The notes beneath the pieces are model-generated. The model saw only the letters and a program-made list of their open reading frames with translations, ran no database searches and had not been told where the DNA came from. Shown here in pieces: positions 1 to 64,000 of a stretch of DNA of 64,000 bases. Made by a program: the position numbers and the translations under genes. The DNA comes from Pengzhenrongella sicca (GTDB lineage Bacteria; Actinomycetota; Actinomycetes; Actinomycetales; Cellulomonadaceae): assembly GCF_017569225.1 (NCBI RefSeq), contig NZ_CP071868.1, positions 3,472,001-3,536,000 on the forward strand. The letters run 5' to 3'. Every line of letters begins with the position of its first letter. Within the stretch, counting starts at the first letter, position 1.

Positions 1-420
1 GCCCCATACCGGCGGCGCAAGACGACCCGGGGCAACTTCGAGCTCTACTCCTGGGTGTTCATGCGGGGCTCCGGCGTCATCCTCGTCGGCCTGATCTTCG
101 GTCACCTGTTCGTCAACCTGTTCGCGGGTGACGGCATCCAGGCCATCGACTTCGGCTTCGTCGCCGGCAAGTGGGCGAACCCGTTCTGGCAGAACTACGA
201 CCTGGTGATGCTCTGGCTCGCGATGATCCACGGCACGAACGGCGTGCGCACGATCATCAACGACTACGCCGAGAACGACACGTTCCGGCTCGTGCTCAAG
301 CTCGCGCTCTATCTGGCGTTCTTTGTCGTCGTCGTGCTCGGGACGCTCGTGATCTTCACGTTCGACCCGTGCCCGCCCGGTCAACCGGCAGACCTCCTGC
401 CCTCGTTCTGCTTCGCCTGA
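1..420 (+). CDS. sdhD: Succinate dehydrogenase membrane anchor subunit SdhD (5' end outside window)
   Basis: The reading frame is open from base 1, so only the C-terminal ~139 residues are present; a GTG at base 55 is internal. The protein is membrane-bound, with three hydrophobic segments (roughly window codons 24-40, 63-78 and 95-118). It starts with the basic stretch [15 protein letters not shown], which is typical of actinobacterial SdhD. The conserved '[17 protein letters not shown]' loop carries the histidine and Asp-Tyr associated with heme and quinone binding in the SdhC/SdhD fold. It lies 50 bp before sdhA in the usual sdhCDAB order, and anchors the flavoprotein/iron-sulfur dimer of complex II to the membrane. 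Confidence 0.93.
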
Positions 421-470
421 CCGGCGGCCCGGCACCCGTTCCACCTCTCGCACAGGAGACAACGCACCAG

Positions 471-2297
471 ATGCAGACCCACCAGTACGACGTCGTCATC
501 GTGGGTGCCGGCGGCGCCGGGATGCGCGCGGCGCTCGAGTCCTCTACGCGGACCCGCACGGCCGTGATCTCCAAGCTCTACCCGACGCGTTCGCACACCG
601 GCGCCGCCCAGGGCGGCATGTGTGCCGCGCTCGCGAACGTCGAGGAGGACAACTGGGAGTGGCACACCTTCGACACGGTCAAGGGCGGCGACTACCTCGT
701 CGACCAGGACGCCGCGGAGGTGATGGCCAAGGAGGCCATCGACGCCGTGCTCGACCTCGAGAAGATGGGGCTGCCGTTCAACCGGACGCCCGAGGGCCGG
801 ATCGACCAGCGCCGGTTCGGGGGGCACACCCGCAACCACGGCGAGGCCGCCGTCCGCCGGTCCTGCTACGCGGCAGACCGCACCGGCCACATGATCCTGC
901 AGACGCTTTACCAGCAGTGCGTCAAGAACGACGTGCAGTTCTTCAACGAGTTCTACGTGCTCGACCTGCTGCTGTCGGAGGACCTCACGGGCGGAGAGGT
1001 GGCCGACGGCGCCGACGTCCGCGTCTCCGGCGTCGTCGCCTACGAGCTGGCCACGGGCGAGATCCACCTCTTCCGCGCCAAGTCCGTCATCATCGCGACC
1101 GGCGGCGCGGGGAAGATCTACAAGACGACCTCGAACGCCCACACCCTCACCGGCGACGGGATGGCGCTCGCCTACCGCCGCGGCGTGCCGCTGGAGGACA
1201 TGGAGTTCTTCCAGTTCCACCCGACCGGCCTCGCCGGGCTCGGCATCCTGCTCTCGGAGGCCGCCCGCGGGGAGGGCGCGATCCTGCGCAACAGCGACGG
1301 CGAGCGGTTCATGGAGCGGTACGCGCCCACGATCAAGGACCTGGCGCCGCGCGACATCGTCGCGCGCGCGATGGCGAACGAGGTGCGCGACGGGCGCGGG
1401 GCCGGCCCCAACAAGGACTACGTGCTACTCGACCTGACCCACCTCGAGCCCGCGCACATCGACGCCAAGCTGCCGGACATCACGGAGTTCGCGCGCACCT
1501 ACCTCGGGATCGAGCCGTACACCGACCCGATCCCGGTCTACCCGACCGCGCACTACGCGATGGGCGGCATCCCGACGAACATCACCGCGCAGGTGCTGCG
1601 CAACAACACCGACACGGTGTCCGGGCTGTACGCCGCGGGCGAGGTCGCCTGCGTCAGCGTGCACGGCTCGAACCGGCTCGGCACGAACTCGCTGCTCGAC
1701 ATCAACGTGTTCGGCAAGCGCGCCGGGATCGCCGCCGCGGAGTACGCGATCGGCGCCGACTGGGTCGAGATGCCCGCCGAGCCCTCGGTCGGCGTCGTCG
1801 CCGAGCTCGAGGAGATGCGCGCGCGCCCGTCGGGCGAGCGCGTCGCCGAGGTGCGCACCGCGCTCCAGCAGACCATGGACACCAACGCCCAGGTGTTCCG
1901 CACGGCCGAGTCGCTCGAGCAAGCGCTCGCCGACGTGCGCGCCCTCCAGGAGCGGTACCGCAACGTCAGCGTCCAGGACAAGGGCCGGGCGTTCAACACC
2001 GACCTGCTCGAGGCGCTCGAGCTCGGCTTCCTGCTCGACGTCGCCGAGGTCGTCGTCGTCGGCGCCCTGAACCGGCAGGAGTCGCGCGGCGGGCACTTCC
2101 GCGAGGACTTCCCGACCCGTGACGACGCCGCGTACATGAAGCACACGATGGCGTACCGACGCCCGGTGGCCGTCGCCGCGGGGGCCGCGGCGACCGTGGG
2201 CGGCCCGGGGGCCGCGGCACCCGGGATGTTCGACGTCGTCCTGGGCTACAAGCCCGTCATCCAGACCCGCTACGAGCCGATGGAGCGCAAGTACTGA
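471..2297 (+). CDS. sdhA: Succinate dehydrogenase flavoprotein subunit SdhA
   Basis: A 608-residue flavoprotein that oxidises succinate to fumarate in complex II. The N-terminal dinucleotide-binding motif [13 protein letters not shown] is at residues 9-21. The '[11 protein letters not shown]' motif contains His42, the expected covalent FAD attachment site. Further family motifs are '[21 protein letters not shown]', the substrate-loop '[11 protein letters not shown]' and '[10 protein letters not shown]'. The ATG at 471 is preceded by AGGAG at 454-458. An in-frame region upstream is open but lacks SdhA homology. The stop overlaps the sdhB start by one base (TGATG), so translation is probably coupled. 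Confidence 0.97.
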
Positions 2298-3073
2298 TGG
2301 CTACCCGACTCGAGACCAAGCCCGCGGGCGGCGAGGCGACCGGCAAGCTCGGCGTCATCCCGTCCTTCGACGTGACCCTGCGCATCCGCCGGTACAACCC
2401 GGAGACGACGGGCGACAAGGCGTACTGGCAGGAGTTCACGGTCACCGCGCACGGCACCGACCGCCTCCTCGACGCGCTGCACAAGGTCAAGTGGGAGCTC
2501 GACGGCTCCGTCACGTTCCGCCGCTCGTGCGCGCACGGCGTGTGCGGCTCGGACGCGATGCGGATCAACGGCCGCAACCGGCTCGCGTGCAAGGTTCTGC
2601 TCAAGGACCTCAACCCGAACAAGCCCATCACCGTCGAGCCGATCAAGGGCCTGCCCGTGATCAAGGACCTCGTCGTCGACATGGAGCCCTTCTTCGCGTC
2701 GTTCCGCGAGATCATGCCGTTCCTCATCACGACCGGGAACGAGCCCACGAAGGAGCGCCTGCAGTCGGCGGCCCAGCGCGAGCGGTACGACGACACGACC
2801 AAGTGCATCCTGTGCGCCGCGTGCACCACGTCGTGCCCGGTCTTCTGGACCGACGGCCAGTACTTCGGCCCGGCCGCGATCGTGAACGCGCACCGGTTCA
2901 TCTTCGACTCGCGCGACGAGGGCGCCGAGCAGCGGCTCGAGATCCTCAACGACAAGGAGGGCGTCTGGCGCTGCCGGACCACCTTCAACTGCACCGAGGC
3001 GTGCCCGCGCGGCATCGAGGTCACCAAGGCGATCGCTGAGGTCAAGAAGGCCATGATCACGCGCGCCTTCTGA
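2297..3073 (+). CDS. sdhB: Succinate dehydrogenase iron-sulfur subunit SdhB
   Basis: A 258-residue electron-transfer subunit of complex II. The 2Fe-2S motif SCAHGVCGSDAMRINGRNRL-AC (Cys78, Cys83, Cys98, with Asp at the third ligand position as in most SdhB) is followed by the 4Fe-4S motif CILCAACTTSCPVFW and the 3Fe-4S motif CRTTFNCTEACPRGI near the C-terminus. It passes electrons from SdhA to the quinone site in SdhC/SdhD. The length is normal for the family. It is the last gene of the sdh operon; the next gene is convergent, and a four-armed repeat lies between them. Confidence 0.97.
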   Translation: MATRLETKPAGGEATGKLGVIPSFDVTLRIRRYNPETTGDKAYWQEFTVTAHGTDRLLDALHKVKWELDGSVTFRRSCAHGVCGSDAMRINGRNRLACKVLLKDLNPNKPITVEPIKGLPVIKDLVVDMEPFFASFREIMPFLITTGNEPTKERLQSAAQRERYDDTTKCILCAACTTSCPVFWTDGQYFGPAAIVNAHRFIFDSRDEGAEQRLEILNDKEGVWRCRTTFNCTEACPRGIEVTKAIAEVKKAMITRAF

Positions 3074-3120
3074 GTCGCCCGCGGCGCTCAGGGCCTGGGG
3101 CGGGGCCCTGCCCGGCGCGC

Positions 3121-3236
3121 GAGTGTGGGAGTTCGGCTGCCAGGCCCGCGCTTGTGGCCGATGTGCGGGTCCGCACCGCTCTCCGGGGACCGAACGCCCA
3201 CACGCGCTCCCGGAACGACCGAACGCCCGCACCTCG
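3121..3236. repeat. Four-armed dispersed repeat, copy 1 (between convergent genes)
   Basis: An intergenic element of about 115 bp with two forward and two reverse copies of a core related to TGTGGGC-ATCTGC. Forward arms begin at 3121 (GAGTGTGGGAGTTCGGC) and about 3151; reverse arms are at about 3188 (GACCGAACGCCCACACGCG) and 3217 (GACCGAACGCCCGCACCTCG). The forward arms and the reverse arms are each offset by about 29-30 bp. Related copies are at 18348-18466 and 34413-34529. It lies between the convergent sdhB and yihY genes. Its role is unknown; a bidirectional terminator or REP-like element is possible. The rest of the 3074-3312 gap shows nothing else. Confidence 0.75.
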
Positions 3237-3312
3237 CTTGTCCAGATCGGCCGCCGGGGCGGGCAGGGCGTCTCGCCCGGGGCCTCAGGCCGCAGGGCTC
3301 AGGCGGCAGGGC

Positions 3313-4374
3313 TCAGGCCGCGGGGCTCGCAGCGGCGTCCGGGTCGGCGAGCGGTTCCTCCACCGGGGTCGGCAGCGGCGGGTTGGCCGTCCACGCGGCC
3401 GCGAGCAGCACGATCCGCGCGATCAGGTTGATCCAGATCAGCAGCGTCACGAGCACCGCGAATGACGCCAGCAACGCGTTGGCGTCCGAGCTCCGGGCGA
3501 CGACGCTCGTGCCGAGCAGCCGCACCGCGCCGATGCCGACGGCGGCGATGATCGCCCCACCGCGCAGTTCACGGCGGTGCGGGTGCTGCCCCGCGAGCAC
3601 GACGACCACGAGCACGAAGATCCCGACGTCCACCACGAACGCGACCGCGATCCCGACGACGCGCACCACGAATCCCATGCCGTCGCTGAGCCCGACGAGG
3701 TCGAGCGCCCAGCCCGCGGCCGTCGTCACCACGATGCTGAGCACCGCCGACAGGAGCACCGCCAGGGCGAGCCCGGCGAAGCTGGCCAGCTCCCGCAGCT
3801 TTCCGGTCACGGCGTTCCCGCCGCCCCCCTGCGCGCCGAACATCGCCCTGATCGCCGTCCGCAGCGCCGCCATCGCGGCGGTCGCGCTGAGCGCGAGGAC
3901 GACGACGGCGACGACGCCGGCCGCGTTGAGGCCCGCGCTCACCACGAGGTCCTCGGGCTTGAGCAGGCCGCTGTCGTCGCCGGTGTCGATCAGCCCCGGC
4001 AGCGAGCTGGCGAGCGTGTCGAGCACGTCCTGGCGCAGGCCCGTGTTCCGTCCGAGCACGGCCATGAAGACGGTGTAGCCCAGCGTGAGGCCCGCGAAGA
4101 CGGAGAACAGCGCGCTGTACGCGATGCCGCCGGTGAGCACGCCGCCGCCCGCGGCGCCGAACCGGGCGTTCGCGCGCGCGGGCCGGGTCTGCTGCCACCA
4201 GGCCAGCACCGCCTGCAGGCGCGCGACGATCGCCGCGAAACCGCGCGGGCCGGTCTCGGGTCGCCCCGCCGCGACGTCGGCCGTCGACGCCGCGGCCACG
4301 TGCGCCGAGCCCGCCCCGGCCGCGGGGGACGCGACGGCGTCGTCGACGTGCTCTGGCCGGTGCGTTTCGCCCAT
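3313..4374 (-). CDS. YihY/BrkB family inner-membrane protein
   Basis: A 353-residue integral membrane protein of the YihY/virulence-factor-BrkB family (once misassigned as RNase BN). The hydrophilic N-terminus (~75 residues) is followed by the family motif region around 'GGIAYSALFSVFAGL' and about six hydrophobic segments. 'LLIWINLIARIVLLAAAW' near the C-terminus is typical of the family. The biochemical function is not established. A -10-like TAAGGT lies 6 nt before the ATG (4381-4386) with no ribosome-binding site, suggesting a leaderless transcript. In M. tuberculosis a membrane protein gene likewise lies next to trpS (Rv3335c/Rv3336c). Confidence 0.88.
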   Translation of the reverse strand: MGETHRPEHVDDAVASPAAGAGSAHVAAASTADVAAGRPETGPRGFAAIVARLQAVLAWWQQTRPARANARFGAAGGGVLTGGIAYSALFSVFAGLTLGYTVFMAVLGRNTGLRQDVLDTLASSLPGLIDTGDDSGLLKPEDLVVSAGLNAAGVVAVVVLALSATAAMAALRTAIRAMFGAQGGGGNAVTGKLRELASFAGLALAVLLSAVLSIVVTTAAGWALDLVGLSDGMGFVVRVVGIAVAFVVDVGIFVLVVVVLAGQHPHRRELRGGAIIAAVGIGAVRLLGTSVVARSSDANALLASFAVLVTLLIWINLIARIVLLAAAWTANPPLPTPVEEPLADPDAAASPAA

Positions 4375-4383
4375 CGGACGACC

Positions 4384-6573
<2,190 letters not shown>

Positions 6574-6594
6574 ACCGTCACGATACCCGCGAGG

Positions 6595-7923
6595 CTATTG
6601 GCTGGTCGCCTCGTCGAGCACGACGCGGATCGCCCGCGCGGGATCGTCGCCCGTTCGCACCTCGAGCGTGATGGTCTCTCCCGGCGCCTTCGCGCGGATC
6701 GACACGATGAGCTCGTCCGGCTCGGTGACAGGGCGACCGTCGATGGTCAGGATGATGTCGCCGGACCGGATGCCCGCGTTGTCCGCCGGGCCGCCGGGGC
6801 TGACCGCCTCCTGGCCCTGCTGGGGGGAGGTCGCGACCTGCACGCCCTCGCCGGCGTAGCTCTGGTCGAGCAGCACACCGACGATCGGGTAGGTCGCGGT
6901 GCCCGACTCGATGAGCTGCTCCGCCGTGCGCCGCGCCTGGTTCGAGCCGATCGCGAACCCGAGCCCGATGCTCCCCGCCGTGACCGCGCCGGCGCCCGGC
7001 GGCTGGGCGATCGCGGAGTTGATCCCGATGACCTCGCCCGCCGCGTTCACGAGCGGGCCCCCGGAGTTGCCGGGGTTGATCGCGGCGTCCGTCTGCAGGG
7101 CGTTGATGAAGGCGGTGTCAGTCGCGTCGCCCGCCGAGACGGGACGGTTCAGCGCGCTGATGATCCCGGTCGTGACGGTCCCCTGGAGCCCGAGCGGGGC
7201 GCCGACCGCGACCACGGGGTCGCCCACCGCGACGTCGTCGGAGTCCCCGAGCGTCAGCGGCACGAGGCCCGTGCGCTCGACCTTGATGACGGCGAGGTCG
7301 TAGTCCCCGGTCCGGCCGACGATCCGCGCGGGCTCCTTCGTCCCGTCCGCGAACAGCACCTCGATCGTGGCGCCATCCGCCGCGCCCGCCGCGATCACGT
7401 GGTTGTTCGTCAGCAGGTACCCGTCCTGGCGCAGGACCATCCCCGAGCCCGTCGACGTGCCGTCGGCGCCCTCGACCTGGATCGCGACGACGCTCGGCAG
7501 CACGCGGGCGGCGATGCCGGCGACGCTCTCGGGTGCACGAGCCGCGCCGACCGGCGCAGCCGAGACCGGCAGCCCCGCGTCCTCGAGCAGCCCCGTGTCG
7601 AGCACGCGGACGGCCACGACCCCGCCGAGGGCGCCGGCCGCGAGCGCGAGGACGAGCAGCGGCGCGAGCCAGGCGAGGCTGAGCGACCGGCGCGGCCGCG
7701 GGCGGCGCGGGGCAGAGAACGGCGGTGGCGCTCCCCAGGCGCCCGACCCGAAGGCGGCCGGCGGCGCGACCACCGCCGCCGCGATGGGCGCGTCGGCGCG
7801 CGCCTGCGGGGACAGCAGCGGCGGGGCAGCAGCCGAAGCCGACGCCGGGGCCAACCGGCCCGAGGGCGGCGCGAAGGGATTGACGCGGGCGCGCTGGTCG
7901 CCCGGTTCGTCGGCAGCTGTCAT
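6595..7923 (-). CDS. htrA: HtrA/DegP-type membrane-anchored serine protease with PDZ domain
   Basis: A 442-residue envelope protease. The cytoplasmic Pro/Ala-rich region (1-80) is followed by one transmembrane helix (~84-108), a trypsin-like domain with catalytic His175 ('LTNNHVIA'), Asp209 ('GDYDLAVIKV') and Ser287 ('NPGNSGGPLV'), and a C-terminal PDZ domain (~345-435, 'AGIRSGDIILTIDGRPV'). It is expected to degrade or refold damaged exported proteins. The ATG at 7923 overlaps the anti-sigma stop by four bases (ATGA), so longer upstream extensions of this frame are not used. Confidence 0.93.
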   Translation of the reverse strand: MTAADEPGDQRARVNPFAPPSGRLAPASASAAAPPLLSPQARADAPIAAAVVAPPAAFGSGAWGAPPPFSAPRRPRPRRSLSLAWLAPLLVLALAAGALGGVVAVRVLDTGLLEDAGLPVSAAPVGAARAPESVAGIAARVLPSVVAIQVEGADGTSTGSGMVLRQDGYLLTNNHVIAAGAADGATIEVLFADGTKEPARIVGRTGDYDLAVIKVERTGLVPLTLGDSDDVAVGDPVVAVGAPLGLQGTVTTGIISALNRPVSAGDATDTAFINALQTDAAINPGNSGGPLVNAAGEVIGINSAIAQPPGAGAVTAGSIGLGFAIGSNQARRTAEQLIESGTATYPIVGVLLDQSYAGEGVQVATSPQQGQEAVSPGGPADNAGIRSGDIILTIDGRPVTEPDELIVSIRAKAPGETITLEVRTGDDPARAIRVVLDEATSQ

Positions 7924-8924
7924 GGGCGCGCCAAGGCTCCTGTCACGGTGTCCCAGCCGCGCGTGAGCCGCGCCGGCAGGCCGTCGTCGTACTCCGCGGC
8001 GGGAAAGTCCGCCACGAGCTCGGTCGCGGCGTCGGTCTGCCCGTCCGCGACGACCGAGACGACCGTGTCGCCCGCCTGCCACACGGCGTGCCAGGGCTGC
8101 CTGCTGAGCACGAAGACCGTCCGGTCCCCGACCGTGAGCTCGGCGGCGCCGGCGAGCGCCTCGACGTCGAGCTCGCCCGCCTGCTCGGTGAGCACGATGA
8201 CGCCGTGGGGACCTTCGAGGTCGAGCTCGAGCACCTCGCGGTCGGCGCCGACGAGCCGGGCACCCGTGACCGCGTAGCCGTCCGGCAGGCCGACGGGGCT
8301 GCTCCAGCCCGCGTCGCGCATCCAGGCCAGGACGGCGGCGTCGGAGGTCATGGCGCTGGGTGACGACGTCGACGCGGCGAGCCGCGTCGCGAGCTCGGGC
8401 GCCCACGCGGTCGCGGACGTCCCGCCCGGGGCGCTCGCGCCGCCGAGGGTCGTCAGCGCCTGCGCCGGCTCGGAGTCGGGGACGACGACGGGCTGGGCGC
8501 CGAGCAGGAACAGGCTCGCGGCCACGACGCCGAGCCCCGCGAGGGAACCCGCGGCCAGCCGCACGCGCGGGCTCCGACGCGCGCCCAGCTCGCCCGTGAG
8601 CGCGCGCGCCGGCATCGAGTACGCGGAGCTGCCCAGCGGCACGACCGGCACGCGACGGGCCGCCCCGGCCGGCCGCTGCCCGCGGCGGGCCGCGTCCGGG
8701 TGTCCGGGGGCCGGCTCGCCGGCGAGCGCGAGCAGCCGCGCGGTGAGGTCGGGCGCGGGCTCGGCGTCCGCGACGACGGACAGCGTCCGGCGCGCCTGCC
8801 GGGCGGCCGCGAGCTGATCGGCGCAGGTGGGGCACGCCGCGACGTGCGCGAGCGCCCGCTCGGCCTCGGCGGCGCCGAGCTGGCCGTCGGCGAGCGCGCT
8901 CACCCAGCTGCCGAGGTGGTGCAT
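7920..8924 (-). CDS. rseA: Transmembrane zinc-type anti-sigma factor (RseA-like, with large extracytoplasmic sensor region)
   Basis: A 334-residue anti-sigma factor. The N-terminal zinc-associated motif H-x3-C-x2-C is formed by His27, Cys31 and Cys34 ('HVAACPTC') and should bind and inhibit the adjacent SigE. One membrane helix at about 122-145 precedes ~190 extracytoplasmic residues. That outer part contains a beta-rich stretch (~235-325) reminiscent of RseB/MucB, but I cannot prove homology. It is much longer than M. tuberculosis RseA (about 154 aa). Its start overlaps the sigE stop by one base and its stop overlaps htrA by four, implying coupled synthesis. Confidence 0.86.
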   Translation of the reverse strand: MHHLGSWVSALADGQLGAAEAERALAHVAACPTCADQLAAARQARRTLSVVADAEPAPDLTARLLALAGEPAPGHPDAARRGQRPAGAARRVPVVPLGSSAYSMPARALTGELGARRSPRVRLAAGSLAGLGVVAASLFLLGAQPVVVPDSEPAQALTTLGGASAPGGTSATAWAPELATRLAASTSSPSAMTSDAAVLAWMRDAGWSSPVGLPDGYAVTGARLVGADREVLELDLEGPHGVIVLTEQAGELDVEALAGAAELTVGDRTVFVLSRQPWHAVWQAGDTVVSVVADGQTDAATELVADFPAAEYDDGLPARLTRGWDTVTGALARP

Positions 8925-9559
8925 CACGGGCGCCTGACGGCGGCCAGGTCGGACAGGTCGGCGGGCAGCAGGACGCCCGGCGCGCGGTGCGCGAGCGAGG
9001 TCCGCAGCTGCGCGCGCGCCCGGTGGATGCGCGAGCGGACCGTGCCGAGCTTGATCCCGAGAGTGACGGCGATCTCCTCGTAGGACAGGCCCTCGATGTC
9101 GCACAGCACGACCGCCGCGCGGTACCCGGGCGAGAGCTCGTCGAGCGCGAGCTGGACGTCGCGGTCGAGGTTCGCGTGCTCGAACCCCCGCTCCGGGTTC
9201 TGCAGCTCGCCCGTCGCCGCGTAGCGCTCGGCCTCGTCGCCGATGGAGTCCATCCGGATCCGCTTCTTGCGCCGAACCTGGTCGAGGAACAGGTTGGTCG
9301 TGATGCGGTGCAGCCAGCCCTCGAACGTGCCCGGCGTGTAGCCGGAGAGCGACCGGAACACGCGCACGAAGACGTCCTGGGTCAGGTCCTCCGCCTCGTG
9401 CTGGTTCCCGGTGAGCCGGTAGGCGAGGCGGTACACGCGTGCCGAGTGCTCGCGCACGATCTCCTCCCACGACGGCGGCGTCCAGGGCGCGGCGGGGTCG
9501 CCCACCCGAACGGCGTCGTCAGCATCGGGCGAGATGGCGCTCGGCGTGACCATGGCCAT
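8924..9559 (-). CDS. sigE: ECF sigma factor SigE
   Basis: A 211-residue extracytoplasmic-function sigma factor. Region 2 spans about residues 33-100 ('[20 protein letters not shown]' and '[17 protein letters not shown]', which melt and bind the -10 element). Region 4 spans about 138-190, with the helix-turn-helix '[20 protein letters not shown]' that binds the -35 element. Order and family match SigE of M. tuberculosis (Rv1221), which controls envelope-stress genes. It heads the sigE-rseA-htrA-tatB cluster. The 199-bp gap to the divergent methyltransferase must hold its promoter; I could not assign one. Confidence 0.92.
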
Positions 9560-9758
9560 GCGGTGCGGTCAACTCCTTGTTCTTTGTCGTCAGGCGTTCA
9601 ACGTCGTCAGGTCGTCTGAGCAGCCTGCGATCGTCTTGGGTCAAGTCTCGCAGGTGCGGGGGTATTCCGCACGAGCCGGCCCCCGCGGCTCCGGCCCGCG
9701 CGGCGGTACCATCACGGCACTGCTTCGACCACCATCGTGAACCGCCCAGGAGGCCGCC

Positions 9759-10391
9759 ATCTCCACCGACAAGACCCAGAGCTGGGTCTACTCCGAGGAG
9801 TTCCTGCCCGAGGACGACGTCCTGCTCAGGGCCCGTGAGCGCGCGAACCAGCTCGGCTGCGTACCCATGCTGCCCGGCTCGGGCGCCGCCCTGAACGTCC
9901 TGGCGGCGAGCGCGCAGGCGCGCGCCGTCGTCGAGATCGGCACGGGGGCGGGCATCGCCTCGCTGTACCTGCTGCGGGGCATGCCGGTCGACGGCGTCCT
10001 GACGACGATCGACATCGAGGTCGAGCACCAGCGCGCCGCGAAGGAGGCGTTCGCCGAGGCCGGCATCCGCCCGACCCGCACGCGCGCCATCTCGGGCCGC
10101 GCGCTCGACGTGCTGCCCCGCCTGACCGACGGCGCCTACGACCTCGTCCTCGTCGATGCCGACAAGGAGGGGTACCCCGCGTACGTCGAGCAGGCCCTGC
10201 GCCTGCTGCGCCCGGGCGGCGTGCTGGCGCTCGACAACGCGCTGTGGCACGACCGGGTCGCCGACCCGGCGCGACGGGACGAGACGACGACGACGATCCG
10301 CGAGGTCGGCCGCGCGCTGCGCGACGACGACCGCGTGCGGGCGGCCATGCTGCCCACCGGCGACGGGCTGCTGGTCGCCGTCAAGCGGTAG
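9759..10391 (+). CDS. SAM-dependent O-methyltransferase (apparent ATC start codon)
   Basis: A class I Rossmann methyltransferase of about 210 residues with the SAM-binding motif 'VVEIGTGAGIASLYLL' and 'DLVLVDADKEGY', the metal/catalytic region typical of caffeoyl-CoA-type O-methyltransferases. It is orthologous in position to Rv1220c, divergent from sigE. The frame is closed by TGA at 9738-9740, and no ATG, GTG or TTG occurs before an internal ATG at 9867. Family homology begins at an ATC (9759) preceded by AGGAGG at 9748-9753, so I place the start there. Starting at 9867 would remove 36 conserved residues. Confidence 0.82.
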   Translation: MSTDKTQSWVYSEEFLPEDDVLLRARERANQLGCVPMLPGSGAALNVLAASAQARAVVEIGTGAGIASLYLLRGMPVDGVLTTIDIEVEHQRAAKEAFAEAGIRPTRTRAISGRALDVLPRLTDGAYDLVLVDADKEGYPAYVEQALRLLRPGGVLALDNALWHDRVADPARRDETTTTIREVGRALRDDDRVRAAMLPTGDGLLVAVKR

Positions 10392-10395
10392 GCAC

Positions 10396-11988
10396 TCAGG
10401 CCAGGTCGTCGAGGAAGCGCAGCAGGAGCCGGACGCCGTACCCGGTCGCGCCCTCGGTGATCTCGTGCCGGTCGGCCGTCGCGCGCGCGGGGCCCGCGAT
10501 GTCGAGGTGCGCCCAGCGGCGCCGGCCCGCGAACTCGCGCAGGAACAGGGCAGCCGTGATCGAGCCCGCTCCGGGCGGCGAGAGCGGGGACTGGCGCAGG
10601 TCCGCGACGTCGGACCGGATCGCGTCGAGGTACTCCTCGACGAGCGGCATGTGCCACACCGGCTCGCCCGCCGCGTCGGCGGCGGCCTCGAGCCCCGCGA
10701 CGAGCGGCCGGTCGGCCCCGTAGAGCGCGGCGTGGGTCTTGCCGAGCCCGACGCTCGCGGCACCGGTGAGCGTCGCGATGTCGATGAGCACGTCCGGATC
10801 CAGCTCGGCATCGGCGAAGGCGAGCGCGTCGGCGAGGACCATGCGGCCCTCGGCGTCCGTGTTGGACACCTCGACCGTGCGGCCGCCGTACATGCGCACC
10901 ACGTCGCCGGGGCGGTAGGACGCGGCGCCGAAGTGGTTCTCGGCGAGCGGCAACACGGCGGTCACGCGATGACCCAGGCCCTGCTCGGCCGCGGCGAGCA
11001 CCGTCGCGAGCGCGACCGCGGAGCCCGCCATGTCGGTCTTCATCGTGACCATGTTCAGGCGCTGCTTGATCGAGATGCCGCCGGTGTCGAACGTGATGCC
11101 CTTGCCGACGACGACGACGTGCCGCCCCGTGCGGCCGTCCGCCGGGCGGTAGCTCACGGTCACGAGCCGCGGCTCACTGGCCGAGCCGGAGCCCACGGCG
11201 AGGATGCCGCCGAAGCCCTCGGCGGTGAGCTCCGGGACCCCGAGCACGCGGACCTCGAGGCCGAGCGGCGCGGCGAGGTCGCTGGCCCGCTGCGCGAGCC
11301 AGGCGGGGTTCTTCGTGCTCGACGGGGTGTTGGTGAGGTCGCGGGCGAGCCACGTGGCGCGCGCGCCGACCGTGGCGGCAGTGATCGCCGCGGCGTCCTT
11401 GTCCCCATGCTTGCCGAGCAGCACGAGCTCGCGCGCGGGCTGGGCCGGCTCGAGCCCTGTGCCCTGGGTCGGCAGCCGGTAGGACGCCAGGAGGTACCCC
11501 TCGACGAAGGCGCGGACGGCCTCGGGCGAGCGACGGCCACCCTCGGAGCCGATCGTCGTGACGACCTTGCCGATCCCGCGGGTCTGACGGGCCAGGGCCG
11601 CGCCGGCGCGGCGGAGGTCGGTCGGGCTGCCGGTGCCGACGCCTACGAGGATGAGCCGCGCGGGCAGGTCGGCCCACGGCAGGTCGGGCCCGGACGTGCG
11701 CAGCCGCCGCGGCAGCGGCAGGGTCCATGCCTCGCCCGGCGATCCGGTCAGACCGGCGCGCTCGGCGAGGTCGCCGAGGGCGATCCCGTACCGCGCGGCC
11801 GCATCGGCCGTGCCGGCACGGGGCTGCACCTCGGTCTCCCCCGCCGCGGGGGGCGCGACGGGCACCGCGAGCGCCTCGACGTCGTCCGCAAGAGCGAACG
11901 AGGCGAGGACGCCGCGCGCGGCGACGACCGAGGGAAAGGGATGCCCGAGCCGCGCGCTCACGCGCGCGGAACTGCTGCGGCCGGCCAA
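10396..11988 (-). CDS. pepA: Leucyl aminopeptidase (M17 family)
   Basis: A 530-residue cytosolic metallopeptidase that removes N-terminal residues from peptides. The C-terminal catalytic half carries 'VGKGITFDTGGISIK' (Lys and Asp ligands of the two-metal centre), 'MKTDMAGSAV' and the M17 signature 'NTDAEGRMVLADAL'. The N-terminal macro-like domain spans ~1-180. The frame opens with TTG at 11988, five bases after the DUF3117 stop; a GTG at 11961 is an alternative, and neither has a clear ribosome-binding site. It ends 4 bp from the convergent methyltransferase. Confidence 0.93.
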   Translation of the reverse strand: MAGRSSSARVSARLGHPFPSVVAARGVLASFALADDVEALAVPVAPPAAGETEVQPRAGTADAAARYGIALGDLAERAGLTGSPGEAWTLPLPRRLRTSGPDLPWADLPARLILVGVGTGSPTDLRRAGAALARQTRGIGKVVTTIGSEGGRRSPEAVRAFVEGYLLASYRLPTQGTGLEPAQPARELVLLGKHGDKDAAAITAATVGARATWLARDLTNTPSSTKNPAWLAQRASDLAAPLGLEVRVLGVPELTAEGFGGILAVGSGSASEPRLVTVSYRPADGRTGRHVVVVGKGITFDTGGISIKQRLNMVTMKTDMAGSAVALATVLAAAEQGLGHRVTAVLPLAENHFGAASYRPGDVVRMYGGRTVEVSNTDAEGRMVLADALAFADAELDPDVLIDIATLTGAASVGLGKTHAALYGADRPLVAGLEAAADAAGEPVWHMPLVEEYLDAIRSDVADLRQSPLSPPGAGSITAALFLREFAGRRRWAHLDIAGPARATADRHEITEGATGYGVRLLLRFLDDLA

Positions 11989-11992
11989 CGGG

Positions 11993-12160
11993 TCAGCTGA
12001 CGGCGGAGGTGAGTGCCTCGCCGAGCGCCTGGGCCTCGGTCGCGTTCAGCTCGACGACGAGTCGTCCGCCGCCCTCGAGCGGCACGCGCATGACGTAGCC
12101 ACGGCCCTCCTTGGTGACCTCGAGCGGGCCGTCGCCTGTACGCGGCTTCATGGCGGCCAT
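11993..12160 (-). CDS. DUF3117 small protein
   Basis: A 55-residue protein starting MAAMKPRTGDGPLEVTKEG, nearly invariant across actinobacteria (Rv1211 in M. tuberculosis). The function is unknown; the chain is one short beta-rich domain ending in a helix 'NATEAQALGEALTSA'. I choose the ATG at 12160 rather than longer options because GGAG at about 12169-12172 precedes it at good spacing and the family length is about 55 residues. It is probably co-transcribed with the downstream aminopeptidase gene. Confidence 0.9.
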   Translation of the reverse strand: MAAMKPRTGDGPLEVTKEGRGYVMRVPLEGGGRLVVELNATEAQALGEALTSAVS

Positions 12161-12289
12161 TCGTGGCTCTCCTTCATTCGATGCTGACCGACTCCGGAAG
12201 CCCCGCGCCCGCATGGAGCGGCGTCGAGGAGTCCGGAGCGGATGTCCAGATCCATTCTAGGTCACCTCGAGCCCCTGCTGGTGTCGCAA

Positions 12290-13489
12290 TCACGGTGGCC
12301 ATCCCGACGGTGGCGTCAGCCGCCACAGCATCCACACCCATCCGACCTGGAGCAACGTCCCCGCCACGACCAGGGCGGCGAGCCACAGCCGCGGCCGGCG
12401 GCCGGAGCCGCGAACCATGCCGGCGGTCACCGCGCCGAGCGGGAACGCGAGCAGGAGGAACCGCGCGAGGCTCGTCCCGGGCTCGATCACGCCCACGAGG
12501 TAGGCGAGGTACGCGATCGGCCAGGCGAACAGCTCGGCGCCAGCGCGCCGGGCCGGCGGGGAGGTCACGAGCACCGCGACGGCGAGCAGCACGGCGCCGA
12601 GCAGGAACGGCCCCCACTGCCCGGCGAGCCACCGCGCGACGTCGAGCCAGGGCAGCACGGGCACGACGCCCGGCCGCGCGCGCCACGCGGCCTGGGTCTC
12701 GAGGTAGGCGTCGGGCCGGCCCGTGACCGCGGCGCACACGGCCGGCCACGCGAACCCCGCGACGACCGCGGCGGCGAGCAGCAGGCCCATGCCGCCGACG
12801 TCGCGGCGCGGGACCGCGTCCTCGCCGCGGCGCGCGGCGCGCCAGCGGGCGACGACGTGCACCGCCACGACGACGGCCATCGGCAGCGCGACCGCTCGGG
12901 TGAAGCCGAGCGCGAGCACGAGCGCCGCTGCGGGTACGTACCGGCGTCGGATAAGCGCGAGCAGCACCGCCGCGACCAGGAGCAGCGCGAGCGACTCGGT
13001 GTAGGCGATCTGCAGCACGACCGCGGTCGGGAAGGTCGCCACGAGCGCGACCGTGGCCAGCGGCAGGCCGGGCCGGGCCGCGACCGCTCGCGGCGCCCCC
13101 GCCTCGATCGCTCGGTAGATCACGAGCATGGCCGCCGCGCCGAGCACGACGGCGAGCAGCGGGCCCACGCTCTGCCACGGAGCGCCCGTCACGGACATCA
13201 CGAGCCGCGCCAGGAGCGGGAACAGCGGGTAGAAGGCCCATGCGTTCTGCGCGACCGTCCCGTCGTCGCCCACGGGCAGCGTCTGGGGGTAGCCCTGCTC
13301 GGCGATCTCGCGGTACCAGCTTGCGTCCCACATCAGCCCCGTGAACTGCAGGTACGACGGCGCCTGCGGGGTCCAGAGGTTCGCGACCTGCTCCTGGGCG
13401 ACTGCGACGAGCACGAGCGCGCTCACGACGCGGGCGAGCACGTAGACCCCGAGGACCTGGGCCCACCAGGGCTGCGCCCGCAGGCTCAC
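12290..13489 (-). CDS. Polytopic mannosyltransferase-like membrane protein (PIG-V-like)
   Basis: A 399-residue membrane protein with about ten hydrophobic segments. The motif 'WDASWYREIAEQGYP' at ~53-67, in the first extracytoplasmic loop, resembles the catalytic 'WD-xx-WY-xx-IA' region of PIG-V-type mannosyltransferases and other polyprenyl-phosphate-dependent GT-C enzymes. It probably transfers a sugar to an envelope lipid or glycan; donor and acceptor are unknown. The GTG start at 13489 overlaps the folP2 stop by four bases (GTGA), so it is co-translated with that gene. Confidence 0.75.
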   Translation of the reverse strand: MSLRAQPWWAQVLGVYVLARVVSALVLVAVAQEQVANLWTPQAPSYLQFTGLMWDASWYREIAEQGYPQTLPVGDDGTVAQNAWAFYPLFPLLARLVMSVTGAPWQSVGPLLAVVLGAAAMLVIYRAIEAGAPRAVAARPGLPLATVALVATFPTAVVLQIAYTESLALLLVAAVLLALIRRRYVPAAALVLALGFTRAVALPMAVVVAVHVVARWRAARRGEDAVPRRDVGGMGLLLAAAVVAGFAWPAVCAAVTGRPDAYLETQAAWRARPGVVPVLPWLDVARWLAGQWGPFLLGAVLLAVAVLVTSPPARRAGAELFAWPIAYLAYLVGVIEPGTSLARFLLLAFPLGAVTAGMVRGSGRRPRLWLAALVVAGTLLQVGWVWMLWRLTPPSGWPP

Positions 13490-14403
13490 GCGAGGCCGCG
13501 CACCGCGCGTGCCGGCGCGAGGTCGCCCCGGAGGGTCGCGACCATGTCGAGCGTCCGGCGGGTGGCCCGCACGTCGTGGGTCCGAAACACGCGCGCGCCG
13601 AGCCACGCGGCCACGGCGGTCGCCGCGAGCGTGCCCTCCAACCGCTCGTCGACCGGCAGGTCGAGGCTCTCGCCGACGAAGTCCTTGCGCGAGAGCGCCA
13701 TCAGCACCGGATGCCCGAGGGCCACCAGCGCCTCGGTGCGGCGCACGAGCTCGAGCGAGTGCCAGGTGTTCTTGCCGAAGTCGTGCGTCGGGTCGACGAG
13801 CACGCTTGCCGGGTCGATCCCGAGCGCGACCGCGCGCGCCGCCGACGCCGCGAGCGTCGCCGTGACGTCGTCGAGCACCCCGCCCGGGTACTCCACCCGG
13901 AACGGGTCCGACCGCGGCCGCGCGCCGCCGGTGTGCGAGCACACGACGCCCAGCCCCAGCTCGGCGGCGACCTCGACGAGGCGCGGGTCGTGGCCGGCCC
14001 ACGTGTCGTTGATCAGGTCGGCGCCGGCCCGCCCGGCCGCGCGGGCGACGTCGGCTCGCCACGTGTCGACGCTGATGAGCAGGTCGGGGTGCCGCTCGCG
14101 CACGAGCTCGATCACGGGGAGCACGCGCGCGGCCTCCTGCGCGGCGTCGACCCGGGGGCCGCGCCCGGCGCGGATGCCGCCGATGTCGACGAGGTCCGCG
14201 CCGTCGTCGGCCGCGCGCGCGACGGCGTCCGCCGCGGCCGATCCCGACCCGTACCGCGCGGGCGCGTAGAACGAGTCCGGGGTCCGGTTGACGATCGCCA
14301 TCACGACCGGGCGGTCCGCGCCGAACGTGCGGTCCCGCAGCCGGACGACCGCGCCGGCGGGCGGCACCGCGGCGGGCGGGGTCACGTCTGCGGGCGGGGT
14401 CAC
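13486..14403 (-). CDS. folP: FolP2-type dihydropteroate synthase homologue
   Basis: A 305-residue TIM-barrel protein of the dihydropteroate synthase family. 'MAIVNRTPDSF' (35-45), 'SVDTW' (111-115), 'DPTHDFGKN', 'SRKDF' and 'RTHDV' match the pterin/pABA binding strands. However, loop 2 reads DIGGIRAGRG (73-82) where true synthases have a GGESTRPG motif, and loop 1 is NRTPDSFY instead of NVTPDSFSDGG. These are FolP2 features; mycobacterial FolP2 (Rv1207) sits in the same neighbourhood and is not thought to be the main folate enzyme. The GTG start overlaps the LOG gene stop by four bases. Confidence 0.85.
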   Translation of the reverse strand: MTPPADVTPPAAVPPAGAVVRLRDRTFGADRPVVMAIVNRTPDSFYAPARYGSGSAAADAVARAADDGADLVDIGGIRAGRGPRVDAAQEAARVLPVIELVRERHPDLLISVDTWRADVARAAGRAGADLINDTWAGHDPRLVEVAAELGLGVVCSHTGGARPRSDPFRVEYPGGVLDDVTATLAASAARAVALGIDPASVLVDPTHDFGKNTWHSLELVRRTEALVALGHPVLMALSRKDFVGESLDLPVDERLEGTLAATAVAAWLGARVFRTHDVRATRRTLDMVATLRGDLAPARAVRGLA

Positions 14404-15233
14404 GCCTGCGCGGCGGCCCGCGCTGCGGCGGCCTCGGCGGCGGCCGACTCGGCGACCGCCGCCTCCTCCGCGTCGCGCAGCGCGGCGTCGTGCGCCACGA
14501 CGTGGGCGACGGCGTCGTCGGGGTCGTCGACGAGCTTGATCAGGTCCAGGTCCCGGTCGCCGATCATCCCGCGCTCGCGCACCGGCCCGGCGAACCAGTC
14601 GAGCAGCCCGCGCCAGTAGTCGCGGCCGACGAGGACGATCGGGAACTCCGTGACCTTGTGGGTCTGCACGAGCGTCAGCGCCTCGAAGAGCTCGTCGAAC
14701 GTGCCGAAGCCGCCCGGGAGCACGATGAAGCCCTGCGCGTACTTGACGAACATCGTCTTGCGCGCGAAGAAGTAGCGGAAGTTCACGCCGAGGTCGACCC
14801 ACGGGTTCATGCCCTGCTCGAACGGCAGCTCGATGCCGAGCCCGACGGACAGGCCGCCGGCCTGGCTCGCACCCTTGTTCGCGGCCTCCATGACGCCCGG
14901 TCCGCCGCCGGTGATGACGGCGTAGCCGGCCTCGGCCAGCCCGCGGCCGACCCGCTCCGCGAGCGCGAAGTCGGGGTGCTCGGGCTTGACCCGGGCCGAC
15001 CCGAACACGCTCACCGCGGGACCGACCTCGGCGAGGGCGCTGAAGCCCTCGACGAACTCGCTCTGGATGCGCATCACCCGCCACTGGTCGCTGTGCAGCC
15101 AGCTCGCGCTGCTGCCCGGGCGGGCGAGCAGGCGCTGGTCGGTCGTCGTGGTGGGAATTTGGCCCCGGCGCAGCAGCACCGGCCCCTTGCGGTAGCCGTG
15201 CCCCGGTGCTGGTACGCCGTCGTCGCTCGTCAT
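14400..15233 (-). CDS. LOG family protein (TIGR00730 Rossmann fold; nucleoside-5'-phosphate phosphoribohydrolase-like)
   Basis: A 277-residue protein with the LOG signature 'VLPGGFGTFDELFEALT' (PGGxGTxxE) and an upstream glycine-rich segment 'VITGGGPGVMEAANKGA'. Characterised members release the base from cytokinin or AMP-type nucleotides; the bacterial substrate here is unknown. An Ala/Glu-rich tail of ~30 residues is unusual but common in actinobacterial members. A TAGAGT hexamer at 15241-15246 lies 7 nt before the ATG without a ribosome-binding site. It heads the LOG-folP2-mannosyltransferase run, each joined by a 4-base overlap. Confidence 0.88.
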   Translation of the reverse strand: MTSDDGVPAPGHGYRKGPVLLRRGQIPTTTTDQRLLARPGSSASWLHSDQWRVMRIQSEFVEGFSALAEVGPAVSVFGSARVKPEHPDFALAERVGRGLAEAGYAVITGGGPGVMEAANKGASQAGGLSVGLGIELPFEQGMNPWVDLGVNFRYFFARKTMFVKYAQGFIVLPGGFGTFDELFEALTLVQTHKVTEFPIVLVGRDYWRGLLDWFAGPVRERGMIGDRDLDLIKLVDDPDDAVAHVVAHDAALRDAEEAAVAESAAAEAAAARAAAQA

Positions 15234-15243
15234 ACCCGCGACT

Positions 15244-16341
15244 CTAAGTTGTCAGCCAGGACCGGAGCGCGTCGTGGCACAGGTGGAGCTGCCGAACGGC
15301 GCAGTGCTCGTCGTCCTTGTGCGCGAGCAGCGGGTCGCCGGGGCCGAAGTTGACGGCAGGGATGCCGAGCTCGGCGAAGCGCGCGACGTCGGTCCAGCCG
15401 AACTTCGGGGCCGGTGCGCCGCCCGTGAACGTGAGCACGGCGGCCGCGAAGTCGGCGGCCGCGGGCGCGTCCAGGCCGGGGCGCGCGCCGCCGGACGCAT
15501 CGGTCACCGTGACCTCGAACCCGTCGAAGAGCTCGCGCACGTGCGCGATCGCCTCGTCGACGGACCGCGACGGCGCGAACCGGTAGTTGACCGTGACGAC
15601 GCACTCGTCGGGGATGACGTTGCCGGCCACTCCCCCGCGGATCGCGACCGCGTTCATGCCCTCGCGGTACACCAGGCCCTCGACCTCGACGTCGGTGGCC
15701 GCGTAGGCGGTGAGCCGGCGCAGCACCTCGCCCGCGCCGTGCACCGCGTTGGTGCCCATCCACGACCGGGCCGAGTGCGCGGCGACGCCGGGCACGCGGA
15801 CCTCCACGCGCAGCGTCCCGTTGCAGCCGCCCTCGAGCCCGGCGTTCGTGGGCTCGCCGAGCACCGCGAAGTCCGCCACGAGCCAGTCGGGGTGGTTGCG
15901 CACGATCCGGCCGAGCCCGCTGAGGGCCGCGTCGACCTCCTCGTTGTCGTAGAAGACCCACGTGACGTCGCGGGTCGGCGCGGTCAACGCGGCCGCGAGC
16001 GCGACCTGGATCGCGACGCCGCCCTTCATGTCGACCGTCCCGCGGCCCCACACCTGCGCGTCGTCGCCGGTGCCGACCAGCGTCGTCGGCACGTTGCCTG
16101 CGATCGGCACGGTGTCGAGGTGGCCGGCCACGATGACGCGCGCCGCCCGGCCGAGCGACGTCCGCGCGACGACCGCGTCGCCGTCGCGCAGGACCTCCAG
16201 GTGCGGGTACGGCGCCAGCGCTGCCTCGACCGCGTCCGCGATCGCCGCCTCGGACCCGCTCACCGACGGCAGGTCGCAGAGCGCCCGCAGGAGGGCGAGC
16301 AGGTCGCCGGTCGGTTCGAGGACGGTGTCGTGGGGGCTCAC
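15244..16341 (-). CDS. dapE: Succinyl-diaminopimelate desuccinylase
   Basis: A 365-residue M20-family metallohydrolase that converts N-succinyl-LL-diaminopimelate to LL-diaminopimelate and succinate. Metal-binding and catalytic motifs include 'VAGHLDTVPIAG', 'GRGTVDMKGGVA' and 'DNEEVDA', followed by a dimerisation lid domain (~170-280) and the C-terminal 'FGPGDPLLAHKDDE' His ligand. The GTG start at 16341 lies 6 nt from a TAGGGT hexamer. dapE diverges from dapD, and dapC is 4.8 kb away, so three consecutive steps of the succinylase pathway are in this window. Confidence 0.94.
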   Translation of the reverse strand: MSPHDTVLEPTGDLLALLRALCDLPSVSGSEAAIADAVEAALAPYPHLEVLRDGDAVVARTSLGRAARVIVAGHLDTVPIAGNVPTTLVGTGDDAQVWGRGTVDMKGGVAIQVALAAALTAPTRDVTWVFYDNEEVDAALSGLGRIVRNHPDWLVADFAVLGEPTNAGLEGGCNGTLRVEVRVPGVAAHSARSWMGTNAVHGAGEVLRRLTAYAATDVEVEGLVYREGMNAVAIRGGVAGNVIPDECVVTVNYRFAPSRSVDEAIAHVRELFDGFEVTVTDASGGARPGLDAPAAADFAAAVLTFTGGAPAPKFGWTDVARFAELGIPAVNFGPGDPLLAHKDDEHCAVRQLHLCHDALRSWLTT

Positions 16342-16400
16342 CCCGCGACCCTACCGACCGCGGCGACCGCGGCCGGCGGCGCCGCGATTAGGGTTGCGGC
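16342..16400. promoter_or_regulatory. Divergent dapE/dapD promoter region, predicted leaderless in both directions
   Basis: The 59-bp gap holds two identical -10-like hexamers. TAGGGT on the minus strand (16348-16353) ends 6 nt before the dapE GTG, and TAGGGT on the plus strand (16389-16394) ends 6 nt before the dapD ATG. Neither gene has a Shine-Dalgarno sequence. With transcription starting 6-7 nt after a -10 element, both mRNAs would begin at the start codon. No convincing -35 was seen. Confidence 0.55.
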
Positions 16401-17375
16401 ATGAGTTCGCGCACCGCGTGGGGCTTCGGCCTCGCCACGATCACGTCCGACCCGGCGGCCACGCCCGCGACCCTCGACGTCTGGTACCCCGAGCCGACGC
16501 TCGGCGAGCCGCCGGCCGGCGCGGCCGTCCCGGCGGGCCTGGCGGAGCTCGAGGCCGAGGACGAGGCTCGCCAGGTGCGCACCGTCGTCGTGCGGACGGT
16601 CATCGAGCTCGACGCCCCGCCGGCCGACGCGGCCGACGCCTACCTGCGCCTGCACCTGCTCTCGCACCGGCTCGTCGCCCCGCACGGGCAGAACCTCGAC
16701 GGGATCTTCGGCCGGCTCTCGAACGTCGTCTGGACCGACCGGGGGCCGTGCGCGGTCGACGGCTTCGAGTCCACCCGACTGCGCCTGCGCGCCGCGACCG
16801 GCACCCCGGTGACCGTCTACGGCGTCGACAAGTTCCCGCGCATGGTCGACTACGTCGTCCCGTCCGGCGTGCGGGTGGCCGACGCCGACCGCGTGCGGCT
16901 CGGCGCGCACCTGGCCCCGGGCACGACCGTGATGCACGCCGGGTTCGTGAACTTCAACGCGGGCACCCTGGGTGTCTCGATGGTCGAGGGGCGCATCTCG
17001 TCGGGCGTCGTCGTCGGCGACGGCAGCGACGTCGGCGGCGGCGCGTCGATCATGGGCACCCTCTCGGGCGGCGGCCGCGAGGTCGTCTCGATCGGCGAAC
17101 GGTCCCTGCTCGGCGCGAACTCGGGCCTGGGCATCGCGCTCGGCGACGACTGCATCGTCGAGGCCGGGCTGTACGTCACGGCGGGCACCAAGGTCGCACT
17201 GGTCGGGTTCACGACGGCCGACGGCGCGCCCGTCGAGACCCGCGTCATCAAGGCCCGCGAGCTGTCCGGGGCCAGCTCGGTGCTCTTTCGCCGCAACTCG
17301 CAGTCCGGTGGGATCGAGGCGGTCGCGCGCACGGGCGCCGGCGTGGTCCTCAACGCCGCGCTGCACCAGCACTGA
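16401..17375 (+). CDS. dapD: 2,3,4,5-tetrahydropyridine-2,6-dicarboxylate N-succinyltransferase
   Basis: A 324-residue actinobacterial-type DapD that succinylates tetrahydrodipicolinate in lysine/diaminopimelate synthesis. An alpha/beta N-terminal domain (~1-145) is followed by a left-handed beta-helix of hexapeptide repeats (~150-280) and a C-terminal cap. '[18 protein letters not shown]' and '[20 protein letters not shown]' are conserved active-site segments; the glutamate in '[20 protein letters not shown]' aligns with the catalytic residue region of Rv1201c. It is divergent from dapE. Confidence 0.95.
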
Positions 17376-17386
17376 CGCGTCGACCC

Positions 17387-18270
17387 ATGTCCCTCCGCCG
17401 CCGCCGCACCTCCCCCGGGCGCACCGCCCTGACCCTCCTCGCGGTGGGCGGCCTCGCGGTGGTCGGCGTCGTGTTCGCGCTCAACCGGCTCGGCACCGCC
17501 GAGGTGCTCAGCGAGCGCTGCGCCGCCGCGAGCGACGGGACGAGCTGGTACCTCGACCCGGCCCAGGCCGACAACGCCGCGCTGCTCGTGGGCGTCTCGG
17601 TCCGCCGGGCGCTGCCCGCGCGCGCGGCGACGATCTCCATCGCGACGGCGCTGCAGGAGTCAAAGCTCATGAACCTCGACTACGGCGACCGTGACTCGAT
17701 CGGCCTGTTCCAGCAGCGGCCCTCCCAGGGCTGGGGCACGATCGAACAGATCATGGACCCGGTGTACGCGACCAACGCGTTCTTCGACGTGCTGATCACC
17801 GTCGAGGGCTATGAGGGGCTCCCGATCACCGAGGCAGCCCAGCGCGTGCAGCGCTCGGGCTTCCCGGAGGCGTACGCCCAGCACGAGGGCGTCTCTCGCG
17901 CCTGGGCCTCGGCGCTGACCGGGTACACACCCGCGTCCGTGACCTGCGAGCTGCGCGCGTCGACGAGCGCGGGCTCGGCCGACGCCGTCACCGCCCGGAT
18001 CGCGCGCGACTACGGCGACGCCGCGACGACGACCGTCGACGGCGCCGTCGTCACCGTGGATGCGCGCGCGCTCGGCTCGGGCAACGCCGCCGACGACGCG
18101 CGGCTGGCCTGGTCGCTCGCGCAGTGGTCGGTCGCGGTCGCGGACGGCCTCGAGCTCGACGCCGTCGCGACCGCCGCCAGGTGTGGACCCGGTCGGAATC
18201 CGCGTGGGCCGCGACGAGCGCGGCCGACCCCGTCGCGCCCGGCGAGGTCCGCCTCACCCTCGCCGGCTGA
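17387..18270 (+). CDS. Lysozyme-like (transglycosylase-fold) exported protein, apparent C-terminal frameshift
   Basis: N-terminal basic residues and one membrane helix (~12-32) precede a domain with 'TALQESKLMNLDYGDRDS' and 'GLFQQRPSQGWGT'. This arrangement is common in actinobacterial proteins with a lysozyme/transglycosylase-like fold; the Glu in 'QES' would be the catalytic candidate. Activity is unproven. In the starting frame the chain runs on, with poor Arg/Pro-rich sequence, to 18667 inside antisense gltA. The sensible C-terminus (VWTRSESAW...GEVRLTLAG) lies in another frame from about 18175 to the TGA at 18268-18270. One indel at about 18165-18180 would join them. Confidence 0.7.
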
Positions 18271-18347
18271 GCGACCCCAGGGACGGGGCGGCCGTCCGGT
18301 CGGCGACTGGAGCGCCGACCCTGGCCGCCGGAGCGGACCGCCGGACG

Positions 18348-18466
18348 GAGTGTGGGCAATCTGCTCTCGAGCCCGCGCGGGTGGGGCTTCTGCCGGTCCG
18401 CCACCGATTGAGGGGACCGATTGCCCACACCCGAGCGCTCGGGAACCGATTGCCCACACGCGCGAG
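18348..18466. repeat. Four-armed dispersed repeat, copy 2 (between convergent genes)
   Basis: Same architecture as the copies at 3121 and 34413. Forward arms are GAGTGTGGGCAATCTGCTCT at 18348 and GGGTGGGGCTTCTGCCGGTC at about 18379. Reverse arms are GACCGATTGCCCACACCCGA at about 18415 and AACCGATTGCCCACACGCGC at about 18444. Forward 'GTGTGGGCAATC' and reverse 'GATTGCCCACAC' are exact inverted repeats. It lies between the lysozyme-like gene and gltA, which converge. The interval 18271-18518 contains this repeat and a short hairpin but no gene. Confidence 0.75.
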
Positions 18467-18483
18467 CTCACGGCCAGGTCGAA

Positions 18484-18502
18484 CCCGCCCGGAACGGGCG
18501 GG
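18484..18502. terminator. Hairpin downstream of gltA
   Basis: CCCGCCCG, a GAA loop, and CGGGCGGG form a perfect 8-bp G+C stem 17 nt beyond the gltA stop codon. No T-run follows on either strand, as is usual for terminators in very G+C-rich actinobacteria. Confidence 0.5.
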
Positions 18503-18518
18503 CGCGGCCGCTGCGGCC

Positions 18519-19823
<1,305 letters not shown>

Positions 19824-20036
19824 GCGGTTCCCTCCTGCGTTGCCCGCTCGCGAGGTTCTCGCGGCCCGGGAACGACTCTTGGCTTTTCGACCGGAGTCGG
19901 TCGGACCTGGTAGACGTCGTTGACTCGCGCTCACGCTACCCGCGCTACCAGCCCGCGACGAGCGCTCCGGGCACCAAAGTCCCGGTCCGGGCGTGATCCG
20001 GATCACATCTGAAGCCCGGGGGTGCCCTTCCCCGCG

Positions 20037-21161
20037 TCAGGCCCCGGTGAGTCGGGCCGCCGCCTCCGCGATGCGCTCGTCGGTCGCGGTGAGCGCGAGC
20101 CGGACGTGACCCGCCGCAGCGACGCCGTAGAAGCTCCCGGGAGCGGCGAGGATGCCCAGCTCCGCGAGGTCGCGGATCGTCGACCAGCAGTCCTGACCCG
20201 CGCCCGCCGGCCGCGCCCACAGATACAGGCCGGCGGCCGACCCGTCCACCTCGAGCCCCGCGGCCCCGAGCGCGCCGAGCAGCCGGGCCCGCCGGACCCG
20301 GTACCGCTCGCGCTGCACGGCGACGTGCTCGTCGTCGGCCAGCGCCGCCGTCATCGCGGCCTGGACGGGGCCGGGCACGATCATCCCCAGGTGCTTGCGG
20401 GTCTCCACGAGGCCGGCGACCAGCGCCGGGTCGCCCGCGACGAAGGCGGCGCGGTACCCGGCGAGATTGGACTGCTTGGACAGCGAGTACACCGCGAGCA
20501 GCCCGGTCAGGTCGCCGCCGCTCACGCGGGGGTCGAGCAGGCTGGGCACGCCGCCGCTGGCCCACGGTTCGTCCCAGGCGAGCTCGGCGTAGCACTCGTC
20601 CGAGGCCACCACGGCGCCGGCCGCGCGGGCCGCGTCGACGACGGCGCGCAGCTCGGCGGCCGAGCGCACCCGGCCGTCGGGGTTGCCGGGCGAGTTGAGC
20701 CACACCAGGGCGACGTCCTGGCCGCGCCAGGCGTCGACGTCGTCGGCGGGCAGCGGCGTCGCCCCCGCGAGCCGCGCGCCGACGTCGTAGGTCGGGTAGG
20801 CGGTGCTCGGGTGCACGACGACGTCGCCCGCGCCGAGGCCGAGCAGCGACGGCAGGAGCGCCACGAACTCCTTCGAGCCGACGGTCGGCAGCACCGCGGC
20901 CGGGTCCAGCCCGGGCACGCCGCGGCGGCGGGCGAACCAGTCGACCACCGCCTGCCGGAGCGCGGGCGTGCCGTGCGTCGTGGGGTAGCCCGGCGAGTCG
21001 GCTGCGGCGGCCAGCGCGGCCTGCACGACGGCGGGCGTCGGGTCGACCGGCGTGCCGACCGAGAGGTCGACGATGCCGCGCGGGTGAGCGCGGGCGATCG
21101 CCGCGTAGGGCGCGAGAGTGTTCCACGGGAAGACCGGGAGGGCGCCGACCTCGAAGCCCAT
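20037..21161 (-). CDS. dapC: N-succinyldiaminopimelate aminotransferase (actinobacterial DapC)
   Basis: A 374-residue fold-type I PLP aminotransferase that transfers the amino group from glutamate to N-succinyl-2-amino-6-ketopimelate. The PLP lysine is in 'VYSLSKQSNLAGYR'; 'WLNSPGNPDGR' and 'VASDECYAELAWD' are the usual cofactor-binding segments. It follows fdxA by 50 bp on the same strand, as Rv1178 follows fdxC (Rv1177) in M. tuberculosis, which supports the DapC assignment over other aminotransferases. Confidence 0.92.
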   Translation of the reverse strand: MGFEVGALPVFPWNTLAPYAAIARAHPRGIVDLSVGTPVDPTPAVVQAALAAAADSPGYPTTHGTPALRQAVVDWFARRRGVPGLDPAAVLPTVGSKEFVALLPSLLGLGAGDVVVHPSTAYPTYDVGARLAGATPLPADDVDAWRGQDVALVWLNSPGNPDGRVRSAAELRAVVDAARAAGAVVASDECYAELAWDEPWASGGVPSLLDPRVSGGDLTGLLAVYSLSKQSNLAGYRAAFVAGDPALVAGLVETRKHLGMIVPGPVQAAMTAALADDEHVAVQRERYRVRRARLLGALGAAGLEVDGSAAGLYLWARPAGAGQDCWSTIRDLAELGILAAPGSFYGVAAAGHVRLALTATDERIAEAAARLTGA

Positions 21162-21211
21162 CTAGGGCGCCGGGGTCGCGGGCGGGGTCGAGCGCACGGC
21201 GTCGCCGCGCT

Positions 21212-21538
21212 CTACTCGGTGACCACCTGGAGGGGAAGCGTCGCGATGATGGGGTGGTCCTTGGGGATCATGCCCAGCTTGGCCGCGCCGCCCGGGGACC
21301 CCAGGTCGTCGAAGAACTCGACGTTCGCCTTGTAGTACTCGGCCCACTGCGGCGGCGTGTCGTCCTCGTAGTAGATCGCCTCGACGGGGCAGACGGGCTC
21401 GCAGGCGCCGCAGTCGACGCATTCGTCCGGGTGGATGTAGAGCGACCGTTTGCCCTCGTAGATGCAGTCGACGGGGCATTCCTCGATGCACGCCTTGTCC
21501 TTGACATCCACGCACGGCTGGGCGATGACATACGTCAC
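21212..21538 (-). CDS. fdxA: Seven-iron ferredoxin
   Basis: A 108-residue ferredoxin with a 3Fe-4S motif and a 4Fe-4S motif in the N-terminal half ('CVDVKDKACIEECPVDCIY' and 'CVDCGACEPVCPVEAI') and an acidic C-terminal extension typical of actinobacterial FdxA/FdxC. It acts as a low-potential electron carrier, for example for cytochrome P450 or oxidoreductase partners. The GTG start at 21538 is chosen because AGGAGG at about 21545-21551 precedes it and family proteins start (M)TYVIAQPC. It is co-oriented with dapC. Confidence 0.95.
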   Translation of the reverse strand: MTYVIAQPCVDVKDKACIEECPVDCIYEGKRSLYIHPDECVDCGACEPVCPVEAIYYEDDTPPQWAEYYKANVEFFDDLGSPGGAAKLGMIPKDHPIIATLPLQVVTE

Positions 21539-21587
21539 GGTCGATCCTCCTGGGCCCGTTCGATCGGGTACGCCTTCGGCGGCCTGT

Positions 21588-21601
21588 CTAGTATCCACTA
21601 G
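21588..21601. promoter_or_regulatory. Palindromic overlapping -10 region between fdxA and a divergent small gene
   Basis: CTAGT-ATCC-ACTAG is a perfect 5-bp palindrome. It reads TAGTAT as a -10 candidate toward the plus-strand gene at 21634 and GATACT toward fdxA on the minus strand. The placement suits both starts (about 33 and 50 nt). A weak GTGTCG lies 17 nt upstream of GATACT. The assignment rests on pattern only. Confidence 0.35.
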
Positions 21602-21633
21602 GTGACGGCTCCGACACTCGTACGTCCCGCGTG

Positions 21634-21888
21634 ATGACCACCACTGTCGGCCCGACCCCGGCGCCCGAGCCGTGGCGCGCCTGGCCGACGGGCACGCGCG
21701 TGGTGGTCCGGCGCCGCCTGAGCGAGGGCGGCTACTCCGACGTTCTCGGCGAGGTCCTCGCCTCGGACGGCACCGGCGTGCGCATCGAGACCCGGCGCGG
21801 GCCCGTGCACGTACCGGCCGCCGACATCGCGCTCGGCAAGGTCATCCCGCCGGCGCCACCGCGCCGCGCGCCCCGGCAGCCGGACTGA
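21634..21888 (+). CDS. Small SH3-like protein resembling the N-terminal domain of Rv0428c-type acetyltransferases
   Basis: An 84-residue protein. 'GTRVVVRRRLSEGGYSDVLG' and 'VRIETRRGPVHVPAADIALG' resemble the small beta-barrel that precedes the GNAT domain in cg3035/Rv0428c-family acetyltransferases, but no acetyltransferase domain follows. The tail is Pro/Arg-rich. Function is unknown. The frame offers GTG at 21631 or ATG at 21634; neither has a clear ribosome-binding site. It is divergent from fdxA and convergent with the VanW gene. Confidence 0.65.
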   Translation: MTTTVGPTPAPEPWRAWPTGTRVVVRRRLSEGGYSDVLGEVLASDGTGVRIETRRGPVHVPAADIALGKVIPPAPPRRAPRQPD

Positions 21889-21933
21889 GCGGCCGACCGG
21901 ACTCAGCGGCCACCAGGCCTGAGCGGGCCCGAC

Positions 21934-23838
21934 TCAGGGCGCCGCCGGCTTGGCGCCGCACACGACCGCGTTCTGCGGCTTGTACCGGGTCGTGCGGCTC
22001 GTGGTCTCGGCGACCGCGCCGTTGAGCGAGAGCGTGCGGGTCACCGTGACCGAGAACCCGGGGTTGCCCGCGGACTGCGACGTGCAGGTCGCGGACTCGG
22101 AGTAGACCGTCGTGGGCGACACGACGCCCGAGCGACCGCTGGTGCTCGTCTCAACCGTCCAGTACTTGGTGCCCCAGATCGCCACGTGCAGCCGGCCGCC
22201 CTCGATCCAGGACTGCAGGAGCGCGCCGTAGGGCGACGTGTTCTTGAACTTCATGTCGATGGAGCCGGTGTACAGGGTTGCCTCGCGGCCCTCGGGGTAG
22301 CGCGAGAACCACTCGGAGTGCGGCGTGTGCTCGACGTCCTCGAAGCCCGCGAAGTAGGCGGCGTTGAAGGTCGTGGTCGACATCTGCGACAGGCCACCAC
22401 CGATGCCCTTGACGTGCTCGCCCTCGACGATGACCCATGCCTCGTTGAAGCCCGCCGCGGCGGTCACGGGGCCGAGCGCGTCGGTCAGGCTGAAGGTGGC
22501 TCCGGGCAGGACGAGCGTGCCCGTGATCTTGCTGGCGCCGACCGCGAGGTTCTCGGTCCGCAGCGGCTCGTTCGTCAGCGGCGTCGAGAACTCGGAGACG
22601 AGCTCCTTGACGCCGAGGGCCTCGAGCGCGGCGGTCGACTGCGCGGGGTCGCTCGGGATGAGCTCGACCCGGGCCGTCCGGTCGTCGGCGGTGGCCGCGG
22701 CGGCGACCGCCGCGGCAAGGGTCGCGGGGTCCAGCGTGGTGCCCGCGACGCCGGGCACGATGACGGGTGCCCCGTTCTCGAAGGCGAACGAGGCGTCCGC
22801 CGACGGTGTGAACAGGTTCGTCGTCCGGGCGACGAGCTCCGCGACCAGGCCGGGCGCGTCGAGCTGCAGGGCCAGGTCGGACGCGGTCGGCACGAAGCTC
22901 GCGAGGGCCGTGACCGCCGCGGCCGGGAGCTCAACGGTCTGGTCGGCGACCGCGACCGCGATCGGCGCCCGCGCGAGCGGCTCGGCGACGTCCGCCATCG
23001 CGCGGTCGGTCTCGGCCTGCGTGATGTCGGCCTCGAGCACCTCGGTGGGCAGCTCGAGCGGCCGGGCCGCGGTGAGCCACGAGCCCGTGAGGACAGCGGC
23101 GGCCGCCGCGGTATCGACGGCCGCGCCGTCGGCGGCAGGCGTCGCGTGCGCGGCGCCGTCGGCGAAGACGATCGCGCCGTTGACGGGCTCAGTGACCAGC
23201 GCGGCGGCGACGGTCTCGACCGCCGCGTCGAGCGCGGCGGCGTCGACGGAGGTCACCGGCTCGGCCGCGCCGAGCCCGACGATGTGGTGCCACAGCCGCA
23301 GCGGCTGGAGGTCGAACCCGGTGAGCGCCGCGACGGTCGCCTCCGCGTCGAAGGCCAGTCCGGCGTCGGCCGGGGCGACCGTGGTGCTGTTCTCGCCGGC
23401 GACGACGGGGATCGGCTCGGCGACGAGGCTCGCCAGCCCGTCCTCCAGCGTCGCGGTCGCGGTCGCGGCGTCCTGGCCGCCGATCTCGATGCCGGCGACG
23501 GTCGTGCCGCGCGGCACCCGGTCGCTCAGGGCCCACGAGGCGCCGACGTAGGCGCCGCCCAGGACGACGGCGACGCCGACGATCGTCAGAACCACGCGCG
23601 GCCAGCGGCGGCGCGGCTCGTCGGCCTCGAACTCGTCGAGCGGCGACGGGGCGGGCGGCGTGGGTTCGCCGCCGCGCCCTGCCGGCTCGTCGTCGGCCGG
23701 GCGCGAGACGGGGCTGAACGGGCCGCGCTCGGCCGGCGCGGAGGTGGGCGCGGACGGCGACGGCGTGGGGGCGGCCCCGCTCGTGCTGATATCGGCGTCG
23801 GAGCCCACGTCCGTATCCTTGCCGGCCTTGTTCACCAT
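21934..23838 (-). CDS. VanW family membrane-anchored protein with tandem putative peptidoglycan-binding domains
   Basis: A 634-residue envelope protein. A Pro/Ser-rich cytoplasmic region (1-80) and one transmembrane helix (~82-106) are followed by two YoaR-like/G5-adjacent domains ('GTTVAGIEIGGQDAATATAT' near 113 and a second around 260-400). The VanW domain at about 425-560 contains 'LPGATFSLTDALGPVT', 'GIGGGLSQMSTTTFNAAYFA' and 'RYPEGREATLY'. VanW is linked to vancomycin-resistance loci, but its biochemical role is not settled. The ATG at 23838 has GGAGAAGG upstream. Confidence 0.88.
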   Translation of the reverse strand: MVNKAGKDTDVGSDADISTSGAAPTPSPSAPTSAPAERGPFSPVSRPADDEPAGRGGEPTPPAPSPLDEFEADEPRRRWPRVVLTIVGVAVVLGGAYVGASWALSDRVPRGTTVAGIEIGGQDAATATATLEDGLASLVAEPIPVVAGENSTTVAPADAGLAFDAEATVAALTGFDLQPLRLWHHIVGLGAAEPVTSVDAAALDAAVETVAAALVTEPVNGAIVFADGAAHATPAADGAAVDTAAAAAVLTGSWLTAARPLELPTEVLEADITQAETDRAMADVAEPLARAPIAVAVADQTVELPAAAVTALASFVPTASDLALQLDAPGLVAELVARTTNLFTPSADASFAFENGAPVIVPGVAGTTLDPATLAAAVAAAATADDRTARVELIPSDPAQSTAALEALGVKELVSEFSTPLTNEPLRTENLAVGASKITGTLVLPGATFSLTDALGPVTAAAGFNEAWVIVEGEHVKGIGGGLSQMSTTTFNAAYFAGFEDVEHTPHSEWFSRYPEGREATLYTGSIDMKFKNTSPYGALLQSWIEGGRLHVAIWGTKYWTVETSTSGRSGVVSPTTVYSESATCTSQSAGNPGFSVTVTRTLSLNGAVAETTSRTTRYKPQNAVVCGAKPAAP

Positions 23839-23933
23839 CGGGTTCCTTCTCCACTGCAGCGCTGACGCGTCCGGGAGGCACCCGCCGCCTCGTGATTCTA
23901 CGGGGTGGCGGCGCCTTCGCGCCGTGGCCGCGC

Positions 23934-24443
23934 TCAGCGCACCGGGCGAATCCGTCCGCGCAGGTGGACGAGGCCGCCCGCGTCCGGCTCACCCTGGCGG
24001 AACTCGATCACCTCGCCGACCACGATGTCGTGGTCGCCCGCCCGATGGATGGCCTGGGTGCGACACTCGAACCACGCGGCGGCGTCGTCCACGAGCGCGG
24101 CGCCGGTCGCCGGCCCCGCCGTGTGGGGGACGCGCCCGAGCTGGCCAACGACGGGGCGGCCGGGTGAGGCGAGCCAGTCGGCGACCGGGGCGGCCGAGTC
24201 CGCGAGCACGCTCAGCGACCACTGCCCCACGTGCTCGAGCGCGGCCCGGAACCGCGCATCCTCGTGCACGCAGAACAGCAGCAGCGGCGGGTCCAACGAG
24301 ACCGAGGCGACCGCGCTCGCGGTCATCGCGTAGTCGAGGTCGCGCCAGCGCAGGGTCACCACGACCACGCCGGCGGGCAGCCGCCCGATGGCCGCCCGGA
24401 AGCCGTCGGAGTCGCTCGAGCCGGCGGGCCCGGGCGCGGTCAT
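23934..24443 (-). CDS. Flavin reductase-like FMN-binding protein
   Basis: A 169-residue split-barrel flavin reductase domain protein. 'AIGRLPAGVVVVTLRW', 'MTASAVASVSLDPPLLLFCV' and the 'GDHDIVVGEVIEF' segment are characteristic of the family (NADH:flavin reductase or small component of two-component monooxygenases). No oxygenase partner is nearby. The ATG at 24443 overlaps the previous stop by four bases (ATGA), so it is the third gene of a tightly coupled mshB-DUF6113-flavin reductase set. Confidence 0.88.
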   Translation of the reverse strand: MTAPGPAGSSDSDGFRAAIGRLPAGVVVVTLRWRDLDYAMTASAVASVSLDPPLLLFCVHEDARFRAALEHVGQWSLSVLADSAAPVADWLASPGRPVVGQLGRVPHTAGPATGAALVDDAAAWFECRTQAIHRAGDHDIVVGEVIEFRQGEPDAGGLVHLRGRIRPVR

Positions 24444-24838
24444 GTCCCGGGCAGGGCGGGGGTCGGCGCCGGAACCTCGTCGCTGAACCACCGCCGCGGG
24501 CAGAAGGCGGCCACCGCGATGGCGAGCATCCCGCCGACGAGCCACCCGTAGCCGATGACCTGGCCGGCCGGGATGAGCACGTCGCCGCCCGGGCCCGTGA
24601 GCGAGAGCACCTGCACGACGGCGACCCAGCCGACCCCGTAGGCGAGCAGCGCGAGCATCCCGCCCCAGGCGCGCGCGAGCACCGCGGAGGCCAGGACGAG
24701 CGCGAGACAGCCGATGACGGCCCACGGCTGGTAGGCGCGGTGCGCGGCGGTGCCGGCGGCGCCGATGAGCAGGCCGATGCCGAGCGAGCCGAGGCTGGGA
24801 AGGAGTGCGCCGCGCGCCGACAGGACCATGGTGCTCAC
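24440..24838 (-). CDS. DUF6113-like small membrane protein
   Basis: A 132-residue protein with four hydrophobic helices (~12-33, 39-57, 62-82 and 93-112). It has no catalytic motif. A membrane protein of this size follows mshB in many actinobacteria (Rv1171 in M. tuberculosis), which is why I place it in that family; function is unknown. The GTG at 24838 overlaps the mshB stop by four bases (GTGA), and its own stop overlaps the flavin reductase start. Confidence 0.75.
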   Translation of the reverse strand: MSTMVLSARGALLPSLGSLGIGLLIGAAGTAAHRAYQPWAVIGCLALVLASAVLARAWGGMLALLAYGVGWVAVVQVLSLTGPGGDVLIPAGQVIGYGWLVGGMLAIAVAAFCPRRWFSDEVPAPTPALPGT

Positions 24839-25896
24839 GCTACCGGGCGAACCCCCGCCGGCCAGCGCACCGGGGAGCGCCGCTGGCCGGGCGCGAAGCG
24901 GTACGACTCGCGCGACAGCAGCGGCGCTAGCACGTCGTTGCTGAGCGCGTAGCACCCGACCACGCCCGCCCCGGCAACGCCCGCCCCGGCGGCGGCGCGA
25001 TCGGGGTCGGGGTCAGGGTCAGGGTCGATCGCGATCGCGTGCACCTGGGTCGCGTGCGCGGCGAGCGCGGCGGCGACGGCGTCCAGCACGCTGGTCACGT
25101 CCACCTCGACGTCGATCGCGGCGTCGGCGACCGCGACGGACGGCAGCGGCCCCACCGGGTCCGGCAGCGCGAGCGACCCGACGGGCGGCTCGGCGCCCGC
25201 GATCGGCGCGGTCAGCTCCCGCGCGCGCAGCTCCTGGTAGGCGGCCCGCAGAGCGCCGGCCGCCACGGCGCACCAGAGCACCGCGGCGGGGGCGTACGCC
25301 GGCGCTCCGCCGAGGACGAGGCCCCCGTCGGCGGCCAGCGCGAGCGCGAGCATCGTGACGTCGTGCGCGCGGACGTGGTCGGGGTGGCCGTACCCGCCGC
25401 CGGGCTCGTAGGTCACCACGACCTCCGGGCGTCGCGCGCGCAGCAGCCGCGCCAGCGCCAGCGCGGGCCCGTCGAGCGGGACGGCGACGAACGCGCCGTC
25501 GGGCAGCTCGTCGAGGCGGCCCGCGTGGCCGGCGCCCGCCCACGCCATGCCGGAGTCGGAGAATCGGCGCGGGCCGGCGGGTCCGCCGTCGGCCAGGGCG
25601 GGGTCCAGCTGGTCGAGGAACACGTGGTCGCGGACGCCGAGCGCGCGCAGCGCCCCGGCGAGCTCGAGCTCGCGGTGCGCGGCGAGCGCGGGACCGTCGC
25701 CCTCGAGGTGCGCGAGCGTGGGCCCGATCACCTCGCCCAGCTCGCCGCGCGTGCAGGTCACGACCGTGACCGGCCGCCCGGCGGCGGCCCAGTTCGCCAG
25801 CAGCGCCCCGGTCGCGAGCGTCTCGTCGTCCGGGTGGGCGTGCACCGCGACGAGACCGCCGGGCGAGCCCGCCGCGTCCGCGGAGAAAGGTGTCAT
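24835..25896 (-). CDS. mshB: N-acetyl-1-D-myo-inositol-2-amino-2-deoxy-alpha-D-glucopyranoside deacetylase (mycothiol synthesis)
   Basis: A 353-residue LmbE-like zinc deacetylase. 'HAHPDDE' at residues 19-25 supplies His21 and Asp24 as metal ligands with catalytic Asp23, and 'GHPDHVRAHD' (His171/His174) gives the third ligand. It removes the acetyl group from GlcNAc-inositol, the second step toward mycothiol, the thiol that replaces glutathione in actinobacteria. AGGAGGGTG precedes the ATG. It lies 27 bp after typA on the same strand, close to the Rv1165-Rv1170 arrangement. The tail has a DPDPDPD repeat in a poorly conserved region. Confidence 0.93.
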   Translation of the reverse strand: MTPFSADAAGSPGGLVAVHAHPDDETLATGALLANWAAAGRPVTVVTCTRGELGEVIGPTLAHLEGDGPALAAHRELELAGALRALGVRDHVFLDQLDPALADGGPAGPRRFSDSGMAWAGAGHAGRLDELPDGAFVAVPLDGPALALARLLRARRPEVVVTYEPGGGYGHPDHVRAHDVTMLALALAADGGLVLGGAPAYAPAAVLWCAVAAGALRAAYQELRARELTAPIAGAEPPVGSLALPDPVGPLPSVAVADAAIDVEVDVTSVLDAVAAALAAHATQVHAIAIDPDPDPDPDRAAAGAGVAGAGVVGCYALSNDVLAPLLSRESYRFAPGQRRSPVRWPAGVRPVA

Positions 25897-25923
25897 GACA
25901 CCCTCCTCCGCGGGACGTACAGG

Positions 25924-27837
<1,914 letters not shown>

Positions 27838-27921
27838 GAGGACTCGTTTCACATATTGGGGAGCGCCGCGACGTGGGGCGCGCGACAATCTTACCCTGGG
27901 GCAACCTCGGCCTCTGCCGAG
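27838..27921 (-). promoter_or_regulatory. typA upstream region: candidate -10 and a short hairpin
   Basis: On the minus strand TAAGAT (27888-27893) is a good -10 candidate about 50 nt before the typA ATG; no clear -35 was found. Farther upstream CTCGGC-CTCT-GCCGAG (27906-27921) forms a 6-bp hairpin 63 nt past the stop of the preceding ABC operon and may help end that transcript. Confidence 0.35.
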
Positions 27922-27983
27922 CGGATCAGTGCGGGCCCCCGGCCGGCCGTCGAGACGGCGCAGGCGAGTGGCCGGAAAGGGGC

Positions 27984-29714
27984 CTAGAACTCGAGCTTCG
28001 CGCCCGGGATCGCGGCGAGGAGCTCCTGCGTGTAGGCCTCGCGCGGGTGGTCGAAGACCTCGTCGGTGGTGGCCGCCTCGACGACGCGACCGTTCTTCAT
28101 CACGCACACCTGATCGGCGATCTGGCGCACGACCGCGAGGTCGTGCGTGATGAACAGGTAACTCAGGGACAGCTCGGCCTGCAGGTCGTTCAGGAGCGTG
28201 AGGATCTGCGCCTGCACGAGCACGTCGAGCGCCGAGACGGCCTCGTCGCAGACGATCACGTCGGGCTCGAGCGCGAGCGCCCGCGCGATCGCGACCCGCT
28301 GGCGCTGCCCGCCGGAGAGCTCGTTCGGGAACCGCCGCATCGTGGACTGCGGCAGTGCGACCATGTCGAGCAGCTCGCGGATCTTCTTGATCCGCGACTT
28401 CTTGTCGCCGATCTTGTGCGTGCGCAGCGGCTCCTCGATCGTCCGGTAGATCGAGTACATCGGGTCGAGCGAGCCGTACGGGTCCTGGAAGATCGGCTGG
28501 ACGCGCCGGCGGAACGCGAAGAGCTCCTTGCGGCCCAGCGTGCTCAGGTCGGTGCCCTCGAACCGGATCTTCCCCTCGGTGGGGTCCAGCAGGTTGAGCA
28601 TGATGTTGGCGACGGTCGACTTGCCCGAGCCCGACTCGCCCACGAGCGCCATGGTCGTGCCGCGCTTGATCGTGAAGGAGACGTCGTCGACGGCCTTGAA
28701 GTCCTTCGAGGCGCCCGGGCGGCCGCCGCGCAGGCGGAACACCTTGGTGAGGTTCTCGACGACGACGACGTCGTCGCGGGCGGAGCTCACGCCGTCGCCC
28801 CCGGTCTGCGCGAGCAGCTCGGTGGGCTTGACCCCGCGCTCCTTGGCGCTCTGGATCCGCCGCGAGGCGAGCGACGGCGCGGAGGCGACGAGGCGCTGCG
28901 TGTACGGGTGCCGCGGCTCGCTGAGGATCTGCCGCGCCGGACCGGACTCGACAATCTTGCCCTGGTACATCACGACGAGGTGCGAGGCGCGCTCGGCGGC
29001 CAGGCCCAGGTCGTGAGTGATGAACAGAACCGCGGTGCCGAGCTCCTGCGTGAGGGTCGCAAGGTGGTCGAGGATCTGGCGCTGCACCGTGACATCGAGG
29101 GCCGAGGTCGGCTCGTCGGCGATCAGCAGCTTCGGCCGCGCCGCGAGCCCGATCGCGATGAGCGCGCGCTGGCGCATTCCGCCCGAGAACTCGTGCGGGT
29201 ACTGCTTGGCGCGGCGAGCCGCGTCGGGCAGCCCGGCCTCGGTGAGCAGCTCGGTCACGCGCAGGTCGGCGGCTTTGCCCGTGGCAATGCCGTTCGCCTT
29301 GAGCGCCTCCTTAACCTGGTAGCCGATCTTCCACACCGGGTTGAGGTTCGACATCGGGTCCTGCGGCACCAGACCGATCTGGTTGCCGCGCAACGCGACG
29401 ATCTCCTTCTTGCTCGCGGTGGTGATCTCGATGCCGTCGAACAAGATCGAGCCCGCCGTGACCTTGCCCGTGCCCGGGAGCAGGTCGATGATCGCGTGCG
29501 CGGTCGTCGACTTGCCCGAGCCGGACTCGCCCACGATCGCGACAGTCTGGCCCGGGTACACAGTGAGGTCCGCGCCGCGCACGGCCTTCACGAGGCCCGC
29601 GGCGGTCGAGAACGAGACCTCGAGGCCGCGGATCTCGAGCAGCGGCGTGTCACCGAGCGTGGCGCTGCCCGGCGCGGTCACCGGCGCGGGGCCGGTCGGG
29701 AAGTCCTGGGTCAT
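27984..29714 (-). CDS. Oligopeptide ABC transporter ATP-binding protein with two fused nucleotide-binding domains (OppD-OppF type)
   Basis: A 576-residue protein with two complete ABC ATPase domains. The first has Walker A 'GESGSGKST' (~61-69), signature 'FSGGMRQR' and Walker B 'LLIADEP'. The second has 'GESGSGKST' (~365), 'LSGGQRQR' and 'VIVCDEAVSALD', where Pro is replaced by Ala. Both end with the oligopeptide-type C-terminal motifs 'HPYTQ' and 'EAYTQ'. It energises peptide uptake with the two upstream permeases and the lipoprotein at 31740. The start overlaps the upstream permease stop by four bases. Confidence 0.92.
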   Translation of the reverse strand: MTQDFPTGPAPVTAPGSATLGDTPLLEIRGLEVSFSTAAGLVKAVRGADLTVYPGQTVAIVGESGSGKSTTAHAIIDLLPGTGKVTAGSILFDGIEITTASKKEIVALRGNQIGLVPQDPMSNLNPVWKIGYQVKEALKANGIATGKAADLRVTELLTEAGLPDAARRAKQYPHEFSGGMRQRALIAIGLAARPKLLIADEPTSALDVTVQRQILDHLATLTQELGTAVLFITHDLGLAAERASHLVVMYQGKIVESGPARQILSEPRHPYTQRLVASAPSLASRRIQSAKERGVKPTELLAQTGGDGVSSARDDVVVVENLTKVFRLRGGRPGASKDFKAVDDVSFTIKRGTTMALVGESGSGKSTVANIMLNLLDPTEGKIRFEGTDLSTLGRKELFAFRRRVQPIFQDPYGSLDPMYSIYRTIEEPLRTHKIGDKKSRIKKIRELLDMVALPQSTMRRFPNELSGGQRQRVAIARALALEPDVIVCDEAVSALDVLVQAQILTLLNDLQAELSLSYLFITHDLAVVRQIADQVCVMKNGRVVEAATTDEVFDHPREAYTQELLAAIPGAKLEF

Positions 29715-30658
29715 CGCTTGCGCGCCTTCGGGTCCAGGGCGTCACGCACGGCGTCGCCCATCATGATGAAGCTGAGCACCGTGAGGGCGAGCGCCCCGGC
29801 CGGGTAGAACAGCACGGACGGTTGGCTCCGTAGCGACGTCTGGGCCTTGGAGATGTCGGCGCCCCACGACGTGATCGACGGAGGAAGTCCGATGCCGAGG
29901 AACGAGAGCGTTGCCTCCGCGACGATGAAGATCCCGAGCGAGACGGTCGCCGTGACGATGATCGGCGCGGCCGAGTTCGGCATGACGTGCCGGGCGAGGC
30001 TCATCAAGCGCGACGAGCCGAGCGCCTTGGCCGCCGTGATGAAGTCTGCGTTCCGGACGCTCATCACCGCGCCGCGCGTGATGCGCGCGATCTGCGGCCA
30101 GCCGAACACGCCGAGCACGATCACGACGGTAGTGACGGTGCGGTCGTCCTTGAACATCTGCATGACGACGATCGCCGCGAGCACGAGCGGGATCGCAAAG
30201 AAGATGTCCGTGATCCGCGAGAGCACCGAGTCGAACCAGCCGCCGTAGAACCCGGCGAACGCGCCGACGACGGAGCCGAGGAGAGTGACCACAATGGTCG
30301 TGAGCACGCCGACCAAGACCGAGGCGCGAGCGCCGTAGATCGTGCGCGAATAGATGTCGCAGCCCTGCCGGTCGAAGCCGAACGGGTGCCCGCCGCGGGG
30401 CGGGTCGAGGCTGTACTTGAGCTCGCAGAACCGCGGGTCGAGCGAGCTGAACAGGCCTGGGAACGCGGCGACCGCGATCACGAGCACGATGAGGACGGCG
30501 GAGACCCAGAACAGCGGCCGCCGGCGCAGGTTGTCCCACGCGTCCGACCACAGGCTCGCGGGGTCCCCCGACTCGTCGACCCGGTCGACGGCGCCGAGCG
30601 TCGCCTGGTCGAAGTCCGCGAAGAAGTGCGCCTGGTTGGGGCGGTTGAGCTCAGGCAT
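29711..30658 (-). CDS. Oligopeptide ABC transporter permease (OppC/DppC type)
   Basis: A 315-residue inner-membrane permease. A hydrophilic N-terminus with 'RRPLFWVSAVLIVLVIAVAA' (first helix, ~38-65) is followed by a periplasmic loop and five more helices. The EAA loop 'DFITAAKALGSSRLMSLARH' sits before helix 5 and contacts the ATPase. 'HPFGFDRQGCDIYSRTIYGAR' is typical of DppC. Its first 8 bp overlap the end of the OppB-type gene. Confidence 0.93.
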   Translation of the reverse strand: MPELNRPNQAHFFADFDQATLGAVDRVDESGDPASLWSDAWDNLRRRPLFWVSAVLIVLVIAVAAFPGLFSSLDPRFCELKYSLDPPRGGHPFGFDRQGCDIYSRTIYGARASVLVGVLTTIVVTLLGSVVGAFAGFYGGWFDSVLSRITDIFFAIPLVLAAIVVMQMFKDDRTVTTVVIVLGVFGWPQIARITRGAVMSVRNADFITAAKALGSSRLMSLARHVMPNSAAPIIVTATVSLGIFIVAEATLSFLGIGLPPSITSWGADISKAQTSLRSQPSVLFYPAGALALTVLSFIMMGDAVRDALDPKARKR

Positions 30659-31577
30659 ATCGAATCCTCGGATCCAGGGCCGCGTACAGCAGGTCTACGA
30701 AAAGGTTGGCGACGATGTAGACGACCACCAGGACCGTCACGAGGGACACGACCGTGGGGGCCTGCCCCTGCTGGATCGCCTTGTAGAGGGTGTTGCCGAC
30801 GCCGGGGATGTTGAAGATCCCTTCGGTCACGATCGCGCCGGCCATCAGCCCGCCGAGGTCGCTGCCCAAGAAGGTCACGACGGGGATGAGCGAGTTGCGC
30901 AGCACATGCACGGTAACGACCCGGTTGCGCGAGAGCCCCTTCGCCGTCGCCGTCCGGACGAAGTCCGCGGTCAGGTTCTCCGAGACGGAGGTACGGGTCA
31001 GTCGGAGCACATACGCGAACGAGACCGCGCCCAGCACGATGGCGGGCATCAGCAGCGTCTGGAAGCTGACGTCGCCGCCCACGGTCGGTGGCAGCCAGCG
31101 CAGCTTGACCCCCACGATGAACTGGACCACGAAGCCGATGACAAAGGTGGGTAGGGCGATTACGAGCAGGCTGACCAGCAGCACGGTCGCGTCGAAGAAG
31201 CCGCCCTTGCGCAGTCCGGCCACCAGCCCGAGGACGATTCCGAAGAACCCCTCGAAGACCAGCGCCATGATCGCGAGCTTGAAGGTCACGGGGAACGCTT
31301 CACCCATGACGTCGATCACCTCGCGGCCCGAGAACGTGGTGCCGAAGTCGAGGGTCAGGATGCCTTTGAGGTAGAGCAGATACTGGACGATGAACGGCTT
31401 GTCCAGGTTGAACTCCGCCCGGATCTGCTCGGCGACGGCGGGGTTCAGGCCACGGTCACCGCCCAGGGCAAGCACGGGATCCCCGGGCAGGGCAAAGACC
31501 ATGGCGTAGATGAGCAGCGTCGCCCCGAGGAACACCGGGATCATCTGCAAGACCCTGCGCCCGATGTACCAGGCCAT
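30651..31577 (-). CDS. Oligopeptide ABC transporter permease (OppB/DppB type)
   Basis: A 308-residue six-helix permease. The N-terminal motif 'RRVLQMIPVFLGATLLIYAM', the 'LPGDPVLALGG' loop, the EAA loop 'DFVRTATAKGLSRNRVVTVH' and the C-terminal 'LLYAALDPRIRYA' are standard for DppB proteins. It forms the channel with the OppC-type partner encoded next. It is separated from the upstream binding-protein gene by 162 bp that contain a strong hairpin, so it probably receives less transcript than the binding protein. Confidence 0.94.
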   Translation of the reverse strand: MAWYIGRRVLQMIPVFLGATLLIYAMVFALPGDPVLALGGDRGLNPAVAEQIRAEFNLDKPFIVQYLLYLKGILTLDFGTTFSGREVIDVMGEAFPVTFKLAIMALVFEGFFGIVLGLVAGLRKGGFFDATVLLVSLLVIALPTFVIGFVVQFIVGVKLRWLPPTVGGDVSFQTLLMPAIVLGAVSFAYVLRLTRTSVSENLTADFVRTATAKGLSRNRVVTVHVLRNSLIPVVTFLGSDLGGLMAGAIVTEGIFNIPGVGNTLYKAIQQGQAPTVVSLVTVLVVVYIVANLFVDLLYAALDPRIRYA

Positions 31578-31689
31578 CAGGTCTCCTTCTCGTCAGGACG
31601 GTTCGGCTGTCGTTCAGCCAACGGCGCGTCACTCTAGACCGTGCGCGGTGCGCGGCACGACTTCGCTCAGTGCGGGTTCGGACATGCGC

Positions 31690-31721
31690 GGGGGTGGGGA
31701 CCTGGTCAGGTCCCCACCCCC
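31690..31721. terminator. Perfect 14-bp hairpin between peptide-binding protein and permease genes
   Basis: GGGGGTGGGGACCT, loop GGTC, then AGGTCCCCACCCCC form a perfect stem, 19 nt past the stop of the binding-protein gene (minus strand) and about 110 nt before the permease start. No T-run follows. It is best read as a partial terminator and/or 3'-stabilising stem-loop that lets the binding protein be made in excess, as in other binding-protein-dependent systems. Confidence 0.7.
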
Positions 31722-31739
31722 ACGACGGATGGTGCTAGG

Positions 31740-33365
31740 TCAGTCCTTCGTGACCTGGTACAGCAGCGGCACGCTGTTCCAGCCGAACTCGACGTTGTCC
31801 ACCAGCGTCGACGAACCGCCCGTCACGTTGGCGTACCACAGCGGGATGGCCGGCAGATCCTGGAACAGGATCTCTTCCGCCTGCTCGAAGAGCGCATTCG
31901 CATCTTCGACAGACTTCGCTGCGGCACCCTCCTTAAGCAGCGCGTCAAACTCGGGGCTCGAGTAGTCGCCGTCGTTGGAACCGGCTCCGGTGACGTACAG
32001 CGGGGCAAGCCCGTTGTACAGGGACGGGTAGTCGAACTGCCATCCCGTGCGGAACGCTCCGGCAATCGTCCGGCCAGTCACCTGAGTCCGGAAATCAGCG
32101 AACGTCGGGATCGGGTTGCCCTGTGCCTCGATGCCCAGGGTGTTCTTGATGCTGTTCGTCACCGCGTCGACCCACGCCTGGTGCCCACCATCGGAGTTGT
32201 AGCCGATGGTGAAGGTGCCCTCCCACGGCGAGATCGCGTCAGCCTGGGCCCACAGGTCCTGGGCGCCTTCCTCGTCGAATGCCAGCACCTCCGAGCCCTC
32301 GATCGCGTCGGACCAGCCGTCGATGACCGGCGATGTGAAGTCGGAGGCGGGGGTACGAGTTCCCTGGAAGATCGCGTCCGTAATTTCCTCACGGTTGATC
32401 GCCTTGGAGATCGCCTGGCGGCGCAGCTTGCCCTCGTCGCCCGAGAAGTGCGCGAGGCCCTGCGGGATGGTGAAGGACTGGAAGATCGCGGCAGGCTGGT
32501 TCACGGCCCGGTCGCCCAGCTCGTCCTGGAACGTCGAGTAGGCACTGTCCGGGATGCTGTCGAGCACGTCGAGCTGGTCCGCGAGCAGGTCGTTGTACGC
32601 ACCGTCGAGCGTCTCGTAGAACTTGATGTCGACGCCGCCGTTCTGCGCGACGCGGTCACCGGTGTAGTCCGGGTTGGGGATCAGGCTGATCCCGACGTTG
32701 TGCTCCCAGGAGCCCTCTTCGGCCAGCTTGTACGATCCGTTGCCGATCGGGTTCTCGCCGAACGCGGCGATGTCCTCGAACGCGACCGCCGGCAGCGGGT
32801 AGAACGCCGAGTAGCCCAGGCGCAGGGGCCAGTCGGACTCAGGCTGCAACAGCTTGACGGTGAACGTCGTGTCGTCGACAACAACGAGCCCGGTGAGCGG
32901 GGAGTCGACGTCGTACGAGAAGCCCTCGATGTCATCGAAGAAGTAGCTGCCCAGCTGCGCGTTGCTCAGCAGCGCGCCGTAGTTCCAGGCATCGACGAAG
33001 CTCTGCGCGGTGACCGGGTCGCCGTTCGTGAACGTCTGGTCCGCCTTGAGCGTCACGGTGTAGTTCTGTGCGTCCTCGGTCTCGATCGACTCGGCCACCT
33101 CGTTGTGAGCAGCGCCGTCGGCGTCGTAGTAGACGAGGCCCGCGTAGATCAGGTCCAAGATCTTGCCTCCGCCCACCTCAGAGGTGTTCGTCGGGATGAG
33201 CGGGTTCTGGGGCTCGCTGCCCCAGGCCGACACGATCCCGCTCGAGGCCCCGTCGCTGCTGGAGCTGCTGCTTTCGGTGTCGCTCGGGCTGTCGCTGCAG
33301 GCCGTGAGCACGAGAGCACCCACTGCAACTGACGCTGCGAAGCCGGCGATGCGCCTGATCTTCAA
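31740..33365 (-). CDS. Oligopeptide ABC transporter substrate-binding lipoprotein (SBP family 5)
   Basis: A 541-residue exported lipoprotein. The signal peptide 'RIAGFAASVAVGALVLTAC' ends in the lipobox LTAC, giving an N-terminal lipidated Cys, followed by a Ser-rich linker. The rest matches family 5 peptide-binding proteins ('GLVYYDADGAAHNEVAESIE', 'FTNGDPVTAQSFVDAWNYG'). I choose the TTG at 33365 because AGGAGG (33370-33375) precedes it and the signal peptide starts right after; an ATG at 33392 would put that site inside the gene. It heads the operon with the permeases and ATPase downstream. Confidence 0.9.
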   Translation of the reverse strand: MKIRRIAGFAASVAVGALVLTACSDSPSDTESSSSSSDGASSGIVSAWGSEPQNPLIPTNTSEVGGGKILDLIYAGLVYYDADGAAHNEVAESIETEDAQNYTVTLKADQTFTNGDPVTAQSFVDAWNYGALLSNAQLGSYFFDDIEGFSYDVDSPLTGLVVVDDTTFTVKLLQPESDWPLRLGYSAFYPLPAVAFEDIAAFGENPIGNGSYKLAEEGSWEHNVGISLIPNPDYTGDRVAQNGGVDIKFYETLDGAYNDLLADQLDVLDSIPDSAYSTFQDELGDRAVNQPAAIFQSFTIPQGLAHFSGDEGKLRRQAISKAINREEITDAIFQGTRTPASDFTSPVIDGWSDAIEGSEVLAFDEEGAQDLWAQADAISPWEGTFTIGYNSDGGHQAWVDAVTNSIKNTLGIEAQGNPIPTFADFRTQVTGRTIAGAFRTGWQFDYPSLYNGLAPLYVTGAGSNDGDYSSPEFDALLKEGAAAKSVEDANALFEQAEEILFQDLPAIPLWYANVTGGSSTLVDNVEFGWNSVPLLYQVTKD

Positions 33366-33700
33366 TGTTCCTCCTGAATGGAATGGCGGCACCGTGACCG
33401 TGACAAACCCTGGACCGGACCGGCCCGCGTTTGCCCACGCTCCGCCATGGGATGAGGCTTAGATTACAGACGGAGCAGCGCTCGCCGACCACCTTCGTGG
33501 CCGTCGGCCCGATCGTTACACGATCGATACTGGCCGGTAACGTCCACGATATGAGACGGTCACGTGCCGCGTCGATGCTAAAACGGCGCCGGTCGGCGCC
33601 CTGCGCGGCGCCCGCCGGGACCTGATTCGGACACGCTCCGCGCGCGCCGCGGCGAAGCGTGCTACACCAGGCGCCGCCGACTCACCGCTCGCCCGCGTGC
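33366..33700. promoter_or_regulatory. Intergenic regulatory region with a perfect 17-bp palindrome
   Basis: This gap separates the peptide-binding protein (minus) and a PH-like membrane protein (plus). It contains CGATCGT-TAC-ACGATCG at 33510-33526, a perfect 7+3+7 inverted repeat typical of a dimeric repressor site, 145 bp before the binding-protein start. The surrounding 33460-33570 is less G+C-rich than its neighbours, as expected for a promoter. I saw no gene here. Confidence 0.5.
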
Positions 33701-33713
33701 CACGATGTCCGGC

Positions 33714-34334
33714 ATGTCGAGCGCGCCGTCCGGACAGGTCTTCCGCCCGCGGTCGGCCCTGCCCGTCGCGGTCGTCCTCGCGCTGGGCGCGCTGGCGTGG
33801 GCCGGGTCCGCGGTGGTCGACGACGGCGCGGCGGGACTCCTGCGTCAGCTCCCCGCGATCGTGCTCGCGACGACCGCCGCCGCCGCGGTGCTGGTGCGGC
33901 CGACCGTCACGGTGGGCCCCGCCGGGGTCGCGCTGCGGGGCGTGCTGCGCGACGTCGACGTGCCGTGGGCCGAGCTCGCCGAGGTGCGCACGCAGTACGC
34001 GCTGACCCTCGTGACCCGCGATGGTCGACGGTTCGCCGCCTGGGCCGCGCCCGCCGCGGGCCGGTTCGCCGACGCGCGCCTGACCCCGCGCGAGGTCGCG
34101 GCGATGGGCCTCGACCCGGCGCGCGAGCTGCCGACCGTGAGCGGGTCGGTCGAGACCCCCTCGGGCGCCGTCGCCGACTGGGTCCGCCGCGCGTGGGACC
34201 GGGCTCCCGAGGACGAGCCTCCGGGCGCCGCGAGCGGCGGGCCGGGACCCGGGGTGCGCACCCGCCCCGCGCGCGCGGTGCTCGCCGCCGTGGGCATCGC
34301 CGCGGCGTTGTGGCTCGCGCGTTCGGTCGGCTGA
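33714..34334 (+). CDS. PH-domain-like membrane protein of unknown function
   Basis: A 206-residue protein with two N-terminal membrane helices (~14-34 and 42-59). A small beta-rich domain begins 'VTVGPAGVALRGVLRDVDVP' and contains 'LVTRDGRRFAAWA', which resembles bacterial PH domain (YdbT/DUF3592-like) proteins. A Pro/Gly-rich linker and a last helix (~184-203) follow. Function is unknown. CACGAT at 33701-33706 ends 7 nt before the ATG at 33714, suggesting a leaderless start; ATG at 33705 is an alternative. Confidence 0.72.
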   Translation: MSSAPSGQVFRPRSALPVAVVLALGALAWAGSAVVDDGAAGLLRQLPAIVLATTAAAAVLVRPTVTVGPAGVALRGVLRDVDVPWAELAEVRTQYALTLVTRDGRRFAAWAAPAAGRFADARLTPREVAAMGLDPARELPTVSGSVETPSGAVADWVRRAWDRAPEDEPPGAASGGPGPGVRTRPARAVLAAVGIAAALWLARSVG

Positions 34335-34412
34335 GCGGCTCGAGCTTCCCGACCGCCCGCCCCGGCGCCCGGGCGCTATGGGACCTCGAGAGCGTCGACC
34401 TCCCTGCACACC

Positions 34413-34529
34413 GAGTGTGGGCAATCTGCTCGAAAGCGCGCAGGTGTGGCGGATCTGCCGGTCCGGGGCCCTTCCGAGGGACCGAACGCCCACACGTGCG
34501 CCACACGGAGCAGAACGCCCACACTCGCG
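34413..34529. repeat. Four-armed dispersed repeat, copy 3 (between convergent genes)
   Basis: Forward arms GAGTGTGGGCAATCTGCTCG (34413) and GTGTGGCGGATCTGCCGGTC (about 34444); reverse arms GACCGAACGCCCACACGTGC (about 34480) and GCAGAACGCCCACACTCGCG (about 34510). The outermost GAGTGTGGGC and GCCCACACTC are perfect inverted repeats. It is the same element as at 3121 and 18348 and again lies between convergent genes (PH-like protein and the peptide ABC system). The 34335-34554 gap has no gene. Confidence 0.75.
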
Positions 34530-34554
34530 CCGGCCCAGCGGCGAGGAGAGCCGA

Positions 34555-37212
34555 TCAGAGGTCCTCGGCGGCGGGTAGCCGCGCGCGGGCCGCGCGGCGC
34601 GCGCGCTGTGCGTCGGGATCAGGCACCCGGGTCGCGGCGATCAACGCCCGCGTGTACTCCGCTCGCGGGCTGGTCAGGACGTCGGAGCACGGGCCGATCT
34701 CGACGAGCCGTCCCCGGCGCAGCACCGCGACCCGTGACGCGACCCGCTCCACGACCGCCAGGTCGTGGCTGATGAACAGGCACGCGAAGCCCCGCGCGCG
34801 CTGCAGCGCGCGCAGGAGGTCCAGCACCTGCGCGGCCGCGACGACGTCGAGCGCGCTGGTCGGCTCGTCCGCGACCACCAGGTCGGGCGACAGCGACAGC
34901 GCGCGCGCGATCGCGACCCGCTGCCGCTCGCCGCCCGAGAGCTCGTGCGGGAACCGGGTGCGGTACGCGCGCGGCAGGCCGACGTCGTCGAGCAGCGCGT
35001 CGACGCGGCGGTCGAGCCCGACCCCGCCGAGCCGGTCGTGCAGGCGCAGCGGCTCGCCGATCGACGCCCCGACCGTCAGGCGCGGGTCCAGCGACGTCCC
35101 CGGGTCCTGGAAGACGATCGCCGCGCGCGGGCGCGGCGGTCGCGCCCGTCGCGCCCCCGGCTGGTTGTGCACGCCCGGCCGGCTGTGCGCGCCACGGCTG
35201 TGCGCCCCGCGGTCACGGACAGCCGCGCCGGCGACCGCGATCGAGCCGCCCGACAGCGGCGCCAGCCCGACGACCGCCCGCCCGAGGGTGGACTTGCCCG
35301 CGCCCGACTCCCCCACGAGGCCGAGGATCTCGCCGGGGGCGAGCACGAACGAGACGCCGTCGACGGCGCGGACGGGCGGCGTGCGCCGGCGCCCTGGGTA
35401 GTCGACGACGACGTCGCGCACCTCGAGCGCGGCTGCCCCCGGCGCCTGGGCCGGCCCAGCCGCCGGCGCCCGGCCCAGGACCGAGACCAGGACCGGGACC
35501 GCATCGACGAGGGCGCGCGTGCGGGGGTGTGCCGGCGCCACGAGCACCTGCCGGACCGGCCCGGACTCGACGACGCGCCCGCGGTCCAGCACGACGACGC
35601 GGTCCGCGAGGTCGGCCACGACACCCAGGTCGTGCGTGATGAGCAAGATCGCGAGGCCGAGCCGACCGGGCAGCTCCCGGAGCAGGTCGAGGACCTGGGC
35701 AGCGGTCACGATGTCGAGCGCGCTGGTCGGCTCGTCCGCGATGAGCAGCACCGGGTCGCACGCGATCGCCATCGCGATCATGACCCGCTGACGCTGCCCG
35801 CCCGAGAGCTGGTGCGGGTACGCCCCGAACGTCGCCGCGGGCGTGGGCAGGCGCACGAGCGCGAAGAGCTCGAGCGTGCGCGCGCGCGCACGCGCGGGCG
35901 AGGTCGTCCGGTGCGCGAGCAGCACCCCGGCGACCTGGCTCCCGACGGTCAGCACCGGGTTGAGCGCCGTCGCGGGCTCCTGGAACACCACGCCGACCGC
36001 GGTGCCGCGCACCGCGCGCAGCGCCGCCGCGGGCGCCCCGAGCAGCTCCGCACCCGCGAGCCGGACCGAGCCCGTGCTGCGCGCCGAGGCGGGGAGCAGG
36101 CCGAGGATGGCGAGCGCGGACGCCGACTTGCCCGCGCCCGAGCCACCGACGAGCGCGAGCACCTCGCCGGGCGCGATCGCGAAGCCGACGTCGCGCACCG
36201 CAGGCACCCACGCGCCGTCGACCGCGAACTCGACTCCCAGGTCGCGCACCTCCAGCACGGGGCTGGGGCCGGGCGCGGCGGGCGCGGGCTCGGCTGGAAC
36301 CGGCGCGTCGGGCGAGCGCGCGCTGGCGCCGCGGCGCGCGCCGCGCAGCTGACGCGGGTCGAGCGCGTCCCGCAGCCCGTCGCCGAGGAGGTTGACCGAC
36401 AGCGCGATCGCGACGATGAAGAGGCCGGGCCACCAGAACAGCCAGGGCCGCACCGTCATCGCGGACCGGTAGTCGTTGATGAGCTGGCCGAGCGACGTCC
36501 CGGGCGGCTGCACGCCGAAGCCGAGGTAGCTCAGCGCGGACTCGAGCAGGATCGCGGACGAGACCGCGAGCGTCGCGGACACGATGATGACGCCGGCGGC
36601 GTTCGGCAGCACGTGGCGGCGCAGGATCCGGGCGTCGGTGGCGCCGAGGGTGCGCGCGGCGTCGACGAACTCGCGCTCGCGCAGCGTCAGCACCTCGCTG
36701 CGGACCAGGCGGGCGAGCGGGGGCCACGTGACCAGGCCGAGGAACAGCCCCAGCCCCCAGACCCCGCCGAGCCCCCGGCCGTGCCCGGCCACGACGGCGG
36801 CGACGGCGATCAGCGGGATCGTCAGCAGAACGTCCGTCAGGCGCATGAGCACCGCCTCGACCGCGCCGCGGTAGTACCCGGCGCACGCGCCGGCGACCGC
36901 TCCCAGCACGGTGCCGACGAGGCCCACCACGAGTGCGATGACGAGCGACTGCCGAGCGCCCTGCAGAGTGAGCGCGAAGTAGTCGCGCCCGAGGTTGTCC
37001 TGGCCGAACGGGTGCGGCCCGAGGCTCGGCGGCCACGCGCTGAGCGTCGGCCGGCCACCGTCGACGATCGGCATCGGCACGCGGTAGTCGAGCGGCCACC
37101 ACCCCGGCACCGGCCCGACGCCGAGCGCGCTCACCGCGAGCACGACGATCGTCACGAGCACGACGAGCCCGACGACGGCGCCCCGGTGCCGGGCGAAACT
37201 GCGCAGCGTCAT
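34555..37212 (-). CDS. Fused oligopeptide ABC permease (DppC type) and double ATP-binding protein
   Basis: An 885-residue protein joining three modules. A six-helix DppC-like permease (~1-290, EAA loop 'EFVDAARTLGATDARILRRH') is followed by two ATPase domains. The first has Walker A 'GGSGAGKSAS', signature 'LSGGQRQR' and Walker B 'LLIADEP'. The second has 'GESGAGKST', 'LSGGERQR' and 'LVVADEP'. The second carries an extra Arg/His-rich insert 'DRGAHSRGAHSRPGVHNQPG' between Walker A and the Q-loop. Such fusions occur in actinobacteria. Its start overlaps the upstream permease stop (ATGA). Confidence 0.9.
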   Translation of the reverse strand: MTLRSFARHRGAVVGLVVLVTIVVLAVSALGVGPVPGWWPLDYRVPMPIVDGGRPTLSAWPPSLGPHPFGQDNLGRDYFALTLQGARQSLVIALVVGLVGTVLGAVAGACAGYYRGAVEAVLMRLTDVLLTIPLIAVAAVVAGHGRGLGGVWGLGLFLGLVTWPPLARLVRSEVLTLREREFVDAARTLGATDARILRRHVLPNAAGVIIVSATLAVSSAILLESALSYLGFGVQPPGTSLGQLINDYRSAMTVRPWLFWWPGLFIVAIALSVNLLGDGLRDALDPRQLRGARRGASARSPDAPVPAEPAPAAPGPSPVLEVRDLGVEFAVDGAWVPAVRDVGFAIAPGEVLALVGGSGAGKSASALAILGLLPASARSTGSVRLAGAELLGAPAAALRAVRGTAVGVVFQEPATALNPVLTVGSQVAGVLLAHRTTSPARARARTLELFALVRLPTPAATFGAYPHQLSGGQRQRVMIAMAIACDPVLLIADEPTSALDIVTAAQVLDLLRELPGRLGLAILLITHDLGVVADLADRVVVLDRGRVVESGPVRQVLVAPAHPRTRALVDAVPVLVSVLGRAPAAGPAQAPGAAALEVRDVVVDYPGRRRTPPVRAVDGVSFVLAPGEILGLVGESGAGKSTLGRAVVGLAPLSGGSIAVAGAAVRDRGAHSRGAHSRPGVHNQPGARRARPPRPRAAIVFQDPGTSLDPRLTVGASIGEPLRLHDRLGGVGLDRRVDALLDDVGLPRAYRTRFPHELSGGERQRVAIARALSLSPDLVVADEPTSALDVVAAAQVLDLLRALQRARGFACLFISHDLAVVERVASRVAVLRRGRLVEIGPCSDVLTSPRAEYTRALIAATRVPDPDAQRARRAARARLPAAEDL

Positions 37213-38747
37213 CGCAGCACGATCCGCGGGTCGAGGCTCGCGTACGCCAGGTCCGCGCACAGGTTGAACGCGGCGGTCGCCACGGCCGTCACCAGGAAGA
37301 AGGCCATCACCGGGTTGGGGTCGACGGCGGTCAGGGCCGTGGTGAACATCCGGCCCATGCCGTTCCAGCCGAACACCGTCTCGGCGACGACCGCGCCGCC
37401 GAAGACCGCGGCGAGGTCGAACGCGACGAGGGTCGCGAGCGGGAGGAGGGCCGTGCGCAGCGCGTGCCGCAGCACGACCGTCCGCTCGTCGAGGCCAGCG
37501 GCCCGGGCCGTGCGCACGTGGTCCTGGGTCAGCACGTCGAGCAGGCTCGAGCGCGTGAACCGCGCGTAGCTCGCGAACGAGATCGCCATGATCGCCAGGG
37601 TCGGCAGGGCCAGGTGCGTCAGCACGTCGAGGTTCGTCTCCCAGAACCCGCCACCCAGGTTCGGCGTCTGCGACCCGGTGGTCGCGATCGGCCGGCCACC
37701 GGTCGACCGGAAGAGCGCGGGGTACGCGCGCAGGAGCTGGTCGACGGCGGCCGCGGCGGCGACGCACGCGCCCGTGAGCCCGCCGATCAGCGCCGCCCGA
37801 CGCCGACCAGCGCCGCCCGCGCACCACGCGGCGCCAACGGCGAGCGCGATCGTGGCGGCGGCGAGCGCCGCGAGGCCGGCCCACGTCGCGGCGCCCAGGA
37901 CCGGCCCGGCCGCCGCCACGACGGCGGTACCGGCCACTGCGGCCGCCGCACCCGCGGCCAGCGTGCGCCGGCTCCGGGGCCCGAGGCCGGCCAGGAGCGC
38001 CGTCCACCCGAACGCGGCGACGAGCCCCGACGCCGCGATGCCGGCGACCCCGAGCGCCGGGCGCACGAACCAGCCCGAGGCCAGCAGCGCGGCGAGGGTG
38101 CCGGCCGTCGCCGTCCCCGCCAGGCCCGCGACGACGAGCCGGCGGCGCGCGTCTCCGCCGACGACGAGCGCCCACGCGAGCCCGGCGGCCGCGCCGACGC
38201 CGGCGATCGACGCGACGGTCAGCCGGGGCTCGCCGAGCCAGGTGTTCAGGTCGATCGCGACGTACTGCTTCAGGAGGGTGGAGACCCAGAACACCGGCAG
38301 CGAGAAGCACATGAGGGCGACGAGCGTCACCGTGTGGTCCAGCGCCGAGTACTGCCGCAGGGCCGTAACGATCCCGGCGACGACCCCGAGCACGAGCGAC
38401 AGGACGGTCGCCGCGACCACGAGCCGCAGCGTTGAGCCGAGCGCGAGCTCGAGCTGCGGCAGGACGGGGCGCCCCTGCCGGTCGAGGCCGAGGGTGCAGC
38501 CGTCGCCGCCGGGCACGGCGCAGCGCGCGACGTCCTGCAGCCACAGCAGGTACCGGCCGGGGACCGGGACGTCGAGGTTCAGCGCGGCAGTGCGCGCCTC
38601 GAGGCGCTCGGTCCGGCCCGGCCCGTTGTACGCCAGCAGGTCGCGCAGCGGGTTGCCGGACAGGGCGACGAGCACGTACATGACGGCGGTCGAGACGAGC
38701 ACGAGGAGCGTCGAGGCGACGGCCCGCCGCACGGCGTAGACGAGCAC
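37209..38747 (-). CDS. Oligopeptide ABC permease (DppB type) with a large transmembrane insertion
   Basis: A 512-residue permease, against about 310-330 for typical DppB. The N-terminus ('AVRRAVASTLLVLVSTAVMY') and C-terminal EAA region ('DHVRTARAAGLDERTVVLRH', ending 'ADLAYASLDPRIVLR') are standard. Residues ~185-340 form an extra block of about five Ala/Gly-rich helices within the usual periplasmic/loop region between helices 3 and 4. It pairs with the fused permease-ATPase encoded next (4-base overlap) and the lipoprotein encoded before it. Confidence 0.88.
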   Translation of the reverse strand: MLVYAVRRAVASTLLVLVSTAVMYVLVALSGNPLRDLLAYNGPGRTERLEARTAALNLDVPVPGRYLLWLQDVARCAVPGGDGCTLGLDRQGRPVLPQLELALGSTLRLVVAATVLSLVLGVVAGIVTALRQYSALDHTVTLVALMCFSLPVFWVSTLLKQYVAIDLNTWLGEPRLTVASIAGVGAAAGLAWALVVGGDARRRLVVAGLAGTATAGTLAALLASGWFVRPALGVAGIAASGLVAAFGWTALLAGLGPRSRRTLAAGAAAAVAGTAVVAAAGPVLGAATWAGLAALAAATIALAVGAAWCAGGAGRRRAALIGGLTGACVAAAAAVDQLLRAYPALFRSTGGRPIATTGSQTPNLGGGFWETNLDVLTHLALPTLAIMAISFASYARFTRSSLLDVLTQDHVRTARAAGLDERTVVLRHALRTALLPLATLVAFDLAAVFGGAVVAETVFGWNGMGRMFTTALTAVDPNPVMAFFLVTAVATAAFNLCADLAYASLDPRIVLR

Positions 38748-38773
38748 GCGCTACCGCCGGCCCATCGAGTGCG

Positions 38774-40537
38774 TCAGCCCGCCGACTTCGTCCACGTCTG
38801 CGCGTTCCAGGTCGAGCCCGACTGCGTCGGGTTGTAGCCCGGCCCGCTCACGCGCGCCGAGTGCGCGGTCAGGCCCGGCGTGGCGTACAGCATGACGTTG
38901 TACGGGTCCGCCCACAGCTCCTCTTCCAGCTCGGTTTTGAGCGGAACGGCCGCGGCCCGGTCCGCGACCGTCACGATCTGGTCCCAGAGGGCGTCGACGG
39001 TCGCGTTGCTGTACCCGCCGTAGTTCAGGCCGCCGCCCGTGACGTAGAACGCCTGGTTCTCGGTGACCAGGCCGGAGCCCGTCCAGCCGAAGAGGGCGGC
39101 GTCCCAGGTGCCTGGCTCGGCGAGCACGCCGAAGAGGTCCTGGGCCGGCTGGCCGACGACGTCGAAGCCGGCCTGGTCGCACGAGGCTTTGATCAGCGCG
39201 ACCTGATCGGCGCGCAGGCCCGACTGCTCGGCGTACAGGAGCCGCACCTGCACGGGCGCGGCGACGCCCGCCTGTTCGAGGAGCTGCGCCGCGCCGTCGA
39301 GATCCACGCGGTCGTAGAGCGTCGCGCTCGGGACGGCGGCGAGCACGGCGTCGTACTCCGCCTGCGCGGGCAGGAACTCCCGCAGGTTCAGCAGCTGCGC
39401 GGTCGCCGTGATCGGGGCGGCGAACTTGTCGACGAGCTCCTGCCGCGGGACGCACGTGAGGAAGGCCTGCCGCACGCGGGCATCCTCGAACAGCCCCCCG
39501 GCGCGGGAGTCGAGGTCGATGTGGCTGTAGGCGTACGACTCGCCGGTCTCGACCACGACGTCGGGGCCGAGGTCGGCGAGCTGCGCGACCATGTCCGCGG
39601 TCGGGTTGGCCGGGTCGAACGAGTCGATCTCGCCGTTGGCGAGCGCCTGCACCATCTCGGCGGCGTCGACGGCGGTGAACACGATCGACTCGGTGGCGCC
39701 GGGTTCGCCCCACCACTTCTCATTCCGGTGCAGGGTGAGCGTGCCGCCGGAGGCGCTCGCGTACGCGTACGGCCCCGACGCCGGGATGAGCGCCGCGTCC
39801 GGCAGCGCGGGCAGGTTCTCCTGGTAGGCCCAGCCCGCGTTCCAGAACGCCGCGACGCCGGCGAGCGCCGCGACGTCGTCGGACTCGATCGCAGCGACGA
39901 GCGCGGCGCCGTCGTCGGCCGCGCTGAGCCCGCCCTGCTCCGCCGCGACGTGTGCGGGCATGAACCCGTCGGCCAGCACCTCCCAGTCCGCGAACGGCGC
40001 GGCGAACGTGAGCGTGAACGACCGGTCCCCGGGCTCGCCGACGGGCTTGGCGACGGCGTCCCACCCGCTCGTGTTGGACGCGGTGAAGAGCGCGACGGGC
40101 GCGCCGTCGGCGTCCACCTCGCCCGAGGTGTACGTGCCCGAGCGCGCGGCCCAGGTCAGCAGCGCGTCGTCGAAGTCGATCGGGGTGCCGTCGGACCACA
40201 CGGCGTCGGCCGCGAACGTGTACCGGACCGTGAGCGGGTCGTCCGAGGTCTTCTCGTAGCTGCCGAACACGCTGTTGGGCTCGATCGAGCCGTCCGGCAG
40301 AAGGGTGGTGAAGCCCTGCTGCGTGAGGTTGTTGACGTAGGCGTTGACGACGCTGCCGCTGTCGGCCGTGAAGGCGTTATAGCCGTCCGGCAGCTGCTCG
40401 ACCCCGATCGTGATCGCGAGAGCGAGCTCCCCGCCCGCGTCGGGATCGGCGGTTCCCCCACCGATCGACCCGCACGCCGCGAGCAGCAGTGCGCCCATCG
40501 CGACGGCACTGATCCCCGCGTGCCTGCGCCTGCTCAT
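38774..40537 (-). CDS. Oligopeptide ABC transporter substrate-binding lipoprotein (SBP family 5)
   Basis: A 587-residue exported lipoprotein with a signal peptide starting MSRRRHAGISAVAMGALLL and lipobox LAAC. The mature part fits family 5 ('VGEPGDRSFTLTFAAPFADW', 'RVRQAFLTCVPRQELVDKFA'). The ATG at 40537 has GGAGGAGC upstream (about 40543-40549). It is the first gene of the second peptide transporter set. The start of the ABC ATPase gene's stop region is 69 bp upstream, so it might be read through from the amino acid transporter operon or have its own promoter; none was assigned. Confidence 0.9.
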   Translation of the reverse strand: MSRRRHAGISAVAMGALLLAACGSIGGGTADPDAGGELALAITIGVEQLPDGYNAFTADSGSVVNAYVNNLTQQGFTTLLPDGSIEPNSVFGSYEKTSDDPLTVRYTFAADAVWSDGTPIDFDDALLTWAARSGTYTSGEVDADGAPVALFTASNTSGWDAVAKPVGEPGDRSFTLTFAAPFADWEVLADGFMPAHVAAEQGGLSAADDGAALVAAIESDDVAALAGVAAFWNAGWAYQENLPALPDAALIPASGPYAYASASGGTLTLHRNEKWWGEPGATESIVFTAVDAAEMVQALANGEIDSFDPANPTADMVAQLADLGPDVVVETGESYAYSHIDLDSRAGGLFEDARVRQAFLTCVPRQELVDKFAAPITATAQLLNLREFLPAQAEYDAVLAAVPSATLYDRVDLDGAAQLLEQAGVAAPVQVRLLYAEQSGLRADQVALIKASCDQAGFDVVGQPAQDLFGVLAEPGTWDAALFGWTGSGLVTENQAFYVTGGGLNYGGYSNATVDALWDQIVTVADRAAAVPLKTELEEELWADPYNVMLYATPGLTAHSARVSGPGYNPTQSGSTWNAQTWTKSAG

Positions 40538-40606
40538 CAGTGCTCCTCCGGGGTCGATCGGGAGCGTACCTGATCGCCCCCGAGGCACCACGGGCGCCGG
40601 TGCCCG

Positions 40607-41428
40607 CTAGTACGGCTCGGACTCGCCCGGCTCGACGTGCGTCGGGTCGAGGACGCGGCGCAGGAACTCGCGCGTGCGCTCCTCCTGCGGGGCCCCGATC
40701 ACCTGGTCCGGGGTGCCCTGCTCGACGATCGTGCCGTCGTCCATGAACACCACGCGCGAGGCGACCTCGCGCGCGAACGCCATCTCGTGGGTCACGACGA
40801 GCATGGTCATGCCCTCCTCGGCGAGGCGGCGCATGACGGTCAGCACGTCGCCCACGAGCTCGGGGTCGAGCGCCGACGTCGGCTCGTCGAAGAGCATGAG
40901 CTCGGGGTCCATGCTGAGCGCGCGAGCGATCGCGACGCGCTGCTGCTGGCCGCCGGACAGCTTCGCGGGGAACTCGTCCATCTTGTCGTCGAGGTTGACG
41001 CGGGCGAGGTTCGCGCGCGCGACGCGGTCCGCCTCCTCGCCGCGCCGGCCCAGCACCTTGTCCTGCGCGATCGTGCAGTTGCGCAACACGGACAGGTGCG
41101 GGAACAGATTGAACTGCTGGAACACCATGCCGACGTGCCGGCGGACCTTGTCGATGTCGACGTCCGGGTCGGTGACCTCGAGCTCGCCGATCCGGACGGT
41201 GCCGGCGGTCGGGGTCTCGAGCAGGTTGACGCACCGCAGCAGGGTGGACTTGCCCGAGCCCGAGGGGCCGATGACGCACACCACCTCGCCCGGGTGCACC
41301 TGCAGGTCGATGCCCTTGAGCACCTCGAGATCGCCGAACGACTTGTGCAGCCCGCGGATGTCGACGAGCGGCTTGCCCTCGACGGGGTCGGGCTGCAGAG
41401 CGGTCGTGGGGGTGGTCAACGCGGTCAC
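40607..41428 (-). CDS. Polar amino acid ABC transporter ATP-binding protein (GlnQ type)
   Basis: A 273-residue ABC ATPase. Walker A '[18 protein letters not shown]' (~52-69), Q-loop '[16 protein letters not shown]', signature '[15 protein letters not shown]', Walker B '[13 protein letters not shown]' and switch '[12 protein letters not shown]' are all typical of the GlnQ/HisP branch. It drives amino acid uptake with the permease upstream. The GTG start at 41428 overlaps the permease stop by four bases (GTGA). Confidence 0.94.
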
Positions 41429-42210
41429 CGGGCCTTTGCTGAGCGAGATTCGAGCCGGCGCACGGCGAAGCCGAGCGGGATCGTGATGATGAGGTAGCAC
41501 AGGCCGGTCACGACCAGCGGCGTCAGGTTGGCGGTCTGGTTCATGGCGTCGCGCCCGAACTTCGTCAGCTCGTACTCGTTCAGCGACAGGCCGAGCAGGT
41601 AGATGAGCGAGGAGTCCTTCGTGAGCAGGATGAGCTCGTTGGTCAGCGGCGGCAGGATGATGCGGAAAGCCTGCGGGATGACGATCGAGACCATCGCCCG
41701 GCCCGAGGACATCCCGAGCGAGCGAGCGGCCTCCATCTGCCCCTTCGGCACGGCCTGGATGCCCGCACGCAGGGTCTCGGCGATGTACGCGCCGCTGACG
41801 AGCCCGAGCGAGAGCATCACGGTCGTGTAGATCCCGAACCGCGTCCCGAACGCGAGCGGGACGCCGAACCCGAACGCGAGGAACACGAGCAGCGCCGGGA
41901 TGCCCCGGAAGAACTCGACGTAGATGTTCGCGATCCACCGGTAGGGCGCAACCGACGAGAGCTTCATCAGCGCCAGCAGCAGGCCGACCGCGAGCGCGAG
42001 CGCGAAGCCGAGCGAGGTGTAGATCACGGTGTTGCGCAGCGCGGTGAGGATGATCCCCGGGAACTGCTCGGCCGCGACGGCCGGGTTCAGCAGCCGGTCG
42101 AAGATGGTGTCCCAGTCCGCGATGAGCGCGATGACGACGAAGGCCGCCACGAGCACCGCATACTGCGTGCCGCGCAGCGTTCGGGCGCGTTGCCGCCTGG
42201 TCAGTGCCAA
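41425..42210 (-). CDS. Polar amino acid ABC transporter permease
   Basis: A 261-residue HisM/GlnP-family permease with about five helices and the family signature '[20 protein letters not shown]' followed by the EAA loop '[20 protein letters not shown]'. I place the start at TTG 42210 because GGAG lies 6 nt upstream ('GGAGAAGACC'). GTG at 42222 is in frame and also possible, but would put that site inside the gene. Only one permease gene is present, so the channel is probably a homodimer. Confidence 0.88.
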
Positions 42211-42305
42211 GGTCTTCTCCACTCCGCGGGGCGGCCGGTCATGTCGACCGGCCGCCCGCGCCGTCACTTTCGGGTGTGCGGACGTGCTGGTGGTTCGAGC
42301 CGGTC

Positions 42306-43112
42306 TCAGCTCGTCGCGGGAGCGACCCCGAGCCACTTCTCGTAGATCGTGTCGTACGTCCCGTCGCTCGCCAGGCGGGCGAGGGTCGCGTTGACGGCCT
42401 CGAGCAGGTCGGCGTTCCCGGTCTTGACGCCGAGCCCGTACTGCTCGCCGGTGTCGAACTCGGTGACGACCTGGACGTCGTCGTTCTTGGAGACGAAGTC
42501 GAGCAGCACGCCGTTGTCGTTGATCGCGGCGTCGACCTGGCCCGTCTGGACGGCGGTCTGCAGCAGCGCGAGGTCCTCGAACTGGACCAGCTCGGCGCCG
42601 GGCGCCTCGTCCTGCGCGTAGATCTCGCCGGTCGTCGCGGCCTGCACGCCGAGCTTCTTGCCCTCGAGGTCGGCGAGCGTCGCGATGTCCGAGTCGGCCT
42701 TGACCATGAGGGCCTGCGTCGCCTCGAAGTAGGGCTCGGAGAAGTCGAGCGCCTCCTCACGCACGTCGGTGATCGTCATCCCGGCGGCGGCGACGTCGCA
42801 CTTGCCCGTGCTGAGGTCCTCGCCGGTCTGGATGCCCTCGAACGGGGTGTCCACGACCTCGAGCTCGACGTCGAGGTCCGCGGCGATCTCCGCGACGACG
42901 TCGACGTCGAAGCCCACGATCGTGCCGCCGTCGTTGAACTCGAACGGCTCGTACGGGAGGTGAGTGCAGGCGATGAGCTTGCCCGCCTCGACGAGTGGCA
43001 CCCCGCTGTCGGAGGTCGCCGGTGCGTCGCCGCCGCCGCACGCGCTCAGCGCGAGGGCGGCCACAGCGGACAGGGCAACGAGGGTGCCGATTCGACGAGT
43101 GGGAGTGCGCAC
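42306..43112 (-). CDS. Polar amino acid ABC transporter substrate-binding lipoprotein (SBP family 3)
   Basis: A 268-residue exported lipoprotein. The signal 'RRIGTLVALSAVAALALSAC' ends in a lipobox. The mature protein has the family 3 pattern: 'EPFEFNDGGTIVGFDVDVVA', 'CDVAAAGMTITDVREEALDF' and 'LGVQAATTGEIYA'. The 'RxxE/D' type of ligand contact cannot be assigned confidently, so the amino acid is unknown. The GTG start at 43112 is preceded by GGAGG at 43117-43121. It heads a three-gene uptake operon. Confidence 0.92.
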   Translation of the reverse strand: MRTPTRRIGTLVALSAVAALALSACGGGDAPATSDSGVPLVEAGKLIACTHLPYEPFEFNDGGTIVGFDVDVVAEIAADLDVELEVVDTPFEGIQTGEDLSTGKCDVAAAGMTITDVREEALDFSEPYFEATQALMVKADSDIATLADLEGKKLGVQAATTGEIYAQDEAPGAELVQFEDLALLQTAVQTGQVDAAINDNGVLLDFVSKNDDVQVVTEFDTGEQYGLGVKTGNADLLEAVNATLARLASDGTYDTIYEKWLGVAPATS

Positions 43113-43264
43113 AGTGCCTCCAAGATGACGGGATCGGGCGCGCGGTGCGCGACCCGGAGGGGGCAAAATGCCATCGCCCGTGCCCAGATCGTAGTGCGGG
43201 TGAGCGTGCGGGCGGTCCGGGTGCCCACCGTGGGCCCCTCCCGGCGTGTGCCACGATGCCTGGC

Positions 43265-43903
43265 ATGCGCCTCGACCACGTCGCCTACGCCGCCGAGCCC
43301 GACGGCCTCCGCTCGACCGCCGCACGCCTCGGCGCCGCTCTCGGGGTGGTGCCGATCGACGGCGGCGTGCACCCCCGGTTCGGCACCCGGAACGTCATCC
43401 TCCCGCTCGCCGAGGGGCGCTACGTCGAGGTTGTCGAGGTGCTCGACCACCCGTCGTCCGACAAGGCGCCGTTCGGGCAGGCGGTGCGGGCCCGCTCGGA
43501 GACGGGCGGCGGGTGGCTGTGCTGGGTCGTCGCCGTCGACGACCTCGCGCCCTTCGAGCGCCAGCTCGGGTACGACGCGCCCCCGGGCAACCGGCGTCGG
43601 CCCGACGGGGTGGAGCTGCGCTGGCACCAGATCGGCGTCAAGGGCCTGGTCACGGACCCCCAGCTGCCCTACGTGCTGCGGTGGGACACGCCCGCGGCGC
43701 TGCACCCGTCGGTCGGAGGCCGGCCCGACGTCCGGATCGCGGGGCTCCAGATCGCCGGCGATCCCGACCGGGTCCGGACCTGGCTCGGCCTCGACCCGGA
43801 GTACACCCCGACGTCGGTCGAGTTCACGTTCGTCGCCCCGCACGGCACCCCGGGGCTCCTCGCGGTGTCGTTCGAGACGTCCGCGGGCGTCGTGCAGATT
43901 TAG
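43265..43903 (+). CDS. VOC (glyoxalase-like) superfamily protein
   Basis: A 212-residue protein starting 'MRLDHVAYAAEPDGL', the usual first beta strand of a glyoxalase-like module. 'GTRNVILPLAEGRYVEVVEV' supplies the Glu-rich second strand. The ~100-residue C-terminal half looks like a second, diverged module. The fold often binds a metal and hydrophobic metabolite; the substrate is unknown. CACGAT at 43252-43257 ends 7 nt before the ATG without a ribosome-binding site. It is followed 28 bp later by the xylanase gene. Confidence 0.82.
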   Translation: MRLDHVAYAAEPDGLRSTAARLGAALGVVPIDGGVHPRFGTRNVILPLAEGRYVEVVEVLDHPSSDKAPFGQAVRARSETGGGWLCWVVAVDDLAPFERQLGYDAPPGNRRRPDGVELRWHQIGVKGLVTDPQLPYVLRWDTPAALHPSVGGRPDVRIAGLQIAGDPDRVRTWLGLDPEYTPTSVEFTFVAPHGTPGLLAVSFETSAGVVQI

Positions 43904-43931
43904 CCGATCGAGCAGATCTCAGGGAGCGCCC

Positions 43932-45140
43932 ATGCAGCTCGTCGCCGTGCCCACCCCGCCGGCCCTGGCGCACCGCACCGCGCGGACGGCGGTCACGGTG
44001 GCGGGTCCGGACGGCCGACCCGCGGCCGACGCCGAGGTCACGGTCGAGCAGCGCCGGCACGAGTTCGCGTTCGGGAACTCCGGCTTCGACTTCGTGCCGC
44101 CGCCCGGCGACGAGAACGCCGAACCTGGCGGGCCGCTCGCCGGCCTGTGGCTGGACCTGTTCAACACCGCGACGCTGCCGTTCTACTGGCGCGACGTCGA
44201 GCCGGTGCGGGGCCGCCCCGACACGGCGCGGCTGCTGCGCGCCGCGCGGTGGCTGGTCGATCACGGCTGCGCGGTCAAGGGTCACCCGCTCGCGTGGCAC
44301 ACGCTGGCCCCGCAGTGGCTGCTCCCCCTGCCCGAGGACGAGGTCGCGGCCGCCGTCGTCGACCGGATCACGCGCGAGGTGACCGGCTTCGCCGGGGTGA
44401 TCGACACCTGGGACGCGATCAACGAGGTCGTCATCATGCCCAGGTTCGACCGCGAGGCGAACGGCCTCACCCGGCTCTGCGCGCGCGACGGCCGCGTGGC
44501 CACGGTGGCGCGCACGTTCGACGCCGCCCGCGCCGCGAATCCGCGCGCCACCCTGCTGCTCAACGACTTCGACCTGTCGGCCGAGTACGAGCAGCTCATC
44601 GAGGACTGCCTCGCCGCCGGGATCCGCATCGACGCGCTCGGGCTGCAGACCCACATGCATCAGGGCTACTGGGGCGAGGACCGCACGCTCGCCATGCTCG
44701 ACCGGTTCGCGCGGTTCGGGCTGCCGCTGCACCTAACCGAGACGACCCTGGTCTCCGGCCACGTGATGCCCGCCGAGATCGAGGACCTCAACGACTACGT
44801 GATCGACGACTGGCCGTCGACCCCGGCGGGCGAGGAGCGGCAGGCGGACGAGATCGCCCGGCACTACCGCACGCTGCTCGGCCATCCGGCCGTGCAGTCG
44901 GTGACCTACTGGGGCCTGTCCGACGACGGCGCGTGGCTCGGCGCCCCGGCGGGGCTCGTGCGCGCGGACGGCACGCCGAAGCCTGCCTACGACGCGCTGC
45001 ACGCGCTGATCAAGGGGGCGTGGTGGTTGCCGCCGACGTCGGTGCGCACCGACGGAGACGGTCGCTTCGAGCTCGAGGGCTTCCGTGGGGACTACGTGGT
45101 GCGCGGTCCCGGCGAACCCGGCGATGTCCGGCTCGGATGA
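43932..45140 (+). CDS. GH10 endo-1,4-beta-xylanase without signal peptide
   Basis: A 402-residue glycoside hydrolase family 10 TIM barrel. Acid/base Glu165 lies in 'TWDAINEV' and nucleophile Glu270 in 'LPLHLTETTLV'; 'VKGHPLAWHTLAPQWL' is a conserved substrate-binding strand. A short N-terminal segment ('DGRPAADAEVTVEQRRHEFA') and a C-terminal beta segment ('TSVRTDGDGRFELEGFRGDY') flank the barrel. No signal peptide is present, so it should act in the cytoplasm on imported xylo-oligosaccharides. AGGGAG precedes the ATG. Confidence 0.9.
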   Translation: MQLVAVPTPPALAHRTARTAVTVAGPDGRPAADAEVTVEQRRHEFAFGNSGFDFVPPPGDENAEPGGPLAGLWLDLFNTATLPFYWRDVEPVRGRPDTARLLRAARWLVDHGCAVKGHPLAWHTLAPQWLLPLPEDEVAAAVVDRITREVTGFAGVIDTWDAINEVVIMPRFDREANGLTRLCARDGRVATVARTFDAARAANPRATLLLNDFDLSAEYEQLIEDCLAAGIRIDALGLQTHMHQGYWGEDRTLAMLDRFARFGLPLHLTETTLVSGHVMPAEIEDLNDYVIDDWPSTPAGEERQADEIARHYRTLLGHPAVQSVTYWGLSDDGAWLGAPAGLVRADGTPKPAYDALHALIKGAWWLPPTSVRTDGDGRFELEGFRGDYVVRGPGEPGDVRLG

Positions 45141-45153
45141 GAGGCTCGGTGCC

Positions 45154-45891
45154 ATGCCACCCGCCGATCCGAAGGCCGACCTCCGCCGCTACCTGCAGGA
45201 GGCGCGCGAGGCGCTGCTGCGCAAGCTCGACGGGATCACCGAGTACGACGCCCGCCGCCCCCTGACCGCGACCGGGACCAACCTGCTCGGGCTCGTCAAG
45301 CACGTGGCGAGCGTCGAGCTCGGGTACTTCGGCGAGACCTTCGAGCGCCCGCACGGCGTGCCGCTCCCGTGGCTGGACGAGGGCGCCGAGCCGAACGCGG
45401 ACATGTGGGCGACCCCCGAGCAGTCGCACGCCGAGATCGTCGCGCTCTACCACCGCGCCTGGGCGCACTCCGACGCGACGATCGACGCGCTCGACCTCGA
45501 CGCCGTCGGCCACGTGCCGTGGTGGTCGCCCGAGCGCAACGAGGTCACGCTGCTGCGGATCCTCGCGCACATGATCGCCGAGACCAGCCGGCACGCGGGT
45601 CACGCGGACATCGTCCGCGAGCTCATCGACGGGCAGGTCGGGCTGCGCGCGGCGAACGACAACCTGCCGGCCGGCGACGCGGCGTGGTGGGCCGACTACC
45701 GCGAGCGGCTAGAGCGGGCGGCGCGGGCCGCCGGTCCGGTGGCTCCCCCCGGCGGCGCCCAGGCCTACTCGGTCGTCGGCGTCGAGGGGGCGGTCGCATT
45801 CGAGGGCGACGCCTCCGGCGGCGTGCCGATCGCGCTCGCGCAGCCGGACTCCCCCGCGAAGATCGTCAGGTCCACGCCCGAGAACCTGTAG
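45154..45891 (+). CDS. DinB family protein with an anomalous C-terminal tail
   Basis: A 245-residue protein. Residues 1-185 form a DinB/DUF664 four-helix bundle with metal-site histidines in 'GLVKHVASVELGYFGE' (His50) and 'MIAETSRHAGHADIVRE' (His148, His151). Such proteins are often thiol-dependent enzymes; the substrate is unknown. About 50 residues after 'RAARAAGPVAPPGG' are not typical of the family, and that DNA is also well formed as coding on the opposite strand (45765-45959). The gene may have lost its original stop. GAGGCT at 45141-45146 lies 7 nt before the ATG. Confidence 0.82.
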   Translation: MPPADPKADLRRYLQEAREALLRKLDGITEYDARRPLTATGTNLLGLVKHVASVELGYFGETFERPHGVPLPWLDEGAEPNADMWATPEQSHAEIVALYHRAWAHSDATIDALDLDAVGHVPWWSPERNEVTLLRILAHMIAETSRHAGHADIVRELIDGQVGLRAANDNLPAGDAAWWADYRERLERAARAAGPVAPPGGAQAYSVVGVEGAVAFEGDASGGVPIALAQPDSPAKIVRSTPENL

Positions 45892-46041
45892 AAGCTCCCG
45901 CCGTCGGGCAACGTCGTCGACAGGCCTCGTGCGACGCCGATCACGCGGTCGTTGACCACGGCTCCGGGTGGTCGGCTCCGATCGCGTCGGCAGCGTCGGC
46001 TGTGCCTACTCTCACGTCGCCACTATGGCTGGCCGCCTGGT

Positions 46042-46164
46042 CGAGGTAGTCCTTCCGGGGCGAGGTAGTCCTTCCGGGGCGAGGTAGTCCTTCGTGAGGG
46101 ACTACCTCGCCGGGGAGGGACTACCTCACCGGGGAGGGACTACCTCGAGGCCGGCCCGGGGCCG
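46042..46164. repeat. 19-bp inverted-repeat array, copy 1 (three forward and three reverse units)
   Basis: Three forward units of CGAGGTAGTCCTTCCGGGG start at 46042, 46061 and 46080 (period 19; the third ends in TTCGTGA). Three reverse units of GAGGGACTACCTCGCCGGG start at 46096, 46115 and 46134. The whole block can fold into one long hairpin. It is followed by a G+C tail CCGGCCCGGGGCCG (46151-46164). A shorter copy lies at 46826-46891, so the pair flanks a broken gene. The 45892-46209 gap holds nothing else recognisable. Confidence 0.85.
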
Positions 46165-46209
46165 AACTACCCGACGGGCGACACCTGGCGCGGCCATGCG
46201 CCGCTCGGC

Positions 46210-46684
46210 TCAGTCGACCGGCCGGACTCCCGTGGCCTCCGCCGTGGCTGGCGTCTGGAACGCCTTCGCCCACAGGCGCATGAGCGCTTCCTGAGCACCC
46301 TCAAGGTTCTGCCCGAGCGCCTGCTGCTGGATCTCGCGCTGCTCGGAGCTCCAGTCGGGCACCTCGGGCACCTCGGGCACCTCGGGCACCTCGGGCACCT
46401 CGGGCACCTCGGGCACCTCGGGCCGGAGCATCACGTCGAACTCGAACTCACGCCCGATCCTGGCCCGTAGGCGCAGACGCCGGCGGGGCACCAGACGTCG
46501 AGAACCCCAGTGCCGTCGTCGGCTCGAGCTCCGCCGGCATCCGCAGCGGGAGGATCGCCGCGCGGATCTCCTCGAGGACGGCGTCGACGTCTTCCGGCGG
46601 CCGGATCGGCGCCAGGCCCGCCGCGACGTAGGCCGCCGCCAAGCGCGCAACGGAACGGTCGATGAGCAAGTCCTGACCAGCCAT
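46210..46684 (-). pseudogene. Hypothetical protein gene with apparent frameshifts and an (EVP)n repeat
   Basis: Not recognised. The N-terminal part reads well in one frame from ATG 46684 ('MAGQDLLIDRSVARLAAAYV', '...AILPLRMPAELE'), the middle in a second ('DDGTGVLDVWCPAG') and the C-terminal part in a third ('REFEFDVML', seven EVP repeats, 'WSSEQREIQQQALGQNLEGA', 'AFQTPATAEATGVRPVD'). Two indels around 46480-46540 would restore one protein of about 158 residues. The total span is not a multiple of three, consistent with a broken gene or sequence errors. It is flanked by the two 19-bp inverted-repeat arrays. Confidence 0.5.
46357..46419. repeat. Seven tandem 9-bp units encoding (Glu-Val-Pro)n
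   Basis: GGGCACCTC is repeated seven times without error, read on the minus strand as Glu-Val-Pro within the broken gene at 46210-46684. Perfect units suggest recent slippage expansion, so copy number probably varies between strains. Confidence 0.9.
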
Positions 46685-46825
46685 GAAGCACCTATCGGCA
46701 CTGGCCCGATGCGAGTTGAGCCGCAGCCTCCCCACCGCCGCAGCCTCCCACGATGGTCGCCCTCGCCCATCGAACGCCACCCTGCGGATGAGCGCGAGGA
46801 CCGTGCCGAGTTCGTCCCTCCGGGT

Positions 46826-46891
46826 CGAGGTAGTCCTTCGTGATGGACTACCTCGCCGGGGAGGGACTACCTCGCGGCCGACCCGGGGCCG
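46826..46891. repeat. 19-bp inverted-repeat array, copy 2 (short form)
   Basis: One forward unit CGAGGTAGTCC (46826-46836), the same TTCGTGA loop, and two reverse units (46845-46855, 46861-46873), followed by the tail CGACCCGGGGCCG. The 66-bp block matches the inner part and tail of the array at 46042-46164 in the same orientation. The rest of 46781-47066 shows no gene. Confidence 0.8.
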
Positions 46892-47066
46892 CTAGAACGC
46901 ACCCCTGGACGATGGCGAGTGACGGTCCGCGACGAGAACGGGACTTGACCTCCACCGAGTCCGCCCCGGTCGATCTGCTCGAGCGACCGATCCGGCGCCT
47001 GTCGCTCGCTGAGGGGGCCGCCTGCCGAGGGCGCCCTGACCGCTGGACCTGACGGGTCGGCCGGGA

Positions 47067-47996
47067 TCAGCCGGGCGTCAGCCCCGTACCTGTCGCGATC
47101 GCCGCGCGGCTGTTCTCGCGCACCACGTCGAGGAAGGTGGACGCTGCGCCGGAGACCCTCCGGCCACGTCGGCGAGCGATCGCGATGGACCAGCGCAGGT
47201 CGATCCACGATGCGGTGAGCGGGACCAGCGCGTCAGAGGCCTGGACCAGGTTCTCGGTGACGAAGCCGACACCCGTGCCGGCGGCGATGTACGTCGCGAC
47301 GAGCTCGAGGTGGGCGACCTCGACGTGGGTCCGGCGTCGGACCTGGGTGTGGGCGAACCGCTCGTCCGTCGCCCGGCGCGTACTGAACCCGTGCGGGAAC
47401 TCGACGAAGTCGACGCCGTCGAACTCCTCGACGGGGATGTCATCGGTGCGCCCCGCCCAAGGGTGCGAACGCCCGCAGCACAGCAGATAGCGCCCCGCGA
47501 CAAGCGGCTCGAACACGATCTCCGGAGGGTGGGCGAACGGGAGCGGGAGGACGACGAAGCTCAGGTCAAGGTCCCCGGCGACGATGTCGCCCAGCAGGCC
47601 TTCGCTGCCGTTCGTCGCAGTGCGCACGATGATGTCGATGCCCGGATGCTGCGCGTGCAGAGTGGTCACGGCCCTGGCGACGCCGAGCATGTCGGGGATC
47701 ACCAGCACGCCGACAGCTACGGTGCCGGCAACGCCGCCGCCGAGCTTGGCGGCGTCCTCGCGGGCGCGGTTGAAGGCGTCGACGGCGGCGCGCGCCGACT
47801 CGAGGAACGAGCGCCCCTCGGCCGTGAGCTGCACCGACCGGGTGCGCCGGTCGAACAGCCGGAAGCCGAGCTGGCGTTCGAGGCTCGCCACCGACGCCGA
47901 GACCGACGACTGCACGAGGTGCAGCCGAACCGCAGCACGGGTGAACCCGCCCTCCTCGGCGACCGCGACGAACGTCTCGAGCATCCGGAGATCCAT
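47067..47996 (-). CDS. LysR-type transcriptional regulator
   Basis: A 309-residue regulator starting MDLRMLETFVAVAEEGGFTR. The winged helix-turn-helix (~1-60, 'AVRLHLVQSSVSASVASLER') is followed by the periplasmic-binding-like effector domain (~90-300). It is transcribed divergently from the flavoprotein gene at 48109 with 112 bp between starts, the classical arrangement in which a LysR protein controls its neighbour. TACCAT at 48003-48008 lies 6 nt before the ATG. The effector is unknown. Confidence 0.93.
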   Translation of the reverse strand: MDLRMLETFVAVAEEGGFTRAAVRLHLVQSSVSASVASLERQLGFRLFDRRTRSVQLTAEGRSFLESARAAVDAFNRAREDAAKLGGGVAGTVAVGVLVIPDMLGVARAVTTLHAQHPGIDIIVRTATNGSEGLLGDIVAGDLDLSFVVLPLPFAHPPEIVFEPLVAGRYLLCCGRSHPWAGRTDDIPVEEFDGVDFVEFPHGFSTRRATDERFAHTQVRRRTHVEVAHLELVATYIAAGTGVGFVTENLVQASDALVPLTASWIDLRWSIAIARRRGRRVSGAASTFLDVVRENSRAAIATGTGLTPG

Positions 47997-48108
47997 CCCG
48001 CGATGGTATCGGCGCAGTCGATCAATCCCATCTCTATTTCCTGTTCGACATCCATGTTTGCTCCATGAACCCTTGGTCATGTCGCTCCCCTCTCTTGAAA
48101 GGACTGTC
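47997..48108. promoter_or_regulatory. LysR/flavoprotein divergent control region
   Basis: This A+T-richer gap contains TCCATG at 48051-48056 and again at 48062-48067, spaced 11 bp (one helical turn), as expected for regulator half-sites. A TACCAT hexamer at 48003-48008 (minus strand) serves the LysR gene, and GAAAGGA at 48097-48103 is the ribosome-binding site of the flavoprotein gene. The LysR operator itself is not proven. Confidence 0.45.
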
Positions 48109-50217
48109 ATGACCACCTCGACACCCGCGGCGATCACACCCCGCATCAGCGGGTTCGCCTCTGTCGCGCAGACCGAGCCATCTCCGCTGTCGCGACGGCA
48201 GAGGTTCTCGGCTGGCGTCGCCGCGTCCCTCGCCCTGTCAGGGCTGGCGGCCACCCTTGCCATGCCCGACGCGGTGCGCGACGTCGGCGCGATGCTCGGC
48301 GCCGCCGCGGGAGGCTGCCTCGCGCTCGCACTCGGCGCATCCGCCTCCGACCGACGCGGACGTCGCCGCTTCACATCGATCGGTCTCACTGTCGCCACCG
48401 CGGGAGCGATGGTTCCCCTCGTCGGCGCACCGACGCTGCCTGCGGGCCTGCTCCTCGGCATCGGCGCAATGATGACCGTCGTGGCCGCGACGGCCTGGCT
48501 CGCTGACACCGAGGAGCGAACCGGCACCTCGCTCGCGGTCGCGCTGGTCGCGATGGCCGCCGGGGTCGCCGTCGGCGCGCTTCTGGCTCCGCTCGTCGTC
48601 GCGGGCCTCGCTGTGGCAGCGCTGGCCGCCACAGCGGTGGCCGCAGAGACGGTTCGTGGCCCGCGCACCCCGGTGTACGCGATGCCTGCAGCGCCCCAGT
48701 TGGTCGGTCCCCCCGCCGCGAGGGCCGTGCTGCTCGCGCTCGTCGTCATCCTCGCGCTCCCGCGGGTGGGCCTGGCCGCCACGCTCGTCGCTGCCACCGT
48801 GCTCGCCGTTGGCGCAAGGCTCGCCGGGTTCGTGCGCCGCAGACCGCGCTCGGGCTCGGAGCCGGGTGCGCGCCACACGCGGGCCTACCGGCGCGCGGTG
48901 GCCTCGTTCGATTCCACCGCCTCGCCGGCTCCCGCACGCGGCGGCACCGTGACCACCGTCGAGGAGGTGCGGAGAGCCATTGGGCACGCCCGTGCGGCCC
49001 AGCTCGGCGTCTCGATGCACTCGACCGGCCACGCCGCGATGGGTCTGGGCGACCTGCGCCGCAACGTGCTCGTCAAGGTCGCGATGGACGGGCCGATCAC
49101 CGTCGACCCGGCGGGCGCGCTGGTGCGGGTTCCGGCCGGCCGCCCGTGGGCTGACGTGGTGCCGCTGCTCCGTCCGCACGGGCTGGCGGTGCCGCACGGC
49201 TCGTCCGGACACGTCGGTGTCGTCGGATATCTGACCCGCGGCGGACTGTCGGCCTACGGCCGCCACACCGGGGTGGCCGCGAACCACCTCGAGTCGATCG
49301 AGCTCGTCACGGCCGACGGCGAGCACCTGACGGTCAGCCGCGTGCGCGATCCCGAGCTGTTCTGGGCGCTGCGCGGCGGCGGCGGGGGCTTCGGTGTGGT
49401 CACGGCGGTCACCGTCAGGGCCTTCACTCCCGGCACGGTCGTCACGGGCACCACCGCGTGGGAACTCGACGACGCCCGTGAGGTCGCGCGGGCGTGGGCC
49501 GAGTGGACCGCTGGGGCCCCATCCGCGATCACCACGTCGCTGCGGATCCTCTCGCTGGCGCCGCTCCCCGGGATGCCGCTGCGACTCACCGGACGCCCGC
49601 TCCTCGTGGTCGACGGGACCGCCGTCGACGGCGACGCCTGCGCACGGGAGGCCGCCGGCGAGCTGCTCGCCCGCCTGCGCGGAGCCGGCCGTCCCGTGCT
49701 CGACACCTGGCGCGTCGCCGATCCGGGCGAGGTTCCGCACACCCACATGGACCCACCGATCGCTCCGGCGCACGGGTCCCGCCATGCGCTCGTTGGCGCC
49801 AGGGGGCCGGGCGACCTTAGCCAGGCCATCCAGATCACCGAGGCGATGCTCGCGGGCGCCGCCCGACCGAACAGCCGCCTCGCCTTCGCCGAGCTCCGCC
49901 AGCTCGGCGGCGCGCTCGCCTCCCCCGTGGATGACGGGGGAGCCGTCGGGCACTACCGCGGTGCGTTCGGCTGGTTGGCCATCGCACTCCACGGACGCCG
50001 GGGCGCTGCGGCCGCCAGGGAGGCGATCGACACTGCCTGGGAGCCGGTGTCACGGTGGGCGACCGGGTACTCAGCGCCGACTCTCGCCGTCGAGCGTGAG
50101 AACCCCGAGCGGTCGTTCCCGGCCGACACAGCCCTGCGCGTCGCTCAGGTACGCTCCCGGGTCGATCCAGACGGCGTGTTCGCGACCGACGTGCAGCCTG
50201 CCGCGCTCCCGCGGTGA
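48109..50217 (+). CDS. Half-MFS membrane domain fused to an FAD-linked (PCMH/BBE-like) oxidoreductase
   Basis: A 702-residue chimera in one continuous frame. Residues ~25-240 hold about eight helices with the MFS motif A 'GASASDRRGRRRF' between helices 2 and 3, i.e. roughly the N-terminal half of an MFS transporter. From ~265 a PCMH-type FAD domain follows: 'SMHSTGHAAMG' supplies the likely FAD-linking His, 'VGVVGYLTRGGLSAYGRHTG' and 'FWALRGGGGGFGVVTAV' bind FAD. The Cys used for a second covalent link in berberine-bridge-type enzymes is replaced ('PHGSSGHVG'). A BBE-like end ('RSRVDPDGVFATD') closes the protein. The substrate is unknown. Confidence 0.8.
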   Translation: MTTSTPAAITPRISGFASVAQTEPSPLSRRQRFSAGVAASLALSGLAATLAMPDAVRDVGAMLGAAAGGCLALALGASASDRRGRRRFTSIGLTVATAGAMVPLVGAPTLPAGLLLGIGAMMTVVAATAWLADTEERTGTSLAVALVAMAAGVAVGALLAPLVVAGLAVAALAATAVAAETVRGPRTPVYAMPAAPQLVGPPAARAVLLALVVILALPRVGLAATLVAATVLAVGARLAGFVRRRPRSGSEPGARHTRAYRRAVASFDSTASPAPARGGTVTTVEEVRRAIGHARAAQLGVSMHSTGHAAMGLGDLRRNVLVKVAMDGPITVDPAGALVRVPAGRPWADVVPLLRPHGLAVPHGSSGHVGVVGYLTRGGLSAYGRHTGVAANHLESIELVTADGEHLTVSRVRDPELFWALRGGGGGFGVVTAVTVRAFTPGTVVTGTTAWELDDAREVARAWAEWTAGAPSAITTSLRILSLAPLPGMPLRLTGRPLLVVDGTAVDGDACAREAAGELLARLRGAGRPVLDTWRVADPGEVPHTHMDPPIAPAHGSRHALVGARGPGDLSQAIQITEAMLAGAARPNSRLAFAELRQLGGALASPVDDGGAVGHYRGAFGWLAIALHGRRGAAAAREAIDTAWEPVSRWATGYSAPTLAVERENPERSFPADTALRVAQVRSRVDPDGVFATDVQPAALPR

Positions 50218-50270
50218 ACCCGGGCCCTGACCAGCCGCGGCGCGCCTTGCTTTCACTGCGCAGGTGGGCG

Positions 50271-50315
50271 GTCGCCGCTGTCCGGCGGGTGGGCCGCCCG
50301 CCGGACAGTGGCGAC
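50271..50315. terminator. Strong 19-bp hairpin between convergent genes
   Basis: The left arm starts GTCGCCGCTGTCCGGCGGG (50271-50289) and the right arm is CCCGCCGGACAGTGGCGAC (50297-50315), with a 7-nt loop. The 19-bp stem has a single G-T wobble. It lies 54 bp past the flavoprotein stop and 8 bp past the stop of the ychF 3'-end remnant at 50323, so it probably was the native ychF terminator as well. Confidence 0.75.
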
Positions 50316-50322
50316 GCTCAGG

Positions 50323-50406
50323 TCAGACGTTGAAGCGGGACTCCACCACGTCGCGTCCCGGAACACCATCTGCTTCAGCCGTTGCCGACAACCCGAACGC
50401 AACCAT
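50323..50406 (-). pseudogene. Remnant of the original ychF 3' end (site C)
   Basis: Read on the minus strand this short frame ends '...ADGVPGRDVVESRFNV' plus TGA, against '...ADGDVVEFRFNV' plus TGA at the end of intact ychF 2.6 kb away. The DNA from ACGTT to GTCGC matches in 24 of 28 positions. Its codons (CGC TTC AAC GTC) are typical of this genome, whereas the end of the intact gene uses AGA TTT AAC GTG. I infer this is the native ychF end, displaced by insertion. Confidence 0.65.
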
Positions 50407-50417
50407 CTCGCCGCCGC

Positions 50418-50801
50418 TCAGGCGAGCAACTCCATTCGATCCCTCCACCGCATCAGACTCGGCACCCGAAGCGCGTTACCAATGAAGACGATCGCGATGA
50501 GGAGAATGTAGGCAACGAAGACGACAACGACGCCTCCCCAAAACCCCGCTTCACGCGGCTGTCGGATAAGCGGGGCAGCCAGCACGCCCACGCCGCCGCC
50601 GGCAGCAGCAGCTCCGAGCAACCCCACCCCTAGCGCGATGCGCCATACGAATGAGCGCACGAACTTGCGCTTCCAACCGAACACCTGGGCTGGCCGTCGC
50701 GGCCAGGGCACACGGTCAGCGTGATGCCGCCCGCCCGGTTCGCCCACTGTCACGTCGTCAGAATGGCCGGACGTCGACAGTCTCAGGAGGCGTTCCTGCA
50801 T
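50418..50801 (-). CDS. Hypothetical membrane protein
   Basis: Not recognised. A 127-residue chain with a basic ~45-residue N-terminus and two strongly hydrophobic helices ('VWRIALGVGLLGAAAAGGGV' at ~51-75 and 'WGGVVVVFVAYILLIAIVFI' at ~88-108). It fills most of the short segment between the ychF-end repeats at 50323 and 50808, so it is probably cargo of that insertion. The ATG at 50801 is the first in frame; no clear ribosome-binding site was seen. Confidence 0.55.
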   Translation of the reverse strand: MQERLLRLSTSGHSDDVTVGEPGGRHHADRVPWPRRPAQVFGWKRKFVRSFVWRIALGVGLLGAAAAGGGVGVLAAPLIRQPREAGFWGGVVVVFVAYILLIAIVFIGNALRVPSLMRWRDRMELLA

Positions 50802-50807
50802 CCGCAG

Positions 50808-50835
50808 CTAGACGTTAAGTCTGAACTCCACGCCG
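50808..50835 (-). repeat. ychF 3'-end-like repeat (site B)
   Basis: On the minus strand it reads Asn-Gly-Val-Glu-Phe-Arg-Leu-Asn-Val-stop. The 20 bp ACGTTAAGTCTGAACTCCAC differs at one position from the end of intact ychF (site A, 52914 onward). It lies between two inserted segments, 50336-50807 and 50836-52908, with related ends (sites C and A) outside them. Confidence 0.7.
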
Positions 50836-50901
50836 TTCCGGTTCCGAACAACAGCTGTCCGACAGAGGCCCGAATGGTTGAAGCCCACGGTCGAGGTGAT
50901 C

Positions 50902-52176
50902 TCACGGCCCGAGGCAGCCGAGGGGAAGCACCCAGACCCCATCGGTCCGACGGTAGCCATACTCGGTGCCGGTGATGACGACGAGCGCACTGGGCGCGAC
51001 AGATACCCGGGTGTCGGCCAGGTGGAGCAGTGCCGCCGCCGCCTCGTCGACCAGGTCGCCCCCGAGCTTGACCTCGAACCCTGCCCAGCGCCCGTCCGCC
51101 TGCTCGACCACAAGATCGACCTCAAGGTCACCGGAGCTCTCGCGATAGTGGAAGACTCGTCCGCCGCTCGCCTCGGCGTAGATTCGAAGATCCCGAGCGG
51201 CGAGTGACTCGAACAGAAAGCCGAGCGTGTTCAGGTCACCGAGAAGCCGCTCGGGCGAGCAGTCCATCAGTCCCGCGGCGAGCGAAGGATCGACCAGCAG
51301 CCGCTTCGGCAGGCTGATCAGCCTGCTCCGTGAGCGGAGCGAGGGGCTCCACGCTTCGATCTCGTCCACGATCATCATTCGCCTCAATGCCCGAAGGTAG
51401 GGCTCGGCGGACCACCGCGTCAGACCGCCGGCGTCCTCGTCGGCACTCTCGAAGTCTCCTCCGTGCGCCCGCGCGACGATCGTGCTGAGCCGGGCCGGGT
51501 GGGCGGTGAGCTGGGCGTAGGCGTGCAAGAACCGGCGCACCAACCGCGGGTCCCGGCGAGCCCCGGACACCACATCGATGTCGTGCTCGACGATCGTTTC
51601 GAGGTAGTCGCGGATGAACTGCATCGCAACCTTCGGCTCGGCCCCGAGGAGCTGCGGCCAGCCACCAACAACAATCCGCTCGGTGTACGCCCGCAACGTG
51701 AGTTCGCTGCGCGTGGCATCCGGCGCCTCACCAGACATCAACGCAGCGAGCGACATCTGCCCCGTCGAGTAACCCTGCTCGAACAGAGTCATCGGGCGCA
51801 TCCTCATCACACTGATGCGCCCCGCGCCAGAATGCCTCGCGGCGTCGTCGTTCGGCGTCGCTGAACCCGTGAGGATGAACTGACCCGGCACTGAGCGGTC
51901 ATCCACCGCGCGCCGCACGGCGTCCCACACCCGTGGCCCGCGCTGCCACTCGTCGATCAACCGTGGCGACGGACCGTCGAGGACCAGCCGGGGATCGACT
52001 GCCACCGCACGCATCGCTTCGACGTCGACGTCGAGCAGCACCTCGCTCGCGGCACGCCGCCGCGCCGTTGCCGTCTTGCCGCATGCCTTGGGCCCCTCGA
52101 TCACGACCGCACCGAGCGCCGCAAGGCGATCCAGCAACTGGCCGTCCGCGATCCGCGGCACGTACTCGATGGCCAT
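50902..52176 (-). CDS. AAA-type ATPase with C-terminal DUF4143 domain
   Basis: A 424-residue protein. Walker A 'GPKACGKT' is at residues 28-35, Walker B 'RLIDEWQ' at ~75-81 and a sensor-like 'FILTGSA' at ~104. The second half is DUF4143, ending with 'DLEVDLVVEQADGRWAGFEV'-K, a spacing that resembles a PD-(D/E)xK nuclease core. These ATPases are common, mobile and poorly understood; roles in regulation or genome defence have been suggested. The ATG at 52176 has AAGGTG upstream. It has lower G+C than the backbone and lies inside the ychF-end insertion. Confidence 0.85.
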   Translation of the reverse strand: MAIEYVPRIADGQLLDRLAALGAVVIEGPKACGKTATARRRAASEVLLDVDVEAMRAVAVDPRLVLDGPSPRLIDEWQRGPRVWDAVRRAVDDRSVPGQFILTGSATPNDDAARHSGAGRISVMRMRPMTLFEQGYSTGQMSLAALMSGEAPDATRSELTLRAYTERIVVGGWPQLLGAEPKVAMQFIRDYLETIVEHDIDVVSGARRDPRLVRRFLHAYAQLTAHPARLSTIVARAHGGDFESADEDAGGLTRWSAEPYLRALRRMMIVDEIEAWSPSLRSRSRLISLPKRLLVDPSLAAGLMDCSPERLLGDLNTLGFLFESLAARDLRIYAEASGGRVFHYRESSGDLEVDLVVEQADGRWAGFEVKLGGDLVDEAAAALLHLADTRVSVAPSALVVITGTEYGYRRTDGVWVLPLGCLGP

Positions 52177-52211
52177 GGCACCTTCAATCGCAGCGTGGTC
52201 CGTGCGGCAAC

Positions 52212-52272
52212 CTACATCGAGCAACCAAGCCAGACTACATCTAGCAACTGGATCAAACTACAACCGGCAACC
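52212..52272. repeat. Three 15-bp iterons (23-bp period) upstream of the DUF4143 ATPase
   Basis: CTACATCGAGCAACC (52212-52226), CTACATCTAGCAACT (52235-52249) and CTACAACCGGCAACC (52258-52272) are direct repeats with an exact 23-bp period, ending 36 bp before the ATPase start. The arrangement, on one face every two helical turns, looks like binding sites for a regulator, perhaps the ATPase itself. Confidence 0.75.
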
Positions 52273-52383
52273 CGGAGGTCACGCGCATCCACGGCGGCGC
52301 GACTCTAGCGACCTGAACAAAACCACTCTTCGCCATCACCTCGGCAACCGTTCGCGGCGGCACGAGACGACGGGTGCTCGGGC

Positions 52384-52747
52384 CTAGAGCGACGACCCAG
52401 ACCCAGTAGCTATCCGCAGATGCCCGATGACGTCGTGAGCTGCGTGGAAGACGGGCGAAGCCGGATGGCGGTTGTTGCCCAGGTCGGCCCCGGCCGCCGT
52501 GACGACCTTCTAGACGCTGTCCAGCGAGCACGAGCAATTCCTGACCCGCAACGCGAACGGTCTCGTGCGAACCCCCACCGATGATGCCGAATGCCGCGCT
52601 GGTGTAAAGACTCGTCGTTCCGTCTGAGCGCGTCACGAGGCAATGCCAGCCATCGTCATCAGGGAACGATGTATCCATGACGATCCCCCAGACCGGCGCG
52701 GTCGCTTTCGGCGTGAGTCCAAGGGTGACCGGGTCGGCGGTGAGCAC
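52384..52747 (-). pseudogene. Frameshifted small hypothetical protein gene
   Basis: The first part from ATG 52747 reads well ('PVWGIVMDTSFPDDDGWHCL', 'SLYTSAAFGIIGGGSHETVR') and resembles a widespread family of ~120-residue actinobacterial proteins of unknown function. At about 52510 the family-like sequence moves to another frame ('VVTAAGADLGNNRHPASPVF', 'AAHDVIGHLRIATGSGSSL') ending at TAG 52384, and one in-frame TAG occurs near the junction. It therefore appears to be a decayed gene. The following 52748-52908 has no gene I can support. Confidence 0.6.
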
Positions 52748-52908
52748 CCGTGATCGTAGGGATGCTCCCTAGCTCGGTTCCGCGGACCGCGCCTGCCCGT
52801 CGGTCTTGGACCCTCTTCTCCCGAACATGGCGCTGACCGTACGTCGCCGCCCTGAGATCACTATCACGGCTCGCCGAGGTCAATGCCGTCGATCGCCTCG
52901 AGGAGCTG

Positions 52909-52939
52909 TCACACGTTAAATCTGAACTCCACCACGTCG
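52909..52939 (-). repeat. ychF 3'-end site A (outer junction of the inserted segments)
   Basis: The end of the intact ychF coding sequence, reading Asp-Val-Val-Glu-Phe-Arg-Phe-Asn-Val-stop on the minus strand. It shares 19 of 20 bp with site B (50808) and 24 of 28 with site C (50323). GTGGAGT is common to all three and is the likely crossover core. Confidence 0.65.
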
Positions 52940-53994
52940 CCGTCGGCCATCACGTAGTCCTTGCCCTCGACGCGCGCCTTGCCGGCGGCGCGGGCAGCCG
53001 CGATCGAGCCCGTCTCGACGAGGTCGTCGAAGCCGATGACCTCGGCCTTGATGAAGCCTCGCTGGAAGTCGGTGTGGATGACACCGGCGGCCTGCGGCGC
53101 GGTCCAGCCGCGGTGGATGGTCCAGGCGCGCGTCTCCTTGGGCCCGGCGGTGAGGTAGGTCTGCAGGCCGAGCGTGTGGAAGCCCACCCGCGCGAGCTGG
53201 TCCAGGCCGGCCTCCTCGATGCCGGTCTCGGACAGCATCTCGGCCGCCTCGTCCGGCTCGAGCTCGACGAGCTCGGACTCGAACTTCGCGTCGAGGAAGA
53301 TCGCGTCCGCGGGCGCGACGAACGCGCGCAGGTCGGCCTGGGTCGCGGCGTCGGCGAGGCCGGCGTCGTCGGTGTTGAAGACGTAGATGAACGGCTTGGC
53401 CGTCATGAGCTGCAGCGCCGCGACCTGCTCGGGGTCGAGGCCCGCCGCGGCCGCGCCCTGGAACAGCGTGGTGCCGGCCTCGAGCAGCGTGCGCGCGCCG
53501 ATCGCGGCGTCGAGCAGCCCCTGCTCGGCCTTCTTTCCGCGGACCTCCTTCTCGAGGCGCGGGATCGCCTTCTCGAGGGTCTGCAGGTCCGCGAGGATCA
53601 GCTCGGTGTTGATGGTCTCGATGTCGTCCTTGGGCGAGACCTTGCCCTCGACGTGGATGACGTCGGGATCGGCGAAGACGCGCGTGACCTGGCAGATCGC
53701 CTCGGCCTCGCGGATGTTCGCGAGGAACTTGTTGCCGAGCCCCTCCCCCTCGCTCGCGCCGCGCACGATGCCCGCGATGTCGACGAACGACACCGTCGCG
53801 GGCAGGATGCGCTGGCTGCCGAAGATCCCCGCGAGGACCTCGAGCCGCGGGTCCGGCAGCGGCACGATCCCGACGTTGGGCTCGATCGTCGCGAACGGGT
53901 AGTTCGCGGCGAGCACCTGCGCACGGGTGAGGGCGTTGAAGAGGGTGGACTTGCCGACGTTGGGCAGGCCGACGATGCCGATAGTGAGAGCCAC
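52909..53994 (-). CDS. ychF: Redox-regulated ATPase/GTPase YchF
   Basis: A 361-residue Obg-family NTPase. G1 'GLPNVGKSTLFNALT' is near the N-terminus, followed by 'YPFATIEPNVGIV', G3 'FVDIAGIVRGASEGEGLG', a coiled-coil domain (~130-200) and the C-terminal TGS domain ('WTIHRGWTAPQAAGVIHTDF'). YchF binds ribosomes and prefers ATP over GTP. The GTG start at 53994 has TAGACT at 54003-54008, implying a leaderless mRNA. The final codons AGA TTT AAC GTG are atypical for this genome and match repeats at 50323 and 50808, indicating that the 3' end was replaced by insertion. Confidence 0.95.
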   Translation of the reverse strand: MALTIGIVGLPNVGKSTLFNALTRAQVLAANYPFATIEPNVGIVPLPDPRLEVLAGIFGSQRILPATVSFVDIAGIVRGASEGEGLGNKFLANIREAEAICQVTRVFADPDVIHVEGKVSPKDDIETINTELILADLQTLEKAIPRLEKEVRGKKAEQGLLDAAIGARTLLEAGTTLFQGAAAAGLDPEQVAALQLMTAKPFIYVFNTDDAGLADAATQADLRAFVAPADAIFLDAKFESELVELEPDEAAEMLSETGIEEAGLDQLARVGFHTLGLQTYLTAGPKETRAWTIHRGWTAPQAAGVIHTDFQRGFIKAEVIGFDDLVETGSIAAARAAGKARVEGKDYVMADGDVVEFRFNV

Positions 53995-54038
53995 GGGCGT
54001 CGAGTCTACGGGGCCGCCGGAGCGCTCCCCCGGGCACC

Positions 54039-55613
54039 TCAGCCGAACGCGACCAACCGCGCGAGCAGCTCCGGGGCCCGGCCCTCGAGGGTGCGGCCGC
54101 CGAGCCGAACCCCGCCCGCGAGCGCGGCCGTCCCCCAGACGGTCCCGACGACCAACGCGAGCACGCCCAGCGGCACCGATCCGGTGGCCACGGAGAACCC
54201 GGCGAGCACGAGCTCCGGCAGGCTCACGACAGTGATCGCCAGCCACCCGACGAGCTGGGACACGAACGCCGCCATCGACGCGCCCTGCTGCGTCGAGAAC
54301 GGGCTGTCGCCGGGCTTGGGCACGGGGTAGACGACCCGCGCCGACACGATGCTCGCACCGCCGAGCGCCGTGAGCAGCAGGCCGAGGCTCGCGCCCAGGA
54401 GCGCAGGCAGCGTCTCCCACCGCCCGGTGACCGCGACCGTCCCGACCACGAAGACGAGCGTGACGGGCACACCGATCACCGCCGTCGCCAGGGCCCGGCC
54501 CGCGCGGTCCACGCGCCCGCTGATCGGCGCCGCCACGTGCGTCCAGAAGGCGGTCCCGTCGTAGGCGACGTCGGCCGAGACCGTCCATCCCAGCATGAAG
54601 CCCGCGATCGGTCCGGCGAGCAGCAGGCCGCCGCCGGCCGTGCCGCCGGAGCCGAAGTAGAGCAGCACCGGGATCAGCGGCACGATGACGATCGCCGCCG
54701 CGTACCGGGGGTCGCGCAGCCAGTACGTCAGGCAGCGGGCCGCGACGGCCCCCGTCGGCGTGCCGGGGAGCCACGCGAACGCGCCCAGCCCGCGCCCGCG
54801 GGTCGATCGGCGCGTCCGACCGGCCGACGACGGCGTCACGAGCGCCTGGCTGAGCGCGCGGTCCCACCCGACGACCAGGGCGGCCAGCGTGCCGAGCGCG
54901 ACGAGCAGCTTGAGCCCGGCGCCGGCCCACGCCCCGGCCGCGACGTCCGCCGGGACGGCCCAGACGGCGCCGATCGGGGTCCAGCCGATCGCCTCGGCCA
55001 GACCGGGCAGGGCGTCGCTGCCGCGGCCGAGGCCCTCGGCCAGCGCGGAGCCCAGCGGGCCGAGGAGCATGAGCGGGATGAAGATCACGATCGTGAGGAG
55101 CTCGCGATAGCGCCGTCGCCCGACGAAACGAGACAGGGCGGTGGTGGTGGCCCGCGCCCCGACGAGGCAGGTGGCGATCGCGACGACCGCGCAGGGCAGC
55201 GCGACGAGCGCCGCCAGCGGGTGCCGCCACCAGGCGAGGCTCGTGCCGAGGACGACGACGGCGGTCGCGGCGCCCGGGACCCCGACCAGCCCCGAGATCG
55301 CCAGCCCGGCGAGCAGGTCGCGCCGGCGGATTCCGAAGGTGACGAACCTGGCGGGGTCCAACGTGGCGTCCACCCCGTAGGCCACCAGCGGGACGACCCA
55401 CCACCCGAGCACGAGGAGCGAGCCCAGCAAGACGAGCACCGTGCGGATGAGCGGCAGGTCGGCGTTCGCCAGCATGGCGAGGCCGACGATCGCGACGACC
55501 ACCGCGCCGAGCGCGTACACGGCGGCGATCACGAGCCCGACGACCTGCCAGACGGAGCGACGGAGCCCGTTGCGCAGCAGGGTCAGCTTCAGTCGGACGA
55601 GGTGCGCAACCAC
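54039..55613 (-). CDS. Multipass membrane protein, likely permease subunit of an ABC-2-type exporter
   Basis: A 524-residue protein with about 12 hydrophobic segments and no catalytic motif. The N-terminus 'HLVRLKLTLLRNGLRRSVWQ' is typical of ABC-2-like permeases. It overlaps the ATP-binding gene by 25 bp (55589-55613), so the two form one transporter. The exported substrate is unknown. The 44 bp between its stop and ychF contain the ychF promoter hexamer. Confidence 0.8.
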   Translation of the reverse strand: MVAHLVRLKLTLLRNGLRRSVWQVVGLVIAAVYALGAVVVAIVGLAMLANADLPLIRTVLVLLGSLLVLGWWVVPLVAYGVDATLDPARFVTFGIRRRDLLAGLAISGLVGVPGAATAVVVLGTSLAWWRHPLAALVALPCAVVAIATCLVGARATTTALSRFVGRRRYRELLTIVIFIPLMLLGPLGSALAEGLGRGSDALPGLAEAIGWTPIGAVWAVPADVAAGAWAGAGLKLLVALGTLAALVVGWDRALSQALVTPSSAGRTRRSTRGRGLGAFAWLPGTPTGAVAARCLTYWLRDPRYAAAIVIVPLIPVLLYFGSGGTAGGGLLLAGPIAGFMLGWTVSADVAYDGTAFWTHVAAPISGRVDRAGRALATAVIGVPVTLVFVVGTVAVTGRWETLPALLGASLGLLLTALGGASIVSARVVYPVPKPGDSPFSTQQGASMAAFVSQLVGWLAITVVSLPELVLAGFSVATGSVPLGVLALVVGTVWGTAALAGGVRLGGRTLEGRAPELLARLVAFG

Positions 55614-56407
55614 GCGAGCCCCTCACCGGTGCTGCGGCCGCCGACTAGCTCGACGAACCGGTCCTCGAGGCTGCCGACGCCGCGCACCTCGTCCACCGTC
55701 CCGGCCGCGAGCACGTGCCCGGCGGCGATCACCGCGACGTGGTCGCACATGCGCTGGACGAGGTCCATGACGTGGGAGGAGACGATCACGGTGCCGCCGC
55801 CGTCGCGCACGTACGTCGCGAGGATCGTGCGGATGTTCGCGGCCGAGACGGGGTCGACGGCCTCGAACGGCTCGTCGAGCACGAGGAGCCGGGGCGCGTG
55901 CACGAGCGCGCAGGCCAGTGCGATCTTCTTCGTCATCCCCGCCGAGTAGTCCACGACGAGCGTGGTCGCGTCCGCCACCAGGTCGAGTGCTTCGAGCAGG
56001 TCCTGCGCGCGCTCGCCCACCGTGTCGCGGTCCATCCCGCGCAGCAGGCCCGCGTAGGTGATGAGCTGCCGGCCGGTGAGCCGGTCGAACAGCCGGACCC
56101 CGTCGGGCAGCACCCCGAGCATCGCCTTCACCTGGATCGGCGCGGCCCACAGGTCCTGCCCATGCACCCGGACCTCGCCGAAGTCCGGGCGGAGCAGGCC
56201 GGTGGACATCGACAGGGTCGTGGTCTTGCCCGCGCCGTTCGGGCCGACCAGGCCGTAGAACGAGCCGGTTGGCACGTCGAGGTCGATGCCGGCGACGGCG
56301 ACCTTGGTCCCGAACCGCTTCCAGAGCCCCCGCAGCGCCAGCGCGGGCGGCCCGGCTGGCGGTGGCGCGGTGGCGGCGGCGAGATCGGACATCGCGTTCG
56401 ATGACAT
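55589..56407 (-). CDS. ABC exporter ATP-binding protein
   Basis: A 272-residue ABC ATPase. Walker A 'GPNGAGKTTTLSMSTGLL' (~54-71), a modified signature 'YSAGMTKKIALACALVHAP' (SAGM instead of SGGQ), Walker B 'LLVLDEPFEAVDP' and switch 'VIVSSHVMDLVQRM'. The Gln of the Q-loop region is replaced ('MLGVLPDGV'). This is the CcmA-like branch found with ABC-2 exporters. TAACCT at 56414-56419 lies 6 nt before the ATG. It is translated ahead of its membrane partner with a 25-bp overlap. Confidence 0.9.
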   Translation of the reverse strand: MSSNAMSDLAAATAPPPAGPPALALRGLWKRFGTKVAVAGIDLDVPTGSFYGLVGPNGAGKTTTLSMSTGLLRPDFGEVRVHGQDLWAAPIQVKAMLGVLPDGVRLFDRLTGRQLITYAGLLRGMDRDTVGERAQDLLEALDLVADATTLVVDYSAGMTKKIALACALVHAPRLLVLDEPFEAVDPVSAANIRTILATYVRDGGGTVIVSSHVMDLVQRMCDHVAVIAAGHVLAAGTVDEVRGVGSLEDRFVELVGGRSTGEGLAWLRTSSD

Positions 56408-56475
56408 GGGCGCAGGTTAGCGGGTCGCGGCGGGACCGGCGGGGAGTGTCAGTGGCTCCTGGCACGCTGGCGGGC
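56408..56475. promoter_or_regulatory. Divergent ABC exporter/rmuC promoter region, predicted leaderless
   Basis: TAACCT (minus strand, 56414-56419) ends 6 nt before the ATPase ATG, and CACGCT (plus strand, 56463-56468) ends 7 nt before the rmuC ATG. No Shine-Dalgarno sequence is seen for either gene. Confidence 0.45.
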
Positions 56476-57837
56476 ATGACGACCACGACCGCTGCCCTGC
56501 TCATCGCCGGCGCCCTGCTCCTCGGCGCCGTCGTCGGCTGGTCGCTCGCGCTCGCACGCGCCGGTGCGCGGGTCGGGGTCGAGCGTGTCCGGGCCGCGCG
56601 GGCCGACGCCCAGCTCGCGGCCGAGCGGACGGCGTCGGCCGAGCGGGTGCGCGCGTTGCAGGCCGACCAGGCCCGGCTCACGGAGCAGTTCCGCGCGCTC
56701 GCTGCCGACGCGCTCGCGGCCAACAACGAGCAGTTCCTCGCCCTCGCCGACCAGCGGTTCCTGGCCAGCCAGCAGACGCAGGCGTCGGAGCTGGCGCGGC
56801 GCGAGCGCGCGGTCCAGCAGCTCGTCGAGCCGCTCGCGCGCACGCTCGACCAGGTCAAGGCCGAGCTGACGACAGCCGAGACGTCGCGGCTCACGGGCGC
56901 GGCGGCGCTCGGGGAGCAGGTCCGCGCGATGCGGGAGTCCTCCGACCTCCTGCGCTCCGAGACGAGCCAGCTGGTCACGGCGCTGCGCTCGTCGCAGGTG
57001 CGCGGGAAGTGGGGCGAGATCCAGCTCCGGCGCGTCGTCGAGTCCGCCGGGATGGTCGACCACGTCGACTTCGTCGAGCAGAACCAGGTGCGCACCGACG
57101 ACGGCCCGCTCCGGCCCGACATGGTCGTGCGCCTGTCGGGCGGCAAGAGCGTCGTCGTCGACGCCAAGGTCGCCTTCCTCGGCTACCTCGACGCGTGCCA
57201 GGCGACCGACGACACCGTCCGCGCGCAGCGCATGGCCGCGCACGCGCGGCACTTCCGCAAGCACATCGACGACCTCGCGGCGAAGCGGTACTGGGACCAG
57301 TTCGCGCCCGCGCCGGAGTTCGTCGTGATGTTCGTGCCGGCGGAGGCGTTCTTCCACGCCGCGGTCGAGCAGGACCCGGCGCTGTTCGAGTACGCGTTCG
57401 AGCGGAACGTGGTCATCGCGACCCCGATGACCCTGATCGCGCTGCTGCGGACCGTCGCGTACGCATGGCGTCAGGACGCGCTCGCGGCGAACGCGCAGCA
57501 GGTGCTGTCGCTCGGCAAGGAGCTGCACGGCCGGATCGCGACCCTCGGCACGCACGTCGCCCGGCTGGGTCGCGCCATCGACAGCGCCGCGAGCGCCTAC
57601 AACCAGACCGTCTCGTCGCTTGAGACGCGGGTCCTGGTCAGCGCGCGCCGCTTCGCGGACCTGAGCGTCGTCGACGCCGACCTGCCCACGCCGACGCCCG
57701 CCAACCCGCGCCTGAGCGCGGTCAGCGCACCCGAGCTCGTCGCCTCCGCGACCGACCAGGTCGTCGCACTCGACGACGTCGGCCCCGCTGCGCCCGCGCC
57801 CGCGCCCGCGCACGCGCCGGTCAAGACCGCCGGCTGA
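56476..57837 (+). CDS. rmuC: DNA recombination protein RmuC
   Basis: A 453-residue protein. One N-terminal membrane helix (~5-27), a long coiled coil (~28-165) and the RmuC nuclease-like domain ('GKWGEIQLRRVVESAGMVDH', 'GKSVVVDAKVAFLGYLDACQ', 'EFVVMFVPAEAFFHAAVEQD') whose Glu-Asp-x-Lys spacing resembles PD-(D/E)xK enzymes. RmuC limits inversion recombination at short inverted repeats in E. coli. The C-terminal (APAPAPA) tail is low-complexity. Confidence 0.94.
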   Translation: MTTTTAALLIAGALLLGAVVGWSLALARAGARVGVERVRAARADAQLAAERTASAERVRALQADQARLTEQFRALAADALAANNEQFLALADQRFLASQQTQASELARRERAVQQLVEPLARTLDQVKAELTTAETSRLTGAAALGEQVRAMRESSDLLRSETSQLVTALRSSQVRGKWGEIQLRRVVESAGMVDHVDFVEQNQVRTDDGPLRPDMVVRLSGGKSVVVDAKVAFLGYLDACQATDDTVRAQRMAAHARHFRKHIDDLAAKRYWDQFAPAPEFVVMFVPAEAFFHAAVEQDPALFEYAFERNVVIATPMTLIALLRTVAYAWRQDALAANAQQVLSLGKELHGRIATLGTHVARLGRAIDSAASAYNQTVSSLETRVLVSARRFADLSVVDADLPTPTPANPRLSAVSAPELVASATDQVVALDDVGPAAPAPAPAHAPVKTAG

Positions 57838-57862
57838 CGACGCCTGCGGGCTCCCGACGGCT

Positions 57863-57888
57863 CCCGCCGCGTCGGCCTACGCGGCGGG
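57863..57888. terminator. Bidirectional hairpin terminator between rmuC and ispH
   Basis: CCCGCCGCGT, a 6-nt loop CGGCCT, then ACGCGGCGGG form a perfect 10-bp stem, 25 bp past the rmuC stop and 28 bp past the ispH stop. No T-run is present on either side. Confidence 0.7.
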
Positions 57889-57916
57889 TGGCCCTCGGGG
57901 ACGGCGCGGGCGGCGT

Positions 57917-58936
57917 CTACACCGTCTCGGCGGCGACCTCGGGGCGGGGCGCGACGCGGCGCTCGCGCTGGATGGGCGTGCCGGCGATCTTCAGGTCCGT
58001 CCGGAGCTCGCGCGGCAACGAGAACATGAGGTCCTCCGTCGCGGTGCGCACCTCCTCGACGTGCACGAAGCCCTCGCGCGCGAGCAGCTCCAGCACGTCG
58101 CGCACCAGGATCTCCGGGACCGACGCGCCCGAGGTCAAGCCGACCGTCGTCGCGCCCTCGAGCCAGGCGAGGTCCACCTCGCTCGCGGTGTCCACGCGGT
58201 AGGACGCAAGCGCGCCCGCGTCGAGCGCGACCTCGACGAGCCGCACCGAGTTCGAGGAGTTCGCCGAGCCGACCGTGATGACGACGTCGCAGTCCGGCGC
58301 GAGCTTCTTCACCGCGACCTGCCGGTTCTGGGTCGCGTAGCAGATGTCGTCGCTCGGCGGGTCCTGCAGGCTCGGGAACCGCTCGCGCAGCCGCCGCACC
58401 GTCTCCATCGTCTCGTCGACCGACAGCGTCGTCTGCGAGATCCAGATCAGCTTCTCGGGGTCGCGAACGGTCACCTGGTCGACCTCGTCGGGAGAGTTCA
58501 CGACCTGGATGTGCTCGGGCGCCTCACCGAGGGTGCCCTCGACCTCCTCATGGCCGGCGTGGCCGATCAGGAGGATGTCGTAGTCGTCCGACGCGAACCG
58601 GACGGCTTCCTTGTGCACCTTGGTCACCAGCGGGCAGGTCGCGTCGATGGTCTGCAGCGAGCGCGCCGCCGCCGCCGCGAGCACGGCGGGCGAGACGCCG
58701 TGCGCCGAGAACACCACGCGGGCACCCTCGGGCACGTCGTCGGTGTCGTCGACGAAGATCGCCCCGCGCGCGGCCAGGGTCTCGACCACGAACTTGTTGT
58801 GCACGATCTCCTTGCGCACGTAGACGGGCGCCCCGTAGTGCTCGAGGGCCTTCTCAACGGCTATCACGGCCCGGTCAACCCCCGCGCAGTACCCCCGCGG
58901 GGCCGCCAGGAGGACTTTCTTGCGCTGCTCAGCCAC
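57917..58936 (-). CDS. ispH: 4-hydroxy-3-methylbut-2-enyl diphosphate reductase
   Basis: A 339-residue iron-sulfur enzyme that makes IPP and DMAPP in the last step of the MEP isoprenoid pathway. The three cluster cysteines are Cys17 ('[10 protein letters not shown]'), Cys101 ('[12 protein letters not shown]') and Cys199 ('[11 protein letters not shown]'); '[13 protein letters not shown]' and '[13 protein letters not shown]' bind substrate. The GTG start at 58936 has TACCAT at 58943-58948. It is divergent from xseA, as Rv1110 is near xseA (Rv1108c) in M. tuberculosis. Confidence 0.96.
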
Positions 58937-58965
58937 CTGTCCATGGTACGTGGCACCCTGGCCCC
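58937..58965. promoter_or_regulatory. Divergent ispH/xseA promoter region, predicted leaderless
   Basis: Only 29 bp separate the two GTG starts. TACCAT (minus strand, 58943-58948) ends 6 nt before ispH and CACCCT (plus strand, 58954-58959) ends 6 nt before xseA. The space is too small for a conventional 5' untranslated region with a ribosome-binding site on either side. Confidence 0.5.
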
Positions 58966-60219
58966 GTGACCGATCAGGACTCCGCCCCGCCCATCCCCGC
59001 GCTGCCGCTGCGCGCGCTGGACACCACGGCGGAGCGTCCGTGGCCGGTCCGCCTGCTCGCGTCGAAGATCGCCGACTACGTCGCGAAGATGGCTCCCGTC
59101 TGGGTCGAAGGGCAGATCGTCCAGCTCAGCCGCCGGCCCGGCGCCGGGATGGCGTTCCTCACGCTGCGGGACACCGACGCCGACATGTCGCTGCCCGTGA
59201 CCGTGTACTCGCGCGTGCTCGAGGCCGTCGCCGTGCCCCTGGCCGAGGGCGCGCACGTCGTCGTGCACGCGAAGCCGACGTTCTGGACCAAGCGCGGGTC
59301 CCTGCAGCTCCAGGCGGACGCGGTGCGCGCCGTCGGCGTCGGCGAGCTGCTCGCGCGCATCGAGCACCTCAAGCGCGTGCTCGCGGCCGAGGGGCTGTTC
59401 GACGCCGCGCGCAAGGTGCCGCTGCCGTTCCTGCCCGGCGTCGTCGGGCTCGTGTGCGGACGCGGCTCGAAGGCCGAGCACGACGTCGTCGTCAACGCGC
59501 AGGCCCGGTGGCCCCAGGTGCGGTTCGAGATCCGCGAGGTCGCAGTGCAGGGCGTGAGCGCGGTGGCCCAGGTGAGCGCCGCCATCGCCGAGCTCGACGC
59601 CGACCCCCGCGTCGGCGTCATCGTGGTCGCGCGCGGCGGGGGCGCGGTCGAGGACCTGCTGCCGTTCAGCAACGAGACCCTCGTCCGGGCGGCCGCGGCC
59701 TGCCGCACGCCGCTCGTCAGCGCGATCGGGCACGAGACGGACACGCCGCTGCTCGACCTCGTCGCCGACTACCGGGCGTCCACCCCGACGGACGCCGCCG
59801 AGCGCATCGTGCCCGACGTCACCCAGGAGCGCGTCCGGATCACCCAGGCGCGCACGCGCATCCGGACCGCGATCGGCCACCTCCTCGCCCGCGAGCAGGC
59901 CGGGCTGGCGTCCGCGCGCTCGCGACCCGTGCTCGCGGTGCCGCAGTCGATGGTCGCCGCGCGCGCCAGCGACGTGCTCGCGCGGCGCGAGTCGGGCCGG
60001 CGCGCCCTCGAGGACTGGCTCGCGCGGGCGGCCGGCCACACCGACCAGCTCGCGGCCCAGCTGCGGGCACTGTCGCCGGCCGCCACGCTCGACCGGGGCT
60101 ACGCCGTCGTCCAGCGGGCCGACGGCGCGGTCGTGCGCGCCGCCGACGACGTCGCCCCCGGCGAGGCGCTTCGCATCCGTGTCGCCCGCGGCGAGCTCGC
60201 GGCGACCGCGGCCCCCTGA
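58966..60219 (+). CDS. xseA: Exodeoxyribonuclease VII large subunit
   Basis: A 417-residue subunit of ExoVII, which degrades single-stranded DNA to oligonucleotides. The N-terminal OB fold (~30-120, '[20 protein letters not shown]') is followed by the catalytic domain with '[20 protein letters not shown]', '[20 protein letters not shown]' and '[20 protein letters not shown]'. A coiled coil (~270-380) carries the small subunits and '[11 protein letters not shown]' closes the chain. The GTG start is used; xseB follows 49 bp downstream. Confidence 0.96.
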
Positions 60220-60268
60220 CGACTCACTGCTTCGCCCACCCGCACCGACCACCGACGAGGAGCCCGAG

Positions 60269-60592
60269 ATGCCTTCGACGCCGAGCCAACCGATGGATAC
60301 TGAGCCCGTGCCGACGACGACCAGACCGCCCATCCGCAGCGCAGCGCAGGACGACCTCGCGTCGCTCAGCTACGAGCAGGCCCGCGACGAGCTCATCTCC
60401 GTCGTCTCCCGGCTCGAGGCGGGCGGGGCCACGCTCGAGGAGTCGCTCACGCTCTGGGAGCGGGGCGAGGCGCTCGCGGCGCGCTGCCAGCAGTGGCTCG
60501 ACGGCGCGCGCGAACGGCTGTCCACCGCCCGGACGGTCGAGGGAGACGACGCAGCGCCGGGCCAGCAGCACGCGACCGGACCGGACGCGTGA
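60269..60592 (+). CDS. xseB: Exodeoxyribonuclease VII small subunit
   Basis: A 107-residue protein. The core '[20 protein letters not shown]' and '[20 protein letters not shown]' is the two-helix XseB hairpin; the first ~35 and last ~20 residues are low-complexity extensions. Several copies bind the XseA coiled coil. The ATG at 60269 has GAGGAG at 60257-60262. The stop overlaps the kinase start by four bases (GTGA). Confidence 0.93.
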
Positions 60593-61554
60593 GCACCCCC
60601 GCCGCGGCCGGCGACGTCGGCACGCCCCCTGCGGCCGGGGCCCGCGCCCTGGTCGTCGGCGAGGCGCTCGTCGACGTCGTGCGCCGCCTGGACGGGACGG
60701 TCGACGAGCACCCGGGTGGCAGCCCCGCGAACGTCGCGATCGGGCTGGGCCGGCTCGGGCGGGGTGTCGAGCTGCTGACCTGGTTCGGGCCCGACGCCCA
60801 CGGGGACCTGGTGCGCGCGCACCTGGAGAGCTCCGCCGTCCACCTCGTCGCCGGCAGCGACACGGCGGCGTCGACGCCCGTCGCGATCGCGACGCTGGAC
60901 GCCACCGGGGCCGCGACCTACACCTTCGACCTCGACTGGCAGGTGCCCGCCGACGTCGAGCTGCCGGCCGACGCCGTCGTCGTGCACAGCAGCACCATCG
61001 GCGCCGCGCTCGCCCCCGGCGGCGCCGCCGTGCTCGCGATCCTCGCGGCTGCCCGGGACCGGTCGACCGTGACGTACGACCCGAACATCCGGCCCGCGCT
61101 GCTCGGCAGCGCGGAGAGCGCGCGGCCGCTGGTCGAGCGCCTCGTCGCCCTAGCGGACGTCGTCAAGGCCAGCGACGAGGACCTCGCCTGGCTCGAGCCC
61201 GGCGTGCCGGCGGCCGACGTCGCGGCCCGGTGGGCGCTCGGCGGCCCGGCGCTCGTGGTGGTGACCCGGGGCGCCGCGGGCGTGCTCGCGGTGACCTCGG
61301 CCGGCCTGCGCCTCGAGGTGCCCGCCGTCGCGGTCACGGTCGCCGACACCGTCGGCGCGGGCGACTCGTTCATGTCGGGCCTGATCGACGGCCTGTGGAC
61401 CGCCGACCTGCTCGGCGCGGACCGGCGCCGCGCCCTCGCCGAGATCGACGCGGCCACGCTCACCGCGATCCTCGAGCGCTCGGCCCGCATCGCGGGGATC
61501 ACCGTCTCGCGGCCCGGCGCGAACCCGCCGTGGGCCGCGGAGCTCACCGCCTGA
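60589..61554 (+). CDS. PfkB-family carbohydrate kinase (fructokinase-like)
   Basis: A 321-residue ribokinase-fold sugar kinase. The N-terminal signature '[18 protein letters not shown]' binds sugar, and the C-terminal motif '[20 protein letters not shown]' contains the catalytic Asp and anion hole. The spacing resembles fructokinases, but the sugar cannot be assigned from sequence. The GTG start at 60589 overlaps the xseB stop, so it is co-translated with xseAB although unrelated in function. Confidence 0.88.
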
Positions 61555-61600
61555 GGGCGACCGGGCGCGCGCCGACCGGCGGCCTGCGAGGATGAGCCCC

Positions 61601-62239
61601 ATGGCAAACCCCCTGACCCCGGCCGCGGCGTGGGCCCTGCTCCGCGACGGGAACGCCCGGTTCGTGGCCGGCGAGATGGAGCACCCGTCCCAGAGCGCGG
61701 ACCGTCGCGCCGAGCTCAGCCTCGAGCAGCAGCCGTTCGCCGTCATCCTCGGCTGCTCGGACTCGCGCGTCGCCGCCGAGATCGTGTTCGACCAGGGCCT
61801 GGGCGACCTGTTCGTGGTGCGCACGGCCGGCCACGTGCTCGACACGACGGTCGTCGGGTCGATCGAGTACGGCGTCGACCTGCTCGGCACACCCCTGGTC
61901 GTCGTGCTCGCGCACGACCACTGCGGCGCGGTCGCCGCGGCCGCGGCCGCGCTGACCACCGGCGAGCTCCCCCGCGGCTTCGTCCGGGCGATCGTCGACC
62001 GCGTCATCCCGAGCATCGTCGGCCTCGGCGGCGGCGGGCTCGGCGCGCTCGCGTCGCTCGACGCCGCGGCGCTCGGCCGCGAGCACACGCGGCACACGGT
62101 GCAGATGCTGCAGAGCTACTCCGCCGGGCTGTCGGAGGCGATCGCGGCCGGGAGGTGCGCGATCGTGGGCGTCGAGTACACGCTCGCGGACGGCCGCGTC
62201 AGCGTCGTCGAGTCGGTGGGCATCGACCTGGAGAAATGA
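61601..62239 (+). CDS. Beta-class carbonic anhydrase
   Basis: A 212-residue enzyme interconverting CO2 and bicarbonate. The zinc ligands are Cys52 ('[11 protein letters not shown]', with Asp54 and Arg56 as the catalytic dyad), His105 and Cys108 ('AHDHCGAV'). GAGGAT at 61588-61593 lies 7 nt before the ATG at 61601; an ATG at 61592 is in frame but less likely. It is followed 35 bp later by fumC on the same strand. Confidence 0.93.
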
Positions 62240-62274
62240 CGCCCGGGCCGGCGATCTCGGGCACGATGAACGTC

Positions 62275-63756
62275 ATGACCGACAACGCCGTCCGCGCGAC
62301 CACCCCCGAGCCCGCGATGCCCGTGAACCCCGCCATGCCCCCCGAGCCCGCCACGCCCCTCGACCCCGGATACCGGATCGAGCACGACACGATGGGCGAC
62401 GTGCGCGTGCCCGCCGCCGCGCTCTACCGCGCGCAGACGCAGCGCGCGGTCGAGAACTTCCCGATCTCCGGCGTGCACCTCGAGCGCTCGCACATCGAGG
62501 CGCTCGCACGCGTGAAGAAGGCCGCGGCCCGGGCGAACGCCGAGCTCGGCGTCCTCGAGCCCGACGTGGCCGCCGCGATCGCGCTCGCCGCCGACGACGT
62601 CGCCTCCGGCGCGCACGACGTCGACTTCCCGATCGACATCTTCCAGACCGGCTCCGGCACGTCGTCGAACATGAACGCGAACGAGGTCATCGCGACCCTG
62701 GCCACGCGCCGGCTCGGGCGCGAGGTGCACCCGAACGACCACGTCAACGCGTCCCAGTCGTCGAACGACGTGTTCCCGACGTCGGTGCACGTCGCGGCCA
62801 CAGCGGGCGTGGTCCGCGACCTCGTGCCCGCGCTGGACCACCTCGCGGCGACCCTCGAGGCGAAGGCCGTCGAGTTCGCGGACGTGGTCAAGGCAGGCCG
62901 CACGCACCTGATGGACGCGACGCCGGTCACGCTCGGCCAGGAGTTCGGCGGGTACGCGGCCGCGATCCGGTACGGGGTCGAGCGGCTCGAGGCGGCGCTC
63001 CCCCGGGCCGCCGAGGTCCCGCTCGGCGGGACCGCCGTCGGCACCGGGATCAACACCCCGGCCGGGTTCCCGCAGCGGGTCATCGAGCTGCTGGTCGAGG
63101 ACACGGGGCTGCCGTTGACCGAGGCCCGCAACCACTTCGAGGCGCAGGGCACCCGCGACGGGCTCGTGGAGCTGTCAGGGGTGCTGCGCACCGTCGCGGT
63201 GAGCCTGACGAAGATCTGCAACGACCTGCGCTGGATGGGCTCCGGCCCGAACACCGGGCTCGGCGAGATCGCGATCCCGGACCTGCAGCCCGGCTCGTCG
63301 ATCATGCCCGGCAAGGTCAACCCGGTCATCCCCGAGGCCGTGCTCATGGTTGCGGCGCGCGTGATCGGCAACGACGCCACGGTCGCGTGGGCGGGCGCGA
63401 GCGGCTCGTTCGAGCTCAACGTACAGATCCCCGTCATCGCCCTCGGCGTCCTGGAGTCGATCCGACTGCTCACGAACGCGTCGACGGTGCTGGCCGACAA
63501 GGCGGTGGCCGGGATCGTGGCGAACGTCGCCCGGTCCCGAGCGCTCGCGGAGTCCTCGCCCTCGATCGTCACGCCGCTCAACCGCGTGATCGGGTACGAG
63601 TCCGCCGCGAAGGTCGCGAAGTACGCCGTCAAGCACGCGGTCACGGTCCGCGAGGCCGTCCTCGCGCTCGGCTTCGTCGATCGCGGCGAGCTCTCGGCGG
63701 CCGACCTCGACGCCGCCCTCGACGTGATGACGATGACGCGGCCCCCGCGGGCCTGA
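62275..63756 (+). CDS. fumC: Class II fumarate hydratase
   Basis: A 493-residue iron-independent fumarase that interconverts fumarate and malate. '[20 protein letters not shown]', '[17 protein letters not shown]' and the superfamily signature '[16 protein letters not shown]' (flexible catalytic Ser loop) are intact. The first ~30 residues are a Pro/Glu/Met-rich extension. CACGAT at 62262-62267 ends 7 nt before the ATG at 62275, and ATG 62266 lies within it, so 62275 is preferred. It is the position equivalent of Rv1098c. Confidence 0.96.
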
Positions 63757-63780
63757 CCCGCGGGAGCCGCGCCGTCGGCG

Positions 63781-64000
63781 CTAGACCTCGATGCCCTCGA
63801 GCATCTCCGTGACGAGCGCGGCCACCGGGGAGCGCTCGGAGCGGGTGAGGGTCACGTGCGCGAACAGCGGGTGGCCCTTGAGCGCCTCGATCACCGCGGC
63901 GACGCCGTCGTGCCGTCCGACGCGCAGGTTGTCGCGCTGCGCGACGTCGTGCGTGAGGACCACCCGCGAGCTCTGCCCGATCCGGGACAGGACCGTGAGC
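63781..64000 (-). CDS. PhoH family protein (C-terminal end; rest outside window)
   Basis: The frame is open to the window edge; only the last ~72 residues are seen. '[20 protein letters not shown]', '[20 protein letters not shown]' and 'AALVTEMLE' are the conserved end of actinobacterial PhoH2-like proteins, in which a PIN RNase is fused to a PhoH ATPase. It converges with fumC across 24 bp. In M. tuberculosis phoH2 (Rv1095) and fum (Rv1098c) are likewise close. Confidence 0.88.

Follow-up and report, generated by a model that had tools for sequence, protein, structure and literature searches.

The window, that is, the whole stretch of 64,000 nucleotides that was analyzed, encodes an old fusion between a truncated MFS transporter and an FAD-linked oxidase. 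The fusion itself, the ancestry of its halves among MFS proteins and oxidases, its presence in two families, and the common descent of the oxidase parts are established by sequence comparison. In the explanation that we consider best, and probably though not securely correct, the product is a LysR-controlled, membrane-anchored oxidase that faces the cytoplasm and has as its substrate a lipophilic redox compound, which it probably detoxifies.

Table 1. Features of the fusion gene and of the adjoining regulatory gene (positions in the window).
Feature	Positions	Strand	Basis
LysR-type regulator, 309 aa	47067-47996	-	HTH_1 and LysR_substrate domains (Pfam)
Divergent intergenic region, 112 bases; presumed LysR operator and promoters	47997-48108		Putative function
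Fusion gene, MFS-derived eight-helix membrane part and FAD-linked (McrA/EncM-like) oxidase, 702 aa	48109-50217	+	Frame, domains, homology
Membrane part (residues 1-241) with eight hydrophobic segments, derived from helices 1-8 of a 12-helix MFS transporter and degenerate	48109-48831	+	Hydrophobicity, profile comparison
Motif-A-like loop SDRRGRRR (GASASDRRGRRRF), residues 80-87	48346-48369	+	Alignment with LysR-linked transporters and with G441
Fusion junction, comprising a basic linker (residues 242-265) and the beginning of the oxidase fold	48832-48903	+	Comparison with relatives
Oxidase half, residues 258-702	48880-50214	+	FAD_binding_4, structure relatives, alignment, tree
His308 codon, TGH motif; predicted covalent flavin attachment	49030-49032	+	Invariant in alignments; link predicted from McrA/EncM/6-HDNO
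Ser366 codon; place of the second (Cys) flavin link in berberine-bridge-type enzymes	49204-49206	+	Alignment

The gene is a single continuous frame of 702 codons running from an ATG at 48109 to a stop codon ending at 50217, and the ribosome-binding-like sequence GAAAGGA lies immediately 5' of the ATG. The same frame continues open upstream of this ATG and the antisense frame is also open. At the 73% G+C of the window, an open frame is by itself weak evidence and homology carries the argument. The G+C content by codon position was typical of coding sequence before and after the junction, without a break. The uninterrupted frame reported in the original prediction was therefore borne out.

The original prediction also described a PCMH-type FAD domain. 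Pfam identified this domain (FAD_binding_4) at residues 281 to 409 (E 2e-17; 63 bits for a curated cut-off of 26.4) within a nearly complete oxidase of the McrA/EncM type. McrA and EncM were the best relatives of solved structure, matching residues 265 to 694, and the predicted fold of the oxidase was closest to that of McrA (464 columns, TM-score of 0.88 by the length of the target). According to this match, the predicted fold comprises both domains in full, the substrate domain included. The C-terminal part has kept 86% of the 78 residues conserved among the oxidases (84 to 100% in family members). These sequence comparisons identify the oxidase half as an FAD-linked oxidase of the McrA/EncM/6-HDNO (VAO/PCMH) type.

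His308, located in the TGH motif, is invariant across all aligned relatives and is the predicted site of 8-alpha covalent flavin attachment, in agreement with the His-FAD link that had been considered probable. Berberine-bridge-type enzymes form a second link to the flavin via a Cys motif, whereas enzymes of the McrA/EncM/6-HDNO type lack this second link. At the place of the Cys, the fusion protein has Ser366, and Ser or Ala occupies this position in the aligned relatives. Therefore, nothing has been lost in the fusion protein, and the earlier description of a lost Cys link was misplaced since the residue is normal for the mono-histidyl group. The bicovalent berberine bridge enzyme type (His and Cys) was ruled out by the Ser at this position.

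Relatives of the oxidase were retrieved from genomes and plasmids with 38 to 44% identity, and with 55% identity in one case (genome G350). The closest sister clade consisted of stand-alone FAD oxidases from Streptosporangiaceae and Streptomyces plasmids (40 to 44% identity). Methyltransferase, enediyne chromoprotein, or MFS genes were present near the relatives encoded by the Streptomyces plasmids. Since near relatives of the oxidase lie among biosynthetic genes, a biosynthetic role is possible for the fusion oxidase. At none of the 107 other loci is the oxidase preceded by a multi-helix extension. At two Streptomyces plasmid loci (L030 and L031), the stand-alone oxidases are direct neighbors of genes with an enediyne antibiotic chromoprotein annotation, which hints at antibiotic-related chemistry.

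Both LysR domains were found in the product of the divergent gene, confirming its assignment in the original prediction, and its most plausible start is at 47996, which leaves 112 bases to the ATG of the fusion gene. No match to the sigma-70 consensus was found in these 112 bases. Of 220 genomes of the family, 49 contained close homologs of the regulator, the genome under study being one of them. The gene divergently facing these homologs was an MFS gene at 24 of the 29 loci examined, and the three LysR-linked MFS proteins checked against Pfam were all full members of MFS_1. At 20 LysR loci, retrieved with flanks of up to 7 kb, no oxidase of the McrA/EncM type was found. The gene order indicates that the fusion gene is probably under LysR control.

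Elsewhere in the window, two adjacent arrays of 19-base units (CGAGGTAGTCCTTCCGGGG then GAGGGACTACCTCGCCGGG, 2.7 copies each) occupy positions 46042 to 46147; their cores are reverse complements and the arrays together form a large inverted repeat. Positions 46355 to 46423 consist of 7.7 perfect tandem copies of a 9-base unit (TCGGGCACC), which specify Val-Pro-Glu repeats in an open frame of the minus strand. Downstream of the fusion gene, positions 50902 to 52224 of the minus strand encode an ATPase (about 440 aa) that contains AAA_14 and DUF4143 domains.

The membrane part was originally described as about eight helices with MFS motif A, and eight hydrophobic segments and a remnant of the motif were indeed found. 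The segments start at approximately residues 33, 59, 88, 113, 141, 162, 198, and 220 and span about 240 residues, in place of the 12 (or 14) helices of an MFS transporter. Segments 1 to 6 contain no charged residue and segments 7 and 8 contain one Arg each. Both ends of the membrane part were placed in the cytoplasm (predicted N-in/C-in topology) because 20 Lys and Arg residues are present on the predicted inside loops versus 2 on the outside.

Analyzed alone, the N-terminal part did not match MFS significantly in Pfam (MFS_1, E 0.14; 11.5 bits for a cut-off of 33.4), a single-sequence search detected no significant family, and the fusion protein was not among the proteins of its genome that matched MFS_1. 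Comparison of the single N-terminal part with the LysR-linked MFS family by HMMER, based on sequence only, was not significant, and plain global alignment with MFS proteins was unspecific (score of 100 versus 93 for the reversed sequence). Profile comparison was therefore needed. Alignment with the profile of the LysR-linked MFS proteins by hhalign gave an E-value of 2e-5 and a score of 43 over 121 columns (33% identity); the reversed sequence scored 22 and 120 block shuffles scored at most 34. According to this comparison, the N-terminal part shares common ancestry with MFS proteins, and it ends at the equivalent of helix 8 in the alignment of the LysR-linked transporters. Assignment to the first eight helices of a 14-helix DHA2 transporter was dropped, as the LysR-neighboring MFS genes encode 12 helices and align colinearly. 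A mixed alignment of oxidases and transporters was misaligned and was left out of the results.

The search for the same architecture elsewhere, which had been proposed as a check, revealed a full-length fused homolog among 396 genomes of the order, in a genome (G441) belonging to another family. The N-terminal parts of the two fusions are 40% identical over 249 columns (score of 270 versus at most 158 in 200 block shuffles). They have in common the stretch ETV-GP-TP...PA-P-L-G, which differs from the transporters. The identity between the N-terminal parts at codon position 2 only slightly exceeds the shuffled maximum (0.63 versus 0.617) and thus says little about selection; the alignment score is the stronger argument. 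With a profile built from the two N-terminal parts, the LysR-linked MFS proteins were the top matches (E 1e-6), well ahead of the MFS paralogs encoded in the same genome (best E 0.86). This ranking supports, but does not prove, the LysR-linked MFS as the transporter donor. The fusion in G441 has no adjoining LysR gene, and control by LysR is therefore not a constant feature of the fusion.

A one-base frameshift, located at a CCCGGGG run (L204, about 10435 to 10500), divides the G441 oxidase into two parts that are 62% and 46% identical to the oxidase of the window. Genome G350, from the same genus as G441, encodes the 55% identical oxidase on a contig that begins 170 bases upstream; any N-terminal part would lie beyond the contig, and was sought elsewhere in that assembly and not found. 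The start of this contig (C45; L193, positions 1 to 30) resembles sequencing-adapter sequence, and we take the upstream end of the oxidase gene to be untrustworthy. In the oxidase tree, the proteins of the window, of G441, and of the contig-truncated G350 grouped together with 100/100 support; their clade has a long stem and is placed next to that of the stand-alone oxidases. Given the same fusion in G441 and the full support for a single oxidase clade, these sequences indicate that the fusion is shared, old, and rare, and is not a private recent deletion.

No further fusion was detected with the two-N-part profile among 395 genomes of the class, or with the whole protein or the N-terminal part in 221 genomes of the family, 299 genomes of the G441 family, 60 genomes of the G441 genus, and plasmids. 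The genome sets overlap, and the 1,803 genome searches in total correspond to fewer distinct genomes. Four other genomes of the genus lacked the fusion, and patterns derived from the single fusion protein retrieved no relatives in genome or viral contigs. The original prediction had envisaged that all relatives might have two separate genes; this applies to most relatives of the oxidase and of the transporter, but G441 shares the fusion.

The N-terminal part has retained 32 of 73 family-conserved transporter residues (44%, versus 94 to 100% in family members), a value obtained from one alignment of a divergent sequence with a fairly tight family. The helix-4 Arg and helix-5 Asn are among the 56% lost. 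Because of this low retention, the membrane half is unlikely to transport as its relatives do, and the transport function has probably been lost. The relaxed selection considered in the original prediction thus fits the loss of transporter residues from the membrane half, but not the preservation of its frame, its hydrophobicity, and its clear similarity to the fusion of G441. It is unlikely, for the same loss of residues and the lack of helices 9 to 12, that the protein operates as a working two-domain transporter-enzyme whose membrane half would bind or move a substrate, perhaps as a dimer, and hand it over to the oxidase. The motif-A-like loop is present in both fusions, as this reading would expect, and an MFS-like fold was predicted, all top fold matches of the N-terminal model being MFS proteins; however, the prediction had been fed MFS rows in its alignment, and its pLDDT of 62 is low. 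We likewise see only a small chance that the half-transporter still captures a hydrophobic molecule out of the membrane for delivery to the flavin oxidase ("capture and oxidise"), which, if true, would make the protein an efflux system turned into an in-membrane detoxification enzyme.

The frameshift in G441 may be a sequencing error, or may reflect decay or recent inactivation. Together with the low residue retention in the membrane half and the lack of the fusion in the other genomes of the genus, it could be taken to mean that a formerly functional fusion is being lost and that both known copies are on their way out. We consider this improbable: the copy in the window is free of stop codons and frameshifts, and its oxidase half retains conserved residues to the extent observed in intact enzymes.

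Stand-alone relatives start only about 25 to 40 residues ahead of the conserved oxidase core, and an in-frame GTG is present at 48898, as would be expected if the oxidase were produced separately from an internal start, the upstream frame being a transporter remnant that is not co-translated. This GTG is not preceded by a ribosome-binding-like site, whereas the ATG at 48109 is, the coding pattern is continuous, and the frames are joined across the junction in two families. Separate production of the oxidase is therefore quite improbable. Least probable is the original alternative of a recent in-frame deletion joining adjacent transporter and oxidase genes in this strain, without a selected function, which would account for the missing membrane part at the 107 other oxidase loci, the full-length LysR-linked MFS proteins, and the four genomes of the genus devoid of the fusion, but not for the same fusion in another family, the single oxidase clade on its long stem, the failure to find any relative with transporter and oxidase genes side by side at LysR, or a membrane half already far from its relatives.

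We thus favor the other outcome originally proposed, a membrane-tethered oxidase that uses a half transporter as its anchor, in view of the same fusion in G441 and the 100/100 support of the oxidase clade. A 12-helix MFS gene, of the kind usually divergent to LysR and presumably the donor, would have been truncated behind helix 8 and fused in frame to the gene for a stand-alone oxidase of the McrA/EncM type. The membrane part, with transporter residues lost but eight hydrophobic helices kept, would most likely be an anchor that keeps the oxidase, with its mono-histidyl FAD, at the cytoplasmic side of the membrane. The regulator, probably responsive to a small molecule, would switch the fusion gene on. 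The oxidase would then oxidize a lipophilic redox-active compound, quinone- or antibiotic-like, with transfer of the electrons to O2, and local detoxification or modification would replace efflux by the usual LysR-MFS pair. Detoxification of such a compound is our leading guess because of the McrA precedent, an McrA-type oxidoreductase and a transporter both serving self-resistance in the mitomycin producer (PMC6804068).

Through this rare but shared fusion, a piece of an efflux-type transporter appears to have become the fixed membrane part of an oxidase that is kept soluble in relatives, with a neighboring regulator whose relatives are normally encoded beside the transporter. This suggests a route from an export system to a membrane-bound modifying enzyme. 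It is also a warning that apparent "truncated transporter" genes may conceal new domain architectures.

The fusion is a new combination of already known parts. We know of no MFS-type fusion containing an FAD oxidase, and no description of an MFS-oxidase fusion of this kind was found in the open-access literature. Fusions of MFS-type membrane domains to other enzymes, such as the fused MFS/spermidine synthases and the LplT-acyltransferase fusions, also combine the two modules in one chain, but the enzyme is different. The mitomycin radical oxidase McrA (PDB 9r43) and EncM (PDB 4xlo, 3w8w) resemble the fusion oxidase in predicted fold, in the flavin His, and in the lack of a Cys link, with approximately 28% (McrA) and 23% (EncM) of residues identical when the folds are compared, but are stand-alone proteins of about 450 to 460 aa. 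The stand-alone oxidases of Streptosporangiaceae and Streptomyces plasmids differ from the fusion by the lack of a membrane part and by their gene neighbors. The LysR-divergent, 12-helix, drug-efflux-like MFS transporters of the same family share with the fusion the order of helices 1 to 8, the remnant of motif A, an ETV...P stretch after helix 6, and the LysR neighbor, whereas the fusion lacks helices 9 to 12 and most transporter-typical residues and has an oxidase attached.

Follow-up and report, generated by a model that had tools for sequence, protein, structure and literature searches.

Tandem cassettes at the 3' end of ychF and a candidate large serine recombinase system in Actinomycetota

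Integrons, which work by recombination between attI and attC, form arrays of small units in fixed orientation, in which single units recur with different neighbors and toxin-antitoxin pairs are found. Such integron-type traffic is little known in actinobacteria. A different kind of mobile element, the staphylococcal or enterococcus cassette chromosome (SCC/ECC), uses a large serine recombinase (LSR), has its attB in the 3' region of rlmH, and carries highly variable cargo; according to the extracts of PMC6222049 that cover these points, attR and the circle site have inverted repeats, and 16 of 32 ECC contain several attR sites. The actinobacterial prophages and integrative elements that depend on serine integrases (phiC31, phiJoe) encode LSRs with Resolvase and Recombinase domains.

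The locus described here is the 3' end of ychF in a 64-kb window of Pengzhenrongella sicca DNA (the whole stretch that was analyzed), together with its counterparts in other genomes. Like SCC/ECC, the ychF system combines a candidate LSR with an attB at the 3' end of a conserved gene, attR sites with inverted repeats, and variable cargo. It differs in its target (ychF, not rlmH), in its Actinomycetota hosts, in its units of mostly no more than 4 kb compared with the 21–78 kb given for ECC in extracts of PMC6222049, and in a recombinase that is not a Ccr: two of the LSRs (P0003 and P0002) score 74.2 and 59.5 bits against NCBIfam CcrB, which has a cut-off of 900, and the CcrA and CcrC scores also lie far below the curated cut-offs. 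With integrons it shares the four features named above, but no match to a tyrosine recombinase (IntI/PF00589) turned up in the 20 kb behind ychF in the 20 genomes compared, the anchor is a conserved gene, and the machinery, with its GT crossover, is unrelated. The LSR domains are shared with serine-integrase prophages, as may be a two-sided dyad in the clearest ychF elements; unlike such prophages, the small ychF cassettes would regenerate attB.

We propose that the 3' end of ychF serves as attB for an LSR subfamily in Actinomycetota and that cassettes sharing this site build arrays, a reading to which we assign a probability of roughly 85%. If true, it describes a single-site exchange platform in actinobacteria for defense, toxin-antitoxin, and stress genes across distant genera, predicts the region behind ychF as a place to look for new cargo, and offers LSRs together with their natural att sites in a conserved gene as material for integration tools. 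The spread of recombinase-free cassettes, a question that SCC-like elements raise as well, would also become testable. No description of a ychF 3'-end integration site was found among the matches listed in full texts of open-licence PubMed Central papers; what comes closest are sites used by pneumococcal prophages, which lie between genes upstream of ychF (extracts of PMC8637289 and PMC10383233), and in the extracts of PMC12811286 ychF appears as a phylogenetic marker only.

Three ychF ends and two cassettes in the window

The window's ychF (52909..53994, minus strand) is a member of the YchF/EngD GTPase family whose 3' end would be the attachment site and whose translation ends in ...DVVEFRFNV. 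A ychF match (E ≤ 0.001) was found in 59 of 59 genomes searched, this one included, with only a distant match, near 1e-9 or 1e-10, in four of them (G025, G045, G047, and G051). The earlier note on this DNA had reported three copies of the ychF end, starting at 52909, 50808, and 50323, and these are real: the end is present in tandem as sites A, B, and C, all on the minus strand, with segments of 2,101 and 485 bp between them. A repeat search placed the three in a single 33-nt family whose copies start 485 and 2,101 bp apart, and the A/B sequence (≤3 mismatches allowed) is found at A, at B, and nowhere else in the genome of 4.4 Mb, C being more distant. A site profile of 51 positions, trained on 119 stretches from other genomes, gave scores of 24.1 for A, 46.4 for B, and 47.7 for C. 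B and C lie outside the training set because neither fits the exact pattern used to gather the training stretches. The rest of the window contains no further site scoring ≥12 on either strand, and the control, i.e., fetched loci reversed and reverse-complemented (2 × 1.82 Mb), contains none scoring ≥8.

Site A (52909..52940, minus strand; GT crossover at 52931-52932) is attB-like. Its left half fits host ychF and its right half, TTCAGATTTAACGT, fits a gene end supplied by an element, with most relatives printed carrying a CGCTTCAACGT type there; the last ychF codons, AGA TTT AAC GTG, apparently come from cassette 1. Site B (50808..50853, minus strand; GT at 50830-50831) is the attR-like junction of the two cassettes, with arms reading GGAAC-GGC-GT-GGA-GTTC. 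Site C (50323..50370, minus strand; GT at 50345-50346) is the distal attR-like site and the presumed native end of ychF. Just past it, the strong hairpin of the earlier note is present (50271..50315, no strand assigned), with 22-nt arms (50271-50292 and 50294-50315) that are 91% complementary and 1 nt apart; it probably represents the gene's native terminator. In B- and C-type sites, the left half does not consist of ychF sequence but shows a conserved motif, agAgGTT..Tc.G...CGGAAC. These sites have GGAAC..GTTCC arms, and GGCGAC replaces GGAAC at most ychF ends printed. As in SCC/ECC, B- and C-type sites are thus attR-like with inverted repeats and preserve the end of the host gene.

Cassette 1 (50832..52930, minus strand; 2,101 bp GT to GT) is bounded by A and B and carries an AAA_14 + DUF4143 ATPase (50902..52176, minus strand; Pfam PF13635, E 1.2e-24, and PF13173, E 3.7e-11), relatives of which at ~40% identity are encoded ~2.7 kb behind another ychF (L047) and in the array locus of Kocuria marina (L165). 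A 164-aa frame in the same cassette (52253..52747, minus strand), without a Pfam or NCBIfam match, is probably a decayed gene and shows 29% identity over 103 aa (two-sequence E 1e-5) to a 167-aa frame in the array locus L126. Cassette 2 (50347..50829, minus strand; 485 bp GT to GT), bounded by B and C, contains an open frame for a small membrane-like protein of 127 aa (50418..50801, minus strand), with hydrophobic stretches recognized by eye and no Pfam or NCBIfam family match. With two cassettes but no LSR there, the window looks like a parked array.

Sites and mobile units in other genomes

The ychF-end sites are part of a widespread system. Among 94 Cellulomonadaceae-like ychF loci that had not been picked for sites, 21 carry further sites (18 at a cut of 30), while opposite-strand sites scoring ≥20 are absent from these 94 loci (1.8 Mb). 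We take the frequency from this count only, the 119 stretches having been selected for a site. Of 100 loci fetched, six were set aside to give the 94, namely L125-L127, which had been selected for a site, and L107, L108, and L129, where a ychF end went unrecognized; the loci were picked by ychF score and size of contig after an earlier result had been seen, and 84 of them are ≥19 kb long (the shortest 3.5 kb). The exact site pattern occurs in 10 of 221 genomes of the family (0 for the reversed control), and a scan of 84,980 genomes with it returned at least 119 stretches, all but one of those listed being named as actinobacteria; in stretches without a recognized ychF, the gene's own end could count as a site.

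Occupied and empty sites can be paired in relatives (L131/L042, 86.5% identity over 594 bp; L044/L045, 91% over 556 bp). Five genomes were entered twice (copies confirmed identical) in the comparisons of empty sites, near-identical units, and toxin-antitoxin cargo, and their duplicate copies are left out of the unit counts. The 202 measured units have a median size of 1,287 bp, with 190 of them ≤4 kb. Their cargo includes genes for toxin-antitoxin systems, acetyltransferases, and restriction, among others. Arrays are present in environmental strains such as Glutamicibacter ardleyensis, whose locus L188 has six complete units, and Sanguibacter gelidistatuariae. In many units a toxin-antitoxin pair directly follows the site; for the higBA cassettes, the reading frames were re-read directly.

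Some units are 97–99.8% identical end to end across different genera, with differing neighbors. For example, a 1,282-bp unit is 98.8–99.5% identical in four hosts, and a 1,145-bp unit is 97.6% identical between Timonella and Microbacterium barkeri, whose ychF genes share 78.9% DNA identity (78.8% for M. barkeri and a Brevibacterium MAG). An adjacent pair of cassettes (3,212 and 1,361 bp) occurs in the same order in Kocuria carniphila and Ornithinimicrobium. Comparison of genomes shows the sites and their arrays as well as transfer of cassettes between genera.

Together, these pairs and recurring units support the earlier note's proposal that elements inserted into the ychF 3' end. They also fit its further points, i.e., a gene end supplied by an element at A with the native end displaced to C, B as the junction of two tandem elements, and elements without a recombinase of their own, none being encoded in the window's cassettes. 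The occupied/empty pairs for which it had called were obtained in relatives but not for the window's exact locus, where no empty site was found and the flank beyond C is non-syntenic in the relatives compared. Likewise, site-bounded units do recur near-identically in other genera, but the window's two units are not among them, with no near-identical copy of either found in the other genomes searched.

The crossover point and a candidate recombinase

Comparison of 26 cassette pairs locates the crossover at the GT dinucleotide inside GTGGAG, as expected of serine recombinases: at left junctions the pairs diverge up to the base preceding GT, and at right junctions divergence begins mainly with the base that follows, so that the mismatch profile brackets GT as the 2-bp crossover of LSR-mediated integration. 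The pairs are not independent, since some ten cassette types account for all of them and L082 and L205 belong to a single genome. The insertion point that the earlier note had put at GTGGAGT is narrowed to these two bases.

The candidate enzyme of cassette movement is likely an LSR found at the ychF locus of other genomes. LSRs were collected with a two-sequence profile from 396 genomes of the order, both seeds having been chosen for adjoining a site. Two LSRs, P0002 (498 aa) and P0003 (489 aa, from Nonomuraea), match PF00239 and PF07508 (Resolvase and Recombinase domains) above cut-off. Among 13 genomes with an LSR, ten have it on one contig with ychF, in nine cases 31 bp to 14.4 kb downstream, and all nine genomes with an LSR within 15 kb downstream of ychF have a replaced YchF tail. 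In G881 the LSR lies 314 kb from ychF, and in G662, G816, and G966 the two genes are on different contigs; the YchF tail is of the ordinary type, RFNV, in G881, G662, and G966. The LSR starts within ~65 bp of a site in five cases (G120, L242, G843, G816, and G803), and in G850, G908, and G698 it lies 3–11 kb from ychF and not at a recognized element edge. The LSRs that have a profile-scored site next to them are not united in a single clade.

Between the ends of LSR elements, an attP-like dyad matches at 21, 21, and 19 of 26 positions in three elements and at 15, 14, 13, and 10 in four others, with 7–12 of 26 in comparisons against host right halves and ≤13 of 23 positions in shuffles. For the three clear cases, the distal site used in G850 and G882 does not adjoin the LSR, and the ends in G816 lie on different contigs.

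An LSR match is present in 6 of the 119 site-bearing stretches (each ≤8 kb). The G120 LSR as query found no relative in a protein scan of genome contigs, and a strict LSR search of 396 genomes of the phylum found none, which shows little, as three candidates were scored per listed genome. In phage and plasmid records, all matches to the LSRs are below 60% identity; Microbacterium phage UtzChips encodes a related LSR, and the 8.9-kb stretch of it that was examined contains no ychF-like site. A phage origin of the small units was rejected: in IMG/VR, two exact patterns retrieved no ychF-end site and the LSR query no relative.

Possible routes of cassette movement

Under the proposed mechanism, LSR-encoding elements would insert at the 3' end of ychF by GT crossover, after which ychF would have a tail encoded by the element (attL), with a distal attR beyond. 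Many smaller, recombinase-free cassettes would use the same site, each with a ychF end of its own at the left boundary and an attP half-site at the right. Because each cassette carries both, ychF would stay intact, attB would be recreated at ychF, and older cassettes would be pushed away, so that arrays could keep growing at one place inside a conserved gene. The outcome would be tandem, shuffled arrays, integron-like or composite-SCC-like. That the LSR subfamily moves the cassettes is what we infer, and two routes come into question. Neither is proven because the cassettes come without a second attP half and described serine integrases, in the extracts of PMC3783163, recombine attP with attB or, with a helper, attL with attR, and accept no other pairings.

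By the first route, an LSR element would excise with a distal attR, take a neighboring cassette along, and later leave it, so that cassettes move by hitchhiking. This needs nothing beyond the accepted pairings (PMC3783163, extracts), and the ordered cassette pair of K. carniphila and Ornithinimicrobium is as block transfer predicts. Yet none of the loci seen has an LSR element with ≥2 cassettes directly behind it, few LSR loci having been examined beyond 20 kb, and we give hitchhiking as the only route close to an even chance.

By the second, SCC-like route, a cassette would circularize (forming a PL-BR' site) and be inserted at ychF by an LSR supplied in trans, with full-attP LSR elements as a separate branch. 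The recurrence of single cassettes with different neighbors speaks for such direct movement, whereas three of seven LSR elements have clear two-sided attP-like ends, and the described integrases do not accept a mixed site of this kind as a partner for attB (PMC3783163, extracts). As the sole route, it is possible at somewhat less than even odds. Equally tentative, with the balance tilted a little against it, is the fuller picture of a widespread integron-like LSR cassette system in Actinomycetota with movement in trans via a half-attP, half-attB site that textbook integrases do not use.

The proposed LSR mechanism also has to be weighed against a tyrosine recombinase of phage or integron type: the GGAAC/GTTCC arms with 8 bp between them look like the core of a tyrosine recombinase site and its overlap, and tyrosine integrases commonly insert at the 3' ends of genes. 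We rejected it as very improbable, since in 20 genomes, of which 17 have sites, no PF00589 match was listed in the stretch downstream of ychF (20 kb, or less where the contig ends earlier; coordinates compared by eye), and an LSR adjoins the site in five genomes. Moreover, exchanged cassettes differ right up to the 2-bp GT on both sides, which leaves no room for an overlap of 6–8 bp. Similarly improbable is an origin of the repeats by homologous recombination or by duplication of the gene's end, with the segments as ordinary fixed intergenic content: it would suit the ychF-like right halves of the sites and the failure to find, for the window's own locus, an empty site or another copy of either unit, but in B- and C-type sites the left half is a motif of its own, relatives have empty sites, and units with exact ends are near-identical in other genera.

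Copies of the ychF 3' end in the window and in other genomes

A sequence check found the 3' end of ychF three times, with positions and strand as the earlier note had stated: site A at 52909, site B at 50808 and site C at 50323, all on the minus strand. A and B are the sole matches in the whole genome to the 20-mer with up to three mismatches allowed, and C is more diverged yet is picked up by a 51-position site profile built from 119 stretches of other genomes. With this profile, from whose training set B and C were absent, the sites score 24.1 (A), 46.4 (B) and 47.7 (C), and no further position in the window reaches 12. In 2 x 1.82 Mb of control sequence, no site scored 8 or more.

An exact pattern of the distal site matched 10 of 221 genomes of the family (reversed control, 0) and at least 119 stretches across 84,980 genomes. 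Among the 119 listed, none had matches on both strands, and all names but one are actinobacterial. The exception, a contig of 3.8 kb from a MAG named as "Bacillota", may reflect a binning error. The pattern had no match in IMG/VR.

We fetched 100 stretches downstream of ychF from the same family, which five contigs identical to named records (Sanguibacter, Xylanimonas, Timonella, Cellulomonas and Promicromonospora) place as Cellulomonadaceae in the wide sense. Among the 94 that were usable and not picked for a site, 21 carry one or more extra sites behind ychF at a score of at least 20 and 18 at a score of at least 30, with none on the opposite strand at score 20. Genomes of the same genus show no further sites in 20 kb (three genomes) or in the visible 3.3 kb (a fourth).

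Empty sites, for which the earlier note had suggested looking in relatives, were found as pairs of occupied and empty loci. Past its last site, occupied stretch L131 matches empty stretch L042 past the ychF stop (86.5% over 594 bp); L046 matches L042 at 87% over 564 bp, starting ca. 36 bp in, and L044 and L045 agree at 91% over 556 bp, L044 having some 40 additional bp. In Sanguibacter gelidistatuariae, about 20 ychF-like codons precede a distal site ca. 12.17 kb past the ychF stop, as though the cassette had brought a longer piece of ychF with it.

Shared cassettes and the crossover point

Near-identical cassettes recur in different hosts with exact ends. A 1,282-bp unit is common to genome G070, Microbacterium barkeri, Brachybacterium massiliense and a Brevibacterium MAG (98.8-99.5%), and a 1,361-bp unit to Kocuria carniphila, Ornithinimicrobium and Gulosibacter (97.6-99.7%), preceded in both Kocuria and Ornithinimicrobium by a 3,212-bp unit (99.8%). 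Further units are shared by Thermocrispum and Brachybacterium (1,844 bp, 99.0%), genome G032 and Kocuria marina (2,379 bp, 99.7%), G070 and a Nesterenkonia MAG (2,728 bp, 97.3%), and Timonella and M. barkeri (1,145 bp, 97.6%). The ychF genes themselves are ca. 70-79% identical in DNA among six hosts in view, and 78.8-78.9% in two unit-sharing pairs.

Junctions were compared in 26 pairs of cassettes with different neighbours, drawn from about 10 cassette types and hence not independent. At left junctions, mismatches occur at most positions before GT (in 3 of 26 at the last base before it) and are rare past it (3, 3, 2 and 7 of 26 at +2, +8, +9 and +11). On the right, the junctions match as far as GT except at four drifted positions (in 2-4 of 26 pairs), and mismatches begin at the base after GT, with 11 of 26 at +2. 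Together these patterns bracket an exchange of 2 bp in the middle of GGAAC-NNG-GT-SGA-GTTCC.

A candidate recombinase and possible routes of insertion

In genome G120, a large serine recombinase (LSR) gene starts ca. 63 bp inside a distal site, with ychF 55.8 kb away, and Nonomuraea lactucae has a 51% identical LSR starting ca. 16 bp inside such a site, with ychF outside the view. A broken N-terminal LSR piece lies at such a site in Brachybacterium equifaecis. When 396 genomes of the order were searched with a profile built from the two complete sequences, 13 had a match, three of them with a scored site adjoining the LSR (55.8, 49.6 and 28.8). LSR and ychF share a contig in 10 of the 13: in nine the LSR follows downstream of ychF at a distance of 31 bp to 14.4 kb, and in G881 it is 314 kb away; the other three have them on separate contigs. 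The YchF tail is replaced (e.g., RHGGTSGTGKK or RSGSASKR, not RFNV) in all nine genomes with the LSR near ychF as well as in G816 and G120, and is RFNV in G881, G662 and G966. In a tree of 14 LSRs (G662 and G966 left out), a 100/100 branch separates the LSRs of G881 and Microbacterium phage UtzChips from the other 12, which come from ychF loci or adjoin a site; this grouping was noticed after the fact. Serine integrases of phages UtzChips, Barnstormer, Caron and SuMoo are 45-49% identical over roughly the N-terminal two thirds of the LSRs; the UtzChips stretch examined contains no ychF-like site.

The ends of the LSR elements pair as a putative dyad at 21, 21 and 19 of 26 positions in G850, G882 and G816 (the distal sites of the first two read from second contig records, identical where overlapping) and at 15, 14, 13 and 10 in four others, compared with 7-12 for the left attP half (PL) against host right halves and 4-21 for PL against the right halves (PR) of other elements. 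In three loci (G908, G698 and G850), 3-11 kb separate the LSR gene from ychF, and a second GTTCCGG-type stretch lies just upstream of the LSR gene; these elements may be nested or tandem. Gordonia sp. ABSL1-1 has a replaced YchF tail (VVEFRHG) and, 1.65 kb further, a distal site, with no match to an LSR; this may be a short element whose ends are of the LSR type.

LSR elements carry putative PL and PR halves at their ends. Cassettes have PL at the right end and, at the left, a copy of the ychF end that resembles the host's (BR'), which makes A attB-like and B and C attR-like. Cassette insertion would leave ychF intact and re-form the landing site. The studied genome has just two Resolvase-domain matches, both at 1.11 Mb; its ychF lies at 3.52 Mb. 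Cassettes may have hitchhiked, moving together with LSR elements, a reading to which we give a probability of roughly 0.45. Direct, SCC-like insertion of the cassettes is an alternative of only slightly lower probability. The accepted serine-integrase rules (PMC3783163) would not lead one to expect a PL-BR' circle to recombine with attB. As these rules disfavour that pairing, we weigh hitchhiking and direct insertion about equally. The same site asymmetry is described for ECC/SCC (PMC6222049). The ychF cassettes work similarly to SCC and resemble an integron array but lack defining features of each. We found no description of a ychF 3'-end site in the open-licence PubMed Central papers searched.

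Size, number and cargo of the cassettes

With repeated genomes removed, the 202 measured units have a median of 1,287 bp, and 190 are no longer than 4 kb. Among 111 loci with a complete unit, most of them selected for a site, 52 have at least two units and 22 at least three; a Glutamicibacter ardleyensis stretch has six, with ychF outside the view. Pfam and PADLOC scans covered 140 of 251 representative frames, and the families listed (25 of 165 and 25 of 73) include GNAT acetyltransferases, PIN and FitA-like proteins, ParE, HepT, an aminoglycoside-adenylyltransferase family, AbiD, type III restriction-modification and candidate defence proteins. In 46 loci, the start of HigB lies no more than 150 bp from a site or the ychF stop, the distance being 34-35 bp in 36 of them (counts including repeated genomes), and 12 further HigB matches are located elsewhere. 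The higBA toxin-antitoxin pair at this 34-35 bp spacing often has a leader like TAGCGTTATTGACG.
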